Shown here piece after piece: positions 1 to 64,000 of a stretch of DNA of 64,000 nt. Source of the DNA: Planctomyces sp. SH-PL62 (lineage in GTDB: Bacteria > Planctomycetota > Planctomycetia > Isosphaerales > Isosphaeraceae); the NCBI RefSeq assembly GCF_001610895.1, contig NZ_CP011273.1, positions 6,200,001-6,264,000 of the forward strand, given 5' to 3'. The notes below the pieces were generated by a model that was not told the DNA's origin, searched no databases, and saw only the letters and a list, made by a program, of their open reading frames with translations. Positions within the stretch are counted from its first letter, which is position 1. The number at the start of each line of letters is the position of its first letter. The position numbers and the translations under genes were made by a program.

Positions 1-162
1 CTCTGCACCGGCAGGCGCTGGATCCGAGGCCGCCGCCCCGAGCTGTACGGCCTCCTCACCGAACGCCTCGGCCACGAACTCGACCCCCGCGACGCCCGCT
101 TCTCCCGCGACCGGGTCGCCCCCCTCCCGACCCGACCGAATCTCGATCCCGACCCCGCCTGA
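1..162 (+). CDS. C-terminal end of an unidentified protein (partial)
   Basis: The first reading frame is open from base 1 to a TGA at 160-162, giving 53 residues that continue from outside the window. The piece is arginine- and proline-rich, contains RGRRPELYGLLTERLG and ends in PNLDPDPA. Codon third positions are almost all G or C, as in the real genes here, which supports coding. The RRPELYG segment loosely recalls the tail of carbon-nitrogen hydrolases, but the fragment is too short to assign a family. The next gene starts 100 bases downstream on the same strand. Confidence 0.4.
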   Translation, partial: LCTGRRWIRGRRPELYGLLTERLGHELDPRDARFSRDRVAPLPTRPNLDPDPA

Positions 163-209
163 CCCCCGCCGGCGTCCCCGCCCCTCCTCGTTCCGGGGTC
201 GCGGGCGCG

Positions 210-219
210 TTACAATCGG
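210..219 (+). promoter_or_regulatory. possible -10 element
   Basis: TACAAT at 211-216 differs from the TATAAT consensus at one base and lies 46 bases before the GTG of the glycosidase gene. No convincing -35 box is seen. Similar hexamers lie at comparable distances before several other genes in this window. Confidence 0.25.
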
Positions 220-262
220 CCCTCCATCCGCCTCGCCACACCCGGATCAAGGAGCCTTCCCG

Positions 263-1741
263 GTGACGCTCTCCCCCCTGCTGGCCTGCTGCCTCCTGGC
301 CGCGGCCCCCGCCGCCGCCCCGGAGGGGCCGACGCCCCCGCCGATCCCCCGCGAGTTCCGCGCCGCCTGGGTGGCCTCCGTCGCCAACATCGACTGGCCC
401 AGCAAGCCGGGGCTGCCGACGCAGGTCCAGCAGGAGGAGGCGCGGGCGATCCTCGATCGGCTCGCGAAGTCCCACTTCAACGCCGTCGTCTTCCAGGTCC
501 GCCCGGCGGCCGACGCCCTCTACGCCTCCGAGCTGGAGCCCTGGTCGTACTACCTGACCGGCGAGCAGGGGAAGGCCCCCGACCCGCCCTACGACCCGCT
601 CAAATTCTGGGTCGACGAGGCCCACGCCCGGGGGATGCAGCTCCACGCCTGGTTCAACCCCTTCCGCGCCAGGCAGTCGGGCGCGAAGTTCGAGGCCGCC
701 GCGTCGCACGTCTCCAGGGCCCACCCGGAGCGCGTCCGCAAGTACGGCGACCTCCTCTGGATGGACCCCGGCGAGCCCTCGGCCCGGGCGCAGACGCTCG
801 ACGTGGTGCTGGACGTGGTCCGCAGGTACGACGTCGACGGCGTCCACCTCGACGACTACTTCTACCCCTACCCGATCGCCGATCCCAAGACCAAGGCCGA
901 GATCGACTTCCCCGACGACGCGAGCTGGAAGCGCGAGCACTCCGGGGACGACCCCGCCGCCCGCGCCGACTGGCGCCGCGACAACATGAACCAGATGGTC
1001 CGCGGGCTCTACGAGGGGATCAAGAAGGCCAAGCCTCACGTCCTCTTCGGCATCAGCCCGTTCGGCATCCCCCGCCCCGGCAAGCCCGCCGGCGTCGTCG
1101 GCTTCGACCAGTACGCCAAGCTCTACGCCGACACCGAGACCTGGCTCGCCTCCGGCTGGATCGACTACTGGACGCCCCAGCTCTACTGGAAGATCGAGTC
1201 CAAGGGCCAGCCCTTCCGCCCGCTCCTGGACTACTGGATCAGCATCAACGAGAAGGCCAGGCACGTCTGGCCCGGCCTGAGCGCCAGCCGGATCGGCGCC
1301 GAGCCGGGACAGGGCTACGACCCCGAGGAGATCCTCAACCAGATCCGGATCATCCGCGAGGCCCCCGGCGATGACGGCGTCGTCCTGTTCAGCATGAAGC
1401 CCCTCCTCCAGGACCGTCGCGGCATCGCCACCACCCTGGCCGAGGGCCTCTTCCGCGAACCGGCGCTCATCCCCGCCTCCCCCTGGCTGGGCGATCAGGC
1501 CCCCTCCGCGCCCGTGCTCGCCGCCGACGGCGGCCGCGTCGCCGTCAAGCCCGGCCCCGGCGCGCCCCCCGCCCTCTGGGCCGTCCAGTCCCGCAAGGGA
1601 GACGCCTGGACGACCCGGATCGTCCCCGCCGCGACGACCCCGAACCTCCCCCAGACCCCCGCCGACGAGGTCGTCGTCTCGGGCGTCAGCCGCTCCGGCG
1701 TCGTCGGCCCCGCCGCCGCCCTGAACCTCGCCAAACCCTGA
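263..1741 (+). CDS. secreted glycoside hydrolase-like GHL10 (DUF187) protein
   Basis: The 492-residue protein begins with a short hydrophobic signal peptide (about residues 1-20), so it is probably exported. Residues about 32-420 match the GHL10/DUF187 family, a TIM-barrel family related to glycoside hydrolases. The family entry motif is FRAAWVASVANIDWP (32-46). FQVRPAADALY (about 77-87), HAWFNPFRAR (about 128-137), DGVHLDDYFYPYP (about 192-204) and FGISPFGIPRP (about 262) follow. The acidic residues in HLDDYF are the best candidates for catalysis by analogy with TIM-barrel hydrolases. The last 70 residues look like a small beta domain. The start is GTG, because no ATG lies between it and the conserved region. 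The substrate cannot be told from sequence; relatives act on glycans or peptidoglycan-like sugars. Confidence 0.85.
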   Translation: MTLSPLLACCLLAAAPAAAPEGPTPPPIPREFRAAWVASVANIDWPSKPGLPTQVQQEEARAILDRLAKSHFNAVVFQVRPAADALYASELEPWSYYLTGEQGKAPDPPYDPLKFWVDEAHARGMQLHAWFNPFRARQSGAKFEAAASHVSRAHPERVRKYGDLLWMDPGEPSARAQTLDVVLDVVRRYDVDGVHLDDYFYPYPIADPKTKAEIDFPDDASWKREHSGDDPAARADWRRDNMNQMVRGLYEGIKKAKPHVLFGISPFGIPRPGKPAGVVGFDQYAKLYADTETWLASGWIDYWTPQLYWKIESKGQPFRPLLDYWISINEKARHVWPGLSASRIGAEPGQGYDPEEILNQIRIIREAPGDDGVVLFSMKPLLQDRRGIATTLAEGLFREPALIPASPWLGDQAPSAPVLAADGGRVAVKPGPGAPPALWAVQSRKGDAWTTRIVPAATTPNLPQTPADEVVVSGVSRSGVVGPAAALNLAKP

Positions 1742-1752
1742 CGCCCACCCCC

Positions 1753-1821
1753 CACATCCGGCCGTCGCCTGCATGCCTTCCCCCCTGATGGGGGAAGGTG
1801 GCCCGCAGGGCTGGATGAGGG
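1753..1821. repeat. REP-like extragenic palindrome, copy 1
   Basis: The element starts with CACATCCGGCC, contains a C-run/G-run hairpin (CTTCCCCCCTGATGGGGGAAG, 1776-1796) and continues with GTGGCCCGCAGGGCTGGATGAGGG. It lies between the stops of two convergent genes. A second copy, with the same CACATCCGGCC lead and the same hairpin followed by GTGGC, lies at 8026-8068. Its place and palindromic form suit a dispersed repetitive extragenic element that could also act as a weak transcription stop. Confidence 0.55.
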
Positions 1822-1870
1822 GGACCGCCATCGCGGACGAATAGGAAAAGCGACGGAGCAGCTCGACGGC

Positions 1871-2764
1871 TCAGGGGCTCGTCGCGGCGACCAGGGCGTC
1901 GGCGAGGCGGTCGGCGGAGCCGGGGGCGTGGGCCAGGCCCAGGTACGGCTCGTTGATCTCCAGCTCCATGAGCAGGAAGCGGCCGTCGCGCTCGACGCCG
2001 TCGACGCGGGCGTAGAGGAGCGGGGCGGCGACGGTCGCCGTCACCTTCGCGGCCTGCTCGACGATCCAGGCCGGGGGCTCGGCCCCGGTGATCGTCCCGC
2101 CGTGCTGGGACTGGACGCGGAAGTCCCCCTCGGCCGGGGTCTTGGTCAGGGCGTGGCTGTACGCGCCGCCGAGGAAGATCAGCGACCACTCGCCGCCGGA
2201 CGCGATCTCGGGGAGATAGGGCTGGATGAGCATATCCTGATCGACGGTCGCGTCCCGGAGCAATCGGCCCGACCGCGCGACGTCGAAGCAGACCGGCCCG
2301 TGGTCGGCGGGGTCGTCCGAGACCTTCCAGGTGTTCGCCGCCCCCGCCGAGATCGCCGGCTTGACGACGGCCCGATCCCACCCGCGCCGGGCGAGCACGT
2401 CGGCGAGCGCGACCGCTCCCCCGCCCTTCGCCACCTCGGTCGGCACGATGGGGACGCCCTCGCGTTCCAGGTCCAGCAGGTAGCCCTTGTGGACGTTGGC
2501 CAGGACGGCGTCCGGCGGGTTCCAGAGGCGCCCCGGCGCCGCGCGGAAGCCTTCCAGCCAGGCGCGGTAGGCGTCCGGCCTCTCGTGGTAGGTCCAGGTG
2601 GACCGGATCACGACGCGATCGAACCGGCCCCAGTCCACGGCCGGATCGTCCCAGACCCTCGGCGCGACGTCCCACCCCCGCGCGACGAGCGCCTCGGCGA
2701 ACAGGCGGTCGTCGTCGTCCAGATCGGCGAACTGTTCGCACGTCGCAATCGCCACGCTGGGCAT
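1871..2764 (-). CDS. ATP-grasp domain protein (DcsG/RimK-like ligase)
   Basis: This 297-residue cytoplasmic protein has the layout of small ATP-grasp ligases. An N-terminal pre-ATP-grasp part holds VVIRSTWTYHERPDAYRAWL (about 48-67). The central part holds the nucleotide-binding lysine segment VVKPAISAGAANTW (about 135). The C-terminal part carries the metal-binding EINEPYLGL segment near residue 268. The overall pattern resembles the DcsG/RimK-type branch, whose members join a carboxylate to an amine using ATP. The actual substrates are not predictable. The ATG at 2764 is preceded by GAGGAA at good spacing. It runs divergently from the TPR gene at 3052 and does not appear to be in an operon. 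Confidence 0.75.
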   Translation of the reverse strand: MPSVAIATCEQFADLDDDDRLFAEALVARGWDVAPRVWDDPAVDWGRFDRVVIRSTWTYHERPDAYRAWLEGFRAAPGRLWNPPDAVLANVHKGYLLDLEREGVPIVPTEVAKGGGAVALADVLARRGWDRAVVKPAISAGAANTWKVSDDPADHGPVCFDVARSGRLLRDATVDQDMLIQPYLPEIASGGEWSLIFLGGAYSHALTKTPAEGDFRVQSQHGGTITGAEPPAWIVEQAAKVTATVAAPLLYARVDGVERDGRFLLMELEINEPYLGLAHAPGSADRLADALVAATSP

Positions 2765-2970
2765 GAGTTCCTCGAAGGCGGGGACGGGGGCGGGAGGCGA
2801 CGTTCCGATCGTCGTCGTTCCGGCCCATTGTATCGGGAGCCCCGCCGGAGGTCAGCGTCGCCGGTCTCGCCTCCGGGTCCCTCGGCCCGACGATCAAGGC
2901 CCGCCGAGTCCCGGACGACACGCCCCTGCTCGGTCCTTCCGACGGATTGGACGTAGGCCGGGCGAACCCT

Positions 2971-2999
2971 TTCATGCATTTCGCATCCAATGCTATGCT
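2971..2999 (+). promoter_or_regulatory. possible promoter for the TPR gene
   Basis: TTCATG (2971-2976) and TATGCT (2994-2999) are spaced by 17 bases and lie about 50 bases before the ATG at 3052. Each matches the sigma-70 consensus only partly. The whole 287-base divergent spacer is less GC-rich here than the flanking genes. Confidence 0.3.
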
Positions 3000-3051
3000 G
3001 GGCCCAAATTCGCGATGCGTCCCCGCGTGGACGATGGCTTGAGGAATCTTC

Positions 3052-4749
3052 ATGAATCAGGAATCGGTCGGCGGCGAGGGGACGGGCGAAGGGGCCGGGG
3101 GCGAGTCGAAGCTCGGCGAGGCGCTCGTCCGGCTGGTGGAGAAGGCACGGGCCTGCTGGGAACGGATGGCCTGGGAGGAGTCGGAGGGGCCGCTGGGCGA
3201 GGCGCTGCAGCTGGCCGAGGCGGAGGCCGGGCCCAATTCCCCTCCCGTCGCCTGGGCGCTCGAATACACGGCCTGGCTGGCGATGCGGACGGAACGATAC
3301 GCCGACGCCGTGGCCGACTACCGCCGCGCCCTGGCGATCCACGAGGCGACGGCCGGCCCCGACCATCCCGCCTCGATCTCCACCCGGATCGAACTGGCCG
3401 GGGCGCTGTTCGTGCTGGGCGGGGCGACCGACGACGGGGCGGTCAAGGAGTCGGCCTATCGCGAAGCCGACGAGCAGGCCGTGCGCGCGATCGGGGCGTT
3501 CGACGCGTCGGGGCGCGAAGACCTGGCGCTGGCCGAATGCCTCGCCGAGACGGGCTGGCGGCGCTACTGGATCGGGAGGCTCGCCGACGCTGAGCCCCTC
3601 CTGACACGCGCCCTCTCCCTCCTCGAACGGCTCGCCGGGGCGGCCGACGAGAGGACGACCCGAACCGCCCTGAGGTTGGGCATGACCTATGAGAACGGGG
3701 GGTTCGAGATCGACGCCGCCCCCTGCTATCGCAAGGCGCTCGCCGGCCTCGAAGAGCGGCTTCACGACGCCCACCCCAACGTGCTCGACGCCCGCGCCCG
3801 GCTGGCGAGGCGTCTGAGGGACACCGGCCGTGAGGACGAATCGGCGGCTCATTTCGACCGCATCGTCGCCGTCTTGCTCGACGACGCGTCCGGGATCGAC
3901 TGGGGAATCGGCCGTTGGTATCTGGACGACTGCGGCCAGTACCTTCGCGACGCCGGCCGCCTCGACGAACTGGAGGACCTGGAGGTCCGGGCCGCCGGAT
4001 ACAACGTCATGGAGGAGGCCAATCGCGAGCAGCTCGAAGAAGTCGAGGCGCGGCACGGCCACGATTCAGTCGAGTACGCGGGAGCCTTGATGAACCTGGC
4101 CGCTGCCCTGGGTTACGCGGGGAAGCGGGAGGAGGCCGTCGAGGCGGTCGAGCGCGTGTCGGCGATCCTCAGGGCTCGCCTCGGCCCCGACGATCCGGCC
4201 GTCGTCGAGGCCGAAGAGCGGCTGGAGATGCTCCGCAAGTCGGCCGAGCTCCCCGCCGACCGCCCCCGCCGCCGGCGACGACTCGGCCGCGAGGAGACGA
4301 AGCCGTTCGGCGGGTTCTCCGCCCCCTGGGCTGACGAGCGTCGGGCGGACCTGATCCGATCGTACCTCGACACGCTCGACCGCTCCGCAGGGGACGAGGA
4401 GGACGACGATCCCTCGGGTGCCCAGATGGCCGTGACGATGCTGTCGTTCATGGCCGACGCCGACGAGCAGTGGGGTTTCCTGCTCGAACTGATCGCCGCC
4501 GCCCCCGATGACGCGCAGGTCCTCCAGGCGATCGCCGCCGGGCCGCTCGAAGGCTTCCTCGGCCGCTTCGACGGCGAGGTCGTCGATCGCGTCGTGACCG
4601 AGGCCGCGCGCGATCCGAAGTTCCGCCGCGTCCTCAGCGGCGTCTGGAAGCACGGCATGTCCGACCCGGTCTGGGACCGCATCCGAGCGGTCCAGAAGAC
4701 CGTCCCCGACCCGCTCCCGGAGATGCGGCCGTTCGACGACGCGGAGTGA
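3052..4749 (+). CDS. tetratricopeptide repeat protein (kinesin-light-chain-like)
   Basis: The 565-residue protein has no signal peptide or membrane segment, so it is likely cytoplasmic. TPR units of the 42-residue kinesin-light-chain kind are visible: ADAVADYRRALAIHEATAGP (about 83-102), APCYRKALAGLEERLHDAHP (about 223-242) and EEAVEAVERVSAILRARLGP (about 361-380). Each ends with the typical G/A-P-D-H-P step between helices. The last 150 residues are not TPR. They are acidic and helical (DEQWGFLLELIAAAPDD) and look like a separate scaffold part. The ATG at 3052 follows GAGGAATCTTC. It is convergent with the FAD monooxygenase gene, with only 12 bases between the stops. Its role is probably protein-protein interaction; partners are unknown. 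Confidence 0.8.
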   Translation: MNQESVGGEGTGEGAGGESKLGEALVRLVEKARACWERMAWEESEGPLGEALQLAEAEAGPNSPPVAWALEYTAWLAMRTERYADAVADYRRALAIHEATAGPDHPASISTRIELAGALFVLGGATDDGAVKESAYREADEQAVRAIGAFDASGREDLALAECLAETGWRRYWIGRLADAEPLLTRALSLLERLAGAADERTTRTALRLGMTYENGGFEIDAAPCYRKALAGLEERLHDAHPNVLDARARLARRLRDTGREDESAAHFDRIVAVLLDDASGIDWGIGRWYLDDCGQYLRDAGRLDELEDLEVRAAGYNVMEEANREQLEEVEARHGHDSVEYAGALMNLAAALGYAGKREEAVEAVERVSAILRARLGPDDPAVVEAEERLEMLRKSAELPADRPRRRRRLGREETKPFGGFSAPWADERRADLIRSYLDTLDRSAGDEEDDDPSGAQMAVTMLSFMADADEQWGFLLELIAAAPDDAQVLQAIAAGPLEGFLGRFDGEVVDRVVTEAARDPKFRRVLSGVWKHGMSDPVWDRIRAVQKTVPDPLPEMRPFDDAE

Positions 4750-4761
4750 TCGGCGGCGGAT

Positions 4762-5922
4762 TCAGGAAGCCTCGCCCTGCGGGGCGATCATCCAGGCGAG
4801 TTGCTCGGCCTGCTTGCGGGCGACGAAGCGGGACCGGAGGAGGGCTTCGCGGAGCTTGCAGGCGAGGGGGTTGGACCACTGGGCGATCGTCCCGGCCTGG
4901 CGTGACGCGCGGACGATCCGCGAGGCGCGGGGGATGCGCCGGGATTCGTAGGCGCGAAGGGCGTCGGGGATCTCGGCGGGGCCGACGCGGGCGAGGGCGT
5001 CGGCCAGGGCGACGGCGTCCTCGATGGCCTGGCAGGCCCCCTGCCCCATGTCCGGGGTCATGGGGTGGGCCGCGTCTCCCAGCAGCGCGACGCGGCCTTC
5101 GACCCAGCGACGGAGCGGCGGGCGGTCGTACACGTCGTTGCGGAGGATGGCCGATTCGTCGGTCGCCCGGATCAGGTCGGCGATCGGCTCGTGCCAGTCT
5201 CGGAACAGGTCCAGCAGCCCCTGTTTGCGGCCCTGCGGCGGGTCGCCGCCCCCCTCGGGGACGGTCTGGGTCGCGTACCAGTAGGCACGGCCGGCGGTCA
5301 TCCCCCATTGGCCGAACCGTCGGCCGCGCCCCCAGGTTTCGCCGGGGGCGAGGCGGGTCGGGTCGAAATCGACGACGGCGCGCCAGGCGGTGTAGCCGCC
5401 GTAGCGGGGAGGCTCCGGGCCGAACATCGCGGCGCGGACCGCGGAGCGGAGACCGTCGGCGCCGATGAGCAGGTCGCCCCGCGCCTCGCGGCCGTCCTCG
5501 AATCGGGCCGTGACGCCCGTCGCGTCCTGCTCGAACGCGACGAGCCGGGCGCCGGTGCGGAGGATGCGGGGGGCGTCGCGGCCGAGGACGTCGAGCAGGA
5601 TGCAGAGCAGCTCGACCCGGTGGAGCAGGAGGATGACCCCCTCGCGCGCGGTGTCGACCGGCCCCGCCTTCATGTCCAGGAGGACGGAGCCGTCGGGCGT
5701 GCGGAAGGCGCCCGTCTGGCCGGAGACGCCCAGGCCTTCGAGCGCGGGCAGGACGCCCAGGCGGTCGAGGGCCGCCAGGGCGTTCCGCCAGAGCGAGATC
5801 CCCGCGCCGACCTCGTCGAGCTGCGGCGCGCGTTCGAAGACCTCGACGTCCCACCCCGCGCGCAGCAGGCCGATCGATGCGGCCAGGCCGCCGATCCCGC
5901 CGCCGATCACGAGGGCTTTCAT
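4762..5922 (-). CDS. FAD-dependent monooxygenase (aromatic hydroxylase type)
   Basis: At 386 residues this matches single-component group A flavin monooxygenases of the salicylate/urate hydroxylase and zeaxanthin epoxidase kind. The N-terminal Rossmann motif GGGIGGLAASIGLLRAG (7-23) and the following acidic residue in VEVFERA bind the FAD. GADGLRSAVR (about 155) is the DG motif that contacts FAD and NAD(P)H. LLGDAAHPMTPDMGQGACQA (about 279-298) is the second FAD motif. It inserts one oxygen atom into an aromatic or isoprenoid substrate, using NAD(P)H. The substrate is unknown. It is the last gene of a minus-strand run after a serine hydrolase and a DUF1080 protein, 24 bases from the latter, but no common pathway is obvious. 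Confidence 0.85.
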   Translation of the reverse strand: MKALVIGGGIGGLAASIGLLRAGWDVEVFERAPQLDEVGAGISLWRNALAALDRLGVLPALEGLGVSGQTGAFRTPDGSVLLDMKAGPVDTAREGVILLLHRVELLCILLDVLGRDAPRILRTGARLVAFEQDATGVTARFEDGREARGDLLIGADGLRSAVRAAMFGPEPPRYGGYTAWRAVVDFDPTRLAPGETWGRGRRFGQWGMTAGRAYWYATQTVPEGGGDPPQGRKQGLLDLFRDWHEPIADLIRATDESAILRNDVYDRPPLRRWVEGRVALLGDAAHPMTPDMGQGACQAIEDAVALADALARVGPAEIPDALRAYESRRIPRASRIVRASRQAGTIAQWSNPLACKLREALLRSRFVARKQAEQLAWMIAPQGEAS

Positions 5923-5946
5923 GACGAGGATCCTCGCATCGGGGGA

Positions 5947-6708
5947 TCAGGGGAGGTTGCGGATGCGGAGGTTGCGGAACTCGATCGGCGAGCCTTCGGC
6001 TTCGAGGCAGAGGTAACCTTCGGAGGGGTTGCACTCGGCGCCGCCGGAGACTTCCTCGCCGTTGACCCAGAGCCGGACCTCGCCGTTGAGGCCGCGGATG
6101 TAGTAGTGGTTCCACTGCTCCACGCCGCGCGAGAGGTTCTTGGTCGGGAAGCTGCGGGAGCCGTCGGCGGAGAGAGGGGGGAAGGGCTTCATCTTCGACG
6201 TGCCGACGGGGAAGACGTCGCCGTTGGTGGTGAACCAGTCGGGCTTCTTGCCGGTGCTCTTCGTGTACTGCTCGGCGTAGCCGTGGTCGAGGATCTGGAC
6301 CTCGATGCCGCCCGAGGGGAGGTGGCCCGGCTTCAGGTCGGTCAGGGCCTTCTCCGGCGCCCAGACGAAGACGCCCGAGTTGCCGCCCGACCGCAGGTGC
6401 CGCCACTCGACGACCAGCTCGAAGTTCTTCACCGGCTCCTTGGTGCGGATGACCCCCACGGGCATCCCCGTGCCGTGGATCTCGGCCTGGTCGTCCAGGA
6501 ACTTCCAGGTGTCCGGCTCGTCGTTGACGTGCGCGAAGTCGGCCTCCAGGAGCGGGCGCCAGCCCGGGCCGACGCCGACGACGAGGTCGCCGGGCGGGCG
6601 CGAGGCCGTCGCGGGCTTGGTCTCGGGGTCCTGCTGGGCGACCGCGAACGCCGGGAGGGCGGCCAGGATCGCCGAGGCGCAGAGCGTGACGAGGGGCTTT
6701 CGGAGCAT
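5947..6708 (-). CDS. exported DUF1080 (3-keto-disaccharide hydrolase-like) protein
   Basis: This protein has a signal peptide (about residues 1-25, ending AFAVAQQ) and one DUF1080 domain, a concanavalin-like jelly roll. Typical DUF1080 features are visible: WRPLLEADFAHVNDEPDTWK, FELVVEWRHLRSGGNSGVFV, GGIEVQILDHGY, GVEQWNHYYIRGLNGEVRLW and the final IEFRNLRIRNLP. Some family members cleave 3-keto-glycosides in the periplasm, so a role in sugar breakdown is plausible. The start was placed at the ATG at 6708 because GAGGAG lies about ten bases upstream and the signal peptide begins there. An in-frame ATG at 6732 would add eight residues. The mature protein is about 230 residues, one domain long. 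Confidence 0.8.
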   Translation of the reverse strand: MLRKPLVTLCASAILAALPAFAVAQQDPETKPATASRPPGDLVVGVGPGWRPLLEADFAHVNDEPDTWKFLDDQAEIHGTGMPVGVIRTKEPVKNFELVVEWRHLRSGGNSGVFVWAPEKALTDLKPGHLPSGGIEVQILDHGYAEQYTKSTGKKPDWFTTNGDVFPVGTSKMKPFPPLSADGSRSFPTKNLSRGVEQWNHYYIRGLNGEVRLWVNGEEVSGGAECNPSEGYLCLEAEGSPIEFRNLRIRNLP

Positions 6709-6751
6709 CGGAGAATTCTCCTCAGGAGGCACGGACGGGTCGTCCTTCCAT

Positions 6752-7642
6752 TCAGCGGACGACGTGATCGTAAGCGGCCCTGGCGATCTCGGCGATCAGC
6801 CGTCGGGCGTCGCGGTCGGCCTCGATCCCCCGCGTCATGACGACGAGGACGAACGGCTTGCGGCCCGGCGGCTCGACGATCGCCGCGTCGTGGTTGATCC
6901 GGGTGATCGAGCCCGTCTTGTGGGCGACGATCGTCCCCTCGGGCAGCAGGGCGGGGACGCCCTCGTTGAATTTCTGGGCGCGAAGGACTTCGAGCATCGC
7001 CTCCGACGCCGATTTCGAGACGGCGGTCCGCTCGGCCAGGCGGGTCAGGACGGTCATCGTCCCCCTCGCCGTGCCGACGTTGTTCAGGCCCTTCGCGAAC
7101 GCCTTGCCGTCCTCGACGCCGCGCAGGACCTTCAGGTCGCCCGCGCCCAGCTCCTTCATGAAGGCGGTGACGGATTCGCCCGAGACCTTCTCGATGAGCA
7201 GGTTCGTCGCCAGGTTGCTGCTCTCGGTGATCATCAGGAAGACCAGCTCGCGGATCGCGGCCCGGCCGCCGATCCGCTTGTAGAGCGTCGGCTCCGAATC
7301 GTCGGCGGCGTCGAGCGAATAGGGGCTGCCGTCGACGAGGCTGGCGAACGTGTTCTTGATCTCGATCGCGTCGTCGAGGCCGAACTCGCCGGCCTCGGCC
7401 CGACGATAGACCTCCAGCATGACCGGCACCTTCATGGTGCTGGCCGGATGGATCGGCTCGTCGGCCCGGATCAGCACGGTCGCGCCCGTCTCCAAATCGT
7501 GCAGCGCGACCTCCACGAAGGCCTCGGGACCGAACGGAGCGACCAGCCCGGCGACCTCGTCCTCGAAGTCTCCGGCGAAGGCGACGGCGTGCAGGCAGGC
7601 GAAAGCCAGAGTGAACCGGGCGACGATCGATGATCTCGGCAT
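6752..7642 (-). CDS. exported serine hydrolase, class A beta-lactamase-like
   Basis: The 296-residue protein starts with a signal peptide (about 1-23) and has the penicillin-binding/beta-lactamase serine hydrolase fold. The nucleophile motif S-x-x-K is PASTMKVPVM (about 67-76). The second motif is ESSNLATN (SSN instead of the SDN of true class A enzymes), near residue 145. The third is HKTGS near residue 243. GVEDGKAFAKGLNN may form the omega loop and supply the general-base glutamate, but this needs alignment. Many such planctomycete proteins are not antibiotic resistance enzymes and may act on peptidoglycan or esters, so resistance should not be inferred. It is the first gene of a three-gene minus-strand run, 43 bases before the DUF1080 gene. 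Confidence 0.8.
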   Translation of the reverse strand: MPRSSIVARFTLAFACLHAVAFAGDFEDEVAGLVAPFGPEAFVEVALHDLETGATVLIRADEPIHPASTMKVPVMLEVYRRAEAGEFGLDDAIEIKNTFASLVDGSPYSLDAADDSEPTLYKRIGGRAAIRELVFLMITESSNLATNLLIEKVSGESVTAFMKELGAGDLKVLRGVEDGKAFAKGLNNVGTARGTMTVLTRLAERTAVSKSASEAMLEVLRAQKFNEGVPALLPEGTIVAHKTGSITRINHDAAIVEPPGRKPFVLVVMTRGIEADRDARRLIAEIARAAYDHVVR

Positions 7643-7801
7643 GGGCGGGTGGTCCTCGTCGACAGGCCCGTTCGATTCGGTCGAGGGGCCGGCGCCCCGA
7701 GTCTAGCCGGTCGTCACCACCCGATCTACGCCCCGGCGTCGCGGAAGACGCCGACGGCCCTCGCGCCCGCCTTCCCCCTCAGCCGACCGTCGCAATCATC
7801 C

Positions 7802-7880
7802 CTTCCCCCCTCGCGGGGGAAGACTTTCATCGCATGGAAGCCGTCAGCGTTTCAAGCGGCCGGACCGCGAATCCCGACGG
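7802..7880 (+). repeat. composite palindromic repeat, copy A
   Basis: The unit begins with a hairpin of C and G runs (7802-7822, CTTCCCCCC and GGGGGAAG arms around TCGC). It ends with a 29-base tail starting TCAAGCGGCCGG and ending AATCCCGACGG (7852-7880). The tail recurs at 7978-8006 with only two differences. The hairpin with flanking bases recurs at 7924-7946 as its exact reverse complement. Confidence 0.65.
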
Positions 7881-7923
7881 CTCCATGTGCTCGGCACCCC
7901 CTCTTCTGACCCCTCCGGGGTCT

Positions 7924-8006
7924 GTCTTCCCCCGCGAGGGGGGAAGACCGTGATTGAGCACGGAAACCGTTGGAGCCTCAAGCGGCCGGCCTGCGAATCC
8001 CGACGG
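7924..8006 (+). repeat. composite palindromic repeat, copy B
   Basis: This is the second copy of the unit at 7802-7880. Its hairpin (7924-7946) is the exact reverse complement of 7802-7824, while its 29-base tail (7978-8006) is in the same direction as copy A, matching 27 of 29 bases. A mixture of inverted and direct halves is typical of REP/BIME-type clusters. Confidence 0.65.
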
Positions 8007-8025
8007 CGATCGGGCTCGTCACCAT

Positions 8026-8068
8026 CACATCCGGCCTTCGGCCCCTTTCCCCTGGTGGGGAAGGTGGC
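8026..8068. repeat. REP-like extragenic palindrome, copy 2
   Basis: The sequence CACATCCGGCC, then CCTTTCCCCTGGTGGGGAAG, then GTGGC repeats the core of the element at 1753-1821, with a shorter middle and a 4-base C/G arm. It is about 6.2 kb from copy 1. Confidence 0.5.
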
Positions 8069-8205
8069 TTGTCACCGCCCGCTTTTGCGTCATTTCGACG
8101 GCTCACCACCAGAGGAGGACTGACGTCGAGGGCCTCTTTTGCAAACCGCGTCCTCGCCCGGCCGCCCGCCACAAGGAAGGGTGGACATGGCTTCCGTGCC
8201 GATTC

Positions 8206-8868
8206 TCAGACCGATTGCCGCCAGCGCAGGCCGAGGGGAAGCTCGGCGGGGCCGAACAGGAAGTGGAGGACGCGGCGGCGGCTGGTCCCGGTCGCTCGGG
8301 ACGAGGCGTGCAGGAGGAGCGGGCGCATGAGGACGGCGTCGCCGCGATCGGCCAGACAGGCGACCTCCGCCGTCGCCCGGCGGGCGGTCGGGACGGAATG
8401 AGGGTCGATCCGTCCCAGCCGGTGCGACCCGGGCGCGACCCGCAGCGGGCCGTCGTCCGGGCCGCAGGGGTCCAGGTGGACTCGCACGGCGACCAGCTCG
8501 GCCAGGAGCGCATCCGGCGGCTGGACGAACGGCACGCCCTCCTTCTCCGACCACCCGCGCAGGTCGGGATGCTCGACGCGATCCGCCACGGGGATGCTCA
8601 GATCCTGATGCCACGGGACCAGCCAGTTCCCCTCGCGCGACTTCTCGAAGGACGTGCACTGCACCGCGACGAGCCCCAAGGGCACCCGCCTTGCGATCCC
8701 GTCATGCCGTCGCAGCCGGTCGACCAGCGCCCGGCACCAGGGCTCCGCCAGCATCCCGCGCGTCCCGGCCGACGTCCGCCCAGCCGGGAACGCCTCCGCC
8801 TCGATCGCCTCGCATTCGCCCGCCGTGAGCACCCGTTCGACGACCTCGAACCCCTGCGAGTCAAACAT
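8206..8868 (-). CDS. phytanoyl-CoA dioxygenase (PhyH) family protein
   Basis: The protein (220 residues from this start) matches Fe(II)/2-oxoglutarate oxygenases of the PhyH family. The metal-binding H-x-D is in PWHQDLS (about 82-88), and the distal histidine is in MRPLLLHASSRA (near residue 190). The family signature LRVAPGSHRLG lies between them, and a late arginine in RRRVLHFLF could bind 2-oxoglutarate. It would hydroxylate an unknown small molecule in the cytoplasm. The ATG at 8868 was chosen because it overlaps the stop of the upstream membrane protein gene (TGA at 8863-8861), suggesting translational coupling. An in-frame ATG at 8904 would add twelve mostly arginine-rich residues. It is the last gene of a four-gene minus-strand run. 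Confidence 0.8.
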   Translation of the reverse strand: MFDSQGFEVVERVLTAGECEAIEAEAFPAGRTSAGTRGMLAEPWCRALVDRLRRHDGIARRVPLGLVAVQCTSFEKSREGNWLVPWHQDLSIPVADRVEHPDLRGWSEKEGVPFVQPPDALLAELVAVRVHLDPCGPDDGPLRVAPGSHRLGRIDPHSVPTARRATAEVACLADRGDAVLMRPLLLHASSRATGTSRRRVLHFLFGPAELPLGLRWRQSV

Positions 8869-9337
8869 CCCGCGCTCCCGCTCCCGCCTTCGCCTCGGCC
8901 CCATCGCGAAACCAGGTCCACCAGCCGAAGGCCGCGACGCCGCATCCCGCGACCAGCCAGGCGAGCATCAGGAACTGGCCGACCCCCAGCAGCCACCACG
9001 CCCACCACGCGCGGAGAACCGCCTCGGGCTCCCTTCTGAAGAGGAGAAACCAGGCACCGACCGGCGCTAACGGCAACGGCACCGACATCAGCCACCACCT
9101 TGCGGCCGGGAACCGAACGGCCAGGGCCAGCCCGGCGGCGAACCACCCCAGGAACGCCCCATAGCCCGCGCCGAACGCGATCGCGGACGCCGGCTCGCCG
9201 ACAGGGACGAACGGGGCGCAGACGCAGAAGAGGAGGACGACGCCCCCGGCCACGGCGGCGGCCAGACGGATCGGACGTCGCAACGTCGGCCCCTCCGTCC
9301 GCATCATCGGAACTTCCTCAGCCATGAAATCGGGCAC
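8861..9337 (-). CDS. small integral membrane protein, function unknown
   Basis: The 158-residue protein has about four hydrophobic segments: AAAVAGGVVLLFCVCAPFV (about 27-45), AIAFGAGYGAFLGWFAAGLA (about 53-72), LMSVPLPLAPVGAWFLLF and LLGVGQFLMLAWLVAGCGVA. It is therefore an inner-membrane protein. It belongs to no family I recognise. Four ATG codons lie within the first twelve residues, so the start is uncertain. The 3' end overlaps the PhyH gene by 8 bases and the upstream gene ends 33 bases before, so it is probably cotranscribed with both. Confidence 0.6.
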   Translation of the reverse strand: MPDFMAEEVPMMRTEGPTLRRPIRLAAAVAGGVVLLFCVCAPFVPVGEPASAIAFGAGYGAFLGWFAAGLALAVRFPAARWWLMSVPLPLAPVGAWFLLFRREPEAVLRAWWAWWLLGVGQFLMLAWLVAGCGVAAFGWWTWFRDGAEAKAGAGARDV

Positions 9338-9370
9338 TCCCCATTCGGGTTCGCGAGCTTCGTCCGGGGC

Positions 9371-9709
9371 CTACCGCCGCCTCGCCAGGGCCTCGCGGGC
9401 GGGAGGTTCCCAGCCCGAGGGGGGGAATGGAAGGCTCCTGGGCACGGCGACCTTGGGATGCGCGGCGGCGTGCTCGAAAGCGCGTCGCATCGCGTCGTGC
9501 CAGGCGGCCACCCGCAGCATCGAGCCGGCGCCGGCCGCGTTCCGGCGATACTCCGCGCCGACCCGGGCGTGCCAGTCGGCCGTCTGCGCGCAATGCTCGA
9601 AGCGCGTTCGCACCCGGTCCTTCAGCCGATCGGTCGCGACGTGGGAGACGATGGCGGCGACGGCGATCGCGAGAATCCACCGGAAGACCGTCGGTCGCAC
9701 GCGCCGCAT
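9371..9709 (-). CDS. small hypothetical protein with N-terminal membrane anchor
   Basis: This 112-residue protein has one hydrophobic stretch, VFRWILAIAVAAIVSHVA (about 8-25), after a positively charged start. That predicts an uncleaved anchor with the rest outside the cytoplasm. The remainder is helical and basic, with WHARVGAEYRRNA and AAWHDAMRRAFEHAAAH. The family is not recognised. The ATG follows GGGGGCGAGC. It sits between a hypothetical gene (14 bases upstream) and the membrane protein gene (33 bases downstream) in a close run. A competing frame at 9318-9680 was judged a shadow because it lacks an ordered hydrophobic anchor. Confidence 0.55.
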   Translation of the reverse strand: MRRVRPTVFRWILAIAVAAIVSHVATDRLKDRVRTRFEHCAQTADWHARVGAEYRRNAAGAGSMLRVAAWHDAMRRAFEHAAAHPKVAVPRSLPFPPSGWEPPAREALARRR

Positions 9710-9723
9710 GCTCGCCCCCGTTC

Positions 9724-10287
9724 TCAGACTTCGCCGGCGAGCGACCGGAGGAGCCCCGCGTGATAGCCCGGGTCCTTGTCGTGGAACTGGACGACGCCGG
9801 CCGGGACGTCGACGTTGAGGTACGCCTCGGCGTACAGTTCCTCGGGGCCGTCCGCGTGGAAGAACGCCTTCATGCGGACCGGGGCCCGGAGCGCGTCGCG
9901 CGGGTCGTCACCCAGGCCGATCAGGTCGACGGCGATGCGGCCGGCCATCCCGCCCGCCGGCGGCGGCAGGTCGTAGGCGCGGGCGAGGCCTTGAAGGAAG
10001 GCGTCGCTCTCGTCGCCGATCCGGACCAGGCTGCCGTTCCCGCGATGGAAGGTCGGGCCGCCATCCTGCGACGCGGGAGAGTCCCCGCTCGGATCGAGGC
10101 CGAGTTCGAGGGCGAAGCCGACGATCCGGCCGTCCAGCCGCCCTCGGGCCACGATGCGGACGAGGCCCGGCCCGTCGGCGTGGGCCGAGGCGATCGGCAG
10201 GTCGACGTCCACGAACCCGCCGTCCGTGGCCATCCGTCCCTCGCCGGGACCGAACGCACGTCCGAACAGCCTGGCGAGGATTCCCAT
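9724..10287 (-). CDS. hypothetical protein, function unknown
   Basis: The 187-residue protein starts at the ATG at 10287, which follows GAGGGAGCGGAC; the open frame further upstream is non-coding spacer. No signal peptide or membrane helix is present. The N-terminus is amphipathic (MGILARLFGRAFGPGEGR), followed by alternating hydrophobic strands such as GFVDVDLPI, GPGLVRIVARG and RIVGFALELGLD, and ending with EELYAEAYLNVDVPAGVVQF. The pattern suggests a beta-rich single domain that I cannot assign. It is the first gene of the minus-strand run that leads to the PhyH gene and faces the repeat-bearing spacer upstream of the ExbB gene. Confidence 0.55.
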   Translation of the reverse strand: MGILARLFGRAFGPGEGRMATDGGFVDVDLPIASAHADGPGLVRIVARGRLDGRIVGFALELGLDPSGDSPASQDGGPTFHRGNGSLVRIGDESDAFLQGLARAYDLPPPAGGMAGRIAVDLIGLGDDPRDALRAPVRMKAFFHADGPEELYAEAYLNVDVPAGVVQFHDKDPGYHAGLLRSLAGEV

Positions 10288-10521
10288 GTCCGCTCCCTCG
10301 GCCGCCGCTGGGAGGCATAAGGGTCCGGCGTCTCCGACGCGCCGAACCTCCTCATCATGATGGCCCCCGAGACCCGACGCCAGGCCTTGCAACCCTTCGG
10401 AGTCGGCCGGGTCGGCCCGCAGCCTCGGTCGCTCCGCATTCGGTCGTCGTGTCGCACTGTAGGGGATAGGGGGCGGTGCGCCCGGATCTTTGGCAAGTCG
10501 AACGCGGGACACGCTCTCGCC

Positions 10522-10577
10522 AGGCGGAAATCGGCGAGGCACGCATCGAAAACGCCGAACGAACCCAATCCAGGCTC
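10522..10577 (+). repeat. imperfect direct repeat, copy 1
   Basis: The unit starts AGGCGGAAA, holds AACGCCGAACGAACCCAA (10551-10568) and ends CAGGC. It recurs 160 bases downstream with the same order of words. Confidence 0.5.
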
Positions 10578-10681
10578 CCCCGAAACCCCATGCAAACCAA
10601 ACCAGGAACACATCTTGCGACCAACGACTTCGATTTCGCCGGGTCGAGAACGAAGCCAATCGGGAGGGACCGGGGGGAGCA

Positions 10682-10738
10682 AGGCGGAAAATCCCGAAGC
10701 GCAACGACGAAAAACGCCGAACGAAGCCAAACCCGACC
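10682..10738 (+). repeat. imperfect direct repeat, copy 2
   Basis: The unit starts AGGCGGAAA and holds AACGCCGAACGAAGCCAA (10713-10730), differing from copy 1 at one base in that 18-base word. The middle of the unit is more diverged. Confidence 0.5.
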
Positions 10739-10971
10739 CCTGGAATTTCCACCTTAATCTTAGTTCCGCCAATCGGTTACGTCCGATGGCTTGGTTTCGA
10801 GAGGGGGACGAACGAAGCCATTCACGGTCGCGGAGATGCGGACTTTTCGGGGGCAAATCGGGGGCGGCTTGCCCACGATGCAGGAATTCGGGCAGAATAG
10901 CGGGGAATGCGGGGAGGGTCCGAAGTTCGGACATCTCGGGCGGGCGTCGAGGCCATCGAAGCGGGGGTCGC

Positions 10972-11649
10972 ATGAACGTTACGCGGATCATCGACACGTT
11001 CGGTTACGTCATCTACGGCGCGCTGACGTTTCTGGCGGTGTGGGGGGTGTACAACGCGATCCTCCTGTATCGGACGCTCCGCAAGAAGACCATCAAGGAC
11101 CCCACCGCGCTGATCCTTCAGGTCCAGGAGCTTTGCCAGGCGAAGAAGTACGACGCCGCCATGAGCGTCTGCCAGAGCCCGACCTACTGGCACACGGCGC
11201 TGGCGCAGCTCATCGCCGTGGCGCTCAAGAACCGGGCGAAGGGGCTGGCGAAGACCAAGCAGCTCCTGGTCACGGAGTTCCACACCGAGGTCGTCGCCGA
11301 GATGGAAAACCGGCTGGGGTCGATCTCGACGATCGTCCGGATGGGGCCGCTGCTGGGGCTGCTGGGGACGGTGGCGTCGATGATCGCGGCGTTCGGCCGC
11401 ATCGGCAGCTCGGAGAAGGTGAACCCGAACGCGCTGGCGTCGGACATCAGCCTGGCGCTCTGGGCCACCGGGGCCGGGCTCCTGATCGCCAACCCGATGA
11501 TGATCGTCGGCAACGACTTCCACGCCCGGCTCCGCCGCCTCCGCGACCGCACCGAGCGCCAACTCCAGGACGTGCTCGACGCCCTGGAGCCGACCGACGC
11601 CCCCAAGGCCCCCGCCGACCGGGCCGCGAAGTCCACGGCGTCGCGGTGA
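10972..11649 (+). CDS. MotA/TolQ/ExbB proton channel family protein
   Basis: This 225-residue inner-membrane protein has the ExbB/TolQ layout. It has a first helix (YGALTFLAVWGVYNAILLY, about 14-32), a long cytoplasmic part and two further helices. The conserved family core is MGPLLGLLGTVASMIAAF (about 124-141), followed by ISLALWATGAGLLIANPMMI (about 159-178). With ExbD partners it would form a proton-driven motor in the inner membrane that energises outer-membrane transport or envelope maintenance. The ATG at 10972 follows GGGGGTCGC; the much longer open frame upstream is spacer. Two ExbD-type genes follow at 11721 and 12234, so the three probably form one operon. Confidence 0.88.
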   Translation: MNVTRIIDTFGYVIYGALTFLAVWGVYNAILLYRTLRKKTIKDPTALILQVQELCQAKKYDAAMSVCQSPTYWHTALAQLIAVALKNRAKGLAKTKQLLVTEFHTEVVAEMENRLGSISTIVRMGPLLGLLGTVASMIAAFGRIGSSEKVNPNALASDISLALWATGAGLLIANPMMIVGNDFHARLRRLRDRTERQLQDVLDALEPTDAPKAPADRAAKSTASR

Positions 11650-11720
11650 GCGAACGGGCGGTCGCCGTCCGATCGTGATCGACGTTTCCGCAGATCCTTT
11701 CACGCGAGCGGGGCGGCCCC

Positions 11721-12158
11721 ATGCTGCTGCGACGGGATGCGACCGAGGAGCGCGACGAACACATCGACATGACGCCGATGGTCGACGTGGTGTTCCAGCT
11801 CATGACGTTCATGCTCTTCTCGTCGCAGATGACCGGCGGCGAGCTGGTCGACGTCCCCCCCGCCCGTCACGGCGTGGGCGTGGAGAGCACGTCGGCGACG
11901 TTCCTCACCCTGCTGGGCCCGAAGGCGCCCGGGGCCGAGCCGGAGCTGCTCCTCGGCCACGGCACGGGGCCCGTCGCCACGATCGACCAGGCCAAACAGG
12001 CCGTCGACCAGGCGGCCCGCGAGGGGATCCGCAAGGTCGTCCTCCAGGCCGACGGCGAGGTCCCCCACGGTAAGGTCCTGGAAGTCGCCGCCGCCGTCTC
12101 CGAGATCGAAGGGGTCACCGTCCACGTCGGCGTCCAGGAGCCGGGAGGCGAGCCGTGA
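11721..12158 (+). CDS. ExbD/TolR family protein
   Basis: The 145-residue protein has the single N-terminal helix of ExbD/TolR. MLLRRDATEERDEHIDMTPM is followed by VDVVFQLMTFMLFSSQM (about 21-37). The conserved aspartate in M-V-D-V-V-F (residue about 22) is the proton-carrying residue of the family. The rest is a small periplasmic domain, with KVVLQADGEVPHGKVLEVAA near the end matching the usual ExbD pattern. It starts 71 bases after the ExbB gene and ends 75 bases before the second ExbD-type gene. Confidence 0.85.
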   Translation: MLLRRDATEERDEHIDMTPMVDVVFQLMTFMLFSSQMTGGELVDVPPARHGVGVESTSATFLTLLGPKAPGAEPELLLGHGTGPVATIDQAKQAVDQAAREGIRKVVLQADGEVPHGKVLEVAAAVSEIEGVTVHVGVQEPGGEP

Positions 12159-12233
12159 GCGCCGGGCCGGAACGCGCCGCTCAAGACGCGACCACCCTTT
12201 CATCAAAAGCACATCTTCATTCGTTATGACGAC

Positions 12234-13354
12234 ATGAGCGAAAGTCGGGGCGGCATGGCATCCTGGGACGTCTTCCATTCCGATCGCCTGGAGCTGGTGC
12301 GGGGGCTCTCCGCCGAGGAGGTCCGCGCCGGCGTCGCCTCGGGCGCGATCCGCGACGACGACCTGGCGCGGCCGTCGGGGACGTCGACCGCCTGGGTCCG
12401 CGTCGCCGAGGTCCCCGAGCTGATCGCCCCCCCGCCCCCCGCCGCAGCGCCCGAAACCGACGCCGCGCCCAGCCCCGACGCCGCCGACGACCTCTCGTTC
12501 CCGGTCCTGGACACACCCGCCCCCGCCGCCCCCCGCCCCGCCTGGGACTGGGACGATGACGAGGAAGTCGCCGAGGACGAGGATGGCGAGGAAGAGGACG
12601 AGGGCGAGGAGGATGAGGAGGAAGGAGACGACGACGAGGCCGGCGGAATCGAGCCGGACGGGCCCCCGGCCCCGCGCGTTCGGGAGGCCGAGGTCGAGGC
12701 CGCCTCGTGGGACCTGGGCGACGACGACCTGGACCTCGACCGCCCGAGTCCCTCGGCCTCGTCCGGCAGCCGCGTCGCCCTGCCGACGGCCCGCTCGCGC
12801 GACTACGACGACCGGACCGAGGACCTGGAGGACGAGGACGACGAGGACGGGGGCCTGATCTCGCTGACCCGGTCGGGGCCGCCGAAGGTGGAGGAGCTGG
12901 ACCTGGCGGCGATGGTCGACGTGGCCTTCCAGCTCGTCCTGTTCTTCCTCGTCACGGCGACGACGATCCTGTACAAGAGCCTGGAGATCCCCAAGCCCTC
13001 CGGCGAGGCTCCCCCCGAGGCGGTCGCCCAGGGCCGCAACAAGACGCTCGACGAGTTGCAGGACGACTACATCCTAATCGAGATCGACCCCGAGGGGAAC
13101 GTCCGCATCGACCGCGAGCCGGTCGCCGCCCGCCTGGAAGACCTCGCCGAACGCCTCCGGGTCGCTCGCGAGAAGACCGACCGCAGGACCATGCTCCTCT
13201 CGGCCGACTTCGCCACCCCCCACCGCAGCGCCGTGCTCGCCTACGACGCCGCCAACGAGATCGGCCTGGGCATCGCCATCGCCAAGCCCCCGCCCCCCCA
13301 GGGCCCCCGCCGGCCCTCCGCCCCGCCCCGGCGGCGAAGAAGGCGGGGGCGTAG
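12234..13354 (+). CDS. GYF-like domain fused to ExbD/TolR, apparent frameshift
   Basis: Residues about 10-60 (WDVFHSDRLELVRGL onward to RVAEVPEL) resemble the GYF_2 domain of membrane-associated proteins. A long acidic linker follows (about 95-220, with runs of D and E). It leads to an ExbD helix, LDLAAMVDVAFQLVLFFLVT (about 222-241), with the conserved aspartate, and an ExbD C-terminal domain (MLLSADFATPHRSAVLAYDA). The GYF-like part would lie in the cytoplasm. The frame that encodes all this runs past the usual end into arginine-rich sequence overlapping galE. If one C is added to the seven-C run at 13293-13299, the protein instead ends normally with APAAKKAGA at 13354 (373 residues). ATG 12255, after GGGGCGGC, is an alternative start. 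Confidence 0.75.
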
Positions 13355-13536
13355 GATCAGGACGCGAGCGACGACGATTCGGGATCGATCGGGGTGCGGC
13401 CCATGGTCCTCGCCTCGGTCGAACGCCCGACGACGCATCCACCATGATGGATGTCAAGCGTCGAGCAGGCGTCCCGAGGCGCGGCGGACTCCGGGCCTCC
13501 GCCCGTCGAGATCCTGCGGACGCCGGGCGTTTCGGT

Positions 13537-13542
13537 TAGACT
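13537..13542 (+). promoter_or_regulatory. possible -10 element before galE
   Basis: TAGACT lies 43 bases before the galE ATG, within GGTTAGACTGGG. It resembles the TAnnnT words before other genes in the window. No clear -35 box is visible. Confidence 0.25.
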
Positions 13543-13584
13543 GGGCGGCTCGGAATGACGATCGGGATGGATTCGGAGAAGACG

Positions 13585-14567
13585 ATGAACGTGCTCGTGT
13601 CGGGGGGCGCCGGATACGTCGGGTCGCATGCGGCCCGGATGCTGTCGAAGGCCGGCCATGAGGTGTGGGTGTACGACAACCTGGTCTTCGGCCATCGCGG
13701 CGCGGTCGCGCCCGGGCGGCTGATCGAGGGGGACCTGCTGGAGACGGACAAGCTCGTCGCGACCCTTCGCGAGAAGCGGATCGAGGCGGTGATGCACTTC
13801 GCCGCCTTCGCCTACGTCGGCGAGTCGGTCACGAACCCGGCGAAGTACTACCGCAACAACATCGTCGGCACGCTCTCGCTGATGGACGCGATGCGCGAGG
13901 CCGACGTCTGGCGGATCGTCTTCTCCAGCACCTGCGCCACCTACGGCGAGCCGGAAGGGGTCCCGATCCGCGAGACCCAGGCCCAGAATCCGATCAACCC
14001 CTATGGATATACCAAGCTGGTGATCGAGCACGCGCTCGCGGACTTCGCCAGGGCCTACGGCTGGGGCTACGCGGCGCTTCGGTACTTCAACGCGGCGGGG
14101 GCCTCGGCCGACGGCGACCTCGGCGAGGACCACGACCCGGAGACCCACCTGATCCCCCTGGTCCTCGACGTGGCCCTCGGCCGTCGCGAGCGCATCACCA
14201 TCTTCGGCGACGGGCTCCCCACGCCGGACGGCACCTGCGTCCGGGACTACATCCACGTCGACGACCTGGCCTCGGCCCACATCTCGGCCCTGGAGAAGCT
14301 GGGCCGGGGGACCGAGTTCCGCTGCAACCTGGGGACCGGCCGGGGGACGAGCGTCAAGGAGGTGATCGAGGCCTGCCGCCAGGTCACCGGCCACCCGATC
14401 CCCGCCGTCGTCGCCCCGCCCCGAGCCGGCGACCCCCCGCCCTCGTCGCCGACGCCGGCCTGGCCCGCCGCGAGCTGGGCTGGTCCCCCCGCTTCACCAG
14501 CATCGCCCCGATCGTCGAGTCGGCCTGGAAGTGGCACAAGAGCCACCCCGACGGCTACGACGACTGA
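13585..14567 (+). CDS. galE: UDP-glucose 4-epimerase, apparent frameshift near the end
   Basis: The protein interconverts UDP-glucose and UDP-galactose in the cytoplasm using bound NAD. It is an extended short-chain dehydrogenase: GGAGYVGSH (7-15) binds NAD, SSTCATYG (about 114-121) carries the catalytic S/T, YGYTK (about 139-143) is the Y-x-x-x-K pair, and RYFNAAGA and RDYIHVDDLA are typical of GalE. The ATG at 13585 follows GGAGAAG. The reading frame breaks in the six-C run at 14433-14438. Adding one C joins it to a good GalE tail (DAGLARRELGW, then SAWKWHKSHPDGYDD) that ends at 14567, giving 327 residues, the normal family length. The protein would otherwise run on through the next gene. 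I therefore think the gene is intact and the sequence is short by one base. Confidence 0.88.
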
Positions 14568-14620
14568 TCCCGACGACTCCCACGGCCCGCGCGGACGCAT
14601 CAACACCCCGGAACCCGATC

Positions 14621-15958
14621 ATGCTCACGCCCAGCCGATCCCGAGGAACCCCGCCCGCGGCCCTGGCCGCGCTCGTCGCGACGGCCCTGGCCTTCCCCCT
14701 GGCCGCCCCGACGCCGGCCGACGCCCAGGACGCCTCGGTCAGGGCCGCCGAGGCGAGGGCGAAGGGCGTCGCCCTGCACCAGCTGAAGGATTACGCCGGG
14801 GCCGTCTCGGCGTTCACCGAGGCCCTCGAACTCGACCCCAAGGACGCCCTGGCGTACTTCGACCGTGCGACCTCCTGGGCCGAGGTCCCCGACCTCGACA
14901 AGGCGACGGCCGACTACGCCGAGGCCCTCAAGCTCGACCCCAAGCTGGCCGACGCGTACATCGGCCTGGGCCGCATCTACGCGGCCCAGGGCCGGATCGA
15001 CGAGGCGGTCGCCGACTACTCCCGCGCCGTCGAGATCGACCCGAAAGACCCGCTGGCCCTCTTCGCCAGGGCGCAGGCCGAGACCTCCCGGCGCAGCTAC
15101 GCCAAGGCCCTGGCCGACTACGACGCGGCGATCCGACTCGCCCCGTCGAGCGCCCTGTTCCACCTCAGCCGGGGCGACGTCCGCCGGGCGCTGGGGGAGC
15201 ACGGCAAGGCCGTCGAGGACTTCACCCGCGCGATCCGGCTCGACCCCAAGCTGGCCGACGCCTACGACGCCCGCGCCGCCGTCGCCTTCGACCAGGGGAA
15301 GCACCTGGACGCCGTGGCCGACTACGGCCGGGCCCTGAAGATCGACCCCGACGACGCCCTCGCGCACCTCGGCCGGGCCACCGCCCTGTTCGAGCTGCGG
15401 GAGTACGACCTGGCCGCGGCCGACTACGGCCGGGCCCTGGAGAGCGCCCCCGAACTCGCCGACGCCTACTACGGCCGCGCCCGCGCCCTGGCCCAGACGG
15501 GCGACTTCGACAGGGCCGCCGCCGACTACGACAAGGCCCTGGAACTCGCCCCCGACCACCCATCCGCCCGCACCGGCCGGGGGATCGTCCGGCTCCTCCA
15601 GAAACGGTACGCCGACGCCGCCGCCGACCTCGACGCCGCGCTCCAGCACAACCCGGACGACGCCGTCGCCGCGACCCACCGCGCCCGGCTCCTCGCCGCC
15701 TCCCCCGACGCCAAGCTCCGCGACGGCGCCCGCGCCAGGGAACTCGCGGAGCACGCCCGGGCGCTGACCAGGGAGGCCGAGCCCCACGCCCTCGCCGCCC
15801 TCGCCGCCGCCGACGCCGAACTCGGCCGGTTCCCGACCGCCGTGTCCTGGCAGGCGATGGCCCTGAACCTCTCCCGCGACCCCGACGAACGAACCAAGGC
15901 GCAAGCCCGACTCGACCTCTACAAGCAGGGCAAGCCCCTCCGCGACCCCGCCCCCTGA
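14621..15958 (+). CDS. exported tetratricopeptide repeat protein
   Basis: The 445-residue protein has a signal peptide (about 1-32, ending APTPADAQDA). About ten 34-residue TPR units follow, from ALHQLKDYAGAVSAFTEALE to QKRYADAAADLDAALQHNPD. Nearly every unit has the A-x-x-D-Y/F-x-x-A-L-x-L-x-P ending (for example AVADYSRAVEIDPKDP). It is a scaffold protein acting in the periplasm or on the cell surface; no enzyme domain is present. The ATG at 14621 was chosen because it starts the signal peptide. It begins 53 bases after galE, and the strong repetition of GACTACG-type codons simply reflects the repeat protein. Confidence 0.85.
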   Translation: MLTPSRSRGTPPAALAALVATALAFPLAAPTPADAQDASVRAAEARAKGVALHQLKDYAGAVSAFTEALELDPKDALAYFDRATSWAEVPDLDKATADYAEALKLDPKLADAYIGLGRIYAAQGRIDEAVADYSRAVEIDPKDPLALFARAQAETSRRSYAKALADYDAAIRLAPSSALFHLSRGDVRRALGEHGKAVEDFTRAIRLDPKLADAYDARAAVAFDQGKHLDAVADYGRALKIDPDDALAHLGRATALFELREYDLAAADYGRALESAPELADAYYGRARALAQTGDFDRAAADYDKALELAPDHPSARTGRGIVRLLQKRYADAAADLDAALQHNPDDAVAATHRARLLAASPDAKLRDGARARELAEHARALTREAEPHALAALAAADAELGRFPTAVSWQAMALNLSRDPDERTKAQARLDLYKQGKPLRDPAP

Positions 15959-16034
15959 TCCGGTCCTGACGGTCGCACGGCCGCGACGGCGTCGAAATCC
16001 ACCACGATCGCCCTCCCCAGACGGGGGACAAAAG

Positions 16035-16040
16035 TACAAT
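16035..16040 (+). promoter_or_regulatory. possible -10 element before the SbcD-like gene
   Basis: TACAAT lies 56 bases before the ATG at 16096 in the context AAAGTACAATATCG, which is locally AT-rich. No clear -35 box is seen. Confidence 0.3.
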
Positions 16041-16095
16041 ATCGAGGGATCGACCGCCGGCCCGCGCCCGTCTCGAAGCGAAGGATCGTCGCGAC

Positions 16096-17355
16096 ATGAA
16101 GTTCGTCCACGCCGCCGACCTGCACATCGACAGCCCCCTGCGCGGGCTGGAGCACTACGAGGGGGCGCCCGTCGAGCGGGTGCGGCTGGCCACGCGGGCC
16201 GCCCTGACGAACCTCGTCCGGGTCTGCATCGAGGAGGAGGCGTCGTTCCTGGTCGTCGCCGGCGACCTCTTCGACGGCGACTGGAACGACTTCAACACGG
16301 CCCTCTTCGCCGCCGCCCAGATGCGGGCCCTGCGGAACCACGGCGTCCGCGTCTTCGTCATCCGGGGCAACCACGACTCCCGCGACGAGATGAGCTACCG
16401 CGTCCCCTGGCCCGACAACTTCCACATGCTCGACTACCGCGAGCCCGAGACCGTCGTCCTGGAAGACCTCGGCGTGGCCATCCACGGCATGAGCTTCCCC
16501 CGCCGCGAGCTGACCGAGAACCTCGTCCCGCGCTATCCGAAACCCATCAAGGGATTGATGAACATCGGCCTGTTGCACACCAACGCCACCGGCTCGCTCG
16601 ACCACGACTCCTACGCCCCCTGCTCGGTCGGCGAGCTGGCCGCCAAGGGCTACGACTACTGGGGCCTGGGCCACATCCACAAGCGCGAGGTCCTCCACGA
16701 AGGCCCCCACGTCGTCTATCCGGGCAACACCCAGGGCCGCCACGTCCGCGAGACGGGCGACAAGGGCTGCGTCGTCGCGACCGTCCGGGGGGGCGAGGTC
16801 GCGTCGCTGGACTTCCGGTCGACCGACGTCCTCCGCTGGCGCCGCGAGACGATCGCGCTCGAGCCCGAGGACGGCGTCGACGAGCTGATCGACGCCGCCC
16901 GGGTCCGGCTCAAGGCCGTCGCCGACGAGGCCGACGGCCGCCTGGCCGCCGTCCGGCTGGAGGTCAAGGGCCGCTGCCGCGCCCACCGAATCCTCGGCGA
17001 CGAGACCCGGCGGCTGGAGACCGTCGCCCAGCTTCGCGCCCTGCCGGGCGAATTCACCGAGGACCTCTGGGTCGAGAAGATCAAGATGGAGACCGACCAC
17101 CCCCTCGACCGCGACCAGCTCCGCAAGGGCCGCGACGTCCTGGGCGACCTGCTCCGTTCCATCGACGGCGTCCGATCCGACCAAACCGCGCTCGGCGAAC
17201 TCGGCCTCCAGATCCGCAAGCTCACCAACAAGGTGGCCCTGGAGCTGAAGGACGAGGGGGACCTGGAATTCGCCGGCGCCGACCAGCTCGCCCGGTGGCT
17301 CCGCCAGGCCGAGGACGAGCTGCTCAACCGCCTGACGACGGAGCGCCGCTCATGA
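16096..17355 (+). CDS. SbcD/YhaO-type metallophosphoesterase, DNA repair exonuclease
   Basis: The 419-residue protein carries all metallophosphoesterase motifs in order: HAADLHIDSPL (5-15), VVAGDLFDG (about 53-61), IRGNHDS (about 92-98), GLLHTN (about 155-160) and GLGHIHKRE (about 191-199). These bind two metal ions for phosphodiester cleavage. It resembles Mre11/SbcD nucleases, and the partner gene downstream makes the YhaO/YhaN-type pair the best match. The C-terminal 150 residues probably contact the ATPase partner. No signal peptide is present. Its stop overlaps the start of the ATPase gene by four bases (ATGA), so the two are translationally coupled. Confidence 0.88.
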   Translation: MKFVHAADLHIDSPLRGLEHYEGAPVERVRLATRAALTNLVRVCIEEEASFLVVAGDLFDGDWNDFNTALFAAAQMRALRNHGVRVFVIRGNHDSRDEMSYRVPWPDNFHMLDYREPETVVLEDLGVAIHGMSFPRRELTENLVPRYPKPIKGLMNIGLLHTNATGSLDHDSYAPCSVGELAAKGYDYWGLGHIHKREVLHEGPHVVYPGNTQGRHVRETGDKGCVVATVRGGEVASLDFRSTDVLRWRRETIALEPEDGVDELIDAARVRLKAVADEADGRLAAVRLEVKGRCRAHRILGDETRRLETVAQLRALPGEFTEDLWVEKIKMETDHPLDRDQLRKGRDVLGDLLRSIDGVRSDQTALGELGLQIRKLTNKVALELKDEGDLEFAGADQLARWLRQAEDELLNRLTTERRS

Positions 17356-20300
17356 AGATCCGCAAGCTCCAGATCGGCGCCTACGGCCGCTTCCGCGACC
17401 TCGACCTGACCTTCGAGGGCCAGGGCGTCCAGATGATCCTGGGCCCGAACGAGGCCGGCAAGACCACCCTCCTGGAGTTCGTCCGCGAGCTCCTGTTCGG
17501 CTTCGGCGAGCGCACGCCCTACGCCTTCGGCACCGCCTCCGGCCGGATCGAAGGGGCCGCGGACCTCGCCCTCGACGACGGCCGACTGGTGGAGCTTCGC
17601 CGCCGCAAGGGGCGCAAGAACACCGTCTCGGGCCGGATCGAGGGGGGCGGCGAGGGGGCCGTCGATCTCGACGAGGCCGGGTTCGAGGCCCTGCTGGGGA
17701 GCGCCTCGCTCAACCTCTTCCGCTCGGTCTTCGCCTTCGGGCTGGAGGAGCTGGCCGCCGGCGAGAAGTCGCTGGCCGACCAGAGCGTCAAGTCGGTCCT
17801 CTTCAGCGCCGGGGCCTCCGGCGCGGCCGACCCGAAGCGGGTGCTGGAGTCGCTGGACGCCGACGCCCGCAAGCTCTACACCGACGGCTCGCGCAACCTC
17901 GTCGTGAACAAGCTCCTGACCGACCTGGCCGAGCTGTCGAAGCAGGTCAAGGGGAAGAGCATCCGCTGCGAGGCCTACGAGCAGCGCCGCAACGACCTGC
18001 GGGACGCCGAGGCCGAGGCCGAGGCCCTGTCCGCCGACCTGCTGGAAGCCGCCCGCGACCTGGCGCTCCGGGAGAAGCTGGCCAAGGCCCACGCCCCCTG
18101 GCGCGAGCTGTCGTTGATCCGTCGCGAGCGCGAGGGGCTGTCCGCCCCGCAGGGCTTCCCCGCCGACGGCCTCGCGCGGTTCGACGCGATCGAGGTCGAG
18201 GCCGCCCGGCTCGCCGAGGAACGGGAGAAGCAGCGGGAGGCCGCCGCGAAGGCCGAGCGGACCCTGGCCGACGTCCAGTTCGACCCCCGCCTGATCGAGC
18301 GTCGCACCGTCGTGGAGGGGCTCTATCGCTCCATCGAGGCCGTCGGCCAGGCCCGCCGCGAGCTGCCGGAAGACCGCCGCACGCGCGACGCCGCCCTCCG
18401 CGACGCGGCCTCGCGGCTCGCCGGCCTCGCCCCGTCGTGGACGCTCGAAGACCTTCGCGGCTTCCGGCCCACCGCCGAGCGGAAGGACCGCTTCGACCGA
18501 CTGGTCGCCGAGCGCGACCGCCGCGAGAAGGCCCTGGGCGAGCTGGCCTCGCGCCGCGACGACCTGCGGGGGGACCTCGACGAGAAGGCCGCCGAGCTGG
18601 CCGCGCTCGGCGAGCCGGCCGACGTCGCCCCCTGGGCCGCCCTGCTCCTCGAGGCGGACGAGTACACGAAGAACGTCCAGGACTGCGACCGCCGACGCGC
18701 CGAGCACCGCAAGCTCCAGCGCGAGGCGGACGACCTGCTCCCCCGGCTCGCCCCCCCCCTGGCTTCGCCGACGCTCCGCGCCGTCCAGCTCCCGGCGCCG
18801 CCGCGCGAGGCCGTCGCACGGTTCAAGCTGGACCTCCAGAAGATCGACCAGCGGGTCGAGGCCGCGGAGTCCGGGCTGCGGAAGGACGAGGCCGAGCTGG
18901 CCGCCCTGGAACGCGAGGTCGCCGCCCTCAGCCGTCGCGACGGCGACCTCCCCAGCCGCGACCTCCTCGACGAGATGCGGCGGGGCCGCGACGCCGGCTG
19001 GGACCTGGTGCGCCGCAAGTTCGCCGAGCAGCAGGACGTCGAGGCCGAGATCCGCGACTGGCTCGCCGACCACGCCGCCGAGGCGGTCCCCGACCTGATC
19101 GACGCCTTCCCGGCGATGGTCCGCGAGACCGACCGCTACGCCGACGAGCTGTTCCGCCACTCCAGCGCCGTCGCCAAGCTGGAGCAGCTCCACGCCCTCC
19201 GCGACCGCATCCGGCGCGACCGCGAGGCGCTCGACGACCTCCAGGCCGACGCCGATGCGACCCTCGGCCGCTGGCGGGACCTCTGGGCCGACTGCGGGTT
19301 CGTCCCCCTGGCCCCCGAGGCGATGGAAGGCTGGCTCGACCGCCTGGAGGCCCTGCGCGGGGTCCAGGCGCGGCTGGCCGAGAACGAGCAGGAGGGCCGC
19401 CTCGTCCGCGAAGCGATCGACGCCTACGAGCGCCGGCTCGCCGAGCTGACCGGCCGGGAAGGCCCCGGCCCCCGGCTGCTGGCCGAGGCCCGCGAGCGCG
19501 AGCGGACGATCCGCGAGACCGAGCGGTCCCGCGCCGACCTCCAGGCCGCCTGCGTCCGCCTCCGCAAGAAGGCCGAGGACGCCGACGCCGAGATCGCCGC
19601 CCGACGCGCCGACGAGGCCGAATGGGACGCCCGCCGCATCGACCTCCTCCGCGAGCTGGATCTCCCCGAAAGCTGGGACGTCTCGCTCCTCGGCCGCGTG
19701 CTCCAGGGCCTGGCCGAGACGACGCTGGAGCTGAAGAAGGCCGACGACCGCGAAGCCCGGATCGCCGCCCACGAAGCCCGGCTCGCCGAGTTCGAGCCCC
19801 GGGTGCGGACCCTGGTCGAGGAGCTGGCGCCCGACCTGATCGACGCGGCTCCCGAGCAGGCCGCCGCCGCGCTCCACGCCCGCCTGACCGACAGCGTCCA
19901 GGCGCGCGAGCGGCGGGCGAACCTGGAGAAGAACCGGGCCGACGCCCTGGCCGAGGCCGCCCTCCGCGACGACCGCCTGACCCGGCTCCAGGCCGACCGC
20001 GACGCCCTGCTCGCCGCCGCCGGCGCCGAGACCGCCGACGCCTTCCGCGCCGTGGCCGAACGGGCCGCTCGGATCGTCGACCTGGAGAACCAGGCCCGCG
20101 ACCGGGGCCGCGAGTTCGACCGGCTCCGCGAGCCCGAGCCGCTCGACGCCTTCGTGGCCCGCCTGGAGTCGGCCGACGCCCCGGGCCTGGAGGCCGATCG
20201 CGCCGGGGCCGACGCCCGCCACAAGCAGCTCCAGGCCCGGAAGAGCGAGGCCGACCAGAAGGTCGGCTCGTGCCGCCAGCTCCTTTCGGAGTACGAGAAG

Positions 20301-20963
20301 GGGGGAGGCGACGCGGCCGAGATCCAGGAGAAGGTCTCCGCCCGTCGCGCCGAGCTGGCCGCGATCGTCGACCGCTACGTCCCCCTGGTCTTCGCCCAGC
20401 ACCTGCTCAAGCAGGCCATCGCCCGCTTCGAGCAGGGCTCCCGCCCCGAGATGCTCCGGGAGACCTCGCGGATCTTCGAGACGATGACCGGCGGCCGCTA
20501 CGTCCGCGTCGAGCGCCCGGACGACGACGAGGCCCCGCTCCAGGTCCGCCGGGTCGACGACGAGGTCCTCGAGCCCCACCAGCTCTCCGCCGGCACCCGC
20601 GAGCAGCTCTACCTGGCCGTCCGCCTGGCGTACGTCCTGCACTATTGCGGACGCGCCGAGTCGCTGCCTATCGTGATGGACGACGTGCTGGCGAACTTCG
20701 ACGACGACCGCTCCCGGCGCACGCTGCGGGCCCTGGGCGAGATCTCCGGGAAGGTGCAGGTGCTGTTCCTGACGTGCCACCCGCACGTCGTGGAGCTGGG
20801 CCGCGAGGTCTTCCCGCTGCTCCGCCCGATCTCGCTCTCGCCCGCCGGGAAGCCGGCCGAGCCCGCGCCGGAGGCCGGCGCGGGAGCCGCGGGCGAGGGG
20901 CCGCCTCGGGCCGGGAAGGGCCGCCGCCATCGCACGCTCCTGGACCTCTCCCCGTCCAACTGA
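17352..20963 (+). CDS. YhaN/SbcC-like SMC-type ATPase
   Basis: The 1203-residue protein is the ATPase partner of the preceding nuclease. The Walker A motif is GPNEAGKTT (about 31-39), directly followed by LLEFVRELLFGFG. The C-terminal lobe has the signature SAGTREQLYLA (about 1079) and the Walker B motif LPIVMDDVLANFDD (about 1104). Between the lobes are long heptad-rich coiled-coil arms full of A, E, R and L, as in SbcC/Rad50 and YhaN. Residues about 1170-1203 form a proline- and glycine-rich tail. The pair would process DNA ends in the cytoplasm. The unusual point is the neighbourhood: a secreted GH32-like gene starts only 16 bases after this stop. Confidence 0.87.
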   Translation: MKIRKLQIGAYGRFRDLDLTFEGQGVQMILGPNEAGKTTLLEFVRELLFGFGERTPYAFGTASGRIEGAADLALDDGRLVELRRRKGRKNTVSGRIEGGGEGAVDLDEAGFEALLGSASLNLFRSVFAFGLEELAAGEKSLADQSVKSVLFSAGASGAADPKRVLESLDADARKLYTDGSRNLVVNKLLTDLAELSKQVKGKSIRCEAYEQRRNDLRDAEAEAEALSADLLEAARDLALREKLAKAHAPWRELSLIRREREGLSAPQGFPADGLARFDAIEVEAARLAEEREKQREAAAKAERTLADVQFDPRLIERRTVVEGLYRSIEAVGQARRELPEDRRTRDAALRDAASRLAGLAPSWTLEDLRGFRPTAERKDRFDRLVAERDRREKALGELASRRDDLRGDLDEKAAELAALGEPADVAPWAALLLEADEYTKNVQDCDRRRAEHRKLQREADDLLPRLAPPLASPTLRAVQLPAPPREAVARFKLDLQKIDQRVEAAESGLRKDEAELAALEREVAALSRRDGDLPSRDLLDEMRRGRDAGWDLVRRKFAEQQDVEAEIRDWLADHAAEAVPDLIDAFPAMVRETDRYADELFRHSSAVAKLEQLHALRDRIRRDREALDDLQADADATLGRWRDLWADCGFVPLAPEAMEGWLDRLEALRGVQARLAENEQEGRLVREAIDAYERRLAELTGREGPGPRLLAEARERERTIRETERSRADLQAACVRLRKKAEDADAEIAARRADEAEWDARRIDLLRELDLPESWDVSLLGRVLQGLAETTLELKKADDREARIAAHEARLAEFEPRVRTLVEELAPDLIDAAPEQAAAALHARLTDSVQARERRANLEKNRADALAEAALRDDRLTRLQADRDALLAAAGAETADAFRAVAERAARIVDLENQARDRGREFDRLREPEPLDAFVARLESADAPGLEADRAGADARHKQLQARKSEADQKVGSCRQLLSEYEKGGGDAAEIQEKVSARRAELAAIVDRYVPLVFAQHLLKQAIARFEQGSRPEMLRETSRIFETMTGGRYVRVERPDDDEAPLQVRRVDDEVLEPHQLSAGTREQLYLAVRLAYVLHYCGRAESLPIVMDDVLANFDDDRSRRTLRALGEISGKVQVLFLTCHPHVVELGREVFPLLRPISLSPAGKPAEPAPEAGAGAAGEGPPRAGKGRRHRTLLDLSPSN

Positions 20964-20979
20964 ACAGGAACGTCCCGCG

Positions 20980-23202
20980 ATGAGCATCCGCTTCAGTCGA
21001 CTCCGATCGATCTCGCTCCTCGTCGCCCTCCTGGGCCTCGCCGGCCTCGCGAGGGGGGCCGAGGTCGAGATCCGCGACAAGACCCTGGTCGTCTGGGCGG
21101 CGCCGGCGAACACGACCCAGCAGGGGACGGGCGTCCTGACGATCCAGCGGCCGGGCGGGCCGTTTGACTCCGTCGTCCTCGGCGAACTGGCGCCCGGGCG
21201 CTGGATGGCCGGCAGCGAGTTCTTCCATCGCACTCACGCCGATCAGGCCGCCTGGCCCGCCGAGACCGCCGGACCCGAGACGTTCGTCCAGATCGCCGTC
21301 GCGTACAGGGGCAAGCACGTCTCGATTCATCGCGACGGCCGACTTTACGCCGAGTACGACATGGCCTCCGAGCCCGCCGCGTTCTCCTCGTCGAGCGTCG
21401 TCCTGCTGGGCCTGCGTCATCTGGAGATGCTGGGCGGGCCGACGTTCCTGGGCCGGATCGAGGACGCGAGGATCTACCCCGTCGCACTCAACGCCGAGGC
21501 CCTGGCGAAGCTCAGGGCCGACGAGCCGTCGGAGCCGAAGCCCCTCGCCTGGTGGACGTTCGACGACGGCGAGGCCGAGGACCGGATGGGGACCTTCCCC
21601 CCCGCCAGGCTGATGGGCGCGGCGACCGTCCGCGACGGCCGGCTGCACCTGGACGGCGGCTACGCGATGGTCGGCAAGGGGCTTGGCCCGACGCGGACCC
21701 GAGCCACCGAGGACTGGCCGACGTACCACGTCACCGCCCTGCCGAGCGAGGGCCTGGCCCGTCCCTACGACGCCAACGGCTGCATCTACTGGAAGGGCAA
21801 ATATCACCTGATGTACATCTACCAGGACCCGAAGCTCCCCAAGGGGGGCCACTGCTGGGGCCACGCCGTCAGCACGGACCTGGTGGACTGGACCTTCCTG
21901 CCGCCGGCCCTCGTCCCCCAGCCCGAGGATAAGGACGTGGGGATCTTCAGCGGCAACGCCTTCCTCGACAAGGACGGCGTGCCCACCCTCTGCTGGTTCG
22001 GCGTCGAGGCCGGCGTCTGCGTGGCCACCGCCCAGGACGACGACCTGATCGCCTGGAAGAAGCATCCCAGGAACCCGATCATCCCCATGCCCAAACCGGG
22101 CGAGCCGGGCCACGGCGAGTACACCGTCTGGGACCCGTACCTCTGGCTCGAAGGGGACGACTACATCTGCCTGCTGGGGGGCAACAAGCTCCCCAACGGC
22201 AAGGACACGCTCTACACGATGAAGTCCCCGGACCTCGTCTCGTGGACGCCCGTCGGCCCGTTCTTCGAGCACCCCGACCTCTCGTGGACCACCGAGGGGG
22301 AGGACTGCTCCTGTCCGGACTTCTTCAAGCTGGGCGACAAGCGGGCGCTCCTCTGCATCAGCCACAAGGTCGGCGGACGGCTCTACATCGGCCGCTATGA
22401 GAATGAGCGCTTCTTCCCGGAGAAGCACGTCCGCATGAGCTGGCCGGGCGGGCAGTTCTTCGCGCCCGAGAGCCTGCTGGACGACAAAGGGCGGCGGATC
22501 ATCTGGGCCTGGGTGACCGACCCGCGCACCCTGCCGACCCAGCAGGCGACCGGCTCCGGCGTGCAGAGCCTCCCGCGCGTGATCGACCTGGACGCCGACG
22601 GGAACCTGACCATCAAGCCCGTCCCCGAGCTGGAGCGGCTGCGTCGCAACCACCGCCGTTCCGCGGACATGTCCGTCGCCGGCGAGTTCGTCGTCTCCAC
22701 CTTCGACGGCGAGGCGATCCGGGGCGACGCGATGGAGCTGGCCCTGTGGGTCGATCCGGCCGCCGCCGAGGAGGTCGCCGTCGCCGTGCGCTCCACCACC
22801 GACGACTCCGAGAAGACCGTCATCCGGTACACGCCCGCGACCAAGACGCTGGCGATCGACTCGTCGAAGTCGACCCGGCGCGAGGACGTGGTCTACACCA
22901 ACGGCCCGCTGGACACCGGCGGCCTGCTGCGTGGTTCGGACTACAAGAACCCCCGGAACGTGGTCGAGGCCCCGCTGGAATTGAAGCCCGGCGAGCCGCT
23001 CACGCTCCGCATCTTCCTGGACGGCCCCATGCTGGAAGTCTTCGCCAACGACCGCCAGTGCCTCACCCAGCAGGTCTTCCCCGAGAGCAAGGAGGCGACC
23101 CTGGTGAAAGTCTCGGCCAAAGGCGGCCCCGTCGTCTTCGGCGGGATCACGGCCTGGGACATGGACCCCGCGAAGTTCATCGATCAGAAGGGAGCCCGCT
23201 GA
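20980..23202 (+). CDS. exported GH32-like (beta-fructosidase family) protein with LamG-like domain
   Basis: The 740-residue protein has a signal peptide (about 1-26) and an N-terminal LamG-like part (about 30-175, with [20 protein letters not shown]). A catalytic part from about 240 to 560 resembles five-bladed GH32 enzymes. The nucleophile motif reads [19 protein letters not shown] (about 259-277) instead of the common [19 protein letters not shown] (about 382) stands at the R-D-P position and [12 protein letters not shown] (about 441) at the E-C position. A C-terminal beta-sandwich (about 560-740), with LEVFANDRQ, matches the GH32 C-terminal domain. It probably cleaves fructans or related glycans in the periplasm. 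It starts 16 bases after the YhaN-like gene and ends one base before the GNAT gene. Confidence 0.8.
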
Positions 23203-23203
23203 C

Positions 23204-23629
23204 GTGGCCCTGACCTACCAGCGCGAAGCCTACCCCGCGCTCGACGTCGAGGAGTTCATCGACGTCCTCGTCCGATCGACGCTGGCCGAGCGCCGGCCGA
23301 TCGACCGGCCCGACGCGCTCCGGGGGATGCTGGCGAATGCTGACGTGATCCTGACCGCCCGCGACGACGGCCGGCTCGTCGGCGTCTCCCGGGCGCTCAC
23401 GGATTTCCACTTCTGCACGTATCTCTCGGACCTGGCGGTGGACGTCGCCTTCCAGGGCCGGGGGATCGGCCGCGAGCTGATCCGCCTGACGCACGAGGCG
23501 GCCGGGCGGCACACGACCCTGATCCTGCTGGCCGCCCCCAAGGCGCGGACCTACTACCCGCACGTCGGCATGACCCCCCACGAATCCTGCTGGACGATCC
23601 CCCCCGGCCCGAGGCCCGAGACGCCATGA
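23204..23629 (+). CDS. GNAT family N-acetyltransferase
   Basis: This 141-residue cytoplasmic protein has the short GNAT fold. The acetyl-CoA pyrophosphate loop is [13 protein letters not shown] (about 83-95), preceded by the strand YLSDLAVD and followed by [18 protein letters not shown], typical of the C-terminal part. It transfers an acetyl group to an amine on an unknown substrate. The GTG start at 23204 lies one base after the preceding stop, with AGAAGGGAG upstream at suitable spacing. The stop overlaps the next gene by four bases (ATGA), so translation of the three genes from 20980 onward appears coupled. Confidence 0.8.
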
Positions 23630-24204
23630 TCGACCGCCCCGAAATCGACGCCGGCGCCGAGACCGACGCCCCCCTGCGCGTCGTGCGGGCGGTCCCCCTG
23701 CCGAAGCAGTTCGTGATCGTGGGGGGCGTGCACAGCCTGGGGATCGCCCTGTTCGTCGGGTTCCTGTCCCTCGTGGCGCTGAAGCTGGGGGCCGATTTCG
23801 CCAACGGCGGCTCGGGCGACGCCAACCTGCCGTTCGCCCTCGCCTGGGCGACGGCGGCCTTCGGGATCGCCTTCCTCGCGCTCTGGTCGCTCCACTATGC
23901 GATCCTGATCAGGAGGCGCTCCCAGACCGCCTACGTGATCTTCCCCGACCGGGTGGAGGTCCGGCGCGACGGCTCGCCCCGGCCGTCGGACGTGATCCCG
24001 CTCGACCGCACGATCGCCGTGCAGTCGTGGGCCGGGCCCCTCCTCCGCCCCCAGGGGCTGGCGACCCTCACGCTGGTGGTCGAGGACCCCCCGGACCCGT
24101 CCGGCCGCCGCCGGCACGTCTTCCACCCCCTGCCCAACATCCCCGAGCCCGACGCGGTCGCCGACCTCATCCGCTCACGGCTCCCCGCCCGCGCGTCGTC
24201 CTGA
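23626..24204 (+). CDS. membrane protein, function unknown
   Basis: The 192-residue protein has two hydrophobic segments, [20 protein letters not shown] (about 37-56) and [20 protein letters not shown] (about 70-89). A soluble part of about 100 residues follows ([41 protein letters not shown]), which resembles the PH-like domain of bacterial membrane proteins. That resemblance is by eye only. The ATG overlaps the stop of the GNAT gene by four bases. It ends 50 bases before the stop of the convergent nadE gene. Confidence 0.65.
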
Positions 24205-24254
24205 AATCGGACGAGGCGGGACGTGTCGCCGGTTCCGTCCGGCCCGCTGATTGA

Positions 24255-26273
24255 TCAGTCCCGCGCCCAGCGGAGCCAGGCGTCGGCGTCGGCGTCGCTG
24301 GGCATGCGCCAGTCGCCCCGAGGGGAGAGGCTCACGGTGCCGACCTTGGGCCCGTCGGGGACGCACGACCGCTTGTACTGCTGGGCGAAGAAGCGGGAGA
24401 GGAACGTCTTCAACGTCTTCGCCACCAGCTCCGGCGCGTACGCCTTCGAGAACGGGGCGAACCGGCTCAGGAAGAGGATCTTCTCGGGGGTGCAGCCGAC
24501 CCGAACGAGGTGGTAGAGGAAGAAGTCGTGCAGCTCGTAGGGGCCCAGGGCGTCTTCGGTGGACTGCAAGATCTCCCCGCGCCGGGAAGGGGGGAGCAGC
24601 TCGGGGGAGATGGTCGTCTCGGCGATCGAGGTCAGGGTGTCCCGGGCGGGTCCCTCGGGGAACTCGTGCTGGGCGACGTACATGACCAGGAACCGCACGA
24701 GGGTCTTGGGGATCGAGCAGTTGGGGTTGTACATGCTCATGTGATCGGCGTTGTACGTCGACCAGCCCAGCGCCATCTCCGAGAGGTCGCCGGTCCCCAC
24801 GACGAACCCGCGCGACATCAGGAGGAACGTCCGCAGCCGCGCCTGGACGTTCTCGAAGACCAGGTCCTTCCGCCGGTCCTCGGGGACGTCGTGCAGGGCC
24901 TCGCGGAAGGCGGCCACGTCCAGGCCCCGGACGTCGATCCCGAACGGCGAGTGGCCCAGGTCCTGGAAGGTCCGCAGGGCCAGCGGGGCGATGTCGATGG
25001 CCTCGGACGAGACCCCCAGGTGCTCCATCAGGTCGACCGCGTTGGTCCGCGTCCGGCTGGTGGTGCCGAAGCCGGGCATCGTCAGCCCGCGCAGCAGCTT
25101 CCGATCCAGCCCCAGCAGGTCCAGCGTCTTGACCGCGACCAGCAGCGCGAGCGTCGAGTCGAGCCCGCCGGAGACCCCCAGGTGGAGCGTCGTCCCGGCC
25201 GGCAGCCGCTCCACCCGCTTGGCCAGGCCGGCGACCTGGATCTCGAAGATCTCGGCGCATCGGCGCTTCAGCTCGGGGCCGCTCTCGGGGACGAACGGCG
25301 CGGCGGGCACGAATCGCTTCAGGTCCGCGGGCTCGCTCAGGCTCAGGCCCGTCGGGATGCGGCGGAAGGGCCGCGCCAGGCCGAAGGGCGCCTCGAACGT
25401 CGCCTCCGAACGGCGCTGGAACGTCACCCGGGCGACGTCCACGTCGCGCTCGATCCAGTACGACCCGCGCTCCACCGTCCGGCCGTCCCCCACCCGGCGG
25501 GACTCCTCCAGCAACCGGCCGTTCTCGGCGATCAGGCAGTGGCCGCCGAAGACCAGGTCGGTCGTCGATTCGGTCGGGCCGGAGCCGGCGTAGGCGTACG
25601 CGGCGAGGCAGCGGCCGGACTGGCCGACGACGAGGTCGGTCCGGTACGCGCTCTTGCCGATCGTCTCGTTGCTGGCCGAGAGGTTGAGCAGCAAGGTCGC
25701 CCCCGCCAGCGCCTGGAAGGAGCTGGGGGGGATCGGCAGCCAGAGGTCCTCGCAGATCTCGACCCCGATCACCGCGTCGCGCCCGGCCTCGCCGGCGCCC
25801 TCGGCCTGGAACAGCAGGTCGATCCCGAACGGCGTCGGGCGGCCCAGGACCTCGACCTCCGCCGGCTCGGCCCCGGTCGCGGGACGGAACCAGCGGCGCT
25901 CGTAGAATTCCTTGTAATTCGGGATGTGCTGCTTGGGGACGATCCCCCGCACGCCGCCGCCGTCGACCACCGCCGCGACGTTGTAGAGGTGCGGCCCGAC
26001 CCCCAGCGGGAGCCCGACCACCACCACCCGCGGCTTCCCCGCGTTGGCCTCGACGACCGCCGCCAGCGCGTCGAGCGCGGCATTCAGCAGGGTCGGCTGG
26101 TGGAAGAGGTCGGCGCAGGTGTAGCCGGTGAGGCAAAGCTCGGGGAAGACGGCGACGTCGCAGCCTTCCAGCCGCTCCAGGACGCCGACGACCTCGCGGG
26201 CGTTGGCCGCCGGGTCCCCCACCGAAGTCCGGATCGATGCGCAAGCGACGCGGACCATACCGAATACGTTCAT
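24255..26273 (-). CDS. nadE: glutamine-dependent NAD+ synthetase
   Basis: The 672-residue protein makes NAD from deamido-NAD, ATP and glutamine, the last step of NAD synthesis, in the cytoplasm. The N-terminal nitrilase-type glutaminase domain has its catalytic triad in VFPELCLTG (Glu, about 45), PKQHIPNYKEFYE (Lys, about 115-127) and EICEDLW (Cys, about 171). The C-terminal synthetase domain has the ATP loop SGGLDS (about 367-372) and the conserved GTGDLSEMALGWSTYNADHM and SLSPRGDWRMPSD. The two-domain layout and length match the long actinobacterial-type NadE. The ATG at 26273 follows GGGAAAG; an internal ATG at 26258 is possible. It stands alone, divergent from the M1 peptidase gene. Confidence 0.95.
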   Translation of the reverse strand: MNVFGMVRVACASIRTSVGDPAANAREVVGVLERLEGCDVAVFPELCLTGYTCADLFHQPTLLNAALDALAAVVEANAGKPRVVVVGLPLGVGPHLYNVAAVVDGGGVRGIVPKQHIPNYKEFYERRWFRPATGAEPAEVEVLGRPTPFGIDLLFQAEGAGEAGRDAVIGVEICEDLWLPIPPSSFQALAGATLLLNLSASNETIGKSAYRTDLVVGQSGRCLAAYAYAGSGPTESTTDLVFGGHCLIAENGRLLEESRRVGDGRTVERGSYWIERDVDVARVTFQRRSEATFEAPFGLARPFRRIPTGLSLSEPADLKRFVPAAPFVPESGPELKRRCAEIFEIQVAGLAKRVERLPAGTTLHLGVSGGLDSTLALLVAVKTLDLLGLDRKLLRGLTMPGFGTTSRTRTNAVDLMEHLGVSSEAIDIAPLALRTFQDLGHSPFGIDVRGLDVAAFREALHDVPEDRRKDLVFENVQARLRTFLLMSRGFVVGTGDLSEMALGWSTYNADHMSMYNPNCSIPKTLVRFLVMYVAQHEFPEGPARDTLTSIAETTISPELLPPSRRGEILQSTEDALGPYELHDFFLYHLVRVGCTPEKILFLSRFAPFSKAYAPELVAKTLKTFLSRFFAQQYKRSCVPDGPKVGTVSLSPRGDWRMPSDADADAWLRWARD

Positions 26274-26478
26274 GTCTTTCCCATCGCGTCGCGGACTGCC
26301 GATTGACCGGGCCTCTGCATCGAGAGTAAAACAGGACGGCCCGGGCGGCAATGCAAGTCGGTCGACTCGCCGCTCCGGCGTCGAGCCCCACGGCCCCCCG
26401 TCGCGACGATCCGAAGTCCAGGTCATGCCGCGCGAGCCCTCGTCGGCCGCTTTCGACGAACCATTCGGGGACGGACTC

Positions 26479-29118
26479 ATGCTGAGCTTTTCGCGTCGAT
26501 CGTTCCTCGCGGCGTGCCTCGCGTCGACGGCGGCCCTGGCGTTCGGGCAGGCGCCCGTCGGCCAGGCGCGCAAGCCGTTCGCCAAGCCGGGGACGCCCCG
26601 CAAGGCCGAGCGGATCCGGTCGTACGACGTCAAGCACATCCGGGCCGACCTGAAGCTCGACCTGGAGAAAGGGACGATCGCCGGGACGGTCGCGCACACC
26701 ATCGCCCCGCTGCACGCGCCCCTGGCGAGGCTGGAACTCGACTGCGGACCCAGGCTCAAGGTTGAGCGCGCGACCCTGGGCGCGGCGGGCGTCGAGCTCC
26801 CCTTCGAGCATAAAGGGGAGACACTGGCGATCACGATCGAGCCCCCGAGGCCGGCGGGCGAGGAGTTCGTGACGACGATCGCGTACTCCGGCGCGACCGA
26901 GCAGGGGCTCCACTTCATCCCCCCCGACGCCGTCAACCCCGACCGCCCCCGCGCCGCCTGGACCCAGGGCGAGGCCGAGGAGACCCGCTACTGGCTCCCC
27001 TGCTACGACTCCCCCAACGACCCGGCGACCACCGAGATGGTCGTCACCGTCGCCAGGCCCTACTCGGTCGTCTCCAACGGCGCCCTCGCCGAGACGACGG
27101 AGAACCCCGACGGCACCCGCACGTTCCACTGGAAGATGGAGCAGCCCCACTCCAGCTACCTGATCACCATCGCCGCCTCGGAATTCAACACCTTCCGCGA
27201 CCACGTCGGCGACCTCCCCGTCGAGTACCACGTCCTCAAGAACGTCGACGAGGAGACCGCCAGGCGGTTCATGGGCAAGACGCCCCGCATGATCGAATTC
27301 TTCAGCGAGGCGACCGGCCAGCCCTATCCCTACCCCAAGTACGCGCAGGTCTGCCTCCCCGAGTTCAACGGCGGCATGGAGAACACCTCGGCCACCTCGA
27401 TGACCGACGACGCCCTGCTGGACCGCCTGGAAGCCCAGGAACGCGACATGGACGGCCTGGTGGCGCACGAGCTGGCCCACCAGTGGTTCGGCGACCTGAT
27501 GACCTGCAAGGACTGGTCCCACCTCTGGCTCAACGAGGGCTTCGCCTCCTACTTCGACCCCCTCTTCGCCGAGCACGAGCTGGGCGACGACGAGTTCCGG
27601 CTTCAGATGCGAGCGGCGCAGCAAGGCTACCTCGGCGCCGACCGCATGTACCGCCGGCCGATCGTCGAGCCCCGCTACGAGAACCCGATCCAGCTCTTCG
27701 ACGGCATGTCGTACGCCAAGGGAGCCAGCGTCCTGCACGCGCTCCGGGGGACGGTGGGCGACGAGGGCTGGTGGAAGGGGATCAAACGATACGTGGCGGC
27801 GAACAAGTTCCGCAACGTCGAGTCCGACGACCTCCGCAAGGCCTTCGAGGCGGCGACCGGCAAGGACCTGGGCTGGTTCTTCGACCAGTGGGTCTACAAG
27901 GCCGGCCACCCCGAGCTGAAGGCGTCGTGGCGATATGAGCCCGAGGACGCGACCGTCCGGCTCAAGGTCGAGCAGGTCCAGAAGCTCGACGAGCAGACCC
28001 CCCTGTTCCGCCTGCCGACGACCGTCGAGATCGTCGAGGCCCCCGGCCGCTCGAAGTCGGTCGCGATCGTCGTCGACGGCCCGACGCACGAGTTCGTGAT
28101 CCCGGCCGGGGCCGAGCCGAAGGCCGTCCTGCTCGACCCCCAGGGCTGGATCCCCAAGGAGCTGATGTTCGAGCGGCCGGTGGCCGAGAACCTGTTCCTG
28201 CTCGAACATGGCCCCAACGTGCTGGCCCGGCTCGACGCGGCCGAGGCCCTCGCGAAGAAGGTCGCCGATCATCCCGAGGCCAGGACCGCGCTGGCCGCCG
28301 CATGGTCGAAGGAGAAGCGGCCGGACGCGGCGGTGAAGCTGCTGGAGACGCTGAAGGCGGGCGACGAAGCCAACCGCGCGACCCTGGTCTCGGCGGCCGA
28401 ATCCCCCGAGGCCCGCGTCCGCGCGGCGGCCGTCCGAGGTCTGGCCGCGCTCCCCCGCGACGACGCCTCCGAAGCCCTGCTGCGGGAGGTCTGGAACGAC
28501 CCCGAGGCCCCGTACGGGGCGCGCCGGGCGGCGCTTCGCGGGCTGGTGACGTGGAAAGTCGCCGACGCCGAGAAGCTCGCCGACGCGGCGCTCGACCTGG
28601 TGGACGGCCGGCACGTCCTGGCCGCGACGGCCCTCGGCCTGGCGCTCGAACAGCCCGGCGCCCGCGCCCGCGAGTTGGCCGCCGCCTATCTCGCGCCCGG
28701 CCGTCCCCCCCGGCTCCGCTACGCCGCGCTCCAGGCGATGGAGTCGCTCGCCAAGGACGACGCCGGGCTCCAGGACCTGATCGTCCCCCTGGCCGAAGAC
28801 GCCGACCGCGGCATCCGCACCCGCGCCTGGGGCCTGATCCGCACGCACCGGATCCAGAAGGCCCTGCCGGTCCTGGAGAACCGCCTCAAGATCGAGGACT
28901 TCGGCTTCAACGCCGGCGCCCGCAACATCCTGGAAGCGGCCCTCAAGGCCCTGAAAGAGGCCGGGCCCGAGGCCGTCAAGGCCCCGACCCCGCCCGCTGC
29001 CGCAGCCGCCCCTGCGCCCGCCCCGGAGCCCTGGGCCGAGATCCAGAAGCAGGTCGACGAGCTGGAGCGTCAGCTTCGCGAGTTGCGGAAGAAGATCGAG
29101 GAGCGAAAGGCCGGGTGA
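26479..29118 (+). CDS. exported M1 family aminopeptidase with HEAT-like repeats
   Basis: The 879-residue protein begins with a Tat-type signal (SRRSFLAACLASTAALAFGQ), so it is probably folded before export. The gluzincin core is complete: the substrate-binding GGMEN (about 297-301), the zinc site HELAHQWFGD (about 331-340) and the downstream zinc ligand in NEGFASYF (about 353). It removes N-terminal amino acids from peptides outside the cytoplasm. Residues about 580-830 form HEAT-like helical repeats (for example VRAAAVRGLAALPRDDASEA). The last 25 residues are a charged coiled coil (VDELERQLRELRKKIEER) after an Ala/Pro linker. The ATG at 26479 was chosen because the signal begins there; longer in-frame starts lie in the divergent spacer. 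Confidence 0.9.
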   Translation: MLSFSRRSFLAACLASTAALAFGQAPVGQARKPFAKPGTPRKAERIRSYDVKHIRADLKLDLEKGTIAGTVAHTIAPLHAPLARLELDCGPRLKVERATLGAAGVELPFEHKGETLAITIEPPRPAGEEFVTTIAYSGATEQGLHFIPPDAVNPDRPRAAWTQGEAEETRYWLPCYDSPNDPATTEMVVTVARPYSVVSNGALAETTENPDGTRTFHWKMEQPHSSYLITIAASEFNTFRDHVGDLPVEYHVLKNVDEETARRFMGKTPRMIEFFSEATGQPYPYPKYAQVCLPEFNGGMENTSATSMTDDALLDRLEAQERDMDGLVAHELAHQWFGDLMTCKDWSHLWLNEGFASYFDPLFAEHELGDDEFRLQMRAAQQGYLGADRMYRRPIVEPRYENPIQLFDGMSYAKGASVLHALRGTVGDEGWWKGIKRYVAANKFRNVESDDLRKAFEAATGKDLGWFFDQWVYKAGHPELKASWRYEPEDATVRLKVEQVQKLDEQTPLFRLPTTVEIVEAPGRSKSVAIVVDGPTHEFVIPAGAEPKAVLLDPQGWIPKELMFERPVAENLFLLEHGPNVLARLDAAEALAKKVADHPEARTALAAAWSKEKRPDAAVKLLETLKAGDEANRATLVSAAESPEARVRAAAVRGLAALPRDDASEALLREVWNDPEAPYGARRAALRGLVTWKVADAEKLADAALDLVDGRHVLAATALGLALEQPGARARELAAAYLAPGRPPRLRYAALQAMESLAKDDAGLQDLIVPLAEDADRGIRTRAWGLIRTHRIQKALPVLENRLKIEDFGFNAGARNILEAALKALKEAGPEAVKAPTPPAAAAAPAPAPEPWAEIQKQVDELERQLRELRKKIEERKAG

Positions 29119-29152
29119 GGCCGTCTCGAACGGCGGCCGGCCTGCGGCCCGC

Positions 29153-29395
29153 TCACTCGCCGAACGGCGAGAGCGTGGGCCCGCCGGGGTTCACCGGATG
29201 CTCCGGCTCGGGGGCCGGCGAACCGACCGTGCCGACCTGGTCGGGGTCGACGGCGATGCCGGGGCTGGGCTCCAGCACGGGTGCCGAGGGGAGCCGGACG
29301 TCGCCCATCCGGCGGTCGAAGCGCCTGGGGCCCGTGCAGCCCGAGGCCAGGGCGAGCGCGATCAACAACGCGGTTGTACGGAACAGGCACGTCAT
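29153..29395 (-). CDS. small predicted lipoprotein
   Basis: This 80-residue protein has a lipoprotein-type signal peptide (TTALLIALALASGCTGP, cysteine at residue 20). The mature part is about 60 residues of proline-rich, low-complexity sequence without a recognised domain. The ATG follows a strong AGGAGG. It is too short for the domain databases I know, so only the location (membrane-anchored, probably periplasmic face or outer membrane) can be suggested. It is convergent with the M1 peptidase gene and divergent from the gene at 29544. Confidence 0.65.
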   Translation of the reverse strand: MTCLFRTTALLIALALASGCTGPRRFDRRMGDVRLPSAPVLEPSPGIAVDPDQVGTVGSPAPEPEHPVNPGGPTLSPFGE

Positions 29396-29447
29396 CCCGG
29401 TCTCCTCCTTGAAGGGGTCAGACGGATTTCTCGCCGCCCGGACCGGC

Positions 29448-29453
29448 TAGAAT
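29448..29453 (+). promoter_or_regulatory. possible -10 element before 29544
   Basis: TAGAAT lies 91 bases before the ATG at 29544 in CGGCTAGAATAGCGGG. The same context, with the hexamer damaged, recurs in the degenerate gene copy near 31728. Confidence 0.3.
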
Positions 29454-29543
29454 AGCGGGATCGCGATTTCCGCCTAGTCGAAATCCCCTCAAGTCCGCGA
29501 CGCGGTCGACCGACACGCCCCGAATCGAGAGGAGGAGAAGCTC

Positions 29544-29852
29544 ATGAGCACGCCCCCGGACCCCGCCGACGCCTGGCCGTTCACCGAGCCCCCCGACGAC
29601 GACGTCGTCACCCTCGACCGGATCGTCCGCGGCGAGTCCCCCATCCTCCTGGCCGCCCGCGACGACGACGGCTGGCAGTTCCTGGACGGCGAGCACGTCT
29701 TCGAGGAAGACGGCGAGGTCGTCCTCTTCGGCGAGATCCTCCAGTTCGATCCCTCCCTGGCGGAACTGGCCGATCTCCCCATCGGCTGGCACGCCCGACG
29801 CCCGACCGTCGACTCCCCCTGGCAGCGCGCCGAGGGCGAGCCGGAGCCCTGA
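29544..29852 (+). CDS. small acidic protein, DUF2185-like
   Basis: The 102-residue protein is soluble and acidic. DDGWQFLDGEHVFEEDGEVV (about 42-61), LFGEILQFDPSLAEL (about 62-76) and DLPIGWHARRPTVDSPWQRA (about 78-97) resemble the DUF2185-type (immunity-like) proteins by eye. The assignment is tentative. Its function is unknown. The ATG follows GGAGGAGAAG. An internally deleted, decayed copy of this gene and its 5' flank lies at 31703-31794, two genes downstream, so this locus has been duplicated. Confidence 0.65.
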   Translation: MSTPPDPADAWPFTEPPDDDVVTLDRIVRGESPILLAARDDDGWQFLDGEHVFEEDGEVVLFGEILQFDPSLAELADLPIGWHARRPTVDSPWQRAEGEPEP

Positions 29853-30070
29853 CCGCCGGGTCGATCGAGGCCCCGGATCGAGATCCGACATCTCTTGCGC
29901 AATCTTCCGGCGGCCTTAATCCAGACTTCACAATCCTCCCCGATAATCCCAGGCGATGAGGCGATCCGGGATGGAGCCCGAGGCCAGGGCGGGCGTGCCT
30001 CCGGTCCGCAAGGGTTCGTCGCGAGTGCGTCGTCCGGTCGGGGGGGGGGCGTGAAGAGGATTTGAACATC

Positions 30071-30535
30071 TTGAGATTTTCGAAGATCGGCGGGAGAGGG
30101 ATCCCCGCATGGCTGGTCGCCGCCGCCCTGGCGGGCGGTTGCGGCGACGAGGCCGGGCCGCCCCGCGAGGCGGTCTCCGGCAAGGTGACCTACGACGGCA
30201 AGCCGGTGGAGCGCGGCTCGATCCAGTTCCTGCCGAAACAGGCCGCCGAAAGCGGCGGGGCCTGGGGTTCGATCGTGGACGGGGCGTACGCCATCCCGGC
30301 CTCGGACGGCCCGGTCGCCGGCGAATACGCGGTCTCGATCACCTCCGCCCCGGAGGCGTCCGACGCGGCCGACGCCCTCCCCGGCGACGACTCCGGCGCG
30401 GTCGCCGGCGACGTGATCCCCGAGGACTACAACCTCAAGACGACCCTCACGGCGACCGTCGAGCCGGGGAAGGCGAACACCGCCGACTTCGACCTGGCCC
30501 GCAAGGCCGCCCCCCGCAAAGGGCGGCGCCCCTGA
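30071..30535 (+). CDS. predicted lipoprotein, planctomycete carboxypeptidase-regulatory-like type
   Basis: The protein (154 residues from this start) has a signal peptide with a lipobox-like ALAGGC (cysteine about residue 24). One beta-sandwich domain follows: [20 protein letters not shown] (about 35-54), then [20 protein letters not shown]. This is the layout of the many small planctomycete lipoproteins with a transthyretin/carboxypeptidase-regulatory-like fold. No ATG is available. TTG at 30071 is best placed behind GAAGAGGA (30053-30060); TTG at 30062 would add three residues but leaves the ribosome site too close. It lies 71 bases before the DUF1559 gene, and this pairing is common in planctomycetes. 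Confidence 0.7.
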
Positions 30536-30606
30536 CCCCCGTCGGGCGCCTCCCCACATGCCCCGCATACCCACGAACACCGCAACCCGAGAGGATTCCG
30601 TTTCCG

Positions 30607-31608
30607 ATGGATGAGAGAACGAAGCGGCGCGGCTTCACGCTGATCGAGCTGCTGGTGGTGATCGCGATCATCGCCGTCCTGATCGCCCTGCTGCTCCCGG
30701 CCGTCCAGTCCGCCCGCGAGGCCGCGCGACGGATGCAGTGCGCCAACAACCTGAAGCAGATCGGCCTGGGGATGGCGAACTACGAGAGCACCTACGGCAG
30801 CCTCCCGGCCGGCATCAAGGGCTGCTGCTGGGGGACCTGGATCGTGTTCGTCCTCCCCGCGATGGAGCAGACCGCGGCCTTCAACGGCTGGAATTTCAAC
30901 GGCGACAACTCGGCCAACGGCGCGGCGACCGGCGCCGGGGCGACGGCCCTCCGCTACGGCGGGGCGGCCAACACGACGATCTCGCGGACCCTCTTCAGCG
31001 TCTACCTCTGCCCCAGCGACCAGCCGGCGAAGCCCCGCGAGCAGATCCCGTCGTTCAACTACGCCGCGAACTTCGGCAACACGACCTTCTACCAGCTGGC
31101 GACGACCGGCTCGGGCGCGGACCTCGTGACCTTCCAGAAGGCGCCGTTCACCGACATGTGGCCCCCCACGGCCGTCAACGGCGGCCCCAAGGGCTACACA
31201 GTCTCGCAATACGGCACCGTGGGGCTCTCGGCGATCACCGACGGCACCAGCAACACGATGCTCATCTCCGAGATCGTCCAGGGCCAGCAGCCCAACGACC
31301 TCCGCGGCTTCGTCCACTGGGGCTACGCCGCCGCCTTCGAGACCACCCTCGCCCCCAACAGCCGCCTCCCTGACGTCCTCTGGTCCAACTATTGCGACCC
31401 GAACAATCGCGGCTCGTCCCCGCCTTGCATCATCCAGCCGCTGGCGCGGAACACCGTCCTGGGCTCCCGAAGCCGCCACCCCGGCGGCGTCAACAGCGTC
31501 TTCGCGGACGGCCACGTCGCGTTCGTGAAGGATTCCATCAGCCTGCCGGTCTGGCGCGGGCTGGGCTCCATCGCCGGCGGCGAGGTCCTCAGCTCGGACG
31601 CGTACTGA
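30607..31608 (+). CDS. DUF1559 prepilin-like protein
   Basis: The 333-residue protein starts with a type IV prepilin/pseudopilin leader: [20 protein letters not shown], with cleavage expected after the glycine and before FTLIE. A 25-residue hydrophobic helix follows, then the planctomycete signature [20 protein letters not shown] (about 38-57). The rest is the DUF1559 (SBP_bac_10) domain, with [12 protein letters not shown] near residue 210 and the typical ending [16 protein letters not shown] near 300. It should be processed by a prepilin peptidase and exposed on the surface or in a pseudopilus; its role is unknown, and such proteins occur in very many copies in this phylum. A strong hairpin terminator lies 28 bases downstream. 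Confidence 0.9.
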
Positions 31609-31636
31609 CCCCCCGGAACGCCCCCAGACCTTCCCT

Positions 31637-31669
31637 CGCGGCGCCGCGCCCAGCCCGGGCGGCGCCGCG
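31637..31669 (+). terminator. GC-rich hairpin after the DUF1559 gene
   Basis: A perfect 11-base stem (CGCGGCGCCGC at 31637-31647 with its complement at 31659-31669) encloses an 11-base loop and starts 28 bases after the stop. There is no long T-run after it, only GTCCTTGCG, so it may be an intrinsic terminator of the weak kind or only an RNA-stabilising hairpin. Confidence 0.5.
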
Positions 31670-31702
31670 TCCTTGCGCCGGTCCCTTGCCTCCGACCGCC
31701 CC

Positions 31703-31794
31703 GACGGTTTCCTCGCCGCTCGGATCGGCTAGAAGGCCGGGATCGCGATTCCCGACCTCCCCGTCGGCTGGCGCGCCCGACGCCCGACCGTCGA
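31703..31794 (+). pseudogene. internally deleted remnant of the gene at 29544-29852
   Basis: Bases 31703-31754 match the 5' flank of the small acidic protein gene (29421-29472) at 44 of 52 positions. Bases 31754-31794 match the end of its coding part (29772-29812) at 38 of 41 positions. In the intact locus the two blocks are 300 bases apart; here they abut. The coding remnant translates as DLPVGWRARRPTVD, against DLPIGWHARRPTVD in the intact protein. This is best explained by a duplication followed by one deletion joining flank to 3' end. Confidence 0.7.
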
Positions 31795-31814
31795 TCGGCG
31801 AAGGACGGCCAGGT

Positions 31815-32675
31815 TCAGGCGAGCGGGCGACGCGGCTTCATGAGGCCCCCGCCGACGGCCGCGGCGGCGATCGCGGCGAGGGCGAGGGAGGACGGCTCGG
31901 GGACGATCGTCCCCGTCAGGGAGAAGGCCGCGTTGAAGGTCCTCCCCTGCCCTTCGATGTCCGTCCCGACCCGCAGCCAGTCGGGCGCGAGGGCCTCGTT
32001 GCGGATCCAGGTCTGAAGGTCGGGCGCGAACGGCGTGCCCGGCGCGACGATCGGCCTCGGGGCCGAGAGCCAGTAGAACTGCTGATCCGCGCCGCTCATG
32101 AGCACCTGCGTCACCAGGAAGTAATGGCCGGCGTCCAGCGTGATCGGGACCGTCAGCGCCACGTCGAACAGGGTTTCCGCGCCGGTGACCGCGCCATCGC
32201 CGCCGGTCGTCACGCCGGGGAGCGGGTGGATGCCGTTCAGGACGGAATTGCCGGCCGTGAACGACGAGGCCAGCACCGTCGAGCCGAACGTCAGGCCCCC
32301 CGACGTGGAGTCGCGCGAGGTGAACGCGACGTCGGAGGGCGAATTGACCCGGGTCGGGACGTTCCCGGACGGCGGGTCGGTGGAGTCCAGTGGGAAGACC
32401 CGATAAATCTCCACGACGACCTGGCTGACGTCCGCCGTCGTCGCCCCCCCGGTCAGTAGCCCCGTGAACGAAAGGCTCGTGAGCCGGGTGGCCTGATCCA
32501 GGATGAAATCGTCTCCCGTCTCGATCTCCTCGCCGCCTGCGCCGGCGGGCCGCGAGGCCATGGCCATCAGGCCGTCGGGGTCCCCCGTCGAGAACGAGAA
32601 GTCGCCGGCCCGGGCCGGGCTTCCGACCGAGCCGACGACCAGCACCGCCGCGAGCATCCGCAGCCAAACACGCAT
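31815..32675 (-). CDS. PEP-CTERM sorting domain protein
   Basis: The 286-residue protein has a signal peptide (about 1-23). A beta-rich secreted domain (SFSTGDPDGLMAMASRPAGA, then a long jelly-roll-like region with HYFLVTQVLMSG) leads to a complete PEP-CTERM tail: VPEPSSLALAAIAAAAVGGG followed by LMKPRRPLA. The tail marks it for recognition by an exosortase (EpsH/XrtA type), cleavage at the membrane and release to the envelope; no exosortase is in this window. The domain is similar to other planctomycete PEP-CTERM proteins of unknown function. It is divergent from the large cytochrome/WD40 gene at 32959. Confidence 0.85.
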   Translation of the reverse strand: MRVWLRMLAAVLVVGSVGSPARAGDFSFSTGDPDGLMAMASRPAGAGGEEIETGDDFILDQATRLTSLSFTGLLTGGATTADVSQVVVEIYRVFPLDSTDPPSGNVPTRVNSPSDVAFTSRDSTSGGLTFGSTVLASSFTAGNSVLNGIHPLPGVTTGGDGAVTGAETLFDVALTVPITLDAGHYFLVTQVLMSGADQQFYWLSAPRPIVAPGTPFAPDLQTWIRNEALAPDWLRVGTDIEGQGRTFNAAFSLTGTIVPEPSSLALAAIAAAAVGGGLMKPRRPLA

Positions 32676-32881
32676 CGTCTTCTCCGTTCACCTTGAAACC
32701 CGAATCGCATCCATCCTTGTGCCGCAACATCACATTTTGGATCACGAACACGATTCGGGTCGGATTTGAGCACATTCCTCCGCCCAGCGTCCAGGAAAAT
32801 CCGCGCATCCCCCAACGTCGTCTCCGCCCCGGCCGGGCGGCGTCCTCGAGGGGCGATCGGGGACGCCGGCCCAGCAGGGGC

Positions 32882-32911
32882 TTGCGTCCGAAGGAGCTGC
32901 GGGTTTAACAT
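32882..32911 (+). promoter_or_regulatory. possible promoter for the cytochrome/WD40 gene
   Basis: TTGCGT (32882-32887) and TAACAT (32906-32911) are 18 bases apart and end 47 bases before the ATG at 32959. The match to a sigma-70 promoter is moderate. The divergent spacer of 283 bases is relatively AT-rich at this point. Confidence 0.35.
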
Positions 32912-32958
32912 TTGCCGAATGCATCTGATCGAATCCCGATCTCGGGGAGCATTCGCTG

Positions 32959-35900
32959 ATGGGTCGAACGACGTGCGATGACGGTCGGCCGCGACGCGGT
33001 CGGGCCTGGCTGGGGATGTCGGCGGCGACGGTCTTCGCCATGATCGCGGGCCCGGCGTCCGGCGAGGAGCCGGCGGCGGCGACCGCGAAGGCGGAGCCGG
33101 CGAAGATCAGCTACGACAAGCAGGTCCGGCCGATCCTCCAGGCGAAATGCCAGGGCTGCCACCAGCCGGCGAAGGCCGGCGGCGGCTACGTGATGACGGC
33201 GTTCGACCGCCTCCTGAAGGGGGGAGAGGTCGAGGGGGCCGCGATCGCGGCGGGCAAGCCCGACGAGAGCCCGCTCCTCGAGCAGATCACGCCCCACGAC
33301 GGCAAGGCCGCGATGCCTCGCAACGCCCCGCCGCTCGCCCCCGCCGACATCGAGCTCATCACGACGTGGATCGCCCAGGGCGCCGTCGACGACACGCCCG
33401 CCGGCGCCGGCTCGCGGGTCGACGCCGAGCATCCCCCCGAGTACGCCCGCGCCCCCGTCGTCCCCGCCCTGGCCTTCTCGCCCGACGGCTCGCTCCTGGC
33501 CGTCGCCGGGTTCCATGAGATCCTGCTGTGGAAGTCCGACGGCTCCGAGCTGGTCGCCCGGCTCGTCGGCCTGTCCGAGCGCGTCGACTCGCTGGCCTTC
33601 TCGCCCGACGGCTCGAGGCTGGCCGCCACCGGCGGCGACCCGGGACGGCGGGGCGAGGTCCAGGTCTGGAACGTCGCCGAGCGGAAGCTCGAACTGTCGA
33701 CCTCGGTCTCGTTCGACGTGGTCTTCGGCGCGAGCTGGTCGCCCGACGGGACCAGGATCGCCTTCGGCTGCACCGACAACTCCGCCCGCGCGATCGACGC
33801 CAAGACGGGCGAGCAGGTCCTGTTCATGGGCTCGCACAGCGACTGGGCGCTGGACACCGTCTTCTCGGCCGACGGCTCGCACCTGGTCTCGGTCGGCCGC
33901 GACATGTCGGCCAAGCTCACCGAGATCGCCGAGCAGCGGTTCGTCGACAACGTCACCTCGATCACCCCCGGCGCGTTGCGGGGGGGCCTGAAGGCGCTGG
34001 CGCGGCACCCCAGTCGCGACGAGATCGTCATCGGCGGCTCCGACGGCCAGCCCAAGGTCTACCGGATCTTCCGCCAGACCGTCCGCGTCATCGGCGACGA
34101 CTCGAACCTGATGCGCGAGCTCCCCTCGCTCCCCGGCCGCGTGACGAGCGTCTGCGTCTCGCCCGACGGCCTCCGCATCGCCGCGTCGAGCAGCCTCGAA
34201 GGCGTCGCGGGCGAGGTCGCCGTCTATTCCTACGAATTCAGCGACGCCTTCCCGGACGCGATCAAGGCCATCCAGGCGAAGGTGGTCACCTCCCGATCGG
34301 CCGAGGAGAACGCCGCCGTGGACGCCTACCACAAGGAAGGCGTCAAGGAGATCGCCCGGTTCAAGACGACCGCCGGCGGGCTGTACGCGACCGACTTCCG
34401 CCCCGACCGCAAGGTCCTGGCGACGGCCGGCGGCGACGGCCTCGTCCGCCTGATCGACGCCGAGACCGGCGCCCTCGTCAAGGAGTTCGTCCCCGTCCCC
34501 ATCTCCGGCTCCGCCGAGGGGAACCTCGCCGCCGCCGCCGCGCCGGCCGCGCTCGCCTTGCCCGAGGAGCCCACGGCGTCCGAGGCCCTCCCCGCCGGGG
34601 CCGTCGTGTCGGCCCTGGAGGTCGAGCCCCGCGCGATCGTCCTGGACTCCCCCGCCGCCTACGCCCAGATCGTCGCGACCGCCGTCCTCGCCTCGGGCGA
34701 GACGATCGACGCGACCCGGATGGTCGACCTGAAGGTGGAAGGGAACGCCGTCGAGGTCTCGCGCGGCGGGCTCGCGAAGCCCCGCGCCGACGGCTCCGCG
34801 AAGGTCGTCCTGGCCCTCGCCGGCCGGACGGTCGAGATCCCGGCCGAGGTCCACGGCTTCGCCGCCCCGATGCGGCCCGACTTCGTCCGCGACGTCGCCC
34901 CGGTCCTCTCCCGGATGGGCTGCAACCAGGGGACCTGCCACGGCTCGGCGCAGGGCAAGAACGGCTTCAAGCTGTCGCTGCGGGGCTACGACCCGCTGTA
35001 CGACGTGACCGCCTTCACCGACGACGACGCCGCCCGCCGCGTCAACCCGGCCTCCCCCGAAGACAGCCTGATGCTCGACAAGCCGACGGGCGTCGTCCCC
35101 CACGGCGGCGGCGTGCTCATGGAGCCCGGCGACGCCTATTACGAGGTCGTCCGATCCTGGATCGCCCAGGGGGCCAGGCTCGACCGGAGTTCGGCCAAGG
35201 TCGCCGCGATCGAGGTCTTCCCGCGCAACCCCGTGGTCCAGCTCCCGGGCTCGGTCCAGCAGATCCGGGTCGTCGCCACGTACCACGACGGCGGCTCCCG
35301 CGACGTGACCCGCGAGGCGTTCCTGGAGAGCGGCGACACCGAAGTGGCCGCCACCCGGGCCCACGGCCTGGTCTCGGCGATCCGCCGCGGCGAGGCCCCG
35401 ATCCTCGTCCGCTACGAGGGCTCCTACGCCTCGACGACGCTCACCGTCATGGGCGACCGCACCGGCTTCGCCTGGACCCCGCCGCCGTCGTACGGCCGGA
35501 TCGACGACCTGGTCGCCGCCAAGTGGGAACGGCTCAAGATCCAGCCCTCCGACCTCTGCACCGACGCCGAGTTCCTCCGCCGGGCCTCGCTCGACTTGAC
35601 CGGCCTCCCCCCCTCGGCCGACGAGGTCCGGGCGTTCCTCGCCGACCCGACCGAATCGAAGGCCAAGCGCGAGGCGCTCGTCGACCGCCTGATCGGCTCG
35701 CCGGCGTTCGTCGACTACTGGACGAACAAGTGGGCCGACCTGCTCCAGGTCAATCGCAAGTTCCTGGGCGCCGAGGGCGCCGCCGCCTTCCGAGACTGGA
35801 TCCGCGCGCAGGTCGCCGCCGACGCCCCCTACGACGAGTTCGCCCGCCAGATCCTCACCGCGGCCGGCTCGAACAAGGACAACCCCGCCGCCTCGTACTA

Positions 35901-38115
35901 CAAGATCCTCCGCGATCCCGAGGCGACGATGGAGAACACCACCCAGCTCTTCCTGGGCGTCCGGTTCAACTGCAACAAGTGCCACGACCACCCCTTCGAG
36001 CGCTGGACCCAGGACCAGTACTACGAGACCGCCGCCTTCTTCGCGCAGGTGGACCTGAAGCCCGACCCCGCCGCCGGCGGCCAGACCATCGGCGGCAGCG
36101 CCGTGGAGACCCCCCGGCCGCTCTACGAGGTCGTGTCCGACTCCGGGACGACCGAGGTCATCCATGACCGGACCAAGGAGCCGACGGCCCCCAAGTTCCC
36201 GTTCGATTGCGAGCACCCCAAGGCCGAGGCCGGCTCCTCCCGCCGGGCCGAGCTGGCCTCGTGGATCTCCTCGTCCGACAACCCGTACTTCGCCCGAGGC
36301 TACGTCAACCGGCTCTGGGGCTACCTGTTCGGCGTCGGCCTCGTCGAGCCGCTCGACGACGTCCGGGCCGGCAACCCGCCCAGCAACCCCGAACTGCTCG
36401 ACCACCTGACCGACGAGTTCGTGCAGGGGGGCTTCCGGGCCCGCAACATCCTGCGGCGGATCTGCACCTCGCGGACCTACCAGCTTTCGGTCGAGGCGAA
36501 CCCGTTCAACGCCGACGACAAGACCAACTTCTCGCACGCCGTCGCGCGTCGGCTGCCGGCCGAGGTGCTCTACGACGCGGTGAACCTGGCGACCGGCTCG
36601 ATCTCGCGGATCCCGGGGGTCCCCCCCGGCACGCGGGCCTCGGCGCTGCCGGATTCGGGCGTGGAGCTCCCCAGCGGGTTCCTCTCGGCGTTCGGCCGCC
36701 CCGTCCGCGAGAGCGCCTGCGAATGCGAGCGGTCCAGCAGCTTGCAGCTCGGGCCCGTCATGGCCCTGGTCAGCGGGCCGACCCTGGCCGACGCCCTCGC
36801 CGACCCCGACAACGCCCTGACGAAGCTCGCGGCCTCCCAGAACGACGACGCCAGGCTCGTCGCCGAGCTGTTCCTCCGCATCCTGAACCGCCCGGCGACG
36901 CCCGACGAGGTCGCCGCCGCCGCCTCCGCGTTCCAGGAGGTCGACGAGGACCACAAGCGGCTCGCCGAAGCCCTCGGCGCGAAGGAGGCGGAGTTCGCCG
37001 CCGAACGCCCCCGGATCGAGCGCGAACGGCTGGCGGCCCTCGCCGCCGCCGAGGCCGAGCTGGCCGCCTTCGACGCCGACCAGGCGCCGAAGCTCGCCGA
37101 GCGCGAGAAGGCCCGCGCCGAGAAGCTCGCGGCCGTCGAGGCCGACGCGAAGGCGTACGAGGCCCAGCTCGTCGCCAAGGTCGCCGAGTGGGAGAAGGCC
37201 AACGCCGGATCGGTCGTCGACCCCTGGGTCGCGATCGACCCCAAGGCGACGGCCGCCTCCAGCGGGGCGACCCTGGCGAAGCAGGCCGACGGCTCGATCG
37301 TCGTCACCGGGACCAACAAGAACGGCGAGCTGACGATCACCGCCGAGACCGACCTGGAAGGCGTGGCCGCCGTCCGGCTCGAAGCCCTGACCGACCCCGG
37401 CCAGCCCCGGAACGGCCCCGGCCGCGCCTCGGACGGCAACTTCGTGCTGACCGAGTTCCAGCTCTCCGCCGCCCCCAAGGCCGCGCCCGACCAGGCGAAG
37501 CCGATCGGCCTCCACGCCGCGCTCGCCGACTTCAGCCAGGGCGAGTTCGACGTCGCCAAGGCCGTCGACGGCAACCTCGACGACCAGCGCGGCTGGGCCG
37601 TCGCCCCGCGCACCGGGCTGCTCCACTGGGCGACCTTCCAGACCAGGGAGCCCGTCGGCGGCCCCGGCGGGACCGTCCTGACGTTCAAGCTCCACCACCG
37701 CTTTCAGGACGTCTGGACCCTCGGCCGGTTCCGGATCTCGATCGCCCGCAAGGCGGACGTCGGCCTGGGCCTCCCCGAGCCGCTCCGCGCCGTGCTGGCG
37801 ACCGCCCCCGACGTCCGAACCCCGGCGCAGGTCGACCTGCTCCTGGGCTACCACAAGGGGATGGATCAGGGCTATCTGGACCGCCAGGCCGCCCTCGCCG
37901 CCGCCCGGGCGCCCCTCCCCGCCGACCCGGCGCGGGCCGTCCTGCAGGCCAGGGTCGAGGCCGCCCGCCAGCCCGCCGTCCCGCCGGCGGCCCTCGTCCA
38001 GCTCCGTCGCGACCTCGACATGAGCGTCCAGCAGGCCGCCTCCCGCCGCCTGACCGCCGCCCAGGACGTCGCCTGGGCCCTCATCAACAGCCCGGAATTC
38101 CTGTTCAACCACTGA
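32959..38115 (+). CDS. planctomycete cytochrome-C / WD40 / Big / DUF1549 / DUF1553 protein
   Basis: This exported protein of 1718 residues has many parts in order. A signal peptide (about 1-36) is followed by a planctomycete cytochrome-C domain with heme site CQGCH (about 64-68). WD40 repeats (about 165-515) follow, with AFSPDGS and [13 protein letters not shown] Big-like domain (about 550-640) leads to a second cysteine-rich domain, [20 protein letters not shown] (about 654-673), and another Big-like domain. DUF1549 (about 846-1050) holds [12 protein letters not shown] (about 1008), and DUF1553 starts about 1094. DUF1553 appears split by about 300 residues of coiled coil and a beta domain before the usual ending [13 protein letters not shown]. 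The role is unknown; heme binding and a periplasmic redox or glycan role are likely. A DUF1501 gene follows, as usual for this family. Confidence 0.9.
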
Positions 38116-38243
38116 TACTGATTCGGAATCGATCCCCGGCGGCGTCGAATTCGAGCCTTCGGCCAAGCCGACGCCGCCGGATCTCCGCTCTCGCCCCTCG
38201 AGACGGCGTAACGGCGCGAACCCCCAAACCAGGAGCCCTCGCG

Positions 38244-39725
38244 ATGATCATCGTCCCCGGACAGCCCGGCAAGGACTTGTGCGACCCGCAGCTCGGGACG
38301 ACCCGGCGCGACATCCTGCGCGTGGGGGGTTCGGGGCTGCTGGGCGTCGGCCTCGGCACGATGCTCCAGCTCCAGGCCGCGTCGGCCCGCGCCGGCGACG
38401 TCGCGGGGGGCAAGGCCGCGCCCGGGTGGGGCCGCGCCAAGAGCATCATCATGGTCTACCTCCAGGGGGGCCCCAGCCACCTGGACCTCTGGGACCCGAA
38501 GGACGGCGTCCCGGACAACGTCCGCAGCGAGTTCAAGCGCATCCCCACCAAGGTCCCGGGGATCGACGTCACCGAGATCCTCCCCAAGCTGGCCGCGATC
38601 ACCGACAAGTTCACGCTCGTCCGGTCGATGAGCTACACCCCCAACGGTTTGTTCAACCACACCGCGGCCATCTACCAGATGATGACCGGGTACACCACCG
38701 ACAAGGTCAGCCCGTCGGGCCAGCTCGAGCCACCCAACGCGAAGGACTTCCCGAATTTCGGCTCGCAGATCGTCCGGCTCCGGCCGCAGACCGTGCCGAT
38801 GCTGCCGTTCGTGATGCTCCCCCGCCCGCTCCAGGAGAGCAACGTCGTCGGCAAGGGGGGGACTGCCGGCTTCCTCGGCCGGGCGTTCGACCCCTACACG
38901 CTCTTCCCCGACGGCGACGACATGGACCTGACCAAGATGGACCGGATCAAGGTCGAGGACCTCCAGCTCCGGCCCGAGGTCTTCGCCCTCCGCCTCCAGC
39001 GCCGGGCCAAGCTCCGCGACGCCCTCTCCGCCGGCATGAAGGCCGTCGACGAGGCCACGGCCGACTACAAGCTCGACGAGTATTACGACCGCGCGCTGAG
39101 CCTGGTCGTGTCGGGCCGCGCCCGCGAAGCGTTCAACCTCGCCGCCGAGGACGACGCCACCCGCGACCTCTACGGCCGCAACACGTTCGGCCAGAGCTGC
39201 CTGCTGGCCCGCCGCGTGGTCGAGGCCGGCGCCAAGGTCGTCGAGGTGATCTGGCCCAAGGTCGCCAACTCCGACAACCACTCGTGGGACCACCACACCG
39301 GCCTGACCGAGCGGATGAAGAACCAGTCGGGCCCGATGCTCGACCAGGGGCTCTCCGGCCTGCTGACCGACCTGGACCGCCGCGGAATGCTCGACGAGAC
39401 CCTCGTCGTCGCCGTCGGCGAGTTCGGCCGCAGCCCGCGCAAGGGGGTCAGCACCTCCGGCAACGGTAACAGCGCCGACGGCCGCGACCACTGGCCGTAC
39501 TGCTACACCGCCGTCCTCGCCGGCGCCGGCATCCGTCGCGGCCACGTCCACGGCTCGTCCGACAAGACCGGCTCGGCTCCGCTGACCGACCCCGTCCACC
39601 CCGGCGAGCTGCTGGCGACCATCTACCACACCTTCGGCATCGACCCGGCCACCATGGTGATGAACCACCTGAACCAGCCCCGCGAACTGGTCAAGGCCGA
39701 GGCCGTCACCCGCCTCTTCGGTTGA
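38244..39725 (+). CDS. DUF1501 (sulfatase-like) protein, partner of the DUF1549/DUF1553 protein
   Basis: The 493-residue protein has a Tat-type signal ([20 protein letters not shown]) and the DUF1501 fold, distantly related to alkaline phosphatase/sulfatase enzymes. Characteristic parts are [16 protein letters not shown] (about 71-86), the active-site-like [17 protein letters not shown] (about 128-144), [10 protein letters not shown] and [14 protein letters not shown] (near 390), and [18 protein letters not shown]. The ATG at 38244 follows AGGAGCCCTCGCG. It is encoded 128 bases after the large cytochrome/DUF1553 gene and presumably works with it. The substrate is unknown; sulfated polysaccharide breakdown has been suggested for such pairs by their genomic company. 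Confidence 0.9.
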
Positions 39726-39746
39726 GTCAGGACCCTGATCATCGCC

Positions 39747-40202
39747 ATGTGGAGCCGCCTCATCCCCCTGGGCCTCGTCGTCCTGCTTGTGCAGGCACCC
39801 GAGCCGTCCCCCGGGCTCACGGCCGAGCTGGCGAGGCACCAGGGCGTCTGGCGGGGCGTCTCCTTCCGTCGCGACGGCAAGGAGACGCCCGAGGCGATCG
39901 TCCGCACCATCACCCGGACGGTCGACGACGACCGCGTCGTCTGGCGTCGCGACGGCAAGAGCTTCTCCGGCTCCACCATCATCCTCGACCCGGCCGCCGA
40001 CCCCAGGACGATCGACGTCCTCGCCGACGGCGGCCCCGGACGCGACAAGACCGTGCGCGGCCTCTACAAGCTCGAAGGCGACGAGCTGACTATCTGCACC
40101 GCCGACCCCGACGAGCCCCGCCCCACCGCCTTCCGCGCCGACGCGGGCGACCGCTGGACCCTCATGGTCTTCAAACGCGAGAAGCCCGACGCGAAGCCCT
40201 GA
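39747..40202 (+). CDS. exported TIGR03067-type protein
   Basis: The 151-residue protein has a short signal peptide (about 1-18) and one small beta-barrel-like domain. The motifs ELARHQGVWRGVSFRRDGKE (about 27-46), GLYKLEGDELTIC (about 108-120) and ADPDEPRPTAF are those of the planctomycete TIGR03067 family. The function is unknown. It begins 21 bases after the DUF1501 stop and may be cotranscribed with the two genes before it. The coding ends at 40202, and a candidate operator for the next gene lies 71 bases on. Confidence 0.8.
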   Translation: MWSRLIPLGLVVLLVQAPEPSPGLTAELARHQGVWRGVSFRRDGKETPEAIVRTITRTVDDDRVVWRRDGKSFSGSTIILDPAADPRTIDVLADGGPGRDKTVRGLYKLEGDELTICTADPDEPRPTAFRADAGDRWTLMVFKREKPDAKP

Positions 40203-40273
40203 CCCCTCCCCCCTCCGCAACGCGTGCGCGAGGCCGAACTCCGACTCCGACGTGGACGGACCCGGCCCGCCTC

Positions 40274-40287
40274 ACTACACTTGTAGA
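40274..40287. promoter_or_regulatory. candidate BlaI/MecI-type operator
   Basis: ACTACACTTGTAGA contains the perfect inverted repeat CTACA-CT-TGTAG (40275-40286). It closely follows the BlaI/MecI operator pattern ACTACA-nn-TGTAGT, differing only in the last base. It lies 48 bases before the ATG of the thioredoxin-like gene, where a repressor could block transcription. No blaI or blaR1 gene is present in this window, so the regulator would be encoded elsewhere. Confidence 0.5.
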
Positions 40288-40334
40288 ACGTCGCGACGCG
40301 AGGTCGAAGGTCCGGGGCGCGATCGGGGGTTTCC

Positions 40335-41585
40335 ATGTCCTTGATTCAGAATGGGTCGATGCGATTCCTTGGGCTGGCGTCGGCGATCTGTGGGCTCGCG
40401 GGCCTCGCGTTCGGCGACGAGGCGATGGTGCGAGGGCGGGTGGTCGACGAGCGCGGCGAGCCCGTGGCGGGGGCGGCGGTCGGTTGGTTCTGGAGGGCCA
40501 ATGGCTCGGGCAAGGGCCCGGACGGCCGGCCGCTCGACCTGAACGTCCCGGAGAACGTCCAGGAGTTCTGGGGGAACCTGGGGCGGATGGAACCGTCCGG
40601 CCGTGATTCCGACCAGGCCGAGAGTGGCCCAGACGGCCGATTTGCCATCCGGGCCGGGGGCCGGCGTCACGTCTTGATGGCGATGGACCGCGATCGAAAG
40701 CGAGGCGGCTGCGCCGTGCTCCCCAAAGGGGGCGAGACCGCGCCCGTCGAGATTCGCATCGGCCCGACGGCGGTGCTCCGCGGCTCGCTGAGCGTTCCCG
40801 GCGCGGGCGACGAGGCGGCATGGACTCACGTCTATCTCAACTTCCCCGAGGACCCCGTGCGTCCCCTGGCGTCAACCCGGCTCGTGAGCTGCGGCTCCTT
40901 CAAATCGAAGTTCGCGATGTCATTGCCGCCGGGCCGCTACGTCCTTCAGGGATACAACGAGACTCTCGACGCGCGGCTCGATCCGGACCGGGAGGTCGTC
41001 ATCCCGCCGGGAGCGACCGAGGTGGATCTCGGCGTGCTCGCCTTATCGCGGGAACGGGCCCGGCCCGAGGCCGACTTCCGCCGATACCAGGAGTCTTCGG
41101 CCTGGATCGACGTCGAACGGCGGTTCGGCAAGCCCGCCCCCGAATGGAGCGCGACCGACGCGCGAGGAGTCCCGAAGGGAGTCCGCGTGCAGGACTTCCG
41201 GGGCAAGTGGTTGTTGATCTACTTCTGGGGATTCGAATGCGCGCCCTGCCTGGGGACCGATCTCCCCGCGCTCGCGAGGTTCTACGAAGAACGGAGGGCC
41301 GACCGCGATCGGTTCGAGGTCGTGGCCGTATGCGTCGCGGGCGAGGGAGATCCAGCCTCCATGGCCGAGGTCGATCACAAGTTGACGAACATCGTCGAGC
41401 ACGCCTGGGGAGGCAAGGTCCTGCCGTTCCCGATCATCCTCGACGCTTCCTACCGCTCGATGGAGAACTTCGGCGTCGCGACGATGGGCCCCGTCCTGGT
41501 CGACCCGACCGGGAATCTGATGAAAGGGGGACGGACCGAACTGGCCGACAAGCTCGATGAGGCCGCGAAGCGGACCTCGCGGTGA
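40335..41585 (+). CDS. exported carboxypeptidase-regulatory-like and thioredoxin-like (TlpA-type) protein
   Basis: The 416-residue protein has a signal peptide (about 1-27). It continues with a carboxypeptidase-regulatory-like beta domain (EAMVRGRVVDERGEPVAGAA, about 29-48) and a middle beta domain, ending in a thioredoxin fold from about residue 265. The redox motif CAPC lies in YFWGFECAPCLGTDLPALAR (about 296-315), and the cis-proline region is TMGPVLVDPTGN near residue 387. It is probably a periplasmic thiol-disulfide reductant. The ATG at 40335 has an alternative at 40359 (MRFLGLAS), which may be the true start of the signal peptide. It is downstream of a candidate BlaI/MecI operator, a link seen for other such planctomycete proteins. 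Confidence 0.82.
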   Translation: MSLIQNGSMRFLGLASAICGLAGLAFGDEAMVRGRVVDERGEPVAGAAVGWFWRANGSGKGPDGRPLDLNVPENVQEFWGNLGRMEPSGRDSDQAESGPDGRFAIRAGGRRHVLMAMDRDRKRGGCAVLPKGGETAPVEIRIGPTAVLRGSLSVPGAGDEAAWTHVYLNFPEDPVRPLASTRLVSCGSFKSKFAMSLPPGRYVLQGYNETLDARLDPDREVVIPPGATEVDLGVLALSRERARPEADFRRYQESSAWIDVERRFGKPAPEWSATDARGVPKGVRVQDFRGKWLLIYFWGFECAPCLGTDLPALARFYEERRADRDRFEVVAVCVAGEGDPASMAEVDHKLTNIVEHAWGGKVLPFPIILDASYRSMENFGVATMGPVLVDPTGNLMKGGRTELADKLDEAAKRTSR

Positions 41586-41663
41586 GACTCGCGGGCTCCG
41601 ATTCGCGACCATCGCCCGAGGGCCGGTAGGGTCGAGTCGTGGAGACGGCGCTGGGTTGCAGCC

Positions 41664-44113
41664 TCAGGGATCGGATCGGACGCTCAGGTCCTGGTTCATC
41701 GTCGTCTCGCCCCCCGGCTTCGTCTCGACCTCCACCGCCTTCTCGCCGTAGCGCACGGTCGCCTTGCGGCCGAGGCGGGAGCGGATCGTCGTCGAGCTGA
41801 GGCGGCCGTCCTTCCAGGCGAGGTCGACGTCGAAGCCGCCTCGGGCGCGAAGGCCGGCGACGGAGCCGGTCGGCCAGGCGGTGGGCAAGGCGGGGAGGAG
41901 ATGGATCTCGCCGTCGGCCTCGTGGCTCTGAAGGAGCATCTCGGCCACGCCGGCGGGGAAGGCGAAGTTGCCGTCCATCTGGAACGGCGGATGGCTGCCG
42001 AAGAGGTTCGCATAGACGCCCCCGGGGCCGAGCCGCAAGGTCCGCTCGATGAGGGCGAAGGCGTGGTCGCCGTCGCCCAGCCGGGCCCACAGGCTGATCT
42101 TCCAGCCGGTCGACCAGCCCGTCCCCTCGTCGCTCCGCGCGATCAGCGACTTCCTCGCGGCTTCGAGCAGGTCGGGCGTCGCGCGGGTGATCTGGTTTCC
42201 GGGATACAGGCCCCAGAGGTGCGACAGATGGCGATGGTGCGGCTCGGTCTCGGCGAAGGGCTTCGACCATTCCTGAAGGCGGCCGTCGGGTCCGATCTGG
42301 AGCGGGAGCAGCTTCGCCAGGGCCGTCTCCAGCCGCTCGCGGAACGGCGCGTCGACGCCCAGGACCTTCGTCGCGGCGATGCAGTGCGTGAACAGGTCGT
42401 GGATCAGCATCAGGTCCATCGTGGCCGCCGCGCTCACGGCGGATCGTCGGCCGTCGGGCGCGAGGAACCAGTTCTCGGGCGACGTGGAAGGCGAGGTGAC
42501 GAGCCGGCCGTCGCCGTCGTCCACCAGGAAATCGAGGCAGAACTCCGCCGCGCCTTTCATCAACGGATAAGCCGATTCCCTCAGGAACGCCTCGTCGCCG
42601 CCGAACGCGTAATGCTCCCAGAGGTGCTGGCAGAGCCAGGGGCCGGACATGGGCCAGAGGGCCCAACTCGCGTCGCCGTGGCCGTAGTCGCCCACGGGGG
42701 CCGACTGCCGCCAGAGGTCGACGTTGTGATGCGAGACCCAGCCGCCGCAGCCGTAGTTGACCTTCGCCGTCCTCGCGCCGTTGACCGCCAGCTCGCGGAT
42801 CAGGCCGAACAGCGGCTCGTGGCACTCCGCGAGATTGGTCGACTCGGCCGGCCAGTGGTTCATCTCGGTGTTGATGTTCACCGTGTAGTTGCTGCTCCAC
42901 GGGGCGCGGACCTCGTCGTTCCAGAGCCCTTGCAGGTTCGGCGGCTGGCCCCCCGGCCGGGCGCTCGCGATCAAGAGGTAGCGGCCGTACTGGAAGTGCA
43001 GGGCGACCAGGCCGGGGTCCTTCGCGCCGAACCGCTCGACCCGCCGGTCGGTCGGGACCTCCACGGCCCCGGCGCCGCCGGGCCCAGGTCGATCGCGACC
43101 CGACGGAAGAGACTCTGATGATCCTGGATATGATCGCGCAAGAGATCGTCGTACGGCCTGGCGGCGGCCTTCGCGAGCCGGCCGGCGGCGATCGGGGCGG
43201 GGTCGACGCCCGCCTTGCCCGGAGACCTGTCGAAGCCGTTGTAGCTGGTCCCGGCCGTGAGGATTAACGTCGCGGTCGTCGCGCCGATCACCTTGAGCCC
43301 GTCGTCGCCGACGACGACCTCGCCGTCGGAGAGGGCCTTGAGCCGGACCTCGAAGTTCATCCCCTCGCCCGCCTCGTCGTCGGCGTAGACCACGGGATTC
43401 GGGCGATCGTAGTAGTTCGGGTCGACGTGCGCCGGCGCCTTGCCCCGGAGGACGAGCGCGCCGTCGTCGGCGCGGATGTGGAACCGGAGTCGACTGCCGA
43501 GCTTCGCCGCGAACGTGAGCGCGCCGGGGCGGCTCGCCGCCAGCCGGACGACCAGGGCCCGGTCGACGTGCGACACGAACGCCTCACGCGTGAAATGGAC
43601 GTCGTTCGCCGTGTAGGTCGTCGAGGCGACGGCCGTATCCAGGTCGAGCGAGCGACGGTAGTCGCGCGGGTCGCCCTGGCCTGCGAAGTCCAGCGTCAGG
43701 TCGCCCATCGGCAGGTACGTCTGGGTGTACGGGCCCATCATCTTCGTACCGAGCTGATGCGCGTCGGCGAACCGACCCTCGCGGATCAGCTGGCGGATCT
43801 CGGGAAGGGCCTTGAGGGCCTCGGGATTGTCACAATCCTTGGGGCCGCCCGACCAGAGCGTGGCGTCGTTGAGCTGGATGCGCTCCGACGGGACGCCGCC
43901 GTACACCATCGCGCCGAGCGAGCCGTCGCCCAGCGGCAGCGCCTCGAGCCAGGCGGCGGCGGGCCTGTCGTACCAGAGCCGGAGCGACCGATCCGGCGGC
44001 CCTGCGGCGGACGACTGGGCCCACGCATGCGCCGAGTGAAGGATCAACAGCCACGCGAACGCTTGAATGGGTCGGGCCCCGGGGGACCCGCTCCGGATGG
44101 ACCTCGGCGTCAT
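41664..44113 (-). CDS. GH95 alpha-L-fucosidase, apparent frameshift
   Basis: The protein (816 residues if repaired) has a signal peptide and matches GH95, inverting alpha-1,2-L-fucosidases that remove fucose from glycans. The first frame (44113 to about 43085) holds the N-terminal domain LWYDRPAAAWLEALPLGDGS onward. The second (about 43064-41664) holds the barrel with the catalytic-region motif NINTEMNHWPAESTNL (about 413) and later motifs TMDLMLIHDLFTHCI, HRHLSHLWGLYPG and HPPFQMDGNFAFPAGVAEML. The join falls at 43066-43085, where one G (minus strand) appears to be missing. Restoring it gives a continuous DLGPGGAGAVEVPTDRRVE. The ATG at 44113 follows AAAGG at suitable spacing. Confidence 0.87.
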
Positions 44114-44444
44114 GGTTCGGTGGCCTTTCGCGCTTTGTAAAAACGGGCGAGACCGCTGGCCGATTTTTGCTCAGTCTGGATGCGAATCTGCCAAGGAATC
44201 GAGCGTACCGCAGCCCGACGGAGATCGCCACCGGGGCCCGCGCCGTGGCCTTTCGGCATCTCGACGTCGCTTTCCCCACGGATTTCTCGACGTAATCCTG
44301 AGCATCGGCCTACAATCCATTCGGCGACCTCGCTCGACGCTCCGGTTTTTCGAGGTCCGGGCGCGAGTGGTACGCCGGTTGCTCTATCAGTCGATCGTTC
44401 CTGTCTGCCAAGCCAATTCTGATCTTCCCCCCTCGGAGGCGACC
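44114..44444. other. divergent spacer, no gene seen
   Basis: This 331-base spacer lies between the GH95 gene (minus) and a small basic protein gene (plus). Open frames are short and lack domain-like content. A TACAAT word at 44311-44316, in GGCCTACAATCC, could be the -10 box of the small gene; nothing else is recognisable. Confidence 0.5.
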
Positions 44445-44594
44445 ATGAGCCCTAAGAAGCGTCGCAAGATTTACGGGGTCCGTCGGGAATCGAGAAGGAC
44501 ACGGGGCTGGACGCGGTGGTTCCAAGAGGGCATGTTCGACGCCGACTCGGCGGGAAGCATCCGACTGCGCACGGTCCTGTGGGGTCAGAAGTAA
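44445..44594 (+). CDS. small basic protein, function unknown
   Basis: This 49-residue protein starts MSPKKRRKIYGVRRESRR and continues with TRGWTRWFQEGMFDADSAG, ending LWGQK. A very good GGAGG lies six bases before the ATG, which supports translation. It is strongly basic in its first 25 residues, so it could bind nucleic acid or ribosomes, but no family is recognised. A pair of 57-base direct repeats starts 16 bases after its stop. It is isolated between the GH95 gene and a sialidase-like gene. Confidence 0.5.
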   Translation: MSPKKRRKIYGVRRESRRTRGWTRWFQEGMFDADSAGSIRLRTVLWGQK

Positions 44595-44609
44595 CATCAG
44601 GTCCACATT

Positions 44610-44667
44610 CAGGAGGTTTCCGAATCTCGTCCGCTTCAGGTTAGATAAGCACGTTCGAGTCCTCCCA
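44610..44667 (+). repeat. direct repeat, copy 1
   Basis: The unit begins CAGGAGGTTTCCGA, holds TAGATAAGC in the middle and ends CCTCCCA. It recurs 68 bases downstream. The CAGGAGG head and CCTCC end are complementary and could form a stem in RNA. Confidence 0.55.
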
Positions 44668-44677
44668 CTTCCGTTTG

Positions 44678-44733
44678 CAGGAGGTTTCCGAGTCTTGTCC
44701 CCTTCGAGTAGATGAGCCTGATCGTATCCTCCA
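44678..44733 (+). repeat. direct repeat, copy 2
   Basis: The unit begins CAGGAGGTTTCCGA, holds TAGATGAGC and ends TCCTCCA. The first 14 bases are identical to copy 1 and the rest is recognisably related with a short gap. The purine-rich head is again complementary to the CCTCC end. Confidence 0.55.
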
Positions 44734-44945
44734 CCCTCAAGACGCGGCGTCGGGCGGCCCAGGCCCCCGGCGCCGCGTTCGCATTCCCCCATCAACCTAT
44801 CCTGAATCTCGCATTCGCTTTCATGCCGCCTTTTGGATCCCTCGGTAAGTCCTTGCTCGGGCGGACGCCGTCCCCTTATCCTCGGACCCGGGGCGACCGA
44901 CGGCCCCGAGCGAGACGACGCGAAGGCGCGAGCGAAGGGGAAGGC

Positions 44946-46121
44946 ATGGGACGCTTTGAGAACCAGGCGGCGACGGCCCTGACGTGGCTTTGCCTCGTCG
45001 CGGCGACGGGGATCGGGCGGGCCGACGACGAGGCGCTGCGGCCGGTCGTCGTGAATCACCGGCCGGGGCCGGAATATGCGGCCGACGCCCGCGCCTTCCA
45101 GGGCATCCCCGGCATCGAACGCTCGCCGATCGGGCGGCTCTGGGCCACCTGGTACGCCGGCGGCGACGGCGAGGGGGAGTCCAATTACGTGCTCCTGACG
45201 ACGAGCGGCGACGACGGCCGGTCCTGGTCCGGGCCGAGACTGGTCGTCGATCCCCCGGGGCCGGTGCGCGCGTACGACCCTTGCCTCTGGGTCGATCCCG
45301 ACGGCCGGCTCTGGCTCTTCTGGGCGCAGTCGTACCAGTGGTGGGACGGGCGATCCGGCGTCTGGGCGATCACGACCGACGAGCCCGACGTCGAGTCCCC
45401 CCGCTGGTCCCCTCCCCGCCGCCTGTGCGACGGGATCATGATGAACAAGCCGACCGTCGCCTCGGACGGCGCGTGGCTCCTCCCCGTCGCGGTCTGGGAG
45501 CGCGAGCCGACCGCCGACCCGTCGCATCGGCGCGGGTCGAGCTTGGGGAGCGGCGCCCACGTCGTCGCCTCCACCGATCGCGGCGCGAGCTGGCAGGCTC
45601 GCGGCAAGGCGATCGTCCCGGAGCGCGTGTTCGACGAGCACTCGATCGTCGAGCGCCGCGACGGCTCGCTTTGGCTGCTGGCTCGCACCGCGTTCGGCAT
45701 CGGCGAGAGCACGTCGACCGACGGCGGCGCGACCTGGAGCGAGGGGAAGCGGTCCGGCCTCCGCCACGTCGACTCCCGGTTCTTCATCCGCCGGCTCCGC
45801 TCCGGACGGCTCCTCCTCGTCGCCCACGAACCGCCCGACGGCAAGAGCCGATCGCACCTGACCGCCCGGCTCTCCGACGACGACGGCCGATCCTGGACCG
45901 GCGGCCTGATGATCGACGAGCGGCCGGGCGTCTCCTACCCGGACGGCGTGCAGGCCCCGGACGGACGGATCCACCTGATCCACGACTACAACCGGACGCG
46001 CGATAAACAGATCCTGATGTCCGTCTTCACCGAAGACGACGTGGCCGCCGGCCGCGCGGCGTCGCGCGAGGCGCGGTTCCGCGTCGTCGTGGATCAGGCG
46101 ACCGGGAAGCCCGCGAGGTGA
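44946..46121 (+). CDS. exported sialidase-like (BNR repeat) protein
   Basis: The 391-residue protein has a signal peptide (about 1-26) and a six-bladed beta-propeller of the sialidase/BNR kind. Asp-box repeats are visible four times: SGDDGRSWSGP (about 83), STDRGASWQAR (about 210), STDGGATWSEG (about 257) and SDDDGRSWTGG (about 310). The arginine segment PIGRLWATWYAGG (about 61) and a late YPDGVQAPDGRIHLIHDYNR are typical of the exo-alpha-sialidase-like family. It may remove sialic acid or a related acidic sugar, but many members are uncharacterised. The ATG at 44946 follows GAAGGGGAAGGC. Confidence 0.82.
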   Translation: MGRFENQAATALTWLCLVAATGIGRADDEALRPVVVNHRPGPEYAADARAFQGIPGIERSPIGRLWATWYAGGDGEGESNYVLLTTSGDDGRSWSGPRLVVDPPGPVRAYDPCLWVDPDGRLWLFWAQSYQWWDGRSGVWAITTDEPDVESPRWSPPRRLCDGIMMNKPTVASDGAWLLPVAVWEREPTADPSHRRGSSLGSGAHVVASTDRGASWQARGKAIVPERVFDEHSIVERRDGSLWLLARTAFGIGESTSTDGGATWSEGKRSGLRHVDSRFFIRRLRSGRLLLVAHEPPDGKSRSHLTARLSDDDGRSWTGGLMIDERPGVSYPDGVQAPDGRIHLIHDYNRTRDKQILMSVFTEDDVAAGRAASREARFRVVVDQATGKPAR

Positions 46122-46160
46122 GCGCGGGCCGCCGGGGTGTTTCGTCGTCGGTTCAGGTCT

Positions 46161-47642
46161 TCACGCCAGCAGGTCCTTGCGGATCCTGACGCCTTCCTCG
46201 ACGCCGATGAGCCGCTGCTGGAGGCCCTGGAAGGGGTAGCGGAAGGTGAACGGGTCCAGGCCGAGGAGGTGGAGGATCGTCGCCTGGAGGTCGTGGACGG
46301 GGACCGGATCCTCGACGATCGAGGAGCCCAGCTCGTCGGTCGCGCCGACGGTCGCGCCGGGCTTGATCCCGCCGCCGGCGGCCCAGAGGGTGAAGCAGTG
46401 GGGGTGGTGGTCGCGGCCCAGGAACGTCGAGCCGCCCCGGGCCTCGTTCATCGAGGTCCGGCCGAACTCGCCCCCCCAGACGACGATCGTCTCGTCGAGC
46501 ATGCCCCGGCGCTTGAGGTCGCGGATCAGGGCGGCGATCGGCTTATCGACGTCCTTGCACTTCTTGGGGAGTTGATGGACGATGTCGTCGCCGGCGCCGG
46601 TGCCGTGGCAGTCCCAGCCCCAGTCGAAGAGCTGGACGTAGCGGACGCCGCGCTCGACGAGGCGGCGGGCGAGGAGGCAGTTGTTGGCGAACGAGGCCGC
46701 GCCCGGCTCGGCGCCGTACTCCTCGCGGATCGAATCGGGCTCGCGGCCGACGTCCATCACGTCGGGGACCGAGGCCTGCATGCGGAAGGCCAGCTCGTAC
46801 TGGCTGATCCGGGTGAGGGTCTCGGGATCGCCGTGCTCGCGGGCCTCGATCTCGTTCAGGTGGTTGATGGCGTCGAGCGTGCGGCGGCGGTCCTCGCGGG
46901 TCATCCCGTTGGGGTCGCCGACGTACAGGACCGGGTCGCCCACGGTGCGGCACTGCACGCCCTGGAAGACGCTGGGGAGGAAGCCGGTGCTCCAGAGGGC
47001 CTTGCCGCCGGTGGGGTCGGTCCCGCCGCTGATCATGACCACGAAGCCGGGGAGGTCCTCGTTCTCCGTCCCCAGCCCGTAGGTGATCCAGGAGCCCATC
47101 GCCGCGCCGCCGTTGCGCGGGGAGCCGGTGAACATGAAGAGTTCGGCCGGGGCGTGGTTGAACTCGGTGGTGACCATGGAGCGGACGACGGCCGCCTCGT
47201 CGATCACGCCGGCGGTGTGCGGCAGCAGCTCGCTCATCCACTGGCCGCTCTCGCCCCGCCTGGCGAACTTGTAGGGGGTGCCCAGCATCTTCGGCCGCCC
47301 CTTGATGAAGGCGAACCGCTGGCCCTTGAGCAGCTCCTCCGGGCAGGGCTCCATGTGGTGCTTGTTCAGGAGCGGCTTGTAGTCGAAGAGGTCTTGCTGG
47401 GGGGGGCCTCCCGACATGTGCAGATAGATGACGCTCTTGGCCTTGGCCGGGCGCTTCGGGACCGCGTTGGAGGCGTCGGCGTCCGAGAGCCCGGCCCCGA
47501 AGCCGTCGCGGCCCATCAGCGAGGCCAGGGCGATCGCCCCCAGGCCGGTCTGGGACCGCCTGAGGAACTGGCGCCGGGTCTCCGCGCGGGCGAGCCGCAT
47601 GCGGAGGATCTGGTTGAGGTCGAGGTTCGCGTCGAGTCCCAC
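46161..47642 (-). CDS. DUF1501 (sulfatase-like) protein, second pair
   Basis: The 493-residue protein has a Tat-like N-terminus (ETRRQFLRRSQTGLGAIALA) and the DUF1501 fold. Motifs are YLHMSGGPPQQDLFDYKPLL (about 76-95), VRSMVTTEFNHAPAELF (about 159), [35 protein letters not shown] and FLGRDHHPHCFTLWAAGGGI. The GTG at 47642 follows AGGGGGTGA and lies four bases after the stop of the DUF1549/DUF1553 gene, so the two form a tight pair and are probably translated together. It ends 39 bases from the sialidase-like gene stop, on the opposite strand. The function is unknown, as for the other DUF1501 proteins here. Confidence 0.9.
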   Translation of the reverse strand: MGLDANLDLNQILRMRLARAETRRQFLRRSQTGLGAIALASLMGRDGFGAGLSDADASNAVPKRPAKAKSVIYLHMSGGPPQQDLFDYKPLLNKHHMEPCPEELLKGQRFAFIKGRPKMLGTPYKFARRGESGQWMSELLPHTAGVIDEAAVVRSMVTTEFNHAPAELFMFTGSPRNGGAAMGSWITYGLGTENEDLPGFVVMISGGTDPTGGKALWSTGFLPSVFQGVQCRTVGDPVLYVGDPNGMTREDRRRTLDAINHLNEIEAREHGDPETLTRISQYELAFRMQASVPDVMDVGREPDSIREEYGAEPGAASFANNCLLARRLVERGVRYVQLFDWGWDCHGTGAGDDIVHQLPKKCKDVDKPIAALIRDLKRRGMLDETIVVWGGEFGRTSMNEARGGSTFLGRDHHPHCFTLWAAGGGIKPGATVGATDELGSSIVEDPVPVHDLQATILHLLGLDPFTFRYPFQGLQQRLIGVEEGVRIRKDLLA

Positions 47643-47646
47643 GGCG

Positions 47647-50001
47647 TCACCCCCTGGTCAGCACGGCGTCGAGGTTCAGCAACACGTTGGCGACGGCCGT
47701 CCACGCGGCGAGGTCGGCCGGATCGAGCCCTTCCGGCAAGGGGCCGAGGGGGTCGGTCGCCAGGGCCGCGGCGGCGGCCGGGTCGCGGCGGTAGCGGTCG
47801 AGCTGCGCCGCGTGCAGGGCGACGAGCTGCGCCACCTGGTCGTCGCGGGCCGGGCGGCCGAGGCAGACTTCCAGCCCGTACCGCGACCGTTCCTCGGGCG
47901 AGCTTCCCCCTTCGCGGACGATCCGCCGGGCCAGCCCCTGCGCCGCCTCGATGTACACCGGGTCGTTGAGCGTCACCAGGGCCTGGAGCGGCGTGTTGGT
48001 GCTGACCCGCCGGACGGCGCAGACCTCGCGGCTGGGGGCGTCGAACGCGGCCATCGAGGGGTAAGGGACGGTCCGCCGCCAGAAGGTGTAGAGGCCGCGA
48101 CGATAGCGGTCGACGCCCGGGCTCGTGGTCCAGGTCCGCTGGCCGTTGAACGCGGCCTGCCAGAGGCCGTCGGGCTGCACCGGGAAGACGCTCGGGCCGC
48201 CGACCTTGCGGCCGAGCAGGCCGGCGAACGCCAGCGCCTGGTCGCGCACCGACTCGGCGTCCAGCCGGACCCGAGGGGCGCGGGCGAGCAGGCGGTTCTT
48301 GGGGTCCTTCTCGATCATCTCGGGCGTCGCCTTCGACGCCTGGCGGTAGGTCGCCGACGTCACCAGGCGGCGGATCAGGCCCTTCACGTCCCAGCCCGAA
48401 TCCATGAAGTCGACGGCCAGGCGGTCGAGCAGCTCGGGGTGGCTCGGCAGCTCGCCCTGGGTGCCGAAGTCCTCCTCGGTCTCGACGATCCCCGCGCCGA
48501 ACAGGAGGCCCCAGGCGCGGTTCGCCGCCACGCGAGCCGTCAGCGGGTTGTCGCGGTCGACGAGCCAGCGGGCCAGCGTCAGCCGATTGATGGGCGCGCC
48601 TTCGGGGGCGGGGTGGAGGGCCTTCGGCAAGATCGGGGGAACCTCGGGACCGGGGTCGAGGAAATTGCCCTTCAGGAGAACGTGCGTCACCCGATGCTTT
48701 TCCGGGGGGAGTTCGGCCATGATCGGCAGCGTCGGCACGGCGGCGCGGGACTTCTCCTCCCTGGCGATCTCGTCGCGGAGCGTCGGGGCGGGGGGGCCGA
48801 CGATCGCGTCGAGCCGGCCTTTCAGCTCGGCGAGGCGGGCGTCGACGCCGCGGAGCCGCTCGACCTCGTCGGCGGTGATCCAGGGCATGACGGGCGATTC
48901 GTCCGGGAGGTCGGCGTCGGCCGTCTGGTTGAAGATCGCGAAGGCGCCGTAGTACTCCTCATGCGAGATCGGATCGTACTTGTGCGAATGGCACTTGGCG
49001 CAGCCCATGGTCAGGCCCATCCAGGCCTGGAAGGTCACGTCCACGCGGTCCTTGATCGCGGCGATGCGGAACTCCTCGTCGTCGGTCCCCCCCTCGGTGT
49101 TGGTCATCGTATTGCGGTGGAAGGCGGTCGCGGCCCGCTGGCGATCGGTCGCGCCGGGGAGGAGGTCGCCGGCGATCTGGTCGACGGTGAACTGGTCGTA
49201 GGGGAGGTTGCGGTTGAGGGCGTCGATGAGCCAGTCGCGGTATCCCCAGATCGTGCGGAGCGGGTCGGAGCCGTATCCGGCCGAGTCGGCGTAGCGGGCC
49301 AGGTCCAGCCAGGGTCGCGCCCAGCGCTCGCCGAAGGCCGGGTCGGCGAGGTAGCGTTCGACGGCCCGCTCGTAGGCGTCGGGCGCGGGGTCCTCGGCGA
49401 ACGCGCGGACCTCGTCGAGCGTCGGCGGCAGGCCGCGAAGGTCCAGGCTGACTCGCCGCAGCAGCGTGGCCCGATCGGCCTGCGGCGAGGGCTTCAGCCC
49501 CTCGCGGTCGAGCCTCGCCAGGATGAACGCGTCGAGCGCGGACCGGGGCCAGGAGGGGTCGGAGACGGCGGGGGTCGGCGGGGCCTTGGGGGGGACGAGC
49601 GCCCAGTGCTCGGCGTATTCGGCCCCCTGGGCGATCCACTTGCGGAGGGTCTCGACCTCGGCCTCCGAGAGCCTCGGGCCCGCCTTGCGCGGGGGCATGC
49701 GGAGGGTGTCGTCCTCGTCGAGGATCCGCTCCATGACGACGCTCGACTCGGGGTCGTCGGGGACGATCGCCGCGTCGCGCTCCTCGGTGGCCTTGACGGC
49801 CTCGTCGCGGAGGTCCAGTCGCAGCTCGGCGGCGCGCGTGGACTCGTCGGCGCCGTGGCAGGCGAAGCAGTTCTTCGAGAGGAGGGGTCGGACGTCCCGG
49901 TTGTAGTCGACCCGATCGTCGCCGGCCCCGGCCGCGTCCGTCGCCGCGAGCGCCGCGACCGCGATCCAGGCCGATCCGAAATACGTCGCGAATCGGTACA
50001 T
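47647..50001 (-). CDS. planctomycete cytochrome-C / DUF1549 / DUF1553 protein, second pair
   Basis: The 784-residue exported protein has a signal peptide (MYRFATYFGSAWIAVAALAA). The cytochrome-C domain with heme site CFACH (about 43-47) comes next. DUF1549 (about 150-345) starts with SALDAFILARLDREGLKPSP and holds CAKCHSHKYDPIS (about 331). DUF1553 (about 470-780) starts LTLARWLVDRDNPLTARVAA and ends TAVANVLLNLDAVLTRG. This is the compact form of the family: no WD40 or Big domains, unlike the protein at 32959. The ATG at 50001 was chosen because the signal peptide begins there; the open frame further upstream is spacer. The DUF1501 gene follows after four bases. Confidence 0.9.
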   Translation of the reverse strand: MYRFATYFGSAWIAVAALAATDAAGAGDDRVDYNRDVRPLLSKNCFACHGADESTRAAELRLDLRDEAVKATEERDAAIVPDDPESSVVMERILDEDDTLRMPPRKAGPRLSEAEVETLRKWIAQGAEYAEHWALVPPKAPPTPAVSDPSWPRSALDAFILARLDREGLKPSPQADRATLLRRVSLDLRGLPPTLDEVRAFAEDPAPDAYERAVERYLADPAFGERWARPWLDLARYADSAGYGSDPLRTIWGYRDWLIDALNRNLPYDQFTVDQIAGDLLPGATDRQRAATAFHRNTMTNTEGGTDDEEFRIAAIKDRVDVTFQAWMGLTMGCAKCHSHKYDPISHEEYYGAFAIFNQTADADLPDESPVMPWITADEVERLRGVDARLAELKGRLDAIVGPPAPTLRDEIAREEKSRAAVPTLPIMAELPPEKHRVTHVLLKGNFLDPGPEVPPILPKALHPAPEGAPINRLTLARWLVDRDNPLTARVAANRAWGLLFGAGIVETEEDFGTQGELPSHPELLDRLAVDFMDSGWDVKGLIRRLVTSATYRQASKATPEMIEKDPKNRLLARAPRVRLDAESVRDQALAFAGLLGRKVGGPSVFPVQPDGLWQAAFNGQRTWTTSPGVDRYRRGLYTFWRRTVPYPSMAAFDAPSREVCAVRRVSTNTPLQALVTLNDPVYIEAAQGLARRIVREGGSSPEERSRYGLEVCLGRPARDDQVAQLVALHAAQLDRYRRDPAAAAALATDPLGPLPEGLDPADLAAWTAVANVLLNLDAVLTRG

Positions 50002-50457
50002 CGGAATTCGACTCCCGTCTCGGGCCGATCCCTCAGGGGAGGGGGCGGCCGACCAAACCGAAAGGGGCCAGGCGGTCGGGCGGGCGCGGCGGATCGCGAA
50101 GGTCCACGAGAAACCGCCGCCGACTTTGGCCATTGTGGCACGTCCGATCCCCCGGGTTCAAGCCCCGAAACCAGGGGGAGACGCCTCCAGCCTCCGTTCG
50201 TCCTCGATCTCGACGCCCTCTCGGCCCCCCCTGGATCGACGGAATCCGGCTCGTCCCGGGTCGTGGCGGATCGACGACGCGGCGTTTCCCGAATGCAACG
50301 CGGAGCGAGCGGCGACTCCAATCCGCCTCGCGGCGAGGCTTGCCGGATCCGCTCGCGGCCCCGCATGGCTGCATCGACGTAGAAAGGAGGCAGAGGGGGG
50401 AAACGGCGAGGGATGGTCCCGGGCCGCCTTCCCCGTGCCGTCTCCGAAGGAGCATCG
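50002..50457. other. divergent spacer, no gene seen
   Basis: This 456-base spacer separates the DUF1549/DUF1553 gene (minus) and the PEP-CTERM gene (plus). Open frames exist on both strands but their translations are arginine- and proline-rich with no ordered features. No repeat was recognised. It must carry the promoters of both genes. Confidence 0.5.
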
Positions 50458-50999
50458 ATGCGTCGTTTCCTCCGAATCTCGGCCCTGGCCTGCCTGCTCG
50501 CCGCCGCCCCCGCCTCGCGCTCGTCGGCGGACGTGGTTTACACCCTGACCGATGCGAACCTGGTGGTGGGGAACGTCTTGCCGGCCGGGACGCTGACGGG
50601 GACGTTCACCCTGAGCGACGACCTGGCCACCCTGCTCGCGGCCGACGTCACGGCCTCGGGGGCGATCGTCAACGGATTCACCTACGCGCCGACGACCTAC
50701 ACGCTGGCGAACTCCGCGTTCTACACCAACAACCTGGCGAGCTATTTCCAGCTCACCCAGGGGGCGGCCCAGCTCCGGCTGATCTTCGCGACGCCCCTCT
50801 CGGCCACGGGGGCGACGGCGCTCTCGACCGGCGGCTACGAGTGGCAGGCCGCCGCGGGGAGCCGGACCACGTCCTCGGGCTCGGTCGTCGCGTCGACGGG
50901 GGCCGTGCCGGAGCCGTCGTCGCTGGTGATGGCCGCGACCGGGGTCGCGTCGGCGCTGGCCCTGGGGGGCGTCGGGCCCGACGCCGGGCCTCGGCCTGA
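50458..50999 (+). CDS. PEP-CTERM sorting domain protein, apparent frameshift in the tail
   Basis: The protein (180 residues if repaired) has a signal peptide (about 1-24) and a beta-rich secreted domain rich in T, A and S (VVYTLTDANLVVGNVLPAGT). The C-terminal sorting signal PEPSSLVMAATGVASALALG is cut short as sequenced: the frame runs on with GVGPDAGPRPEGG and ends at 51048. Adding one G to the six-G run at 50964-50969 gives the expected basic ending [11 protein letters not shown], with a stop at 50999. That ending is what PEP-CTERM tails need for exosortase recognition, which strongly supports the repair. The ATG at 50458 follows AAGGAG. It is upstream of the third DUF1549/DUF1553 gene. 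Confidence 0.78.
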
Positions 51000-51140
51000 G
51001 GGGGGCGCACCGGAAATCGGCTTTCGCGGCCCGGCGTCGCGATGGTAGGTTAGAGGGGTGTTAAACATCGCGATGCGAAGCCCGGCCGAGGCGACGACCC
51101 CGAGGCCGGGCGTTCCCGCGCCCCACGGAGGACGCCCCCC

Positions 51141-54100
51141 ATGTCGGCTGTTGGTATGCGACTCCTCGCCGCGTCGGCCCTGATCGCGGCGGCGACGCTC
51201 GGCTCCCGGGCCGAAGCCGCCGAAGGCCCGTCCGACGCCTCGCCCGCCGACGGCAAGTCCCGGGTGGACTTCGCCCGCGAGGTCCGGCCGATCCTCTCCG
51301 ACGCCTGCTTCGCCTGCCACGGCTTCGACGAGAAGGAACGCAAGGCCGGCCTGCGGCTCGACACCCACGAGGGGGCGTTCGGCAAGCTCGAATCGGGCGA
51401 CGCCGCCGTCGTGCCGGGGGATCTCGAGAACAGCGGCCTGGTCTTCCGGATCGAGACCGACGACGAAGACATGCTGATGCCGCCGAAGGACTCGGGCAAG
51501 TCGCTGACGCCCGAGCAGGTGGACGTCCTCAAGCGGTGGGTCGCCGAGGGGGCCTCCTGGAGCGGCCACTGGGCGTTCGAGCCGCCGATCAAGGCCGAGG
51601 CCCCCAAAACGGCCGACGCGACCTGGGCGCGGGACCCGATCGACTCCTTCCTCCTCGCCCGGATCGAGGCCGCGGGGCTCAAGCCCTCCGCCCCCGCCGA
51701 CCCGACCACCCTCCTGCGCCGGGCCTCGCTCGACCTGACCGGCCTCCCCCCCACCCCCGGGGAGGTCGACGGCTTCCTCGCCGCGGTCGCCGCGACCGGG
51801 CTCGACGCCGCCTATGAGAAGGCCGTCGACCGCCTGCTGGAATCGCCCCGATACGGCGAGCACATGGCCCGATACTGGCTCGACGCCGCCCGATACGGCG
51901 ACACCCACGGCCTCCACCTCGACAACTTCCGCGAGATGTGGCCCTACCGCGACTGGGTCGTGAAGGCGTTCAACGACGACAAGCCGTTCGACGCCTTCAT
52001 CGTCGAGCAACTCGCCGGCGACCTGCTGCCGAACCCCACGCCCGACCAGCTCGTCGCCACCGGCTTCAACCGCTGCCACGTCTCGACGGCCGAGGGGGGC
52101 TCGATCGACCAGGAGGTCTACACCCGCAACGTCTCCGACCAGGTGGACACCAACGGCTCGGTCTTCCTCGGCCTGACCGTCGCCTGCGCCCGCTGCCACG
52201 ACCACAAGTACGACCCGATCACGCAGAAAGAGTACTACCAGTTCTTCGCCTTCTTCAACAACATCGACGGCCCGGCGATGGACGGCAACAAGTCGCGCTG
52301 GGAGCCGTTCCTGAAGACCCCCACGCCCCAGCAGGTCGAGGCTCTGGCGAAGGCCGACGCGCGGATCGCCGAGCTGAAGGCGAAGGCCGACGCCGAGTCC
52401 GCCCGGTTCGCCGCCTCGTACGACCCGAAGCTCGATGACGGGCTGTCCGAGGTCGTCGTCCGGGGCGACTACACCTGGATCGACGACGAGTTCCCGCCCG
52501 GGGCCGCCGCCTCCGGGACCGGCGAGTTCGCCGCCGCGCCCGACCACCCCGTCAAGGCCGGTCGCGCCGCGCTCCGGATCGAGGCCGCGGGCCTGACCCA
52601 GAAGGTGGTCGAGGCCGCCGGGCCCAAGCTCAAGGTCGGCAAGGGGGACGCGTTCTACGCCCACGTCTTCCTCGACCCCAAGAACCCGCCGCGCGAGGTC
52701 ATGCTCCAGTGGAAGATCGGCGGCCAGTGGGCCAAGCGGGCCTTCTGGGGCGAGAACCTGATCGACTGGGGCAAGGACGCCACGACCGAACGCCTGCGCC
52801 TCGGCGACCTCCCCGCCGACGGCGAATGGGCCCGCCTGGAGATCCCCGCGGCGAAGCTCGAGATCGCCCCCGGCGCCGTGATCGAAGGCTGGGCGTTCAC
52901 CCTGTTCGACGGCGTCGCCTACTTCGACGAGTCCGGCCTCCGCACCACGACGCCCCAGGAAGGCCAGAGCTACGACAACCTCACCGCCTGGGTCCGCGCC
53001 CGGCTGGCCGACGACGGCGCCGGCCTGGCCGATCCGGTCAAGGCGATCGTCAAGAAGCCCCGCGCCCAGCGGACCGAGGCCGAGCGCAAGCAGCTCCTGG
53101 ACCTGTTCCTGGCCGACGGATGGGCCGAGGCGAGGAAGGTCGTCCAGCCGATCCGCGACGAGATCGCCAGGGCCGAGGCCGAGAAGAAGGCGATCGACGA
53201 CGCCGTCTCCACGACCCTGATCTTCCGCGAGCGCCCGGGGGACCCCAAGCCGGCGTTCGTCCTCAACCGGGGCGAGTACGACCAGCCCAAGGACCAGGTC
53301 GGGCGGATCGTCCCCGCGTTCCTCCCCCCCCTCCCCTCGGACGCGTCGGCCGACCGCCTGGGCCTGGCCCGCTGGCTCGTCGCGCCGGAGCATCCGCTGA
53401 CGGCCCGCGTGGCGGTCAACCGGTTCTGGCAGCAGCTCTTCGGGACCGGCCTGGTGAAGACGTCCGAGGACTTCGGCGCCCAGGGCGAGCCCCCCAGCCA
53501 TCCCGAGCTGCTGGACTGGCTGTCGGTGACGTTCCGCGAGGAAGGCTGGGACGTCAAGCGGCTGATGAAGCGGCTGGCGACCACGGCCGCCTATCGCCAG
53601 ACCTCGAAGGCGACGCCGGAGGGGCTCGCCAGGGACCCCGACAACCGCCTCCTGGCCCGGGGCCCTCGGTTCCGACTGGACGCGGAGACCCTCCGCGACC
53701 AGGCGTTCTTCACCGCCGGCGTCCTCGTCGAGAAGATGGGCGGGCCGAGCGTCAAGCCCCCCCAGCCGTCGGGGCTGTGGGAGGCCGTCGCCTACGTGGG
53801 CAGCGACACCGGGATCTTCAAGGCCGACGAGGGGGTCGACAAGGTCCACCGCCGGAGCCTCTACACCTTCTGGAAGCGGACCGCCCCGCCACCGCAGATG
53901 TCCACTTTCGACGCCCCCTCCCGCGAGTCGTGCCAGGTCCGCCGCGAGCGCACCAACACCCCGCTCCAGGCGCTCCTGCTGCTCAACGAGCCCCAGTACG
54001 TGGAGGCCTCCCGGGCCCTGGCCGAGCGGGCCCTGCGCGAGGGGGGCTCGACGACCGAGGAGCGGCTGGCGTTCATGTTCCGGGTGGCGACCGCCCGCAC

Positions 54101-54305
54101 GCCCGACCCCGCCGACCTCGCCGAGCTCTCGGCGGCGTTGAAGGACTTCTCGGCCCACTACGCCGACAGGCCCGACGACGCCAGGGCCCTGATCGAAGGG
54201 GGCGCGACCCGGCCCGACCCGGCCCTCGCCCCGGTCGACCTGGCCCCCTGGACCATGATCGGCAACATCATCCTGAACCTGGACGAAGTCATCACCCGGG
54301 GCTGA
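51141..54305 (+). CDS. planctomycete cytochrome-C / DUF1549 / DUF1553 protein, third pair
   Basis: The 1054-residue exported protein has a signal peptide (about 1-26). The cytochrome-C domain with CFACHGF (about 55-61) comes next. DUF1549 (about 165-370) starts DPIDSFLLARIEAAGLKPSA and holds CARCHDHKYDPIT (about 350). A middle insertion of about 300 residues (about 420-710) contains a jelly-roll-like carbohydrate-binding-type part (GRAALRIEAAGLTQKVVEAA, EVMLQWKIGGQW). DUF1553 (about 740-1050) starts LGLARWLVAPEHPLTARVAV and ends IGNIILNLDEVITRG. The ATG follows GGAGGACGCC. The middle insertion sets it apart from the compact pair at 47647. The frameshifted DUF1501 gene starts 44 bases downstream. 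Confidence 0.9.
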   Translation: MSAVGMRLLAASALIAAATLGSRAEAAEGPSDASPADGKSRVDFAREVRPILSDACFACHGFDEKERKAGLRLDTHEGAFGKLESGDAAVVPGDLENSGLVFRIETDDEDMLMPPKDSGKSLTPEQVDVLKRWVAEGASWSGHWAFEPPIKAEAPKTADATWARDPIDSFLLARIEAAGLKPSAPADPTTLLRRASLDLTGLPPTPGEVDGFLAAVAATGLDAAYEKAVDRLLESPRYGEHMARYWLDAARYGDTHGLHLDNFREMWPYRDWVVKAFNDDKPFDAFIVEQLAGDLLPNPTPDQLVATGFNRCHVSTAEGGSIDQEVYTRNVSDQVDTNGSVFLGLTVACARCHDHKYDPITQKEYYQFFAFFNNIDGPAMDGNKSRWEPFLKTPTPQQVEALAKADARIAELKAKADAESARFAASYDPKLDDGLSEVVVRGDYTWIDDEFPPGAAASGTGEFAAAPDHPVKAGRAALRIEAAGLTQKVVEAAGPKLKVGKGDAFYAHVFLDPKNPPREVMLQWKIGGQWAKRAFWGENLIDWGKDATTERLRLGDLPADGEWARLEIPAAKLEIAPGAVIEGWAFTLFDGVAYFDESGLRTTTPQEGQSYDNLTAWVRARLADDGAGLADPVKAIVKKPRAQRTEAERKQLLDLFLADGWAEARKVVQPIRDEIARAEAEKKAIDDAVSTTLIFRERPGDPKPAFVLNRGEYDQPKDQVGRIVPAFLPPLPSDASADRLGLARWLVAPEHPLTARVAVNRFWQQLFGTGLVKTSEDFGAQGEPPSHPELLDWLSVTFREEGWDVKRLMKRLATTAAYRQTSKATPEGLARDPDNRLLARGPRFRLDAETLRDQAFFTAGVLVEKMGGPSVKPPQPSGLWEAVAYVGSDTGIFKADEGVDKVHRRSLYTFWKRTAPPPQMSTFDAPSRESCQVRRERTNTPLQALLLLNEPQYVEASRALAERALREGGSTTEERLAFMFRVATARTPDPADLAELSAALKDFSAHYADRPDDARALIEGGATRPDPALAPVDLAPWTMIGNIILNLDEVITRG

Positions 54306-54348
54306 CCCGGACCGACCCGAGACGCCCGGCCCCGAGGAGAATCCCCCG

Positions 54349-55823
54349 ATGGACCCGATCCGCGAACGCGCCGCCGTCCAGACCCGCCGGAGCTTCTTCG
54401 GCCGCGCCGGGGCCCTGAGCTTCGGCGCCGCCGCCCTGGCCGACCTGCTCGCCCGCGAGGGGATCGCCGGCCCGGCCGGGCCGCGCCGGGGGTCGCCGTC
54501 GGCGGCCTCCCCGGCCTCCCCCACTTCGCCCCCAAGGCCAAGCGGGCGATCTACCTGCACATGAACGGCGGCCCGTCGCAGATCGACCTCTTCGACTACA
54601 AGCCGAAGATGGACGAGCAGTTCGACAAGGACCTGCCCGAATCCATCCGCCAGGGCCAGCGACTCACCACGATGACCAGCGGCCAGGCGCGGTTCCCGAT
54701 CGCGCCCTCGCGGTACAAGTTCGCCCGGCACGGCCAGTCCGGCATGTGGGTGAGCGAGCTGCTCCCCTGGACGGCCAAGATCGTCGACGAGATCGCCATG
54801 ATCAAGACGACCTGGACCGAGGCGATCAACCACGACCCGGCCGTCACCTACATTTGCACCGGCAATCAGCTCCCCGGCCGCGCCAGCCTGGGCTCCTGGC
54901 TGAGCTACGGCCTGGGGACGCTCAACCAGGACCTGCCGTCGTTCGTCGTGATGACGCCGTCGTGGTTCAGCAAGGCGTCGCCCCAGGCGATCTACAACCG
55001 CCTCTGGAGCGCGGGGTTCCTCCCCAGCAAGTACCAGGGGGTCGCCCTGCGGGCGGCGGGGGACCCGGTCCTCTTCCTGTCGAACCCCGGCGGCGTCGAC
55101 GCGAGCGTCCGCCGCCGCTCGCTGGACGCCATCAACCGCCTGAACCAGAAGGAATACGAGACCTTCGCCGATCCCGAGACCCAGGCCCGGATCGCCCAGT
55201 ACGAGATGGCCTTCCGGATGCAGTCCAGCGTCCCCGACATGGCCGACATCTCCAACGAGCCCAAGCACATCCTGGACATGTACGGCCCCGAGGTCCACAA
55301 GCCCGGCACCTTCGCCCGATGCGCCCTGCTCGCCCGCCGGCTGGCCGAGCGCGACGTCCGATTCGTGCAGATCTTCCACCGGGGCTGGGACCAGCACGGC
55401 AACCTCGCCCACGACCTCCCCGGCCAGTGCAAGGACGTCGACCAGGCGACCTACGCGCTGATCACCGACCTCAAGGCCCGCGGCCTGCTCGACGACACCC
55501 TGGTCATCTGGGGCGGCGAGTTCGGCCGGACGGTCTACTGCCAGGGCCCCCTCTCCCGCGAGAACTACGGCCGCGACCATCATCCCAAGTGCTTCCCCGT
55601 CTGGATGGCCGGCGGCGGCGTCAAGAAGGGCGTGGTCCACGGCGAGACCGACGACTTCAGCTACAACGTCGTCGAGAACCCGGTCCACATCCACGACATG
55701 AACGCCACGATCCTCCACTGCATGGGCATCGACCACCGCCGCCTGACCTTCAAGTCCCAGGGCCTCGACATGCGCCTGACCGGCGTCCTCGAACAGAACC
55801 CGGTCCAGGCCATCCTGGCCTGA
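54349..55823 (+). CDS. DUF1501 (sulfatase-like) protein, third pair, apparent frameshift
   Basis: The protein (491 residues if repaired) has the Tat-like start [20 protein letters not shown]. The first frame stops at 54564, while the frame from 54561 on encodes a full DUF1501 core starting [20 protein letters not shown] and ending [12 protein letters not shown]. Adding one G to the five-G run at 54488-54492 joins them through [20 protein letters not shown], a very typical DUF1501 segment. Other motifs are [54 protein letters not shown] and [19 protein letters not shown]. The neighbouring DUF1549/DUF1553 gene makes the usual pair. I think the gene is intact in the organism. Confidence 0.88.
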
Positions 55824-55855
55824 GCCGAGCCCGGAGCGGGCGGAGGGCGACGACG

Positions 55856-56494
55856 ATGGCGACCTCGATCCTCGATCGGCGGCCCCCCGGCGCGGGGGCC
55901 GCCGCCGACGCGGCGACCTTGCTTGCGGTCCCGGCCGACGTCCGCCTCAAGGTCGACGCCGACGGCTTCGCCGCGCTCTGCGCCGCCAACCGCGACCTCC
56001 GCCTCGAACGCGACGCCGACGGAGCCCTCCTCGCCATGACCCCCGCATCGTCCGAAGGCGGCGGCCGCAATATGACGCTGGGGGCCCGGCTGTGGCTCTG
56101 GAACGAGGCCGCCGGGCTCGGGATGGTCTTCGACTCGTCGGCGGGGTTCACGATGCCCGACGGCTCGGTCCGCTCGCCCGACGTCTCCTGGATCGCCCGC
56201 GAGCGCTGGGAGCGGGTCCCGGCCGACGACCGCCGCCGGTTCGCGCACATCGTCCCCGACTTCGTCGTCGAGCTTCGCTCCCCCAGCGACTCGATCGACC
56301 TCCTCCGCGCCAAGATGGCCGCCTACCTCGCCCACGGCGTCCGGCTCGGCTGGCTCATCGACCCCGAGACGCAGGCCGTCGAGATTTACCGCCCCGGCCG
56401 CGACCCCGAGACCCTCGCCAAGCCCGCCGCCCTCTCCGGCGAGGAGGTCCTCCCCGGCCTCACGCTCGACCTCAAGGGCGTCCTCTTCGACTGA
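55856..56494 (+). CDS. Uma2-type restriction endonuclease-like protein (DUF820)
   Basis: The 212-residue protein matches the Uma2/DUF820 family of PD-(D/E)xK-like nucleases. The first active-site aspartate is in SVRSPDVSWIARERW (about 101-115). It is followed by PDFVVELRSPSDS (about 130-142), with the conserved E-L/V-x-S, and GVRLGWLIDPETQAVEIYRP near residue 160-180. Members are very numerous in planctomycetes and cyanobacteria, and their biological role is unclear. The first 30 residues are alanine-rich and not conserved in the family. It lies 33 bases after the DUF1501 stop and is followed by a strong hairpin terminator. Confidence 0.82.
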   Translation: MATSILDRRPPGAGAAADAATLLAVPADVRLKVDADGFAALCAANRDLRLERDADGALLAMTPASSEGGGRNMTLGARLWLWNEAAGLGMVFDSSAGFTMPDGSVRSPDVSWIARERWERVPADDRRRFAHIVPDFVVELRSPSDSIDLLRAKMAAYLAHGVRLGWLIDPETQAVEIYRPGRDPETLAKPAALSGEEVLPGLTLDLKGVLFD

Positions 56495-56506
56495 GCTTCG
56501 AACGAA

Positions 56507-56540
56507 CGAAGGCCGCGCGGGGCGTCCCGCGCGGCCTTCG
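56507..56540. terminator. strong hairpin between convergent genes
   Basis: A perfect 15-base stem (CGAAGGCCGCGCGGG at 56507-56521 with its complement at 56526-56540) encloses a four-base loop, GCGT. It lies 13 bases after the Uma2 stop and 28 bases beyond the stop of the minus-strand DUF1080 gene. It can therefore end transcription from both sides. It lacks a T-run, as often in high-GC genomes. Confidence 0.75.
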
Positions 56541-56567
56541 GATTTCGCGATCGTCTCAAGGCCTCGC

Positions 56568-57878
56568 TCAGTCGAGCGACTTGATGGAGACGGAGCGGAA
56601 CTCGACGGGGTCGTTGTGGCCGGCGAAGCCGAAGTAGCCCTTCGTGCGGTCCTTGCCGGGGTGGGGGGAGTCGGCCATGAACTCCTTGACGGTGCTCAGG
56701 TCGGCGTCGACGATCACGCTGCCGTTGAGCTCGACCTTGATCTTCGAGCCCTTGACGGTGACCTCCTCGAAGTTCCACTCGCCGACGGGGCGGAGGTAGC
56801 CGCGCTTGGCGGCGACCATGCCGTAGACCGAGCCGTGGTACTGGCGGGGGTCGAGCTTGGCGTACTGATCGGCGTCGTCGTCGAGGATCTGGAGCTCGGT
56901 CATGCCGTTGTAGGCGGCGTCGCCGGAGCCGGGGTAGCGGATGGCCAGGCCGTTGTTGCCGCCGGGAGGGACCTTGAACTCGACGCGGGCGACGAAGTCG
57001 CCCAACTCGTTCTCATGGTAGAGGACGCCGCCGTGGCCGGGCTTGCAACGGATGGCGCCGTCGACGACCTCGTAGTTGTCGACCGCGCCCTTCCAGCCGG
57101 AGAGGTCCTTGCCGTCGAAGAGCTTGGTGAAGCCGTCGGCGTCGATCTTGGCGAGGAGGGCGTTGGCCTCGGCCGCGGGGATCTCGCGGAGCTTGACGTT
57201 GCGGAACCGGGTCTCGCTGCCGTGGGTCTGGAGCTGGATCGGGCCGACGGCGGCCAGCGGGAGGTCGCGGTCCCAGTAGTTCTCCATGATCGCGCCGTCG
57301 ACGACGAGCTTGCCGTTGAGGTGGATCGTGGTCCGGGCGCCGACCTGGACGACGCGCAGGGTGTTCCACTCGCCGATCGGGTTGTCGGCGAAGACCAGGG
57401 GGTCCTTGCCGGGCGCGCCGGGGGAGTTGTTCCAGAGGCCGCCCGAGCCCTTGCCGGCGCCGAGGTCGTGCTTGCCGGCCTCCTCGCGGAAGTCCCAGAT
57501 CTGGATCTGGGGGGTGCCGCGGAGGTAGATGCCGCTGTCGCCCATGGGGCCGATCTTGAAGTCGATGAAGAACTCGACGTCGCCGTATTCCTTGTCGGTG
57601 GCGAGGAAGACGCCGTGGCCGTCGTTGACGATCTCGCCGTCGGCGACCTTCCAGTGCTGGGCGGCGTCGGCGGCGTCCTTCTCGAGCTTGGCCTTCTGCT
57701 CCTCGGGGCTCATCGCCCTGAACTTGCGCGGGTCGATGGTCGACTCGCCGTGCCAGCCTGAGAGGTCCTTGCCGTTGAACAGGTTCTGGAAGGCGGGCTC
57801 GTCGGCGGCGGCGGGCCTTCCGGCGAAGGCCGCCGAGGCCGCCAGCAGGGCCAGCGTCAGGGGGAGCTTCTTCTGCAT
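56568..57878 (-). CDS. exported double DUF1080 (3-keto-disaccharide hydrolase-like) protein
   Basis: The 436-residue protein has a signal peptide (about 1-25) followed by two tandem DUF1080 domains. The first (about 27-230) holds FQNLFNGKDLSGWHG, GDSGIYLRGTPQIQIWDF, EWNTLRVVQVGARTTIHLNG and ETRFRNVKLREIP. The second (about 245-436) holds FTKLFDGKDLSGWKGAVDNY, NNGLAIRYPGSG, GMTELQILDDD, EWNFEEVTVKGSKIKVELNG and VEFRSVSIKSL. Such proteins may hydrolyse modified (3-keto) glycosides or bind glycans outside the cytoplasm. The ATG follows GAGGAATCGACGCG. It is the last gene of the rhamnose cluster, 116 bases after the GH78 gene, which points to a role in breaking down rhamnose-containing glycans. 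Confidence 0.85.
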   Translation of the reverse strand: MQKKLPLTLALLAASAAFAGRPAAADEPAFQNLFNGKDLSGWHGESTIDPRKFRAMSPEEQKAKLEKDAADAAQHWKVADGEIVNDGHGVFLATDKEYGDVEFFIDFKIGPMGDSGIYLRGTPQIQIWDFREEAGKHDLGAGKGSGGLWNNSPGAPGKDPLVFADNPIGEWNTLRVVQVGARTTIHLNGKLVVDGAIMENYWDRDLPLAAVGPIQLQTHGSETRFRNVKLREIPAAEANALLAKIDADGFTKLFDGKDLSGWKGAVDNYEVVDGAIRCKPGHGGVLYHENELGDFVARVEFKVPPGGNNGLAIRYPGSGDAAYNGMTELQILDDDADQYAKLDPRQYHGSVYGMVAAKRGYLRPVGEWNFEEVTVKGSKIKVELNGSVIVDADLSTVKEFMADSPHPGKDRTKGYFGFAGHNDPVEFRSVSIKSLD

Positions 57879-57994
57879 CGCGTCGATTCCTCAGGGGGGT
57901 CCGAACGGGTGGGTTTCGAGTTGCGGGGGGATCAAGGGCGACGAGGCCCGACGCCTCGCGGCGTGGGCCCCGTCGCCGGAGAGGGGGGTGCGGC

Positions 57995-60900
57995 TCAGGG
58001 GGCCGCGAAGGTGAAGACGTAGCGGCCGGAGCCGACCTCGGCGACGGCCTTGCCATCCTCGACGCCCGCCGTCACGCCCGCCGCCTGGGCCAGCGGCAGG
58101 CCGCTCTCGGCGACCTGCGCGGGATCGGCGACGGGGATGACGACCTTGGCGGTCGCGTTGGCCGGGACCGTGACGTCCATCGTGACGACGCCCCCCTGAC
58201 GCGTCCAGGCCACGGCGACCTCGCCCCGGACGCTCCGGTACGAGGTCGTCGCGGAGGTGAGGCGGTCGGTGAACTGGGGGGCGATCACGATCTTCTTGTA
58301 GGCGGAGCCGGCGTTGTGGATGCCGCCGATGTTCTCGACCATCCAGCCGTAGACCGCGCCGAAGGAGTAGTGGGCGAACGAGTTCATGCCCGGGTCCTGG
58401 AAGCCCTTCTCGGGGGTCCAGCCGTCCCAGCGCTCCCAGATGCTGGTCGCGCCCTGCTTGATCGAGAAGCCCCACGAGGGGAACGTGTCGTTGAACAGGA
58501 GCCGGTACGCCACGTCCTGGCGGCCGATCTTGGAGAGGACCAGCATCAGGTCCTTGGTGCCGATGAAGCCGGTCGAGAGGTGCCAGTTCTTGGCCTCGAT
58601 GGCCTCGACCAGGTGCTGGGCGGCCAGCTTCGCCTTCTCGCCGTCGACCAGGTCGTTGGCCAGGGCGAGGACGTAGCAGGCCTGGGTGTCCCCCTTGATC
58701 CGGCCGTCGTCGGCGACGTACGCCTTGTTGAACGAGGCCTTGATCTTCTCATAGACGTCGGCGTACTTCTTGGCGTCCTCGGGCTTGCCGAGGACCTCGG
58801 CGGCCTGCGAGGTCAGCCGGGCGGCGAGGGCGAAGTAGGCCGTGTAGATGATGTCCTTGGGGGTGTCGGCGCCGATGCTCAGCCAGTCGCCGAAGGCGTG
58901 GTACTTCTCGGGCGGCAGCAGGTCGGGCGTGCTCCGGCCGATCAGGAACTCGACGTACCTGACCATCGACGGATACTGCCGTTCCAGCAGCGGTTTGTCG
59001 TTGTAGACCTGATAGACGGTCCACGGGCAGACGACGCCGGCCTCGGCCCAGGCGGGGCCGCCGTCGTCGCCGGCGACCTTGACCGGGGCGACCATCGGGA
59101 ACTGGCCGTCGGCGCGCTGGCCGTCGGTCAGGTCGACGAGCCACTTGTCGAAGAACGACTGGACGTCGGTGTTGAGGGTCGCCGTCTTGATGTAGACCTG
59201 GGCGTCCCCGGTCCATCCCAGCCGCTCGTCGCGCTGGGGGCAGTCGGTGGGGATGTCGATGAAGTTGGCCCGCTGGGTCCAGACGATGTTGCCGTGGAGC
59301 TGGTTGAGCATCGGGTCCGACGACTCGAACGCGCCCGCGACCGGCGTGGCGCTGGAGACGGCGACGCCGACGACCGTCTCGGAGTTCGGCGCCTCGGTCA
59401 GGCCGGAGACCTCCATGTACTGGTAGCCGTGGAAGGTGAACCGGGGGGTCCAGACCTCCTCCTCGCCGGTCCCCTTGCAGATGTAGGTGTCGATGCAGCG
59501 GGCCTCGCGGAGGTTGGTGACGTAGACGGAGCCGTCGGGGTTGAGCCGCTCGGCGAACCGCATCGTGATCACCTGGCCGGGCGCGCCGCGGAGCCGGAGG
59601 CGGGGGACGCCGGCGAAGTTCCGGCCGTAGTCGATCACGTAGACGCCGGGCTTGACCTCGCTGTAGGTCTTGGCGCGAAGCTCGGCGAACGGCAGGACCG
59701 GCGGGCCGGGGTGGGCCTGGACCGCGGGCGAGAGCTCGGCGCCGGTGTCGACGGCGCCCCAGGCCGAGGCGTCGTAGCCGGGCTGGTCCCAGCCGGCCTT
59801 CTCGAGCCGGGCGTCGTAGGTCTCGCCCATGAGGAAGTCGGCCTCCTGGAACGGGCCGGTCGCGGCCTTCCAGTCGGGGCCGGTGGCGACGACGCTGGTG
59901 GAGCCGTCCGCGTGCTCGATCACGAGCTGGGACTTGACGCGGGTCTTCTTGCCGTAGTGGTCGCGCACCTTGCCGAAGCCGACGTAGCCGCTGTACCAGC
60001 CGTCGGCCACGATCGCCCCCAGGGCGTTGGCGCCGGGGCGGACCAGCGGGGTGACGTCGTACGTCCGGTAGTAGACGCGCCGGGTGTAGTCGGTCCAGCC
60101 GGGGTTGAAGAGGTCCTCGGCGACGCGGACGCCGTTGACGTGGGCGTCGTGGATGCCCAGCGACGTGGTGTAGAGCGTGGCCCGCTTGACCGGCTTGTCG
60201 ACCTGGAAGTCGGCGCGGAGGAGGGCCGGCTTGGGGAGGATCAGCTTGGAGACGGCCAGCTTGCCCCAGGGGCCGTCGCCGTAGTTCGCGACGACGGCGG
60301 CGGCGGGGAGGCCGACCGCGTCGATCTGGCGATTGTGCCAGTTCTCGCCGGGGTCGGCGATCGACTTCCACGAGGCGTCGGTGACCTTCTCCACGACCCG
60401 GCCGTCCTTGAGCTTGACGGTCAGGCGGGCGAGCAGGCCCGCGGGGCTCGGCGCGCCGTTCTCGACCTCGACGCGGATCGAGTTCGCGCCGGGCTTCAGG
60501 GCCCGCGTCGGGTCGACCTGGAGGGGGACCTTGAAGCTGGTGCCGGCGGCGACCAGCTCGCCGTTGATCGTATAGCGGTGCGAGTCGTCGGCGACGGTCA
60601 GCAGGCTCGCCTCCTCGATCGGGGAGTCGGCCGGGACGTCGATTTCGGTCACGAAGAGGCGGTGGCCCTTGGGCTTGTCGGCCCCTTCGTCGGCGGCGTG
60701 CCAGATCCAGGCGCCGGCGCCGAAGTCGGCCTCGACGGACGAGGGCGACTCCTCGCGGGCCTTGTCGAAGCCGATCCACTCGGCCTTCCAGTCGGCCTCG
60801 TCCAGCAGGCCCATCGACCAGGAGGCCGGGGCGCTCCAGCCGGAGGCGACGTCGGCCTTGTCCCAGACCCGGACCTTCCACACGCAGCGGACGCCGCTCT

Positions 60901-61246
60901 TGAGCGGGGCGCCGGCGTAGGCGACGCCCGTGGTCTCGTCGCTGGCGACCTTGCCGCTGTCCCAGAGGTCCCCCTCGTCGGCGGCGAGCTTGGCCTCGTC
61001 CGTCGCGACGACGATCTGGTAGGCCGACTGGACCTCGCCCCGGCGGGAGGAGGCGAGGATCCAGCTCAGGCGGGGGTTGGTCGCGTCGATCCCCAGCGGG
61101 TCGACCTTGGCGTCGACGCGGAGGTACGCCGGCGAGAGGCCGAGCACGTCCCCCTGCGCGGGGACCTGCTGCGCCCCGGCCCGAGCCGAGGCGGCGCACG
61201 CCAGGGCCGAGGCCAGGAGGGCGGTCAGGAGCCGTCTACTCAACAT
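57995..61246 (-). CDS. GH78 alpha-L-rhamnosidase, exported
   Basis: The 1083-residue protein has a signal peptide (about 1-30) and the GH78 multi-domain layout. The N-terminal beta domains hold NPRLSWILASSRRGEVQSAY (about 55-74) and VNGVRVAEDLFNPGWTDYTR. The (alpha/alpha)6 catalytic barrel holds the family motif DERLGWTGDAQVY (about 672-684), whose acidic residues include the catalytic ones. WERWDGWTPEKGFQDPGMNS (about 935) and a C-terminal beta domain complete it. It releases L-rhamnose from rhamnosides or rhamnan-type chains outside the cytoplasm. The ATG at 61246 follows AAAGGAATCCC; a start at 61288 would precede the signal peptide. It lies 70 bases after rhaT and is followed by the DUF1080 gene, all in one direction. 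Confidence 0.93.
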   Translation of the reverse strand: MLSRRLLTALLASALACAASARAGAQQVPAQGDVLGLSPAYLRVDAKVDPLGIDATNPRLSWILASSRRGEVQSAYQIVVATDEAKLAADEGDLWDSGKVASDETTGVAYAGAPLKSGVRCVWKVRVWDKADVASGWSAPASWSMGLLDEADWKAEWIGFDKAREESPSSVEADFGAGAWIWHAADEGADKPKGHRLFVTEIDVPADSPIEEASLLTVADDSHRYTINGELVAAGTSFKVPLQVDPTRALKPGANSIRVEVENGAPSPAGLLARLTVKLKDGRVVEKVTDASWKSIADPGENWHNRQIDAVGLPAAAVVANYGDGPWGKLAVSKLILPKPALLRADFQVDKPVKRATLYTTSLGIHDAHVNGVRVAEDLFNPGWTDYTRRVYYRTYDVTPLVRPGANALGAIVADGWYSGYVGFGKVRDHYGKKTRVKSQLVIEHADGSTSVVATGPDWKAATGPFQEADFLMGETYDARLEKAGWDQPGYDASAWGAVDTGAELSPAVQAHPGPPVLPFAELRAKTYSEVKPGVYVIDYGRNFAGVPRLRLRGAPGQVITMRFAERLNPDGSVYVTNLREARCIDTYICKGTGEEEVWTPRFTFHGYQYMEVSGLTEAPNSETVVGVAVSSATPVAGAFESSDPMLNQLHGNIVWTQRANFIDIPTDCPQRDERLGWTGDAQVYIKTATLNTDVQSFFDKWLVDLTDGQRADGQFPMVAPVKVAGDDGGPAWAEAGVVCPWTVYQVYNDKPLLERQYPSMVRYVEFLIGRSTPDLLPPEKYHAFGDWLSIGADTPKDIIYTAYFALAARLTSQAAEVLGKPEDAKKYADVYEKIKASFNKAYVADDGRIKGDTQACYVLALANDLVDGEKAKLAAQHLVEAIEAKNWHLSTGFIGTKDLMLVLSKIGRQDVAYRLLFNDTFPSWGFSIKQGATSIWERWDGWTPEKGFQDPGMNSFAHYSFGAVYGWMVENIGGIHNAGSAYKKIVIAPQFTDRLTSATTSYRSVRGEVAVAWTRQGGVVTMDVTVPANATAKVVIPVADPAQVAESGLPLAQAAGVTAGVEDGKAVAEVGSGRYVFTFAAP

Positions 61247-61316
61247 GATGGGATTCCTTTCTTCCAACGTCTGCATCGGCGTTCGCATTTGCGGGAGAGG
61301 GGCCGGGGTCGGGCGG

Positions 61317-62561
61317 TCAGTTCCCGGCCTCGACCGGCGCGGTCGCCGCCGCCGGGGGGGCTTCCCCTTCGGGCGTCGACCTGGGGGCGAGGGAGTTGCC
61401 GTAGCCGATGATCACCGTGGAGGCGATCAGCACGGCCAGGGTCAGGGCGACGAGCCGCTTGGTCCGCGCGCTCGTGCCGGTCCATTCCTTCAGGGCGATC
61501 CCCCAGAGGGTGCTGAAGATCATGATGCTGGCCATGTGCAGGGTCCAGCTGGAGAACTTGTAGTCCTCCCCCATCTTGGTCTCGCCCATCGTGTAGAAGA
61601 AGAACTGGAAGTACCAGGTCACCCCGGCCAGGGCGCTGAAGACGTAGTTCCAGAACAGGGGGACGCGGGCCGAGGCGGCCTCGGCGGCCGACGCGCCCAG
61701 CCCCGGCGCCTGGAGGGCCGCCTCCTCGCCGGGGGCGTCGGTCGCCGTCTCCAGCACCTCGGTCCGGTCGCGGCCCAGCGCCGCGTCGGGCCGGACGACC
61801 GGGCTCAGGTACTGATACGCCGATCCGTTCTTCCAGTGCAGGAAGAGGCACCAGAGGAAGTTGGTGGTGAAGCCGCCGGCCAGGATCACGACCAGCGAGG
61901 GGAGCCCGCTCCACAGGTCGGGCGTCTGGTGGGCCTTCGTGATCGCCTTGATCGGCCCGCTGGCGTCCAGGCCGAACGCGAAGCAGGCGCTCATGACGCC
62001 GGAGAAGGTGGCCACCAGCAGCCCCTTCTTGAAGTCGAACTCCTGGATCGAGGCCTTCTTGGCCTCCTCGGACAGCTCCCGCTCCTTCGACATCCCGGCC
62101 AGCCCCGCCACGGCGATGCCGGCCAGGCAGACCAGGACGCCGAGCAGCACGACCTGGCCCGAGAGGGTCGGCAGGATCTTCGTGAACAGCTCCCCCTTGA
62201 CGATCGGCGGCACCATGGTGCCGAAGGCCGCCGTGTAGCCGAGCGCCACCGCCATCCCCAGCGACATCCCCAGATACCGCATGGTCAGGCCGAACGTCAG
62301 CCCCCCCGTCCCCCACAGGACGCCGAACAGGTAGACCTTGAACAGCGTCTCCGCCGGGGTCTCGGCGATCACCGACGGCAGGTCGTTGGTCATCGTCAGG
62401 CCGAACAGCCAGGGGGCGATGATCCAGCTGAAGACGCCGCCGGTCAGCCAGTAGGTCTCCCAGGACCACTTGCGCACGAACCGGTACGGGACGTAGAAGC
62501 TGCCGGAGGCCAGGCCGCCCAGCCAGTGGTAGACGAGGCCGAGGAAAGGGTTGGGAATCAT
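61317..62561 (-). CDS. rhaT: L-rhamnose/proton symporter
   Basis: The 414-residue protein has about ten membrane helices and matches RhaT, which imports L-rhamnose with a proton. It starts in the family manner with NPFLGLVYHWLGGLASGSFY (3-22) and VRKWSWETYWLTGGVFSWII. Typical helices follow, including AVALGYTAAFGTMVPPIV (near residue 105), the cytoplasmic loop with KKGLLVATFSGVMSACFAFG, and WYFQFFFYTMGETKMGEDY (near 320). It is longer than the E. coli protein because of a loop of about 45 residues around residue 260-300 and an Ala/Pro-rich C-terminus. It lies between rhaA and the GH78 gene, in the same direction, forming an uptake step. Confidence 0.93.
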   Translation of the reverse strand: MIPNPFLGLVYHWLGGLASGSFYVPYRFVRKWSWETYWLTGGVFSWIIAPWLFGLTMTNDLPSVIAETPAETLFKVYLFGVLWGTGGLTFGLTMRYLGMSLGMAVALGYTAAFGTMVPPIVKGELFTKILPTLSGQVVLLGVLVCLAGIAVAGLAGMSKERELSEEAKKASIQEFDFKKGLLVATFSGVMSACFAFGLDASGPIKAITKAHQTPDLWSGLPSLVVILAGGFTTNFLWCLFLHWKNGSAYQYLSPVVRPDAALGRDRTEVLETATDAPGEEAALQAPGLGASAAEAASARVPLFWNYVFSALAGVTWYFQFFFYTMGETKMGEDYKFSSWTLHMASIMIFSTLWGIALKEWTGTSARTKRLVALTLAVLIASTVIIGYGNSLAPRSTPEGEAPPAAATAPVEAGN

Positions 62562-62634
62562 GAGAGGTTCTGGATGGCCTTGGGGGGGTGTCGGTTCTCG
62601 TCGCCGCCGGACGGATCAAGGAGGACTCAAGGGA

Positions 62635-63912
62635 TCATCCCCGGCTTCGCTCGCCGAGCACGTCGGCCTCGTAGCGCTTGACCTCGTCGACCCAGGCGCG
62701 GCCGACGGGGATGCCCTTGGTCTGGAGGTAGTGGTCCCACACGGCGCCGAACGGGAGCGTCTTCAGCTCTTCCAGGACCGCCAGCCGCGAGGTGTAGTCG
62801 CCGTCGGCCTCGTACTTCCGGAGGGCGTCGATCGGCTCCAGCAGGGCGAGCAAGAGCGCCTTGATCATCGAGCGGGTGCCGATGACCCAGGCGGCCACGC
62901 GGTTGATGCTGGCGTCGAAGAAGTCCAGGCCGATGTGGACGCGGTCCAGGTAGTCCCCGCGCACCAGCTCCTGGGCGATCAGCTCGATGTCGTCGGTCAG
63001 GAGGACGACGTGGTCGCTGTCCCAGCGGACGCCCCGGCTGACGTGCATCAGGACCTCGTCGACGTAGGTCAGGGCCGACGACAGCTTGTCGGCGACGACC
63101 TCGGTCGGGTGGAAGTGGCCCGAGTCGATGGTGAAGATCTTCTTCCGGCTGACCGCGTAGCCGAGGTAGAACTCATGCATGCCGACGACGTAGGTCTCGG
63201 AGCCGATGCCGAACAGCTTCCCCTCGACGGCGTCGCGGTTGTACCGGGGGTCGATCTCCGGCGCGAACATGGCGTCGAGCGATTGCAAGAGCCGCTCGCG
63301 GGGGCCCTTGCGGTCGACGGTCTGGTCCTTCATGCCGTCCGGGATCCAGACGTTGGTGACGCAGGGCGAGCCCAGGGCCTCCCCCATCGCCGCCCCGATC
63401 TTCCGGCAGGCGACGCCGTGGTCGATCCAGAACTGGCGGACCCCCTTGTCCTGGTGGGCCAGGGTCCAGCCGTCGGCCGCCTTGGGGTGGGAGAAGTAGG
63501 TGGGGTTGAAGTCCATCCCCATCCCCTTCGCCTTGGCCCAGTCGATCCAGTTCCGGAAGTGGACCGGTTCCAGCGCGTCGCGGTCGACCTTCTTGCCGCC
63601 GGTCTCGGCGTAGCTGGCGTGGAGGTTCAGCCGGTGCGTGCCGGGGATCAGGGAGAGGGCCTCGTCCAGGTCGCTCCGCAGCTCGTCGGCCGTGCGGGCC
63701 TTGCCCGGATAGTTGCCCGTGACGGCCAGGCCGGCGCCCAGTTCCTCGCCGCCGCTCTCGAAGCCGCCGACGTCGTCCCCCTGCCAGCAGTGCAGCGAGA
63801 TCGGGATCCTCGCCAGCCGCTCCAGGGCCTTCTCGACGTCGACCCCCAGCTCGGCGTAGCGTTCCTTCGCCAGGGCGAACGCCTGGTCCACGTTCTTGTT
63901 CGGAGAGGTCAT
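62635..63912 (-). CDS. rhaA: L-rhamnose isomerase
   Basis: The 425-residue cytoplasmic protein converts L-rhamnose into L-rhamnulose, the first step of rhamnose catabolism. It matches E. coli RhaA over its whole length: [12 protein letters not shown] (about 41-52), [57 protein letters not shown] and [13 protein letters not shown]. The metal-binding region is [13 protein letters not shown] (about 265-277) and [13 protein letters not shown] (about 293-305), and [16 protein letters not shown] follows. The ATG at 63912 follows GGAAGGGAACGCAG. It is the first gene of the minus-strand rhamnose cluster. The kinase (rhaB) and aldolase (rhaD) that should complete the pathway are not in the window. Confidence 0.96.
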
Positions 63913-64000
63913 CTGCGTTCCCTTCCAGCAATGCCACGTCGAGGGCGACGGGTTCGCCCCCGGTCCAAGATTCTCGCACGGCCGCGCCCCCGCTTCCAGA

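Follow-up and report, generated by a model that had tools for sequence, protein, structure and literature searches.

An ExbB/ExbD module with an extended second ExbD

The window analysed here is a stretch of 64,000 nucleotides from the genome of Planctomyces sp. SH-PL62 (NZ_CP011273.1, positions 6,200,001 to 6,264,000). Based on open reading frames and Pfam profiles, a trio of genes occupies positions 10972-13354 of its plus strand, encoding an ExbB, a short ExbD (ExbD1) and a second ExbD (ExbD2) with an additional cytoplasmic head (Table 1). The first-pass annotation, made from the sequence alone, had described one ExbB and two ExbD-type genes lying together, and the Pfam matches of all three products are indeed above the respective cut-offs. 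The start codon of ExbD2 is located at 12255 or, alternatively, at 12234. In a structure model of ExbD2, the N-terminal domain is predicted with block pLDDT values of 90-98, the linker with block means of 42-59 and the periplasmic domain mostly with confidence; the best five PDB matches of the latter are all periplasmic domains of E. coli ExbD. A very acidic linker of more than 100 residues had also been noted earlier. With the boundaries used for the composition, it comprises 149 amino acids, 36% of which are Asp or Glu and 7% Lys or Arg, in agreement with that description.

The reading frame of ExbD2 remains open past 13354, up to 13661, in the assembly, and 13354 is the stop position in the frame used by relatives. 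ExbD2 of the four same-genus relatives compared ends in a Pro/Ala tail, which matches the window only in the next frame. Thus, the extension to 13661 is attributed to an apparent shift by one base within a G/C run downstream of about 13298, which falls beyond the folded domains and leaves the folded parts unaffected. A second apparent frame disturbance was seen by eye at about 14400-14567, near the end of a GalE-like gene starting at about 13584. Both disturbances (13298-13354 and approx. 14400-14567) are likely assembly errors in G/C runs.

Table 1. Features of the ExbB/ExbD module (window positions) and of the operon partners U and W found elsewhere in the class (positions in locus L106).
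Feature	Location	Strand	Basis or remark
ExbB (MotA/TolQ/ExbB family), 225 aa	10972..11649	+	Pfam MotA_ExbB 76.8 bits, cut-off 22.9
ExbD1, 145 aa, short cytoplasmic N-terminus	11721..12158	+	Pfam ExbD 51.5 bits, cut-off 25.4
ExbD2 with cytoplasmic head	12255..13354	+	Pfam ExbD 56.4 bits, cut-off 25.4; frames of relatives
GYF-like N-terminal domain of ExbD2 (predicted), approx. 57 residues	12258..12428	+	pLDDT 92.3; Foldseek GIGYF1 and GltJ GYF; GYF_2 below cut-off
Long acidic linker of ExbD2, predicted disordered	12429..12902	+	block pLDDT 42-59, residues 61-210; composition
TM helix of ExbD2; conserved Asp at 12918-12920	12903..12986	+	model helix, residues 216-243; invariant Asp
Periplasmic domain of ExbD2	13047..13280	+	high pLDDT; PDB matches to E. 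coli ExbD periplasmic domains
U, single-TM protein	L106:683-1588		without Pfam family
W, FHA or other N-terminus, TM, propeller	L106:4026-6500

A GYF-like head on ExbD2

The N-terminal domain of ExbD2 had been called GYF_2-like in the first-pass annotation, which named a failure to match GYF_2 profiles or a lack of conservation as the findings that would speak against this. Conservation (see below) and the predicted fold hold, but the match to the profile stays below the Pfam cut-off: GYF_2 (PF14237) scored 14.9 bits in the whole protein and 19 bits with the domain alone, and the cut-off of 25.8 bits was not reached. Among 28 homologous heads, 21 match GYF_2 with E ≤ 1 (best 1.3e-4), and GYF_2 is the top Pfam match in these, while any other Pfam family matches at most two of the 28. 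In a profile-profile comparison of the heads with 30 planctomycete GYF_2 domains, a probability of 72 and an E-value of 3.4e-5 were obtained over 39 columns. Searches against PDB sequences returned no GYF chain at E ≤ 10 for the head profile (the best match being a ribosomal protein, E 0.28), and no match at E ≤ 0.1 for the profile of whole ExbD2.

The model of the head (pLDDT 92.3) was compared with known structures using Foldseek. Rows 1-15 are all entries of GYF domains or of Tic/Toc complexes, with human GIGYF1 (E 0.010) in the first row and GltJ of Myxococcus (7z3c, E 0.012) in the second, both with a probability of 1.00; no E-value is below 0.001. Z-scores of the head against these structures in VIA range from 6.5 to 4.2, for which the tool advises caution. 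The head shares the predicted fold, an N-terminal Trp and the pattern of the second half with GYF_2. In contrast, its score is below the cut-off, and a Gly-Pro pair which is invariant in the 30 planctomycete GYF_2 domains is not conserved among the ExbD2 heads. As judged from the model, the ExbD2 head is GYF-like but not a member of GYF_2, with modest support from sequence and better support from the fold.

The window protein itself remains below the cut-off, but one GYF_2-ExbD fusion outside the class exceeds it. Twenty loci outside the class were picked for strong matches or long frames, and six of these were scanned with Pfam. GYF_2 matches on an ExbD protein were found in L233, L234, L240 and L241, of which only L240 is above the cut-off (29.1 bits); the heads of L228 and L229 appear GYF-like by eye, yet do not match GYF_2 at E ≤ 1. 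Across the phylum, the head profile matches in at least five of 392 genomes, with 15 candidates scored per genome and few of the genomes belonging to the Isosphaeraceae, so that this count carries little weight.

Conservation of module and head

Relatives were searched with ExbD2, and a match was found in 51 of 59. Six of the eight misses belong to the 37 genomes of the Isosphaeraceae (family f1; nearest named genome Paludisphaera soli) and are all less than 90% complete; the other two, G039 and G047, belong to other families. The N-terminal domain is present in 28 of the 30 loci of the best-matching relatives, and the remaining two (L020 and L024) begin at contig ends. Likewise, ExbB and ExbD1 lie beside ExbD2 in 26 of 28 named isosphaeran-type loci, the other two again being contig ends. 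Two loci (L056 and L058) are on contigs titled Candidatus Kuenenia stuttgartiensis. Their module is placed within the Isosphaeraceae part of a quick tree and, therefore, these bins look misnamed or mixed.

In comparison with eight relatives, dN/dS ranged from 0.17 to 0.47 in the head and from 0.18 to 0.42 in the motor part, and from 0.35 to 0.80 in the linker, with some dS values above 1. By this measure, the head is under purifying selection, comparable to the motor part. The genome of the strain contains seven matches to ExbD and six to MotA/ExbB. The other six ExbD proteins, including ExbD1, have 12-41 residues before the Asp (starts picked by eye) and, consequently, the head is special to this module.

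Exchange of heads across the class

Sixty further loci (L102-L161) were chosen among the matches listed for strong matches and variety of genera, i.e., not at random and with family f3 hardly covered; only L121 is from the Isosphaeraceae, and all others represent different families of the class. The N-terminus of ExbD2 varies between lineages and is either GYF-like, a zinc ribbon (CxxC...CxxC close to the start of ExbD2), a Ser/Thr kinase, or none that was recognised. GYF-like heads occur in the Isosphaeraceae and in L112, L118 and L120, the latter three with GYF_2 scores of 14.8-17.3 bits, below the cut-off. Ser/Thr kinase heads were found in four genomes of one clade (L155, L156, L158, L159). 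Two of the four were scanned with Pfam and, within a single open reading frame, match both Pkinase (E 2.7e-47 and 1.1e-48) and ExbD (E 4.6e-19 and 1.6e-19). As judged by eye, the Lys, HRD and DFG motifs of the kinase are intact in all four.

A tree of 86 concatenated modules was calculated, comprising 41 with a zinc ribbon, 31 with a GYF-like head, four with a kinase, two further GYF-like cases and eight without recognisable head; incomplete modules (L043, L052, L125), L060 and the paralogues L061-L063 were left out. Head labels, which were set by pattern and partly by hand, require seven changes on this tree, compared to a mean of 37 when shuffled. Based on these sequence comparisons, the heads are alternatives on orthologous motors, swapped lineage by lineage. 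The kinase modules form one clade (support 100/100), which sits among zinc-ribbon modules of family f2 in the quick tree; the kinase has, therefore, probably taken over the place of the zinc ribbon in one lineage. The eight modules without recognisable head indicate that the motor does not require a head in every lineage. The linker contains more acidic than basic residues in most cases regardless of the head (28/30 GYF, 34/41 zinc ribbon, 4/4 kinase).

In two loci, L146 (genome G452) and L161 (G051), ExbD1 and ExbD2 both have N-termini which appear GYF-like by eye; neither head of L161 matches GYF_2 in Pfam at E ≤ 1.

In the literature searched, the scope of which excluded most subscription papers, no paper was found that mentions ExbD together with GYF, together with a cytoplasmic zinc ribbon or, for Planctomycetes, together with a kinase domain or with domain architectures.

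Motor core and operon partners

ExbB, ExbD1 and ExbD2 follow each other in this order on one strand in all 59 complete modules among the 60 fetched loci; L125 showed only ExbD2. Two Thr of ExbB and the Asp in the TM helix of both ExbDs, which correspond to the pore residues of the family, do not vary among the 86 modules (86 of 86), and this supports the proton-driven motor supposed in the first-pass annotation. The module has the ExbB and ExbD families, the pore Thr/Asp and the periplasmic fold in common with TolQR and ExbBD motors. It differs from these by its two ExbD paralogues, by the long cytoplasmic tether and folded head (the latter as modelled) on one of them, and by a genome without TonB. 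The equivalog cut-offs of NCBIfam for TolQ, TolR and ExbB are not reached (tolQ 58 vs. 221 bits; tolR 18.9 and 29.5 vs. 127.3 bits).

The annotation had further stated that no TonB or TonB-dependent receptor is next to the module. Neither a conserved TonB nor a receptor adjoins it. The same is true beyond the locus: in the whole genome, which is rated 100% complete, there is no match at E ≤ 0.1 to TonB_C (4 of 14 control genomes match) or to the receptor Plug domain (3 of 14 control genomes match).

Outside the Isosphaeraceae, most loci of the class contain two additional genes. U, a single-TM protein, is encoded upstream in 46 of the 60 loci and W downstream in 53, with short loci scored as misses (TM helices of both assigned by eye). 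U has no Pfam match above the cut-off in the two proteins scanned and, in contrast to TonB and TolA, no conserved His in the TM segment (present in 1 of 32 segments). Twelve W proteins were scanned. A BamB-like PQQ_2 propeller is above the cut-off in 11 of them, the exception being the truncated protein of L120; TPR or YfiO is matched by several, in most cases below the cut-off, and FHA was found in five. In W of the four kinase loci (L155, L156, L158, L159), Pfam detects FHA in none. Profiles of U and W (E ≤ 0.1) match neither in the window nor in L032-L066, and neither gene is close to the module in the named isosphaeran-type loci. In 1.6 Mb of the 4.8-Mb genome of another isosphaeran (G017) no U was found and matches to W are weak and partial only, which speaks neither for nor against unlinked copies. 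The Isosphaeraceae loci seen consist of the three-gene core alone, the trio being all that is common to most named loci.

For the PVC group, section 8 of PMC12204202 describes TolQ and two TolR-like genes together with transducer genes for TPR and vWA proteins. As far as that section goes, a TolQ-like gene, a pair of differing TolR-like genes and a TPR partner are shared with the module. The partners here are instead U and W (with propeller and, in some cases, FHA), and no vWA gene was identified by inspection. Cytoplasmic heads go unmentioned in section 8. The module looks like one more system of this kind.

A motor with a candidate regulatory face towards the cytoplasm

ExbBD, TolQR and MotAB are usually described as proton-driven and engaged from the periplasm. 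In ExbBD and TolQR, a pentamer of ExbB holds a dimer of ExbD, the N-terminus of which lies inside the cell. The topology of the family would, therefore, place the head on the cytosolic side, which agrees with a Ser/Thr kinase at the same place in relatives. By analogy, an ExbB pentamer would probably surround an ExbD1-ExbD2 heterodimer. Going by what is known of the family, protons passing the Asp/Thr pore would move the ExbD dimer, which may exert force on periplasm or peptidoglycan. ExbD2 is modelled with its GYF-like head on a long, acidic and disordered tether, which would hang into the cytoplasm. A cytosolic partner binding to this head could place, engage or brake the motor. On the periplasmic side, the motor probably does Tol-like work on the envelope and does not serve nutrient uptake, because the operon elsewhere in the class mostly adds U and W with its BamB-like propeller; as neither U nor W adjoins the module in Isosphaeraceae, this part of the argument rests on the other families. 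Taken together, we favour, by a modest degree, a TonB-independent, Tol-like, proton-driven motor of the envelope, the cytosolic head of which serves docking or regulation.

The new feature of the module looks like a regulatory face towards the cytoplasm. Since zinc ribbons or kinases occupy the same place in other families, what the heads have in common is more likely a general function in docking or regulation. More tentatively, the interchangeable heads of ExbD2, together with an FHA phospho-reader on W in some lineages, may set the activity of the motor in response to cytoplasmic signalling. We know of no TonB, Tol or Mot system with such a control layer, and direct cytoplasmic control via the N-terminus of ExbD is, to our knowledge, not part of the usual picture. 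Given the swaps to a zinc finger or a protein kinase, our results suggest that intracellular signals may control a cell-envelope motor. Such control becomes testable with cytosolic heads that are exchangeable and include a kinase whose catalytic motifs are intact. The module is also a candidate force system in a genome without TonB, and U and W are two conserved operon partners of such modules elsewhere in the class.

A narrower role of the head would be that of a working GYF domain, which recruits proline-rich ligands in the cytoplasm and perhaps the proline-rich beginning of the adjoining linker as well. Besides the GYF-like fold and the 21 of 28 heads for which GYF_2 ranks first in Pfam, the linkers fit this idea: they contain 7-21% proline, and short motifs recur in them. 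Of 26 linkers, 9 have an FPV-type motif (mean of 0.05 after shuffling) and 16 an LPV-type motif (mean of 1.5). We nevertheless regard it as rather doubtful, as the Gly-Pro pair is not conserved, the GYF_2 score is below the cut-off and, in relatives, this position is taken by a zinc ribbon or kinase.

It is unlikely that the head is just a passive folding cap, exchanged by neutral domain shuffling, with only the acidic tether or nothing at all being of importance. The linker stays acidic whichever head precedes it and eight modules are headless, as such a cap would allow, but the dN/dS of the head resembles that of the motor part, and a kinase with intact Lys, HRD and DFG makes a poor inert cap.

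The heads have a possible parallel in Myxococcus, for which GltJ is reportedly described as a sensor of MglA-GTP. When the zinc-ribbon heads (38 of 42 rows) were searched against the PDB, the top match was the zinc finger of Adventurous gliding motility protein X (7zok, E 9.7e-6); for the planctomycete GYF_2 set, it was the GYF domain of that protein (7z3c, E 1.7e-14). According to an excerpt of PMC3169522, AgmX and GltJ are the same protein, and AglRQS is a motor of one ExbB and two ExbD proteins; MglA effectors include AglR and GltJ, according to an excerpt of a review (PMC12288465). Both systems share one ExbB with two ExbDs, as given in that excerpt of PMC3169522, and the kinds of GYF and zinc-ribbon domain. 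The planctomycete heads differ in being located on ExbD itself, with one per protein, and in the absence of MglB. By analogy, the heads recall the two cytosolic domains of GltJ, but the parallel is suggestive only, since GYF and zinc-ribbon domains are common and few have been solved.

Going further and taking the module as a gliding-type motor, with the head coupling it to an MglA/MglB switch as in AglRQS-GltJ, appears very unlikely despite the matching gene set (as excerpted from PMC3169522) and the match of GYF and zinc-ribbon heads to GltJ domains in PDB. Robl_LC7 (MglB) was found in none of 59 relatives, while three control genomes match, and the MglA/MglB circuit is thus not there. The Arf profile matches mostly in frames of about 1000 amino acids and likewise in E. 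coli and B. subtilis, a pattern that IF-2 would produce; consequently, these matches do not demonstrate MglA. That the module energises TonB-dependent uptake, as membership of the ExbB/ExbD family might imply, is hardly credible with neither TonB_C nor Plug in a genome rated 100% complete.

Apart from the module, the only GYF_2 match above the cut-off in the genome of the strain (33.7 bits) belongs to a protein encoded elsewhere (L066:3727-4719; C1, approx. 3159464). Hydrophobic segments and a Cys-rich stretch resembling a zinc finger are likewise present in this protein, so that GYF and zinc finger are again seen in a membrane protein.
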